Shown here: positions 1 through 24,277 of the stretch, piece after piece
How the letters are laid out: each line of letters begins with the position of its first letter
Numbering within the stretch: position 1 is the stretch's first letter
Source: a virus
Strand: one strand, 5' to 3'
Length of the DNA stretch: 24,277 nt
IMG/VR virus record: IMGVR_UViG_3300042465_002292
Location: 1 to 24,277 of that record
Made by a program: the position numbers and the translations under genes
The notes under the pieces: generated by a model
Database searches by the model: none
Seen by the model: the letters and a program-made list of their open reading frames with translations, nothing else
Told to the model about the DNA's origin: nothing

Positions 1-1
1 G

Positions 2-196
2 GGAGATGGCAGCACGGTAAATTGGGGATGGATTCTTTGGTACTTCCCCATAGTGATTCTCGTGTTTGCGTGGGCATGGAAGGAATGGGTTCGCCCGTCC
101 ATCAACGCTCTGGAGAACGAGGACATCGACAAACGAAAGCAGAACGGGCTTGCTCCTGCCGAACCGGAGGAGCCACGGCAAACCGATCAGTCCTGA
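2..196 (+). CDS. C-terminal part of a small membrane protein (5' end outside window)
   Basis: An open frame enters from the left edge and ends at TGA 194-196, giving 64 residues with no start in view. It has one strongly hydrophobic, Trp-rich stretch (about residues 8-27, containing WILWYFPIVILVFAWAW) followed by a charged, Pro/Glu-rich tail ending EEPRQTDQS. That is the profile of a single-pass membrane protein with a hydrophilic tail, possibly a phage holin- or spanin-like or virion membrane protein; no family is recognised. The frame is preferred over the alternative frame starting at 22 because its composition is protein-like and has a coherent membrane segment. It is one of only two plus-strand genes here, and its last codons overlap the end of the convergent RuvC-like gene by 10 bp. 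A stable UUCG hairpin lies 75 nt downstream. Confidence 0.6.
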   Translation, partial: GDGSTVNWGWILWYFPIVILVFAWAWKEWVRPSINALENEDIDKRKQNGLAPAEPEEPRQTDQS

Positions 197-756
197 TCGC
201 TGCCCTTCAGGTTTTCGTACATCTTCTTGCAGATGAAATACGAGTCCACGATGTCTGACACAGGACTCACGCACTCCTGACGCTTCGGTGTCAGGAGTGC
301 TTTCAAATCCACACCCGTATCGTTCAGCCACGCTGCGTACATCCCGTTCTTGTCGGAGTTGCCTTTGCCCGTGGCATATTTTTTTACTTCGGTGGGCGGT
401 ATCACGGTTACGGGTATGCTCAACTGATACAGTTTGTATTTAAGAATGCCCGTGTTCTCCGCAATGTGGAAAACCTTGCCTTGTGCGCCGTAGGCATAGC
501 CTTCCAGTGCCACATGAGAACACCCCATCACAATGTCCACTGCCCAATCCGCAAGTGTTTCATACCGCTCTTGGTCGTTGTCCCAATCGCTTAACCGCTC
601 ACCAAAAATATTCAGGGTTCTAATTTCTGATTGTCGCTTGTTGTCTGTCAAAAAATAAAATGAACAACCACTGTACGAGAATTTTCCCGTTGCGTTTTCG
701 CGGAACAAGCAGATTGCAGGCCCACAAAGAGAATAGTCAATCCCTGCTATAACCAT
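187..756 (-). CDS. RuvC-like Holliday-junction resolvase / RNase H-fold nuclease
   Basis: This 189-residue protein shows the acidic residue order of RuvC-type resolvases: Asp7 in AGIDYS on the first strand, Glu85 in VALEGYAYG, and a C-terminal pair Asp168/Asp171 in SDIVDSYF. The segment KKYATGKGNSDKNGM is typical of phage RuvC-like proteins. Such enzymes cut branched DNA that arises during recombination-dependent replication and packaging, and the UvsX gene in this window fits that need. The frame is open upstream to 804, but the ATG at 756 is chosen because the conserved first strand begins there and an upstream start would run into the divergent gene's leader. No strong Shine-Dalgarno precedes it. 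The start codon lies in an inverted repeat (753-770), which may control it. The 3' end overlaps the convergent membrane-protein gene. Confidence 0.78.
   Translation of the reverse strand: MVIAGIDYSLCGPAICLFRENATGKFSYSGCSFYFLTDNKRQSEIRTLNIFGERLSDWDNDQERYETLADWAVDIVMGCSHVALEGYAYGAQGKVFHIAENTGILKYKLYQLSIPVTVIPPTEVKKYATGKGNSDKNGMYAAWLNDTGVDLKALLTPKRQECVSPVSDIVDSYFICKKMYENLKGSDQD
271..300 (+). terminator. Very stable UUCG-tetraloop hairpin for plus-strand transcripts, inside the RuvC-like gene
   Basis: Positions 271-281 and 290-300 are perfect 11-nt inverted repeats. A G-U wobble (282/289) and a C-G pair (283/288) extend the stem to 13 bp around a TTCG loop, i.e. a C(UUCG)G tetraloop in plus-strand RNA. 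TTTC follows on the plus strand, and no T-run follows on the minus strand. Stable CUUCGG hairpins are known at transcript ends in T4-like phages. It sits 75 nt after the stop of the plus-strand membrane-protein gene, so I infer a terminator or 3'-end stabiliser embedded in the opposing coding sequence. Confidence 0.6.
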
Positions 757-770
757 ACAAGTATGTATGG
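753..770. promoter_or_regulatory. Operator-like inverted repeat between divergent genes
   Basis: The sequence CCATACAAGTATGTATGG has perfect 6-bp arms (753-758 and 765-770). A second, overlapping perfect arrangement, CATAC-AA-GTATG, spans 754-765. It covers the start codon of the minus-strand RuvC-like gene (ATG at 756-754) and lies just upstream of the plus-strand 57-residue gene. Position and symmetry suggest a protein-binding site, but no cognate regulator is visible. Confidence 0.35.
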
Positions 771-777
771 AAAGTGT

Positions 778-798
778 GCTAAATAGAGGGAAAGGAGG
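778..798 (+). promoter_or_regulatory. Late-promoter-like box and strong ribosome binding site of the 57-residue gene
   Basis: GCTAAATA at 778-785 resembles the T4-type late promoter TATAAATA at six of eight positions. It is followed by AAAGGAGG (791-798), the strongest Shine-Dalgarno sequence seen in the window, 7 nt before the ATG at 806. The ribosome site is convincing. The promoter reading is an inference from a short AT-rich match. Confidence 0.35.
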
Positions 799-805
799 AC
801 TCAAA

Positions 806-979
806 ATGAGTACCGAAAATTACAATGAAACTGTTCTGCTACCGCTGCTTGAGAAGAAGGTTCACGAACTTACTTCAGCCCTGATCTTGGCTGAAGCGCA
901 ACTTCAGATTGCCCTGAAGCAAAAGGCTGAACTTCAGAAGAAGGTTGATTCATCTGAAGTTGCTGGCGAAGTAGGGTAA
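806..979 (+). CDS. Small coiled-coil protein (57 aa), unknown function
   Basis: Most of this 57-residue protein is predicted amphipathic helix: LLEKKVHELTSALILAEAQL continuing through repeated LQ/LK pairs has the heptad-like spacing of a coiled coil. No domain or enzyme motif is visible. The frame is open from 767, but the ATG at 806 is chosen because AAAGGAGG sits 7 nt upstream and the earlier codons cover that ribosome site. It is transcribed opposite to nearly everything else, diverging from the RuvC-like gene and converging on the protease gene. It could be a small virion, scaffold or assembly component, or a regulator; I cannot choose. The strong ribosome site suggests high expression. 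Confidence 0.65.
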   Translation: MSTENYNETVLLPLLEKKVHELTSALILAEAQLQIALKQKAELQKKVDSSEVAGEVG

Positions 980-1056
980 TCAAAACCCGAACGCTCTAGC
1001 CAAAAGAATTCCCACAAGGAAAGAACACGCACAGACCAAGACTTTTTGAAGTCGGT

Positions 1057-1830
1057 TTAGTCGCATATTTCCTCCACGGTTTGGTGTATCCACCCGATCA
1101 CCAAGTCCATGCGAACAACGGAATTCTCAAAAAGGCAACCATCATAAATCCCGAGGGACGAAATCACCCCAACAATTTCACCCTCGGGATTTATCATTGG
1201 GCCACCGGAGTCACCAAACCACACCGTGCCGTCCGTGACGAGCATTTTGAACACCCACGGCTCTTCCACAAGTGTTCCATAGTAGCGGAACACACCGTTG
1301 TCGCTGCGCTTTTTTGTGCCACCTCCGTACCCAACGGCAGTAAGAGGATCCATGCGAGTGTATGTGTACGAGTCGGAAACGGGTTTCATGGGTTCTATGT
1401 CCGAACAGTCTTCCAAGAAGACCAGTGCCACATCAAACACCCACATGTCTGCCAACAGGCATTTGGGGTGCGATATTACGAACCGGACAGGATGTTCCAC
1501 CCCTCCTGCGGTAAAAGACACTATGGTGCGATTTTCCACACAGTGAGCGGCAGTAAGTGCCACCCTTGGGTGGATGAGGGTTGCGCTGCCGATCATGCGG
1601 TCATTGCGGTCGGAGATGAAACCCACGGCAGGCATTTGGGTTTCCTCCAATAGCGAGAAACCCCTCAAGAAAAACGGCTCTTCTTGAGGGGCTTCTGCTA
1701 CTGGTTTGTTTTCCTCGCACTTAGGCGAGGGTGCGCTCTTCGGCGCAACGGCAGTGATGTCCCACGCACAGGCTTGCAGCAAGACGAGTGCAAGAGCCAG
1801 CAGAAGAGAATGGGGACTACCTCTCTTCAT
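1057..1830 (-). CDS. Trypsin-like (S1 family) serine protease with lipoprotein signal peptide
   Basis: This 257-residue protein has the complete chymotrypsin-fold triad: His96 in LTAAHC, Asp133 in VFDVALVFL and Ser208 in GDSGGP. A secretion signal begins with basic residues and a Leu/Ala core (LLLALALVLL) and ends in a lipobox-like LQAC, so Cys21 would be lipidated. Ala follows the Cys, which in Gram-negatives normally favours outer-membrane sorting. Residues 22-55 form a Pro/Glu-rich linker. Several further cysteines could form disulfides, consistent with action outside the cytoplasm. I infer a phage-encoded, surface- or periplasm-anchored endopeptidase made by the infected cell; the substrate is unknown. 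No good Shine-Dalgarno is seen before the ATG. It lies downstream of the reductase gene but beyond that gene's terminator, and its coding sequence contains several strong hairpins (see 1141-1197 and 1661-1691). A cytoplasmic virion-maturation protease is less likely given the signal. Confidence 0.85.
   Translation of the reverse strand: MKRGSPHSLLLALALVLLQACAWDITAVAPKSAPSPKCEENKPVAEAPQEEPFFLRGFSLLEETQMPAVGFISDRNDRMIGSATLIHPRVALTAAHCVENRTIVSFTAGGVEHPVRFVISHPKCLLADMWVFDVALVFLEDCSDIEPMKPVSDSYTYTRMDPLTAVGYGGGTKKRSDNGVFRYYGTLVEEPWVFKMLVTDGTVWFGDSGGPMINPEGEIVGVISSLGIYDGCLFENSVVRMDLVIGWIHQTVEEICD
1141..1197. terminator. Long perfect hairpin inside the 3' part of the protease gene
   Basis: Positions 1144-1157 and 1181-1194 are perfect 14-nt inverted repeats with a core CCCGAGGG/CCCTCGGG flanked by ATAAAT/ATTTAT. 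Inside them GAAAT (1160-1164) pairs with ATTTC (1175-1179). The A-rich 5' arm and T-rich 3' arm give a bidirectional-terminator shape. It lies 165 nt after the stop of the convergent 57-residue gene, so it may end plus-strand transcripts. In the sense direction it lies within the codons just after the catalytic serine. Its role is inferred. Confidence 0.5.
1661..1691 (-). other. Perfect 11-bp hairpin in the linker region of the protease gene
   Basis: CCCCTCAAGAA (1661-1671) and TTCTTGAGGGG (1681-1691) are exact inverted repeats with a 9-nt loop. In the sense (minus) direction the stem is followed by TTTCTC, as in a weak terminator or attenuator. Two smaller hairpins lie just upstream in the message: TGCGC/GCGCA around 1732-1747 and CCTCGC/GCGAGG around 1713-1730. 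All three fall in the low-complexity linker between the lipobox and the protease domain. An effect on expression is possible but inferred. Confidence 0.4.
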
Positions 1831-1873
1831 ACCAATATTTAGCGGGGTTCCGGGACCAAAAATTCACAGATTT

Positions 1874-1901
1874 ATGAAAAGAAACAACCCCCTGACGGGG
1901 G
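1874..1901 (-). terminator. Rho-independent terminator after the ribonucleotide reductase gene
   Basis: Read on the minus strand, CCCCC (1901-1897), a GTCA loop and GGGGG (1892-1888) form a short GC-only stem, followed by TTGTTTCTTTT. It begins 38 nt after the reductase stop codon. This separates the reductase transcript from the protease gene, so the latter may need its own promoter or read-through. Confidence 0.75.
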
Positions 1902-1938
1902 CTGCTCTTTTGACGGTGACAATTACAATCCCGTCTTT

Positions 1939-3858
1939 TTATGTAGTCAGATCAACCACCTCACACTTGTCTCCGCTGCAAGCGTATGTCTGTGTGCCCT
2001 TGGTGGAGTCTTCCTTTTCAAACTTGATGAGTCCTGACCAGTCCACATTCTGTGGGATGGTCTTCAGTGCAGCCTCGTATTGCTCTGCGGTGCAGTCCTG
2101 ATACGGGGCTTGCTGATAGGTGTGATCGGAGTGGGGCAGGAAAGAAATGCCGCTGATCTCGTCAAAGTGCGCGTACACCCACGCACCCACCTCCATCCAC
2201 TCACCTTCCCGCACGGTAACAGTGATGCTTGGCTTGTGTTCACACCAGTGCCGCTGATAGGTAAGCCACAACTCCAAGTGTTCAATTGCAGTCATGTCGT
2301 TGCGGGTAACGGAACCCACTGCCTTCATGGGGAACGAAAACACCATCGTGTGGTCGGGGCGCATGACACACGGCTCCGCAGGGAATCCCTGTTCGATCAT
2401 AAACTGGCACAGGGGGTCTTTACGGTCAGCGCGGACGGTGCGGATGTAGTATTCGCTGTGCCGTGCGTGAATGCCGCTTGCGGAATCCGTCAACTGCGAC
2501 ACCGTGCCGCTTGGCTTTACACAAGTGATTGCTGCCGCAGGGTTGATGCCCATGCGCTTTGCCCACTCCTTGTTTGCGTCCACCGCTGTCTCACGGAGGC
2601 AAGACAGGAGAGAATCAAGTTCAGTGCCCTGTGTACGCATCATCTTGTTGTCAAGGATTCCCGTGAGCGAAACTCCAAGCAGTGCTTCCTCCTCGCAGTT
2701 CTTGCGCCAATCACTGCTGAGGTACGGGAAGTGGGTAAGCGAGGCTTGCCAAGTGCCGAGAATGGCTGCTAGACGAACCTTTCGCTTGAGAGTGTCAGCA
2801 GTATCATCGGGACGGACAATGACTTCAGAAAGGTTACAAAATTCCTTGTCACGAAGAATAATTTCCGAGCAAGGATTCGTGCCGAATTCATAAGTCGCAT
2901 CACGGCGTTCTCCTAGTTTTGAAACGGTTTTCTGTGCGGCTTGGCGATTGAACACGCCACGCTCACCGCTCTTGCTCTTGTACAGAGACAGCCACTCCTC
3001 CATGAATGTGCCGATCTCGGGCTTCTCCTTGTACGCAACGGAATTGTTTGCTAACGCCCGTTGTGGGTTGTCCAACCACCATTGACCCACCTTAGCATCA
3101 CGCATCCGTTCATCCGTGAGGTTGGAAAGCGAGATAAGAGCCGATCTACGGACACCCCCGACAACGACAATCTCTGCAACCTTACAGATAATGTCGTGGC
3201 ATTCAATGGAAGTGAGTTTTCGTCCCGCAGCCTTCTTAAAAGTACTGACGGTAAATCGGAAGAGGTCTTCCAGTGGCTGTGGTCCACTTGCGCGTCCACC
3301 GAAAGTCTTGAGGCGCGAACCAGCAGGACGAATGTGAGACAAGTCCCATCGGGGGATTTGACCTCCAATAAGTAGGGATACCAGTTCTCGGAAGGATTTT
3401 GCCCATCCTTCTTTGGAGTCCTTGACAACGATGAGCGTATCGCTGTTGGTAAACTCTTCAGCAATTGTAGGAAGTTTCTCCACATACTGCCTCTCCACGC
3501 TGAAGCCCACTCCCGTTCCGCACATGAGAATGTAAAGAATCTCATCGAATGCGCGAACCTTGTTTACAGCAATGTAGGAGCAGTTGTAGCCTGCGGTGTT
3601 ATCCCGCTTCAGTGCTTCGCCTGCGGTCATCAGTGACCGCATGGACGGCATGACTTCAAGGTTCAGGACTGCATCACGCAATTCCTCTCGTACTGTTTTA
3701 TTTATCTTGATTCCCTTTTCTGCGAAATGCTCATCGAAGAAATTGAAATACCGATTCACGGTTTCTTCCCAAGACTCACGCCGCTTGTTGTCTTCAAGCC
3801 AGCGTGAGTAGCGCGAAAGGTGAATAAACTCTTGGTAGAGTGTGGGAAGTCGCTTCAT
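1939..3858 (-). CDS. nrdJ: Adenosylcobalamin-dependent ribonucleoside-triphosphate reductase (class II, monomeric type)
   Basis: This 639-residue enzyme reduces ribonucleotides to deoxyribonucleotides using vitamin B12. The catalytic set of the Lactobacillus leichmannii enzyme is all recognisable: Cys93 in AGYNCSY (C119 there), thiyl Cys330 and Glu332 in NPCSEI (C408, E410), Cys341 in FCNLSE (C419), and the C-terminal reducing pair Cys627/Cys632 in ACSGDKC (C731/C736, same spacing). CGTGVGFSVE, GGVRRSALISLSN and CVKPSGTVSQL are family signatures. It is about 100 residues shorter than the Lactobacillus enzyme; roughly half of that is missing between the first and the thiyl cysteine. The ATG has AAGGAG 8 nt upstream. 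It works without NrdB-type iron or oxygen but depends on host or scavenged cobalamin. With ThyX it forms the phage's nucleotide-supply arm. It follows the glycosyltransferase genes after a 104-bp gap and ends in its own terminator. Confidence 0.93.
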   Translation of the reverse strand: MKRLPTLYQEFIHLSRYSRWLEDNKRRESWEETVNRYFNFFDEHFAEKGIKINKTVREELRDAVLNLEVMPSMRSLMTAGEALKRDNTAGYNCSYIAVNKVRAFDEILYILMCGTGVGFSVERQYVEKLPTIAEEFTNSDTLIVVKDSKEGWAKSFRELVSLLIGGQIPRWDLSHIRPAGSRLKTFGGRASGPQPLEDLFRFTVSTFKKAAGRKLTSIECHDIICKVAEIVVVGGVRRSALISLSNLTDERMRDAKVGQWWLDNPQRALANNSVAYKEKPEIGTFMEEWLSLYKSKSGERGVFNRQAAQKTVSKLGERRDATYEFGTNPCSEIILRDKEFCNLSEVIVRPDDTADTLKRKVRLAAILGTWQASLTHFPYLSSDWRKNCEEEALLGVSLTGILDNKMMRTQGTELDSLLSCLRETAVDANKEWAKRMGINPAAAITCVKPSGTVSQLTDSASGIHARHSEYYIRTVRADRKDPLCQFMIEQGFPAEPCVMRPDHTMVFSFPMKAVGSVTRNDMTAIEHLELWLTYQRHWCEHKPSITVTVREGEWMEVGAWVYAHFDEISGISFLPHSDHTYQQAPYQDCTAEQYEAALKTIPQNVDWSGLIKFEKEDSTKGTQTYACSGDKCEVVDLTT

Positions 3859-3908
3859 GTTTTGTACTCCTTGGTTTAGGTAGAGTATGTAGAGATGATG
3901 ATATCGTG

Positions 3909-3930
3909 TAGACCTGTCAAACCGGGTCTA
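3909..3930. promoter_or_regulatory. Inverted repeat enclosing a -35-like hexamer upstream of the reductase gene
   Basis: The gap 3859-3962 is the largest non-coding stretch within the minus-strand genes. It contains TAGACC (3909-3914) and GGTCTA (3925-3930), perfect 6-bp arms around a 10-nt spacer. On the minus strand the spacer holds TTGACA, identical to a sigma-70 -35 hexamer, though I see no convincing -10. It may be a promoter with an overlapping operator for the reductase gene. No T-run follows, so a terminator is unlikely. Confidence 0.35.
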
Positions 3931-3962
3931 AAGTATTGTGTTTTGTATTTGAATGCGCGTGA

Positions 3963-4784
3963 TTACGAGGGTGTAATTCCTGCTTGCCGCAGTTTCACAT
4001 TCACCAAGTTCACGATGCTTGGGTGATTTTTTGGGTGGCGTTCGCGGATGTCGTTTAGGTGTGCGTATTCTTTGGCACGACAATCCGCTTTGAACCAAAT
4101 TGGATCGTAATCCCCACCGTTTATGAGACAGGATATTTGCACATTATAGTGCTTTGCACACTGATGTAAATAATATTGTTCGCAGAAAATGGTTGGCAAG
4201 AAATAGCACTCTCCTGCTTGATTCATCGCGGCAAACCCTGCTTGGTTCTGTGGGTCGGTTGACAAATCCATTGCTTCTTGTGCATAGGTTTGAATGAACT
4301 GCAAATCTGTTCCGCCGAATATTCCCGTATTGTACGATGTGTCGCGGTCATCTTCCCTGACGCAAAGCCTCTTGTTTGGGCACTGCGAGTAGAATGTGTC
4401 AAGATCGTACCATCTTTTCGGCGGAAGAATCATTTCCATTGATTGAGTAAGCACACTTGCCGTGAGTTTCTGCTCAGGAAACGGCTGCTTTGCAAACACA
4501 TCAAAATCAACATGCAGAAACGAATCGCCAAGTTGTGCTGCCTTCTTGTAGGTGTACAGTTTTCCCAATGCCCAATTCAGGTTGGGTGCAAGAGAATCAA
4601 GTTCCGTGGATACAGTAGTGTAAGGAATGTCTTTGAGAGAATCCTTGCCTACCGAGTCGGTGACAAGATGGACTTCACCGTAGTTCATTTTCAAGTAGTG
4701 AAATGCTAGTTTGTGGCAATTGATCACGAATTCGTTGGGCTTTTGCAAGTAACCGTTAGACCAGTATGACATGTAGAATTTCAT
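3963..4784 (-). CDS. Glycosyltransferase-like protein, second of a tandem pair
   Basis: This 273-residue protein has features of a GT-A-type glycosyltransferase: an N-terminal MKFYMSYWSNGY strand, VHLVTDS about 40 residues in, the metal-binding-type motif HVDFDVF (acidic residues 93 and 95) and SYNTGIFGG at about 150-158. It resembles uncharacterised glycosyltransferase-like proteins found in phages and bacteria (DUF6734-type, from memory). It is clearly paralogous to the gene before it. Its ATG overlaps that gene's TGA in an ATGA, with AAGGAG inside the upstream gene's last codons, so the two are translationally coupled. Located directly after the tail-fibre genes, it may glycosylate fibre proteins or alter the host surface sugar used as receptor. 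The substrate cannot be seen. Confidence 0.6.
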   Translation of the reverse strand: MKFYMSYWSNGYLQKPNEFVINCHKLAFHYLKMNYGEVHLVTDSVGKDSLKDIPYTTVSTELDSLAPNLNWALGKLYTYKKAAQLGDSFLHVDFDVFAKQPFPEQKLTASVLTQSMEMILPPKRWYDLDTFYSQCPNKRLCVREDDRDTSYNTGIFGGTDLQFIQTYAQEAMDLSTDPQNQAGFAAMNQAGECYFLPTIFCEQYYLHQCAKHYNVQISCLINGGDYDPIWFKADCRAKEYAHLNDIRERHPKNHPSIVNLVNVKLRQAGITPS

Positions 4785-5587
4785 TTAACAATCTCCTTCA
4801 GCGAGTTTTCGTATAGTTTTAGGTATATTGCGTCTTTGACTTGTGGATGGTTCTTGTGACATATGAGGTGAGTGTACCCAACCGAACAAGACTCTTTTTC
4901 TCTGTAAATTTCTTGTTCGCAGTTCAACAGGCACTTCACGGGGACTCCCCACTCCTCTGAACACACATACAGATAATATTGTTCAGAAATACAGGCAACG
5001 GATTGGGGCTGATACTTGTTCATCAGTTCATAGCACGGTTGGTTTTCTGTGTCCATAGTGAAGCATATTCCTGCTTCTGCATACCGCTTTATGAAGTCTA
5101 GATTGTTGCCCCCGAATATCCCCACATTGTATGAAGATTGGTAGTGTCTGCGTTCTGTGTCTTTGACCATGTGCCTGTTTACATGATTGTCTTCAAACAT
5201 TTTGAATGCGTACAAATCGTACACCTTGCGTTCAACGGACTGGCAGAACACTTGCTCTTGCAGCAATTCTGTGGGAAGTGGTTTCCACAGAAACACATCG
5301 TAGTCCACATGACAGAAAGGGACTCCCCGTTCACACAGAATTTTATATGCGTGAAGTTTTCCCAGTGCCCAGTTGGTCGAAACCGTTCCGTCAAGAACAT
5401 CAAGTTCTGTTTGGATTGATGTGAATCCTACATCTTCAAAGTATGGCTTGCTGCGACTGTCCGTCAGCAGATGACACTCTCCGTAATGTTTTTTGATAAG
5501 ATGAACCGAAAGACGGTGAATGTCAACAAGATACTCGTCAATAGATTTGTAGTAACCGCCCGACCAATACGACATATAGAATTTCAT
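4781..5587 (-). CDS. Glycosyltransferase-like protein, first of a tandem pair
   Basis: This 268-residue protein shares with its downstream paralogue the N-terminus MKFYMSYWSGGY, CHLLTDS, the STNWALGKLHAYK segment, the DxD-type motif HVDYDVF (acidic residues 95 and 97), SYNVGIFGG, and a C-terminal EQYYLYVCSEEWGVPVKCL region. The two have diverged in the middle and in surface segments, so they probably use different donors or acceptors. No strong ribosome site precedes the ATG; it starts 17 nt after the 66-residue gene and may be coupled to it. Placement at the end of the tail-fibre cassette suggests fibre decoration or receptor modification. An enzyme acting on DNA bases is an alternative, as T4-like phages glucosylate DNA, but no hydroxymethyl-pyrimidine pathway is visible here. 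Confidence 0.6.
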   Translation of the reverse strand: MKFYMSYWSGGYYKSIDEYLVDIHRLSVHLIKKHYGECHLLTDSRSKPYFEDVGFTSIQTELDVLDGTVSTNWALGKLHAYKILCERGVPFCHVDYDVFLWKPLPTELLQEQVFCQSVERKVYDLYAFKMFEDNHVNRHMVKDTERRHYQSSYNVGIFGGNNLDFIKRYAEAGICFTMDTENQPCYELMNKYQPQSVACISEQYYLYVCSEEWGVPVKCLLNCEQEIYREKESCSVGYTHLICHKNHPQVKDAIYLKLYENSLKEIVK

Positions 5588-5604
5588 AATGAATGGCTTT
5601 CAAT

Positions 5605-5805
5605 TCAAAGTATCAGGTCATTGAAGTCAGAAGCAAAAAACCTTGGGCTGTTCTGAGGATCGTATGAGTATCCCATGTTACACTCTTCTCCGGTGTTTAA
5701 CAGCACAGGAGTCCACACCGACCAGTCCAGTATAGGGGTAGAACCATCCCAAATGATGATGTTTTCCACTACATTGGTTTCGGTTTTTACTATGGCATAT
5801 TTCAT
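5605..5805 (-). CDS. Small fibre-associated protein (66 aa)
   Basis: This 66-residue protein starts MKYAIVKTETNVVENIIIWDG, has a TPILDWSVW segment and continues with CNMGYSYD. This is the layout of short proteins often found beside phage tail-fibre genes: a strand-rich start with V-N-I-I-x-W-D-G, then a G-x-x-Y-D near the end. They are thought to be small virion components or fibre-assembly factors; the exact role is not established. It follows the glycine-rich protein after 4 nt, with AGGG in that gene's last codons serving as a modest ribosome site. I infer a partner of the adhesin upstream. Confidence 0.6.
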   Translation of the reverse strand: MKYAIVKTETNVVENIIIWDGSTPILDWSVWTPVLLNTGEECNMGYSYDPQNSPRFFASDFNDLIL

Positions 5806-5809
5806 TGGA

Positions 5810-6865
5810 TTACCCTATTGCCACGATTTTAACATAACCGTTCCCACCAGCCCCACCGTTGCCAGCGGTCACTCCGGGGCAACTACCACCGCCCCCTCCT
5901 CCACCACCGCCACGGTATCCGTTTCCTCCGTTTGTTGCGCGTCTTCCTGCACCTGTCGCTCCCGCCCCACCGCCTGCTCCACCGAATCCAGAACTAAACA
6001 TGAGGTTGGGGGCAATCATCTGATACGAGTTTGGTGCGTCCGCTTGTCCGTTTCCACACACCCCTTGATATATCGTGGTTCCGGGCGCGTAGTTGCCAAA
6101 CAGCATGAAAGAAGTAGAAAATGCCGCACCTCCATGCACCGTATTTACTGAGTTTGGTTGGTAGATGGCTACAGAACCTCCGCCGTTTGCTACCGTGGCA
6201 CTGTTTAGACTGCCACCACCAGCACCACCACACTCATATGGGCTGAAAACAAAAATGTTCCCTCCGGTGCTTCCTCCTCTTGCACCTGCACCGACTCCAC
6301 CTCCAACCTTGTTCAACGAAGTAACATCTATCAAAGTTGGAGTACCTGTAAGTGAAACATCCATTGGTTTAACTGGCTGACCAAACAACAGGCTCACTCC
6401 CGTGCTTGATCCTGAATTGGGATTGGAAGATACACCTGTTCCCACACCACCGTTGCCAAACAGGTTTCCACCCGCACTTATGAAATAAGAGGCTTGACCG
6501 GGAATCCATATCTGCGTTGCTCCACCCGATGTGGCAGCGGCAGGAGATGCACCGTTGGTGGTTCCTGCTATCCCGCCGTTGCCTCCTGCGCCGATCACTA
6601 TTTGCAGTGTGCTTATCCCCTTGAAAGCACTCACGGGTAGTTCGGTGAGAACATATGTTCCTGCTGCTCCACCATTTCCTCCCGGTGAACCACTGGCTGC
6701 ATCCCGCCGTGTTCCACCAGCACCACCACCGCCACCTCCCACTGCAAAAATAAACAACCGTTTTGCGTTTTGTGGTATGGAGTATGTTCCGCTCGTATCA
6801 AACTCACGAGCGTTGATTATGTTAGAGTCCGTTGGGGACGGAAATCCATAAAATCCGTTGTTCAT
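5810..6865 (-). CDS. Glycine-rich adhesin-like tail-fibre protein
   Basis: This 351-residue protein is built of glycine-rich loops. It opens with REFDTSGTYSIPQNAKRLFI, a beta module common before glycine-rich phage domains, then AVGGGGGGAGG, several GGxGG blocks (GAGGNGG, GNGGVGTG, GGAGGGAGATG) and a run of nine glycines near the end. It closes with GGNGYVKIVAIG. T2/S16-type gp38 adhesins use comparable glycine-rich segments to form a receptor-binding tip, and I infer the same role here. It overlaps the preceding 137-residue gene in an ATGA. The loops between glycine blocks are Ser/Thr/Asn-rich and likely variable. No signal peptide or enzyme motif is present. Confidence 0.7.
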   Translation of the reverse strand: MNNGFYGFPSPTDSNIINAREFDTSGTYSIPQNAKRLFIFAVGGGGGGAGGTRRDAASGSPGGNGGAAGTYVLTELPVSAFKGISTLQIVIGAGGNGGIAGTTNGASPAAATSGGATQIWIPGQASYFISAGGNLFGNGGVGTGVSSNPNSGSSTGVSLLFGQPVKPMDVSLTGTPTLIDVTSLNKVGGGVGAGARGGSTGGNIFVFSPYECGGAGGGSLNSATVANGGGSVAIYQPNSVNTVHGGAAFSTSFMLFGNYAPGTTIYQGVCGNGQADAPNSYQMIAPNLMFSSGFGGAGGGAGATGAGRRATNGGNGYRGGGGGGGGGSCPGVTAGNGGAGGNGYVKIVAIG

Positions 6866-7275
6866 AGTGTTCCAGATTCAACGAGAATATTGAAAGTTTC
6901 TCCCTTTTCGGTTGAGGCATACAGTTTATGGACTCCACCGCCCGGAAGAACGAGTCCAACCAGTTCTGCCACTTCTGCACGAAATGCAGAAACGGTGGTG
7001 CTTGGTGTGATTGCTGGCACAAGCAATTCGTCAATCAGCCTCTTATTGGTTCCGCTGTCCGGCGAATAAAAAAACCGGATTACTCCTGCGGTGGTGTTTC
7101 CCGTGGCACACACCGTCACACGAAGTATGCGCTTGCCTACACCGTTTCCTGCCGTGGTTGATGGACCAGAACATATTTCAACGGTTGTTCCCGTGCCGTC
7201 ACGCGCAGTGTTGATGGTGCTAACCTGTGAAACTTCAAGTGTTGGTGCTGCTGTAAATTGTGCTGATGTTGCCAT
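6862..7275 (-). CDS. Probable virion protein of the fibre region (137 aa)
   Basis: This 137-residue, strand-rich protein contains VSTINTARDGTGTTVEICSG, then KRILRVTVCATGNTTAGVIR followed by FFYSPD, and ends with a LYASTEKGETFNILVESGTL segment. Proteins with this N-R-D-G-T-G and A-T-G-N-T-T-A-G-x-I-R layout recur beside tail-fibre genes in environmental phages and are probably small structural components; no experimental function is known to me. It lies 20 nt after the long fibre, with GAGAGGA and AAGG in the gap as ribosome sites, and overlaps the glycine-rich gene by 4 nt. All of its neighbours are fibre-related, so a fibre or baseplate-decoration role is the best inference. Confidence 0.6.
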   Translation of the reverse strand: MATSAQFTAAPTLEVSQVSTINTARDGTGTTVEICSGPSTTAGNGVGKRILRVTVCATGNTTAGVIRFFYSPDSGTNKRLIDELLVPAITPSTTVSAFRAEVAELVGLVLPGGGVHKLYASTEKGETFNILVESGTL

Positions 7276-7295
7276 ACCTTATGTATCCTCTCTTT

Positions 7296-10200
7296 TCATA
7301 CGATACCCATGTTAAATAGTGCCAAGTTGGTTGTTGACGAATACACAGAATCTGCCTCAATTTTTGCTGCTTGCACATTGTTTGCAAATGTGACTCCTCC
7401 TGCCGCGCTTATTCCCGCATACACTGTCATCATGCCAGAGAACGAAGAAGTGCTTGACGCAAAGAAATCGGTGTATACGCTTGTTGAGGTATCAAAACAT
7501 TCAATTGCTTGTGTGCCGTTTGCCCACAGACGAATGGCACTTTCGTCATTGTTTACCTCTATCTCTGTGCCTCCGGCAGCACCAAGATACAGCGTTTCTG
7601 AAGTTCCTGCTTGAATTCTTCCCGTGCCACGGATATTGATGTTTGAAAATGTTGCACCAGCGGCAGAAACACCGCCCATAGCGTTCACAAGACCGTATAT
7701 GTACGCAGCGGTCTGCGTGGCTGCTCCAATCACGGCAGTGTTGGAACCGAATCCGACTGCCTGTGTGCCTATCACGATTTCATTGGTTGATAAATCGGTT
7801 CCGATATTAGAGTACCCGATGTAGATTCCACCAGTTGCTGTTACAACATCGGTTCCAGTTAGTCTTCCGATTGCAGTGTTGAAGGAACCCGCTGATAGAG
7901 CGGACAGTGCGCCATTTCCTGCTGCGGTGTTGCTACTGCCGTTGTTTACAAGAAGTGCGCGTCTACCAAATGCGGTGTTAAAACTTCCTGTTGTGTTTGC
8001 ATTCAAAGCACCGTCACCCACGGCAACATTTGAACTACCCGTGGTGTTTGCATTAAGTGCGTTGTTTCCTATTGCCGTACTTATAGACCCAGTTGAATTT
8101 GAGGCAAGCGCATTAACACCAACGGCTGTATTGGTGGAAACTCCACCACCCCCTCTTCCAACCGTAAGGCTGTTAACGGTTATGTCTGCTGCGGAGGTAA
8201 TGGTATCACTGGTGGCATTTCCGAGGCTTACATTGCCATTGGCAACAATGTTTCCGTCCACAGTCAGGGTTGCACCCGCAGGAATCCGAGTGTTTGCGGA
8301 CAGGGTGGCTCCTGCTGCGCTGATTCCTGAATTGAATGACTGCAACACCGTGAAGGTGTTTGCCACCGATGTGGTGACACCACCGACAGCACCTGTTACA
8401 CCATTGAAACTGGTGACATAATTCACGAAAGAAACTGCGCCAGTTTGTCCGTTCCAAGACGACACGCCTTGGACAGCACCTGTCAACCCGTTGAACGACT
8501 GTACGCCAACATTGGTTATGGTGACCGACCCCGTTGCAGCATTCAGGAAGATGCCTGTCCCGGCAACAGCGGCAGACACGCCTTGGACAGCACCTGTCAA
8601 CCCGTTGAACGATGTGACCGCAGTGGTTGCTGCCGTGGAACCATTCACGGTTCCAATCACCTGATTGGTGAGTGCCACCGTTCCAGACAAGTTGGGGAAT
8701 TTGATTTCCCGGTTTGCCGTGGGTGTGTCCATGCTGACATCAAGATAAAACGCTCCTGCCTTTGTTTCATCACTCCACAGGCGCAGTCTTGGATTGTATG
8801 TTGTTTTATCGCCGTCCCAATACGAAAAATAAGAGTATATGCCACCAGAAAACAGAGTTTCCGATGATGAAATGGGGAGAGTTATGCTTGAGACTGTTCC
8901 AGTCAGTGGAGTATTTGGTGTTGGAGCAAGAACTAGGTTGTGTCGTGGTCGGAGTTCAAGCGTTATGCCAGTATTTGTCCTGATGTACGCGGAATTTCCT
9001 GTGCTTGGCCCAACAGTGATAGTGTTTGGACGCAGAGACAGAGTTCCAGAATTTCCTCCGCTGTTGTTTCCAATGGTGATTCCCGTGCTTGTGTCGAACA
9101 GTAAAATTCCTGTTGAAGTTGATGCTGCTCGGATTATGCCGTTACCGCTGATGATGTTGCCGTTCAAGGTTGCACCAGCAGCACTTATACCACCGGGAAA
9201 GTTTGTAAGAGTATTGAAGGTGTTTGTGCCAGTAAATGTTTGCGTTCCCGCAAGTCCTGCAAGAGTTGTGCTATAATTTGGAAGAGATACGGTTATTGTG
9301 CTTGCTGATGCAATAGTTGGTTGAAGGTATACTTCTCCACTAGAAATGTCATTATAAAAGTACAACCTGTTGAATTCTCCCTGAAATGATACTTCGTTTA
9401 AGGAAGACGAATCCACAATCGACAAAACAGCATTTGATGTACTTATTGTTTGACTTGCACTGAAAATGTTATCCACATTAGTTCTAGCAACATTCGTAAT
9501 GGCACCAGTACCACCGTTAATGCTCAATACACCAGTGTTGTTGAAGGTCATGGTTTGACCAGAAACACTCAAACCGATTCCGCTTCCGTTGGTGATTCCA
9601 ACAGCACCAGTCAGTCCACGAACACTGTTTACGCCCGTAACAGCACCAGTCAAGCCATTGAAACTGGTAACATAATCAGTAAATGTAACAGCACCCGTCT
9701 GTCCGTTCCAAGACGAGACACCCTGTACATTTCCTGTGTTGCCGTTGAACGACAGCACACCTGTGTTGGTGATGGTGACTGATCCAGTTGCAGCATTCAA
9801 GAAGATTCCTGTCCCTGCTGCGGCAGCGGACACACCCTGTACTGCTCCGGTGCGTCCATTGAATCCTGACACATAATCAACAAAGGTAACAGCACCAGTC
9901 TGCCCGTTCCAAGACGACACGCCTTGGACAGCACCCGTCAACCCGTTGAATGACTGAACGCCAACATTGGTAATGGTGACTGATCCGGTAGCACCACTGA
10001 CGAAAATTCCTGTTCCGGCAACCGCTGCACTGACACCCTGCAACGAACCAGTCAGCCCGTTAAAAGAACCAACATAGTCGGTTGGAATGTCATAATACTG
10101 TGTTCCGTTGTTGGTAAATGTCCATCGGTCGCTGCTCTCGTTCCACAGCAAATATACATTGGGTGATGTACCGCGTTCAATCTCAATACCAGAGTTCTCC

Positions 10201-11369
10201 GTGGGAGTGCCCGTGACATTGGAGTTTAGTGTGATGATATTGTCTTCAATCAACACATTTTCACTGATGGTGAAGGTTACCCCACCACTTACGGTTAGGT
10301 TACCACTTACGGACATATTGCCGCTTACCGTCAAACCAGCACCCACCGTCAGACCAGTGGTGACAAGACCACCATTAAAAGTATTGAGTTCTGTGAATGT
10401 GTTTGCACCGAGGGACGCACCAAACACTGATCCTGTTTTTCCATTAAAACTACTGACATAATTCACGAACGAAACTGCGCCAGTTTGTCCGTTCCAAGAC
10501 GATACGCCTTGAACCGCGCCAGTGAATCCGTTGAATGACTGTACGCCAACATTGGTAATGGTGACTGATCCGGTAGCACCACTGACGAAAATTCCTGTGC
10601 CTGCCACAGCAGCGGACACACCTTGCACCGCACCCGTTCGTCCGTTGAATGATGTTACGGTGTCTGCAACAATCTCGTTTTGCACAAACGCAGTAGTTGC
10701 CACTTGAGTATTGTTGGTTCCGGTAGCGGGTGTCGGTGCGGTGACTGTACCACTAAGCGTTGCACCCGCTGCGGAAATACCGGAATTGAATGACTGCAAC
10801 ACCGTGAAGGTGTTTGCCACCGATGTGGTTACGCCTCCCACAGCACCTGTTACACCATTGAAACTGGTGACATAATCCACAAACGAAACAGCACCTGTCT
10901 GCCCGTTCCAAGACGATACGCCTTGCACATTTCCTGTGTTGCCGTTGAAAGACTGTACGCCAATATTTGTAATTGTTATAGCACCAGTGGCAGCATTCAG
11001 GAAGATGCCTGCTCCTGCTGCGGCAGACGAAACTCCCTGTACTGCCCCGGTGCGCCCGTTGAAAGTGGAAACATAATCACCACCAATTCCACTGCCGCCC
11101 ACAAATCCAAATGTAAATCCTGTAGTCCATCCGCTGTTTGCAGTCGTGCCAATCAAGGCATAATAAGCGGTGAGTCCGCTCACATAGACAATCATGCCCA
11201 CTTGCCGCCGCTCGGCATAGATGGCTTCCATCTCTGCTGTTGTTCCGACAGTTCGCAATCCACCAAGACCAAACTGAGGATCCGTCAATGCAAATGTCTG
11301 CTCGTATGTGTCGGGTCCAACGGTTCCCGTGAGTTTCACATATGAAGATGGAAGTGGTCCTGATGGCAT
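7296..11369 (-). CDS. Long tail-fibre protein with repeated NGxTG modules and a YadA-like head-repeat domain
   Basis: This 1357-residue protein is the largest in the window. The first roughly 100 residues are unique (FALTDPQFGLGGLRTVGT and a VGMIVYVSGLTAYYAL segment) and probably attach to the virion. Then come about twenty copies of a short motif of the form SFNGxTGAVxGV, grouped in larger modules with TGSVTITNVGVQSFNG and five copies of SSWNGQTGAV. GISAAGATL-type motifs recur at least four times. Two insertions of non-repeat sequence interrupt the array. Nearer the C-terminus are repeats like NTAVGVNALASNSTGS and NTAIGNNALNANTTGS, the left-handed beta-roll repeat of trimeric autotransporter (YadA-type) heads. 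I infer a trimeric receptor-binding fibre. AAAGGA lies 10 nt before the ATG, 14 nt after the collagen-like fibre. No chaperone or self-cleavage domain is recognised at the end. Confidence 0.88.
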   Translation of the reverse strand: MPSGPLPSSYVKLTGTVGPDTYEQTFALTDPQFGLGGLRTVGTTAEMEAIYAERRQVGMIVYVSGLTAYYALIGTTANSGWTTGFTFGFVGGSGIGGDYVSTFNGRTGAVQGVSSAAAGAGIFLNAATGAITITNIGVQSFNGNTGNVQGVSSWNGQTGAVSFVDYVTSFNGVTGAVGGVTTSVANTFTVLQSFNSGISAAGATLSGTVTAPTPATGTNNTQVATTAFVQNEIVADTVTSFNGRTGAVQGVSAAVAGTGIFVSGATGSVTITNVGVQSFNGFTGAVQGVSSWNGQTGAVSFVNYVSSFNGKTGSVFGASLGANTFTELNTFNGGLVTTGLTVGAGLTVSGNMSVSGNLTVSGGVTFTISENVLIEDNIITLNSNVTGTPTENSGIEIERGTSPNVYLLWNESSDRWTFTNNGTQYYDIPTDYVGSFNGLTGSLQGVSAAVAGTGIFVSGATGSVTITNVGVQSFNGLTGAVQGVSSWNGQTGAVTFVDYVSGFNGRTGAVQGVSAAAAGTGIFLNAATGSVTITNTGVLSFNGNTGNVQGVSSWNGQTGAVTFTDYVTSFNGLTGAVTGVNSVRGLTGAVGITNGSGIGLSVSGQTMTFNNTGVLSINGGTGAITNVARTNVDNIFSASQTISTSNAVLSIVDSSSLNEVSFQGEFNRLYFYNDISSGEVYLQPTIASASTITVSLPNYSTTLAGLAGTQTFTGTNTFNTLTNFPGGISAAGATLNGNIISGNGIIRAASTSTGILLFDTSTGITIGNNSGGNSGTLSLRPNTITVGPSTGNSAYIRTNTGITLELRPRHNLVLAPTPNTPLTGTVSSITLPISSSETLFSGGIYSYFSYWDGDKTTYNPRLRLWSDETKAGAFYLDVSMDTPTANREIKFPNLSGTVALTNQVIGTVNGSTAATTAVTSFNGLTGAVQGVSAAVAGTGIFLNAATGSVTITNVGVQSFNGLTGAVQGVSSWNGQTGAVSFVNYVTSFNGVTGAVGGVTTSVANTFTVLQSFNSGISAAGATLSANTRIPAGATLTVDGNIVANGNVSLGNATSDTITSAADITVNSLTVGRGGGGVSTNTAVGVNALASNSTGSISTAIGNNALNANTTGSSNVAVGDGALNANTTGSFNTAFGRRALLVNNGSSNTAAGNGALSALSAGSFNTAIGRLTGTDVVTATGGIYIGYSNIGTDLSTNEIVIGTQAVGFGSNTAVIGAATQTAAYIYGLVNAMGGVSAAGATFSNINIRGTGRIQAGTSETLYLGAAGGTEIEVNNDESAIRLWANGTQAIECFDTSTSVYTDFFASSTSSFSGMMTVYAGISAAGGVTFANNVQAAKIEADSVYSSTTNLALFNMGIV
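7864..8132 (-). repeat. YadA-like head repeats coding block
   Basis: About six consecutive repeats of roughly 14-16 residues, each with an N-T-A-[VIF]-G core followed by N-A-L, are encoded here (for example NTAVGVNALASN and NTAFGRRALLVNNGSS). In bacterial trimeric adhesins such repeats stack into a beta-roll that binds surfaces. The DNA copies are diverged, so they are not recent slippage products. Confidence 0.75.
8329..8375 (-). repeat. 47-nt exact direct repeat in the long fibre gene, copy 1 (partner at 10783-10829)
   Basis: These 47 bases are identical to 10783-10829, about 2.45 kb away in the same gene and orientation. They code for part of the twice-occurring segment VTTSVANTFTVLQSFNSGIS. 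Flanking sequence is similar but diverged, which points to a larger duplicated module with recent exchange in its core. Confidence 0.85.
10783..10829 (-). repeat. 47-nt exact direct repeat in the long fibre gene, copy 2
   Basis: Exact partner of 8329-8375. Recombination between the two copies would delete or duplicate about 2.45 kb. The distance is 2454 bp, a multiple of three, so the reading frame would be kept. Confidence 0.85.
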
Positions 11370-11383
11370 CTATTCATTATCCT

Positions 11384-14611
<3,228 letters not shown>

Positions 14612-14615
14612 CTTT

Positions 14616-15305
14616 TTATGTAGGGTTCACGGTCAGTGCCTTCCATGAGTGTGGAAACAGTGGAGCGATGATTTCAGAAATTGCTTGAGCGTATTGTTGT
14701 ACTTCCCATTGCGCGTGAGCGTCAATCCGCTGCGAGTACACACGGGCATACGCAGACAGAGAGCCTGTCCACCACCATTCCGTGAATGTGCCTTGGGGCA
14801 GAACCGACCGGGCTTGTTCGGGCGCGACCCCACGCGCTATGAGTTGGTGGTATGCGTGTTCCGCTTGGTGAATCACGGCAGTGTACATGATGTCCAATTC
14901 GTGTTCAGCATCGCCACGAATGAAATCGCTGCTGCCTTGCTTGGCTCCGTCCGTTGGTGCTGCTCTCCACACAGGAGTGTAGAATTGCGGAGGATCGGTG
15001 ACATAGCGGCGACTCACCTCATTCTCCGTGAATCCCACCTTGTGCTTGAACAGTTGGGTACGGACAAAGATCGGGGCTTTGATCCGCAGAGTGATCTGTG
15101 GATGGGCAAACGGAGTCCAGTGCTTGTGCTTCGCAAGATACGCGATGAGTTTTTCGTCCCGCCCGGTAAACTCTTCGCTTTCCTTGTTGAAGGATACACG
15201 GGCAGCGTTCACCACGGTAAGATCGTCGCCCATGTGGGACACATACTCCACATGTCCGCAATCAAGAACAGGAATGTATCGCTTTTCGGTGTTCACAGTT
15301 TCCAT
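14616..15305 (-). CDS. thyX: Flavin-dependent thymidylate synthase ThyX
   Basis: This 229-residue enzyme makes dTMP from dUMP using FAD, NADPH and methylene-tetrahydrofolate. Family signatures are [20 protein letters not shown], the substrate/FAD motif region [20 protein letters not shown] (residues 82-101), [17 protein letters not shown] and the dUMP-site segment [17 protein letters not shown]. The core motif departs from the canonical RHRX7S in two ways: KHK replaces RHR, and eight rather than seven residues separate it from Ser98. I believe similar forms occur in other phage ThyX proteins. GGAGA lies 8 nt before the ATG. The gene sits between the replication block and the fibres, 15 nt after the acidic 86-residue gene, and complements the ribonucleotide reductase in supplying dNTPs. 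Confidence 0.95.
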
Positions 15306-15320
15306 GATATATTTCTCCGC

Positions 15321-15581
15321 TCACTCTTCGTCTAGTTCTTCAAAATCCTCGTCTGATCGTTCCTCTATGATCTGATCAGTGATGTCGTTTTCGCCGTCTT
15401 CTGATTCATCATCGTCTTCCACTTCCTGAAGGACAAAATCCTCAAGATGAACTCCTGTCAAGTCTTCTGCATACTCTGCCGCTCTCTTGAACAGCGAGGG
15501 GTCAGTCGTTTTGACATACTCCATGATTGCGAAAGCATAACTGACGATGGGGTGCTTGATGCTGAATTGGTCTTCGCTCAT
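15321..15581 (-). CDS. Acidic small protein (86 aa), unknown function
   Basis: This 86-residue protein has a helical N-terminal half (FSIKHPIVSYAFAIMEYVKT) and a strongly acidic C-terminal half (EDDDESEDGEND, then SDEDFEELDEE). No family is recognised. The frame is open to a GTG at 15608, but the ATG at 15581 is chosen because AAAAGGA lies 7 nt upstream and it follows directly after the primase stop (15584). The acidic tail could mimic DNA or mediate protein contacts, as in several phage inhibitors and assembly factors; this is inference only. A late-promoter-like box and a GC-rich hairpin lie in its 5' leader, suggesting separate control from the replication genes. Confidence 0.65.
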   Translation of the reverse strand: MSEDQFSIKHPIVSYAFAIMEYVKTTDPSLFKRAAEYAEDLTGVHLEDFVLQEVEDDDESEDGENDITDQIIEERSDEDFEELDEE

Positions 15582-15583
15582 GC

Positions 15584-16576
15584 TTATATCCTTTTCCATT
15601 GGCTCCACCGGAGCCGTGCCTCCATACCGCTACAGGAGTATTTATCAATGTCTGCCCGTAGTTGTGCGGCACTTTTGCCGGAAAGCACCATGTCGTTTAT
15701 GTCCTTTTCTAGAACTCCAGAATCCCACACACAGACTTGGTGTCCCGCTTCAATGGCTGCTCGGGTCGCTTCCACAATCTCCCGGTTGCGAGGCTCGTTG
15801 TCCAAAACAACCACCACATCGCTGAAGCCCCTAACAATGTCTCCCACTTCGCTTCCGGCAAAAGCAATGCCATTATCAAGAAATACAGAATCAATCGGGC
15901 CTTCAGTTGCGTATACCCTGCGTGAGTAGTCAACGGTGTCTCCTCCAAAGAATATCCTGCCGCTCTTCACGAATTTCACCGTGATATAACGAATGGCATT
16001 CTTTGAACCACCTATTGCGCGACCCTGAACCCCGAGAAGTTCTCCGCTCTTGTTCAGGAACGGAATGACGATTCGCTCGTCATTGGGAACAGTGGTATAT
16101 GTAGGGTCGATACTGCGAACCCAATCACCGAACCCGTCTGTGAAATAAAACCTGTCCAAGCACGGAATCTGTCGGGACTGTAGGTATTTCCGTGCAGCAT
16201 GATCGGCAGGAAGATCGGAAACGCGAGGCAGAGAAATCCGTATTCGTGGCTTGACTATTTCGGTTTCCACGGGCTTGGTGTAGTTGGAGTGCCCGTTCTC
16301 CCCGTTGCGCCAACGCTCCAATGCGTATTCACGGCACAGCACAGGAGCCACGATTTCCAAGAATTTGTAAACCGTGTGCCCCACACCGCAGTTGTGGCAC
16401 TTGAAAAAGTAGTCGTTTTTCTTCAGGAAGAAAAATCCACGGGCTTTGGTCTTGTTCTTCTGCGAGTCACCGCAGATAGGACACCGACAGTTTGCAAGGT
16501 TTTCGCCCTTCCACTTGAACCGCTGCAACTGTGGTGACACCAAGTTGATGTATTTCTTGTCGATCAAGGCAGACAT
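15584..16576 (-). CDS. DNA primase (T4 gp61 type)
   Basis: This 330-residue protein has an N-terminal zinc ribbon with CPICGD (Cys32, Cys35) and FKCHNCG (Cys60, Cys63). A TOPRIM-like core follows, with YATEGPIDSVFLDNG (acidic residue after T) and VVVLDNEPRN. It would make RNA primers for lagging-strand synthesis and interact with the helicase encoded directly upstream. Its ATG follows the helicase stop codon with no gap, which suggests translational coupling; only a weak GGA precedes it. The C-terminus (SGMEARLRWSQWKRI) is basic and aromatic. The length is close to T4 gp61 (342 aa). Confidence 0.88.
   Translation of the reverse strand: MSALIDKKYINLVSPQLQRFKWKGENLANCRCPICGDSQKNKTKARGFFFLKKNDYFFKCHNCGVGHTVYKFLEIVAPVLCREYALERWRNGENGHSNYTKPVETEIVKPRIRISLPRVSDLPADHAARKYLQSRQIPCLDRFYFTDGFGDWVRSIDPTYTTVPNDERIVIPFLNKSGELLGVQGRAIGGSKNAIRYITVKFVKSGRIFFGGDTVDYSRRVYATEGPIDSVFLDNGIAFAGSEVGDIVRGFSDVVVVLDNEPRNREIVEATRAAIEAGHQVCVWDSGVLEKDINDMVLSGKSAAQLRADIDKYSCSGMEARLRWSQWKRI
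15601..15615 (-). promoter_or_regulatory. Short GC-rich leader hairpin before the acidic-protein gene
   Basis: GGCTCC (15601-15606) and GGAGCC (15610-15615) are perfect 6-nt arms around a 3-nt loop. In the minus-strand message the stem ends about 20 nt before the start codon, just upstream of the ribosome site. It could shape translation or mark a processing point. It also lies in the last codons of the primase gene, so coincidence is possible. Confidence 0.3.
15639..15646 (-). promoter_or_regulatory. T4-type late-promoter-like box GATAAATA
   Basis: The minus strand reads GATAAATA, matching the T4 late promoter TATAAATA at seven of eight positions. The expected start point, a few bases downstream, would give a leader of about 50 nt before the 86-residue gene. 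This would let the acidic protein, ThyX and the fibres be expressed late from within the primase gene. Elsewhere the same octamer occurs inside the reductase coding sequence (3699-3706), so a chance match cannot be excluded. Confidence 0.4.
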
Positions 16577-17986
16577 TTAGAAATTCCAATCGCTTGTGTC
16601 TTTGCTCCCACCAAACTTCTTGGTGAATTCACGCTTGCCGAATCCGCTGCCGAATCCTTCTTCCTTCGTGGTCTTGGCATCGGTCAGGTCTTCGAACTCG
16701 TCCTTGCTTACATCATAGAACTTCATCTTGGCGTAGTTCAAGCCCACGATGAACTTCTTGTTTGCTGCCTTGGTATTGTAGCGGTTCTTCAACTGCTTTA
16801 CCATGATCTGTCCTGCCTTTTCCAATTCTTCAGTCGTAATAAGTGCTGCCATGAAGTCTGCCGTATGGGGCAGACCGAATGACTCTGAAGTATCGGTGAG
16901 TTCCACATCGGTGGACGAATATCCTGAACGGTTCACCTGTGTGGCAGTGAACAAGGGCACATTCCGTTCCATTGCCAAGCCTCGCAACTCTTCGGCAATT
17001 GCCTTGATGTAACTGTACGAGTTCACATTGCTGCCACCGCTCTTCAAACGGGCAGAGGAGCAGATATTGATGTAGTCGATGAACACAATATCTGGAATGA
17101 ATCCCTTCTTCAGTTTTAGTTCATCCATAAGGATTCTGAAATGGTTGGCATTTGCCACCGATGTGGGGTACTCCTTGATGATGAGTTTCCCGCTGATGCC
17201 ACGGGTAGCGGACTGCAACCGCTTCTCGTACATTTCAAGGGGCAGATCGTGGAGTTCGTCCATCGTGATGTCCATGATGTTCGCGTCAATACGCTCCGCG
17301 ATCCTCTCTTCTGCCATTTCAAGAGTGATGTACAGGACATTCTTGTTTTGCATCAGGCAGCAAGCCGCGTGGTGACACATGAACAGGGACTTACCCACGC
17401 CTGTTCCTGCCATGATGACATTGAAAGTCTTGGGAGACACCCCGCCCTTGGTGATAAGATTGAACATCTCCAAGTCAAACGGAATCTTGTCTTCCTCACG
17501 GTGCAGGACTTCGTACCGTTCCTCGTAGTTCTCAAGGTAATCGTGACCAATGTTTGTGTCAAACGAAACCGAAAGAGCCTTGCTCAATATTTCAGGCAAG
17601 GCATTGGGTGTCCGCACCTTGTCCTTGCCGTCAATAATGTGAATGGATTCAAGCACGGCATTGTACAGTGCCTTGTCTTTGCAGAACTTTTCCGTGGTGT
17701 CCAACAACCACTGTGTGTCCTGCTTGTCTGCTCTTGCCACGGCATCGGTAATGTCCCGACACCGCTTGATCTCGTCATCGGTCAGGGACTTGTCCCCTTC
17801 CAAAGAGATAAGGAGGGCTTCCTTGGTGGGAACCCCCTTGTACTTGTCCATGAAGGACTTGATCTCTCGGAACACTGCACGGTCAGGACGATTTGAGAAA
17901 TACTCTTCCTGAACAAATGGCGCAGCCTTCTTGCAGAACTCGTCATTGTTGAGCAGTCCTGCAATAATGGTTTGTTCAATGCTCAT
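16577..17986 (-). CDS. Replicative DNA helicase (T4 gp41 / DnaB-like)
   Basis: This 469-residue hexameric-type helicase has an N-terminal helical domain (residues 1-160) and a RecA-like C-terminal domain. Walker A is AGTGVGKS (about 193-200), a catalytic-type Glu follows in LYITLEMAEERIAERI, Walker B is DIVFIDYINI (Asp304), and the ATQVNRSGYSS motif matches DnaB motif H4. It unwinds the fork 5' to 3' and recruits primase. AAGGAG lies 6 nt before the ATG, and the gap to uvsX is 10 nt. The C-terminal tail is basic, with a GFGSGFGKREFTKKFGGSK stretch. T4 gp41 is 475 aa, nearly the same length. Confidence 0.93.
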   Translation of the reverse strand: MSIEQTIIAGLLNNDEFCKKAAPFVQEEYFSNRPDRAVFREIKSFMDKYKGVPTKEALLISLEGDKSLTDDEIKRCRDITDAVARADKQDTQWLLDTTEKFCKDKALYNAVLESIHIIDGKDKVRTPNALPEILSKALSVSFDTNIGHDYLENYEERYEVLHREEDKIPFDLEMFNLITKGGVSPKTFNVIMAGTGVGKSLFMCHHAACCLMQNKNVLYITLEMAEERIAERIDANIMDITMDELHDLPLEMYEKRLQSATRGISGKLIIKEYPTSVANANHFRILMDELKLKKGFIPDIVFIDYINICSSARLKSGGSNVNSYSYIKAIAEELRGLAMERNVPLFTATQVNRSGYSSTDVELTDTSESFGLPHTADFMAALITTEELEKAGQIMVKQLKNRYNTKAANKKFIVGLNYAKMKFYDVSKDEFEDLTDAKTTKEEGFGSGFGKREFTKKFGGSKDTSDWNF

Positions 17987-17996
17987 TTACATCTCC

Positions 17997-19067
17997 TTAA
18001 GACAGCCCCATTTCCTCGTCAAGTTCAGCCAACTTGTCCATTGCTGCCTGTGCCTCGTCCTTGCCGTAGCAGAACTCCTTCTTTGCGGCAATGTCGATAG
18101 CCTTCAAGATGTCCTCGGTGTAGTACTTCTCGGGGTTCTTGTTGATCTGCGACTCAAACGCGGTCTTGCCGTCAGGCAACTGAATCTTCGTGGACACCTT
18201 GTTGAAGATACCGTGCTTCAGGGCAATATCCAACAGTCCGTAATACTTGTTTAGTCCTGTCTCAAAGTTCAACTGGACATCCACCATCTTGTCCTGCTTT
18301 GTGAGGCGGCTCTTGTACGCCTTGCAGTGGATGATGTTGCCCACCACCTCGTTGTCCACCTTGTCCTTCTTCTTGGACAGGTAGATGATGGTGGACGCGG
18401 CATACTTCAGACCGCTGCCGCCACCCATTTCCTTCGTGGGCACATACGCACCCACCACATCGTAGGTGTGGTTCGTCATCAGGAGTGGAATCCGTGCGTG
18501 ACCCAACTTGATGGTAAGGACGCGGAACGCTGCCTTGGTGACCTGTGCGCGAGTCATGTCGCGGGTGTTCTTGCCCTCGGCAGTGTCGTTCATCTCCTTC
18601 TCGGTGGACAACATTCCAAGGGAGTCAAGCACGATCATCATGCGGGGACGAGAATCCTTGTCGTCCTCAAGATACTTGTCCACGGACAGAACGCACTGGT
18701 GGCGGAACTCCTCCACCGTAGCCACGGGCAGCACAGCCACGCGGTCGGTGTCGATGCCCCGATCCCGCAGCAGATCGGAAGTAATGGCTTGCTCCGTGTC
18801 AAAATACAGCACCATTGCCTTGGGATCGTTCTGCAAGAACTCGCGCACCACATTCAGGGCAAAGTAGGTCTTGCCCGTGGCTTGCTCTCCTGCAAGCGCA
18901 ATGATCTTGTTATCGGGAATGCCGCCGTGGATCGACCCGCTCAGGAGTGCGTTGAACGCATACGATCCCGTTGACACGAATCCCTTTACATCGCTGCCTT
19001 CCAATCCATCGGAAGCCACGGTTGCGTACTTGTTGCCTGCTGCCTTGAGAATATCCTTCAGTTTCAT
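17997..19067 (-). CDS. uvsX: UvsX/RecA-like recombinase
   Basis: This 356-residue strand-exchange ATPase shows Walker A GEQATGKT (60-67), YFDTEQAI (about 88-95) and Walker B MMIVLDSLGM (Asp148). A RecA-type loop region follows, then an acidic C-terminal tail (DEAQAAMDKLAELDEEMGLS). It would form filaments on single-stranded DNA for recombination-dependent replication and repair, partnering with the RuvC-like resolvase downstream in the window. Its ATG overlaps the TGA of a 58-residue ORF, with AAGGTG 8 nt upstream. The length is near T4 UvsX (391 aa) and cyanophage homologues. Confidence 0.93.
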   Translation of the reverse strand: MKLKDILKAAGNKYATVASDGLEGSDVKGFVSTGSYAFNALLSGSIHGGIPDNKIIALAGEQATGKTYFALNVVREFLQNDPKAMVLYFDTEQAITSDLLRDRGIDTDRVAVLPVATVEEFRHQCVLSVDKYLEDDKDSRPRMMIVLDSLGMLSTEKEMNDTAEGKNTRDMTRAQVTKAAFRVLTIKLGHARIPLLMTNHTYDVVGAYVPTKEMGGGSGLKYAASTIIYLSKKKDKVDNEVVGNIIHCKAYKSRLTKQDKMVDVQLNFETGLNKYYGLLDIALKHGIFNKVSTKIQLPDGKTAFESQINKNPEKYYTEDILKAIDIAAKKEFCYGKDEAQAAMDKLAELDEEMGLS

Positions 19068-19240
19068 TTTGATAGCACCTTTCGCGTTTCGTCTATGAGT
19101 TCCATCTCTCGGATGTACTCTTCAATGATAGCCAATGATCCTTGCTTGTCAAGGGTCAATCGCTTTACTTCATTCTGCAACCACTCCTTGCGCTGCCGCA
19201 GGAGTTCACAAATATAAGTCTTGTGTGTGGTTGAGATCAT
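19064..19240 (-). CDS. Small helical protein (58 aa) between the Sm-like gene and uvsX
   Basis: This 58-residue ORF starts MISTTHKTYICELLRQRKEW, continues with charged helix-forming sequence (SLAIIEEYIREMELIDETRK) and ends VLSK. It is almost entirely predicted helical, with no recognised family. Its TGA overlaps the uvsX ATG (ATGA), and its ATG lies one base after the TGA of the Sm-like gene. There is no clear Shine-Dalgarno, so termination-reinitiation coupling is likely. The exact fit between two genes and the protein-like composition support it being real. It could be a small recombination or replication accessory factor. Its start codon lies within a hairpin region (19231-19259). Confidence 0.65.
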   Translation of the reverse strand: MISTTHKTYICELLRQRKEWLQNEVKRLTLDKQGSLAIIEEYIREMELIDETRKVLSK

Positions 19241-19259
19241 CTCAAGTGGTCAACTTGAG
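19231..19259 (-). promoter_or_regulatory. Two overlapping, mutually exclusive hairpins around a start codon
   Basis: In the message, CTCAAGT (19259-19253) pairs with ACTTGAG (19247-19241) across a 5-nt loop. Alternatively TTGAG (19245-19241) pairs with CTCAA (19235-19231), placing the ATG at 19240-19238 in the loop. The two structures share TTGAG and cannot coexist. Both arms cover the stop of the Sm-like gene. A translational switch or a protein-binding operator is possible; this is inferred from pairing only. Confidence 0.35.
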
Positions 19260-19577
19260 CGATGGCACTGCCATTTCCTTGGTTGGAACCACAAGACCGG
19301 AACCAAACGCGCTGTTGAATTCGTTTGCAAGGTCTTCAAGAGGTTCAGCAGTGAACAGCACAGCGTCAGCCGGGATGTCGAAACCCTGATCCTGCTTTAC
19401 CGATGCCATCCACGGCACGATGGCAAGGCTTGCTCCCTGACCGCCACGACCGGGCATGGGAACCAACATGCACGGGTTCTTGAGTGTGTATGCTGTCACC
19501 TTGTCACCCGTGAACTTCTCGTTGATACGGGCAATAATTTCTTCTCCACTACGCATCTTCAGAATCTTGGTAATCAT
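19242..19577 (-). CDS. Sm-like (LSm-type) small protein
   Basis: This 111-residue protein starts MITKILKMRSGEEIIARI, followed by VTAYTLKNPCMLVPMPG and LAIVPWMASV. The pattern of a short helix or strand, then K-x-x-S-G-E-E-I-I, then a conserved L-K-N-P segment resembles small Sm-fold proteins found in T4-like marine phages near the polymerase and uvsX genes. Its biochemical role is unknown; RNA binding is the family-based guess. The frame is open up to 19697 over the end of the polymerase gene, but the ATG at 19577 has GGAG 6 nt upstream and begins the conserved sequence. It starts 40 nt after the polymerase stop and its own stop is one base from the next ORF's start. The C-terminal tail (PTKEMAVPSLKLTT) looks unstructured. 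Confidence 0.6.
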   Translation of the reverse strand: MITKILKMRSGEEIIARINEKFTGDKVTAYTLKNPCMLVPMPGRGGQGASLAIVPWMASVKQDQGFDIPADAVLFTAEPLEDLANEFNSAFGSGLVVPTKEMAVPSLKLTT

Positions 19578-19617
19578 ATAGTCTCCATTGTTAAGGGTTA
19601 CAGTATGTATCGAACGG

Positions 19618-22170
19618 TCAAGCAAAAAGCGAATCCAAACTATTCGTTTCCTCCGGGTTCCATCCCACCGCATCGGTGATGGCACGGAGCGGTTCAAGAA
19701 ATGTCTTGTCGAATTGGGTATCGTAGTCGATGTATTTGTGAAGTTCGAATTCTTTTGGAAGTGAAGTAGTGAATCCGATCACGCTTTCACGAATTGGGTT
19801 AGGTGTCTTCAGGTAGATGAACTTGATCTTCTCGCCCTCACCGATCAACCGATACTTGCGACCGAGTTTGAGTTTCTTCACAAAGTGATTGTGCAGCAGT
19901 GCTGCCTTCACCGCGATGGGCGTGGCTTTCCTGTACACGGATGAGTCGGAACTGTACTCATCCATGTTGGAAACTCCGCGAGGGGACGAGACATCTTCCA
20001 CGGGCAGGGACTTGAATTCCTCTTCCGTTTTCTTTACGAACTTCTGAAGTGCTGTCTCGTCCTGCATGAGTACCAACTCAATTGCCGTCTTCAGTGCCTT
20101 GCGGACATACGCAGGGGTGGACGAACGGGCAGTCTCCATGCCCATGATCTTGAACTTGGGAGTCTTGTAGCGAACGCCTTCCGCGTCCCATACAGACAGC
20201 ATATACCGCTTCTTCGCAGTCCACACGCCCTTCTCCGCGATGACTTCGCGTCCCATTGACATTTTGTTTTGATACGCATTCATAATTGCCGCAAGTTCAG
20301 CGAACTGCTTGTCGATGTAAGGTTGCAGCACTCGCTCACAGAACTTGTTCAGGAAATCCACCACCTTCTGCGGGTCGCGCTCTCCCGTGTACGAACTGTC
20401 AACGATTCCTCCCAACTTCAGGTAAACGGAGTCGGTGTCGGACGCGATCACATAGTCCTCGCCCTCCGTGTGGAGAATCTTGTTCAGGAATCGGTTCAGT
20501 GCTTCACCGATCCATTGGATGCTCAACTGTCCCGACAGGGTAATGGCTTCTGCCAGTTCCACATCAAAGAACCGGAAATACTGGTTGCCGATTGCGCCGT
20601 ATGCGGAGTTCAACTGAATCTTGCGAACCAACTGAAAGTTGTGGTATTTTGAAATGTCGTATTCGATCTTGCGCCTCTCTTCCGGGGATGCACTCTTGTC
20701 CAATTCCACCAACCGCTTCTGTGCCGCGATCATCAGCCCCTTGAAGTGCTTGCGTTCCGCGTACATCTTCTCCATGAGTTCGGGCAGGAAGCCTTGGCGA
20801 TCCTTTCGGAAAGCAATTCCGTTTGCCGCAACAGAAACGCTGCTGCTCTTTGCACTGTTGAGATATTCCGCAGGATCAATGAAAGTCTTTACTGTCTCTC
20901 CACGATTCCTGCTCAACACGGAGTCGGGATTGATGGAGTTCCGCCGCCACACAGGATTGGTGTCCTTTGTCTCGGGCGAGATGTTGTACTGCATGATGAG
21001 GTGGGGATACAGGGAGTTCAAGTCGAAACTCACCACCCAATCGTGCTTGCCCACAAGGGGGTCTTTCACATACGCACCCGCGTACTGATCGTCCTTCTTG
21101 TGGTCGGTCTTCTGCGGGATCACCATCCCCTTGCTCATCAGATGGTGGTGGATGATTGCATCCCATGTGCGGACTTGAGAAAACACATCCTCAAAGTTCA
21201 CCCGTGCCGAATACGCAAGGGCTACAGCCAGTTCCATGAGTTTCAGTTTGGCTTCCAAGCGGTCAACGAGCCGCACATCTTGGAAGTTGTACTCCATGAA
21301 CTTCTGAAAGTTCTGCGTGTAGAACTCCTGAAGTGTCTCATATTCGGAATACGACAGTTTCTCTTCGCCCAACTCCACCTTGGAAATATGGTTCAGCGAA
21401 TACGCTTCCTGCTTCACATAGGTGAAAGTCTGGTACAGTTCAAAGTAGTCAAGAGTGGCTACGCCGCTGATCACATACGCGGTCTGATCCCGTCCCATGC
21501 GGTTCACGGTGGTTTCCCGCAACCGCCCCCACGGAGAGAGGGAGTTACCCCATCCTTCTTCAAGATGATTCATCCGCGCCACAAGGTACGGAATGTCAAA
21601 GAAGCGGATGTTCCATCCTGTCACGATGTCGGGGTCGATCTGCCGCCACAGGGACACGAATCCCTCAAGCAGTTCGCGCTCGTCATCGTATGGGATGCAA
21701 GTAACTCCCTCTCCCTCAATGTGAAAGTCCCCCAAGCCTAGCACATAGGTCTTGTCGCCCATTGAAACCGTGATTGCAATAACCCTCTCCGTGGGAGAGG
21801 CTGGCGTGGGAAAACCGCCGTCACACGATGTTTCAATGTCCAAGTTTGCTATGCGGAGGCTGCTGAAGTCGTAGTCCACTTCAGTGGGAAACTCCTTGTA
21901 CAGATACTGGTAAACAAAATTGGTGTTGCCGTAGACTTCGTAGTTGGACACATCCTTGAAGCGGTCAATGAACTCTCGCGCTTCTCCGATGTCATCAAAC
22001 TGCACGGGCTGCACAGGCTTGCCGTTGACGGTGGTAAACTCGCCCCGCTCCTTTGCAGGGATATACAGCGTGGGGCAGAACGGAATGCGGAGGTGCTGCC
22101 TCTGCCCGTTCTTCCATCCTCGGTACAGGATGCTCTTGCCACGAATGTCAACGGAAGTGTAGAAGTCCAC
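19618..22170 (-). CDS. Family-B DNA polymerase (T4 gp43 type) with proofreading exonuclease
   Basis: This 850-residue replicative polymerase shows all core motifs in order: Exo I NLDIETSC (Asp111, Glu113), Exo II GWNIRFFDIPYL (Asp192), Exo III YNFQDVRLVD (Asp298), Pol A SFDLNSLYPHLI (Asp383), Pol B KIQLNSAYGAIGNQ (517-530) and Pol C IASDTDSVY (Asp578, Asp580). The region KKRYMLSVWDAEGVRYKTP matches the thumb-side KKRY motif. The C-terminus NSLDSLFA resembles a sliding-clamp-binding peptide. The start is GTG at 22170, chosen because TTAAGGAG lies 4 nt upstream; no in-frame ATG offers a better site. It follows the GroES-like gene by 8 nt. The length is close to T4 gp43 (898 aa). No intein or intron interrupts it. 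Confidence 0.95.
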   Translation of the reverse strand: MDFYTSVDIRGKSILYRGWKNGQRQHLRIPFCPTLYIPAKERGEFTTVNGKPVQPVQFDDIGEAREFIDRFKDVSNYEVYGNTNFVYQYLYKEFPTEVDYDFSSLRIANLDIETSCDGGFPTPASPTERVIAITVSMGDKTYVLGLGDFHIEGEGVTCIPYDDERELLEGFVSLWRQIDPDIVTGWNIRFFDIPYLVARMNHLEEGWGNSLSPWGRLRETTVNRMGRDQTAYVISGVATLDYFELYQTFTYVKQEAYSLNHISKVELGEEKLSYSEYETLQEFYTQNFQKFMEYNFQDVRLVDRLEAKLKLMELAVALAYSARVNFEDVFSQVRTWDAIIHHHLMSKGMVIPQKTDHKKDDQYAGAYVKDPLVGKHDWVVSFDLNSLYPHLIMQYNISPETKDTNPVWRRNSINPDSVLSRNRGETVKTFIDPAEYLNSAKSSSVSVAANGIAFRKDRQGFLPELMEKMYAERKHFKGLMIAAQKRLVELDKSASPEERRKIEYDISKYHNFQLVRKIQLNSAYGAIGNQYFRFFDVELAEAITLSGQLSIQWIGEALNRFLNKILHTEGEDYVIASDTDSVYLKLGGIVDSSYTGERDPQKVVDFLNKFCERVLQPYIDKQFAELAAIMNAYQNKMSMGREVIAEKGVWTAKKRYMLSVWDAEGVRYKTPKFKIMGMETARSSTPAYVRKALKTAIELVLMQDETALQKFVKKTEEEFKSLPVEDVSSPRGVSNMDEYSSDSSVYRKATPIAVKAALLHNHFVKKLKLGRKYRLIGEGEKIKFIYLKTPNPIRESVIGFTTSLPKEFELHKYIDYDTQFDKTFLEPLRAITDAVGWNPEETNSLDSLFA

Positions 22171-22178
22171 GATGCTCC

Positions 22179-22442
22179 TTAACGCTCAACGAGTGCAATC
22201 CAGTCCTGATGAACCATGTCCTTGTCTTCGTGTCCTTGACCCTTGTTCTGCGTTCTGTCCCACAGCACACGGTCGCCCACACGAATGTCTTCCGTTAGTT
22301 TATCACCGATTGCCGCAACCGTGCCCCAAATGTAGCGAGATTTCACTACTTCATTGTAAATGATCCCGGCTTCAGTCTCAGTCTGTCCGCCAAGGTGAGA
22401 CTTTACCCAAATCCATTTTCCTATTGGCTTGAAATTGCTCAT
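22179..22442 (-). CDS. GroES-like co-chaperonin (gp31-type analogue)
   Basis: This 87-residue protein matches the chaperonin-10 layout: KPIGKWIWVKSHLG at the start (strand like KPLxDRVxVK), a mobile-loop-like QTETEAGIIYNEV (like ETxSAGGIxL), WGTVAAIGD, IRVGDRVLWDR, and a C-terminal HQDWIALVER in place of EEDILAVIE. It would cap host GroEL and help fold phage proteins, as gp31 does for the T4 capsid protein. The hydrophobic triplet that touches GroEL in GroES (IVL) reads IIY here. Its ATG overlaps the methyltransferase TGA by 4 nt, and the polymerase follows by 8 nt. Slightly shorter than GroES (97 aa). Confidence 0.8.
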   Translation of the reverse strand: MSNFKPIGKWIWVKSHLGGQTETEAGIIYNEVVKSRYIWGTVAAIGDKLTEDIRVGDRVLWDRTQNKGQGHEDKDMVHQDWIALVER

Positions 22443-23392
22443 TCAAAAATCTCCTCAAGTGTATTTGGAACGGATTCCCGTATCCGCTCCTCTGCGAGTT
22501 TCACATATTCGGGATTGAGTTCGGTTCCGATGTAGTTGCGTCCGTTCTTCAGTGCAACCACGGCAGTTGTGCCGCTGCCCGTGAATGGGTCAAACACCGT
22601 GCCATTCTCCGGGCATCCTGCAAGCACACACGGCACGATCAGGTCTTCAGGATACACCGCAAAGTGTGCGCCTTTGTAGCCCTTTGTGGTGACTGTCCAT
22701 ACCGATCTGCGGTTGCGGGTTTCCGTGTTGCCAACAGCCTTCATGTTGCCGTTGGTCTTTCCGGGAACACGGGTGCTTCCGTTTTGATTGGGCAAATTCT
22801 TTTGAGAAAGCCTGTTTACGGTGCTGCCAGCAACAGGTTCTTTTACTGCTTCGTGATCGTAATAGTACTTTGGCTTCTTGGACAGCAGGAAAATGTATTC
22901 GTGTGCCTTGGTGCAGCGGTCTTCCACGCTTTCGGGCATGGGGTTGGGCTTGTGCCAGATGATGTCCTGACGCAGATACCACCCGTCTGCTTGCAGGGCA
23001 AATGCCACCCGCCACGGAATGCCGATCAAGTCCTTGGGCTTCAATCCTTCAGGAACCTTGCTGCCCCTGCCGCCGTACCGCTCGTCATTCGTGCAGTACT
23101 CGCCCTGTACGGACTGGCGTACCTGATATGTGCGGTTTGCGGCATAGGTGTCGCCCAAGTTGAGCCACAGCGTACCGTCATCGCGCAGGATGCGGCGCAC
23201 CTCACGGAACACTTCCACCATGTTCTGCACATAACCGCCCACCGTTTCCTCTTGACCGAGTTCGCTGTCCCCGCCGCTGTAGTCGCGGAGTCCAAAGTAC
23301 GGTGGGGATGTAATGCAAGTATGAACGCAGCCGTCTGGCAGCGTCTTCATGCCTGTAATGCAGTCTCCGAGAATTATTTTATGGGTGTTCAT
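22439..23392 (-). CDS. DNA methyltransferase, beta-class amino-methyltransferase with SPPY motif
   Basis: This roughly 317-residue enzyme transfers a methyl group from S-adenosylmethionine to an exocyclic amino group in DNA. The catalytic motif is TSPPYFGLRD (about residues 28-37), near the N-terminus, and the cofactor motif FDPFTGSGTTAVVA (about 268-281) is near the C-terminus. That order is the beta class. SPPY rather than DPPY favours N4-cytosine methylation, but some N6-adenine enzymes also carry it. The central KPNPMPESVEDRCTKAHEYIF region is typical of this group. It overlaps both neighbours by 4 nt. No restriction endonuclease is paired with it except the small HNH-type protein before it, so an orphan protective methylase is the simpler reading. 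The recognition sequence cannot be seen. Confidence 0.9.
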   Translation of the reverse strand: MNTHKIILGDCITGMKTLPDGCVHTCITSPPYFGLRDYSGGDSELGQEETVGGYVQNMVEVFREVRRILRDDGTLWLNLGDTYAANRTYQVRQSVQGEYCTNDERYGGRGSKVPEGLKPKDLIGIPWRVAFALQADGWYLRQDIIWHKPNPMPESVEDRCTKAHEYIFLLSKKPKYYYDHEAVKEPVAGSTVNRLSQKNLPNQNGSTRVPGKTNGNMKAVGNTETRNRRSVWTVTTKGYKGAHFAVYPEDLIVPCVLAGCPENGTVFDPFTGSGTTAVVALKNGRNYIGTELNPEYVKLAEERIRESVPNTLEEIFE

Positions 23393-23787
23393 TGCAAGAA
23401 ATTATCCAAGTTGACTTTTTGCTGATTGCCCTTCAGGGTTTCCACTAATTGTCGCGTCTTGTCGAAAGGATAAATGCACCGCCCGAGGTTTGCAAATCTA
23501 CAGCATATCACTATGTTTTCCGCGCTGTAGTCTGCGTCATCGTCTTTTCTATCAACTGATGGGGCGAGTGGATGCACGGGAAACCAATCGGGGTGATCCT
23601 TGAACAGCAATCCCAAATCAAGGGTGACACCAAACCAAAAGCACTTTCCTTCTTGTGCTTCCCAAATATTCTGCAAGTCCTTTGCGGTGATGAGCAGTTT
23701 GGGCTGCTCAACATTGTGGTAGACAAGGCTGTGTCTGCCGTTTGATTTACAGTTATTCAGGAGTTTCTTAAAGGGGTCTTTCTTCAT
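23389..23787 (-). CDS. HNH-type endonuclease-like protein
   Basis: This 132-residue protein contains LQNIWEAQEGKCFWFGVTLD followed by APSVDRKDDDADYSAENIVICCRFANLGR. That matches the small phage HNH family with W-x-x-Q-x-G-x-C-x-x-x-G near the start, P-S-x-D-R-x-D in the middle and Y-x-x-x-N-I then N at the end. Asp79/Arg80, Asn91 and Asn100 would be the metal and catalytic positions. The family's usual SxDRID reads SVDRKD here, so activity is not certain. Possible roles are a homing-type free-standing nuclease, a DNA-processing nuclease, or the cutting partner of the adjacent methyltransferase. It overlaps the Mom-like gene upstream and the methyltransferase downstream, each by 4 nt. Confidence 0.6.
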   Translation of the reverse strand: MKKDPFKKLLNNCKSNGRHSLVYHNVEQPKLLITAKDLQNIWEAQEGKCFWFGVTLDLGLLFKDHPDWFPVHPLAPSVDRKDDDADYSAENIVICCRFANLGRCIYPFDKTRQLVETLKGNQQKVNLDNFLQ

Positions 23788-24277
23788 TCTCCCCTCACCT
23801 TCGGATACGGCTTGATGATGCCTGCGTTTCGTGTCTCAAACTCGCGCCGCAACTTTTTGGTTTCGGCTTTGGTAGCCCCAAGCACGAATGCGTATTTGTG
23901 CTTGCTTGGCATGGTGATCTTTGTTGCGCCCTTCTGCTTTAATTTGGAGTGTTCGCGCAACTGCTTTTCAACGCTGTCAGGAATGTTTTCCCACAGCATC
24001 CGTTGGTCGTTGTTCCAATCCTTTTCCCATTCGATTCCCAATTCCTTGGCATACTTCTTGTACGCGGAACGAACCCGGAAGAATCGGTCGCTCACCACCT
24101 TGCCCGTGTACGGATTGATGTACCGCGTGGTGGTTCCGCTGTCATTTCCCAAATAGTAGAAATTACACGCTTGGTAGATTGTGCCCAATTCCTTGGCAGT
24201 GGGATCGGAGTACGCGGTGAACAGGCGATACGCCGTGTGCTTCACCATCCACCCGCAGCACCACATGAGAAACGAAC
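23784..24277 (-). CDS. Mom-like DNA modification protein, C-terminal part (5' end outside window)
   Basis: The frame is open to the right edge with no required start in view; about 163 residues are visible. Key segments are LFTAYSDPTAKELGTIYQAC followed by NFYYLG, and near the end SKHKYAFVLG and IKPYPK. Phage Mu Mom and its relatives share an S-x-A-D-P-then-G-x-I-Y-x-A-x-N/W pattern; many phage homologues end in K-H-R-Y-V-Y-x-L-G and K-P-Y-P-K. Mom is a GNAT-fold enzyme that converts adenine in DNA to N6-(methylcarbamoyl)adenine and so blocks restriction. The internal Met at 24264-24266 is not taken as the start because protein-like sequence (SFL) continues upstream. It heads the operon with the HNH-type and methyltransferase genes. 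Whether it makes the Mu-type base or another acylated adenine cannot be seen. Confidence 0.72.
   Translation of the reverse strand, partial: SFLMWCCGWMVKHTAYRLFTAYSDPTAKELGTIYQACNFYYLGNDSGTTTRYINPYTGKVVSDRFFRVRSAYKKYAKELGIEWEKDWNNDQRMLWENIPDSVEKQLREHSKLKQKGATKITMPSKHKYAFVLGATKAETKKLRREFETRNAGIIKPYPKVRGE

Follow-up and report, generated by a model that had tools for sequence, protein, structure and literature searches.

A predicted lipid-anchored S1-family protease with a putative late promoter at a fixed locus of uncultured T4-like phages

Closest described systems and the source contig

Assembly is the role usually assigned to phage serine proteases, and phage lipoproteins are usually seen as small receptor blockers. 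T4 gp21, the prohead protease, serves assembly in the cytoplasm and belongs to another family than the protease that we describe here; both are late phage serine proteases (ours by its promoter motif), whereas our open reading frame (ORF) predicts an exported product. Phage lipoproteins made in the infected cell, as ours would be, include T5 Llp and the T1-type Cor proteins (PMC9586334), but these are small binders without an enzyme domain, in contrast to ours, which combines a protease domain with a late motif upstream of its gene. An identity as a small, non-enzymatic, receptor-jamming lipoprotein of the Llp/Cor type was considered and does not fit a product of 257 aa with an S1 domain. HtrA, DegP and DegS combine a Trypsin_2 catalytic domain with a location in the envelope, as predicted for our protease, which differs from them in its predicted lipid anchor, in having GDSGG rather than GNSGG, and in lacking a PDZ domain. 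The best PDB structure and profile matches lie instead with the S1A proteases (granzyme M, proteinase 3, tryptase), with which the Asp194-type GDSGG is common; our protease departs from these in its Thr at 189 and its Asn near 226, in the absence of a conserved Cys42 to pair with Cys58, and in its bacterial lipoprotein signal. Members of PHROG 9683 and other phage Trypsin_2 proteins likewise place the S1 fold and triad in a bacterial virus, and structure matches in BFVD include unnamed Caudovirales trypsin-like proteins. What sets our protease apart from these is its predicted lipoprotein form, its fixed T4-like locus and its late-promoter architecture, for which we found no description in the open-access literature searched; a search of the same literature for phage-encoded lipoprotein or periplasmic proteases found nothing relevant.

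The gene lies on a 24.3-kb linear IMG/VR fragment (the window, by which we mean the whole stretch of DNA analyzed). Judged by its gene content, which includes a T4-like set of gp43-type polymerase, UvsX, primase, helicase, class II ribonucleotide reductase (RNR) and ThyX, the window is a piece of an uncultured T4-like phage genome. Named relatives are distant: the window polymerase has ~50% identity to cyanophage polymerases, the terminase of a relative is ~57% identical to cyanophage terminases, and the RNR has ~65% identity to roseobacter-phage enzymes. RNR matches to alphaproteobacterial phages provide one lead to the host; against these, two weak leads point to Planctomycetota/Verrucomicrobiota, namely a match of a neighboring protein to Verrucomicrobia phage P8625 and a sub-threshold GC-type dockerin in the subtilase discussed below. 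Elsewhere in the window, the segment 3963–5587 (minus strand) contains DUF6734, a family without assigned function, twice in tandem in diverged copies, and two giant fiber-like proteins are encoded at 11384–14611 and 7296–11369 (both minus strand); in one, GXY and GIQ repeats of the collagen type run over long stretches, and the other has repeated 12-residue units.

The predicted lipoprotein and its catalytic domain

The features of the protease gene, with positions in the window, are as follows.

1057–1830, minus strand: coding sequence of the S1-family lipoprotein protease, complete, 257 aa, ATG start (Pfam, PHROG and structure matches)
1768–1830, minus strand: predicted type II signal peptide MKRGSPHSLLLALALVLLQA with lipobox Cys21 (LQAC at 1768–1779; motif, shuffle test, conservation)
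1543–1545, minus strand: predicted catalytic His96 (TAAHC; chymotrypsin His57), from sequence and homologue alignment
1432–1434, minus strand: predicted catalytic Asp133 (chymotrypsin Asp102), from sequence and homologue alignment
1207–1209, minus strand: predicted catalytic Ser208 in GDSGG (chymotrypsin Ser195), from sequence and homologue alignment

A first-pass annotation of this DNA had read the ORF at 1830–1057 (minus strand) as a phage-encoded protease with a complete S1 triad, and had suggested a structure search as a check; on a T4-like phage fragment, this reading holds in each respect. The translation exceeds the curated cut-offs of both Pfam Trypsin_2 (1.2e-15) and Trypsin (2.5e-11), and matches PHROG 9683, annotated “protease”, at 1.1e-9. 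An AlphaFold model with 22 phage relatives as input reaches a pLDDT of 80.8 overall and >90 across most of the catalytic domain, and Foldseek aligns it with S1A proteases in the PDB (E ~1e-11, TM 0.6–0.7), tryptase, granzyme M and proteinase 3 among them. We assign the ORF to family S1, with a predicted chymotrypsin-type double beta-barrel. The triad is invariant among the aligned homologues (His in 57/57, Asp in 57/57, and Ser in 56/56 of those reaching the Ser column), in the contexts TA[AG]HC, D and GDSGG. The term “trypsin-like” cannot be extended to specificity, however: in the sequence alignment, Thr202 takes the place of S1 residue 189, and Thr stands there in 53 of 56 homologues, where trypsin has Asp189, so that cleavage after Lys/Arg is not expected and was rejected. 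PADLOC matches (RT-Protease, subtilase) reflect the common protease domain alone, and a defense-gene reading was discarded.

The fold bears on the possibility that this is an auxiliary quality-control enzyme, which would act in the periplasm as HtrA/DegP do and ease envelope stress in the infected cell. In favor of this, the Trypsin_2 model describes protease domains of the HtrA type, the profile search also matched DegP and DegS, and in another T4-like phage the subtilase has a DegS-like Trypsin_2 lipoprotein as its neighbor. Yet the NCBIfam HtrA/DegP models score 16–24 bits against cut-offs of 416–800, and membership of HtrA/DegP was rejected at 24.2 bits against a cut-off of 416.2 with no PDZ match; together with GDSGG in place of GNSGG, this leaves a quality-control role improbable.

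The N-terminus of the window protease, MKRGSPHSLLLALALVLLQA|CAWD, begins with a short basic stretch, continues as a hydrophobic run and ends in LLQA|C. The export signal and lipobox LQAC of the first-pass annotation are corroborated both by a PROSITE-like lipobox rule and by conservation across relatives, on which our type II call rests. When the first 60 residues of the protease were shuffled, 441 of 100,000 shuffles satisfied the rule, and in a 96-kb relative it is satisfied by 2 of 103 ORFs against 0.235 expected, the two being the protease and its adjacent gene. Across 59 distinct complete N-termini, with protein identity down to ~32%, a hydrophobic segment, a small residue and then the Cys are kept in every one; the four residues that end in this Cys are LQAC in 36, FGAC in 12, STSC in 4, IPAC and SSSC in 2 each, and INAC, SFSC and ITSC in 1 each. 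Two diverged N-termini (INAC, IPAC) fail the strict rule while keeping the hydrophobic core and a small residue before the Cys. A Cys that is kept while the flanking letters vary is what selection on lipidation predicts, and we read the protease as a bacterial lipoprotein with a type II signal, for which lipidation and membrane attachment are predicted. Homologues lacking the N-terminal segment or the triad, which would have spoken against the first-pass reading, were looked for and did not appear in these alignments.

Less can be said of the side of the envelope to which the protein would be sorted. By the +2 rule of E. coli, a lipoprotein without Asp at +2 goes to the outer membrane. The window protease has Ala there, from which the first-pass annotation had concluded that it was “outer-membrane-sorted”; but of the 59 homologues 30 have Ala at +2, 11 Asp, 8 Val, 6 Asn and 2 Lys, with Glu and Thr once each, and the E. 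coli rule, which may not be that of the host, predicts no uniform sorting for a residue that varies in this way. We do not retain that part of the annotation.

Locus, late motif and rate of evolution

Surrounding the protease gene, the window contains the following features.

1836–1842, minus strand: CTAAATA, a late-promoter motif of the T4 type whose end lies 5 nt upstream of the ATG
1888–1901, minus strand: terminator-like hairpin CCCCCGTCAGGGGG with a T-rich tract, closing the upstream RNR unit (from sequence; conserved in the upstream alignment)
1939–3858, minus strand: class II (cobalamin-dependent) RNR, the upstream neighbor and left flank of the slot
187–756, minus strand: RuvC-like resolvase, the downstream neighbor and right flank of the slot
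806–979, plus strand: small ORF, coiled-coil-like, that faces the protease and is preceded by a CTAAATA of its own (779–785, plus strand)
2–196, plus strand: C-terminal part of LIPO2, a second protein predicted to be a lipoprotein, which has a transmembrane segment (L002:7635–7955 is a complete copy)

The protease was found at >90 IMG/VR loci, at a single site between the class II RNR and RuvC-like resolvase genes. Direct search of uncultured viral contigs gave 37 protease loci, and a route through the RuvC-like gene gave the protease at 63 of 70 further loci, a few of them on contigs of the direct-search set. Of 80 contigs anchored on the RuvC-like gene, 73 have the protease in the slot between the two flanking genes, a count of fragments in which near-identical contigs are not independent, and the conserved position that the first-pass annotation had proposed to look for is thereby supported. 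Three different members used as queries matched nothing among 50,697 named phage records, and two diverged members matched nothing there even at E 0.1; a scan of cellular-genome contigs returned only two gammaproteobacterial matches, too distant to be informative (24–26% identity over ~90 residues). The accessory genes that separate the RNR gene from the protease vary across loci; in the most distant lineage, the ORFs just before the protease (L106:1765–2151, L114:3087–3458, L117:2026–2373) are glycine-rich with signal-peptide-like starts. A conserved 146-aa membrane protein lies beside LIPO2 (L002:7635–8405, minus strand); it belongs to phrog_38283, whose function is unassigned, and it matches Verrucomicrobia phage P8625.

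In all 58 relatives whose sequence extends upstream of the protease ATG, TA[AG]ATA (as CTARATA or ATAAATA) stands 5–8 nt before it. For the T4-like phage Aeh1, CTAAATA has been reported as a putative late motif, and the T4 late motif itself, TATAAATA, lies at -13 to -6 from the transcription start (PMC1524935). In the 96-kb relative, which encodes a homologue of the gp55 late sigma factor (phrog_234, 8e-59), CTAAATA is the top-enriched 7-mer upstream of genes, with 10 observed against 0.83 expected (12-fold); the window has two copies, each directly before a gene of the protease locus, a count that is not above chance. The spacing between motif and ATG implies that the transcript would start at or very near the ATG. 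We infer that the protease is a T4-type late gene with a gp55-type promoter.

The late motif, together with the neighboring genes, raises the possibility of a lysis factor, in which the protease would degrade envelope-holding proteins or inhibitors of the endolysin and form a lysis module with the adjacent membrane protein and LIPO2. The genes for these two lie adjacent to the protease, diverge from it, and are kept in nearly all loci, as such a module would have it. However, the membrane protein (phrog_38283) has no holin match, and its identity as a holin found no support; no endolysin was identified at the locus; and one lineage has no protease. We regard a lysis function as unlikely.

The protease has a dN/dS of 0.04–0.33 across the tested pairs, usually 2–4 times that of its neighbors (RNR 0.03–0.12, RuvC-like 0.02–0.15, membrane protein 0.02–0.15), and its identity to most relatives is 32–51%, as against 73–91% for the RNR, 64–92% for the RuvC-like protein and 65–97% for the membrane protein. 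By these estimates the protease is under purifying selection and usually changes faster than its neighbors. Ratios in this range indicate that its function is maintained, and faster change is expected of a protein facing variable host targets, although it is also expected under weaker constraint. The same ratios, well below 1, argue against a non-functional leftover, that is, a host gene recently carried along by chance and without selected function. Such cargo would be in keeping with the variable accessory genes next to the protease and with the one empty slot described below, but not with a triad and lipobox that are invariant at ~32% identity, nor with presence in 73 of 80 contigs, and we consider it very improbable.

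A protease that outpaces its neighbors also fits an arms race, as would be the case in superinfection exclusion, where the anchored enzyme would protect the infected cell by cleaving the receptor, or the incoming tail or ejected proteins of competing phages. Small phage lipoproteins such as T5 Llp and T1-type Cor achieve exclusion without catalysis (PMC9586334). Exclusion usually pays early, however, and the protease gene has a late motif, whereas T5 Llp is called early-expressed in the title of reference 22 in PMC9586334; nor is the protease beside receptor-binding genes, unlike llp. We consider exclusion possible but rather doubtful; with the lysis factor, it is the chief alternative to the role proposed below.

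Exchange within the slot and a proposed role

In 6 of the 80 RuvC-anchored contigs (L062, L064–L068), the slot is occupied by an ORF of 468–480 aa of the subtilisin family (S8; Pfam Peptidase_S8, 5e-43), which is unrelated to the S1 protease, and in one (L053) the slot is empty, with 73 bp. In a tree of the RNR and RuvC-like proteins, the subtilase carriers group together (100/99), and both they and the empty site nest within the protease-bearing clade, so that subtilase and empty slot are both derived states. The presence of an unrelated subtilase in the same slot suggests that the kept trait is proteolysis; the empty slot of L053, for its part, shows that at least one lineage can do without the protease. 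At its N-terminus the subtilase carries a hydrophobic stretch, and its C-terminus is dockerin-like (NCBIfam dockerin_GC, sub-threshold). In all copies seen of its family (L062:4334–5740, plus strand, L064–L068 and L118–L124), Glu replaces the catalytic Asp (VIETGV), and hence the enzyme may have little or no activity, in which case the argument from exchange would lose force.

A relative of the slot subtilase also occurs in L121, a T4-like phage of 177 kb, directly after the ORF of a different Trypsin_2 lipoprotein (L121:4173–4970, plus strand), which is DegS-like, has LNAC|KGV, and carries TATAAATA upstream. Predicted trypsin-type and subtilase ORFs thus recur in these phages at the same place or side by side. 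The L121 ORF at 872–1789 (plus strand) starts in the manner of a signal peptide, shows an amphipathic pattern like that of an outer-membrane barrel, and gave no match in Pfam, PHROG or NCBIfam.

We propose that the window protease is a late-made, lipid-anchored S1 enzyme that is sent to the host envelope and cuts envelope proteins there, its purpose being late envelope clearance, a reading that we hold with about even confidence and that the late promoter and the subtilase exchange favor. From fold, triad, lipobox, locus and late motif, which are sequence-based, we would derive location, activity, substrate and benefit as follows. Transcription from a gp55-type late promoter at the start codon, suggested by the conserved motif and the gp55 homologue, would yield an mRNA almost without leader. 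The precursor would be exported by Sec, and host Lgt and LspA would lipidate Cys21 and remove the signal peptide, as the lipobox predicts. A linker of ~30 residues would then hold the catalytic domain at a membrane surface, on its periplasmic or external side, where the Ser-His-Asp triad, with an S1 pocket that is not that of trypsin, would cut a single envelope protein or a small number of them. Proteins of the host surface or periplasm, among them phage receptors or envelope-holding proteins, would in this way be stripped, and progeny would be released without re-adsorption to infected cells or debris. The first-pass annotation had entertained receptor cutting against superinfection, processing of host envelope proteins during lysis and processing of fiber proteins, roles that stay conjectural; nothing in our analysis points to the last of these.

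A stronger form of late envelope clearance, which we advance tentatively and consider less likely than the proposal above, is that the slot is a late position that must supply an envelope-tethered protease, mostly an S1 lipoprotein and elsewhere an S8 subtilase with a dockerin-like tail (a lipid as against a dockerin anchor), for the late catalytic removal of receptors or envelope-holding proteins. If true, this would be an analogue of the receptor-destroying enzymes, not described for T4-like phages in the open-access literature searched. A conserved, late, lipid-anchored protease that is swapped for a member of an unrelated family would point to envelope proteolysis as an unrecognized step, and cutting envelope proteins is apparently a job that these viruses need done.
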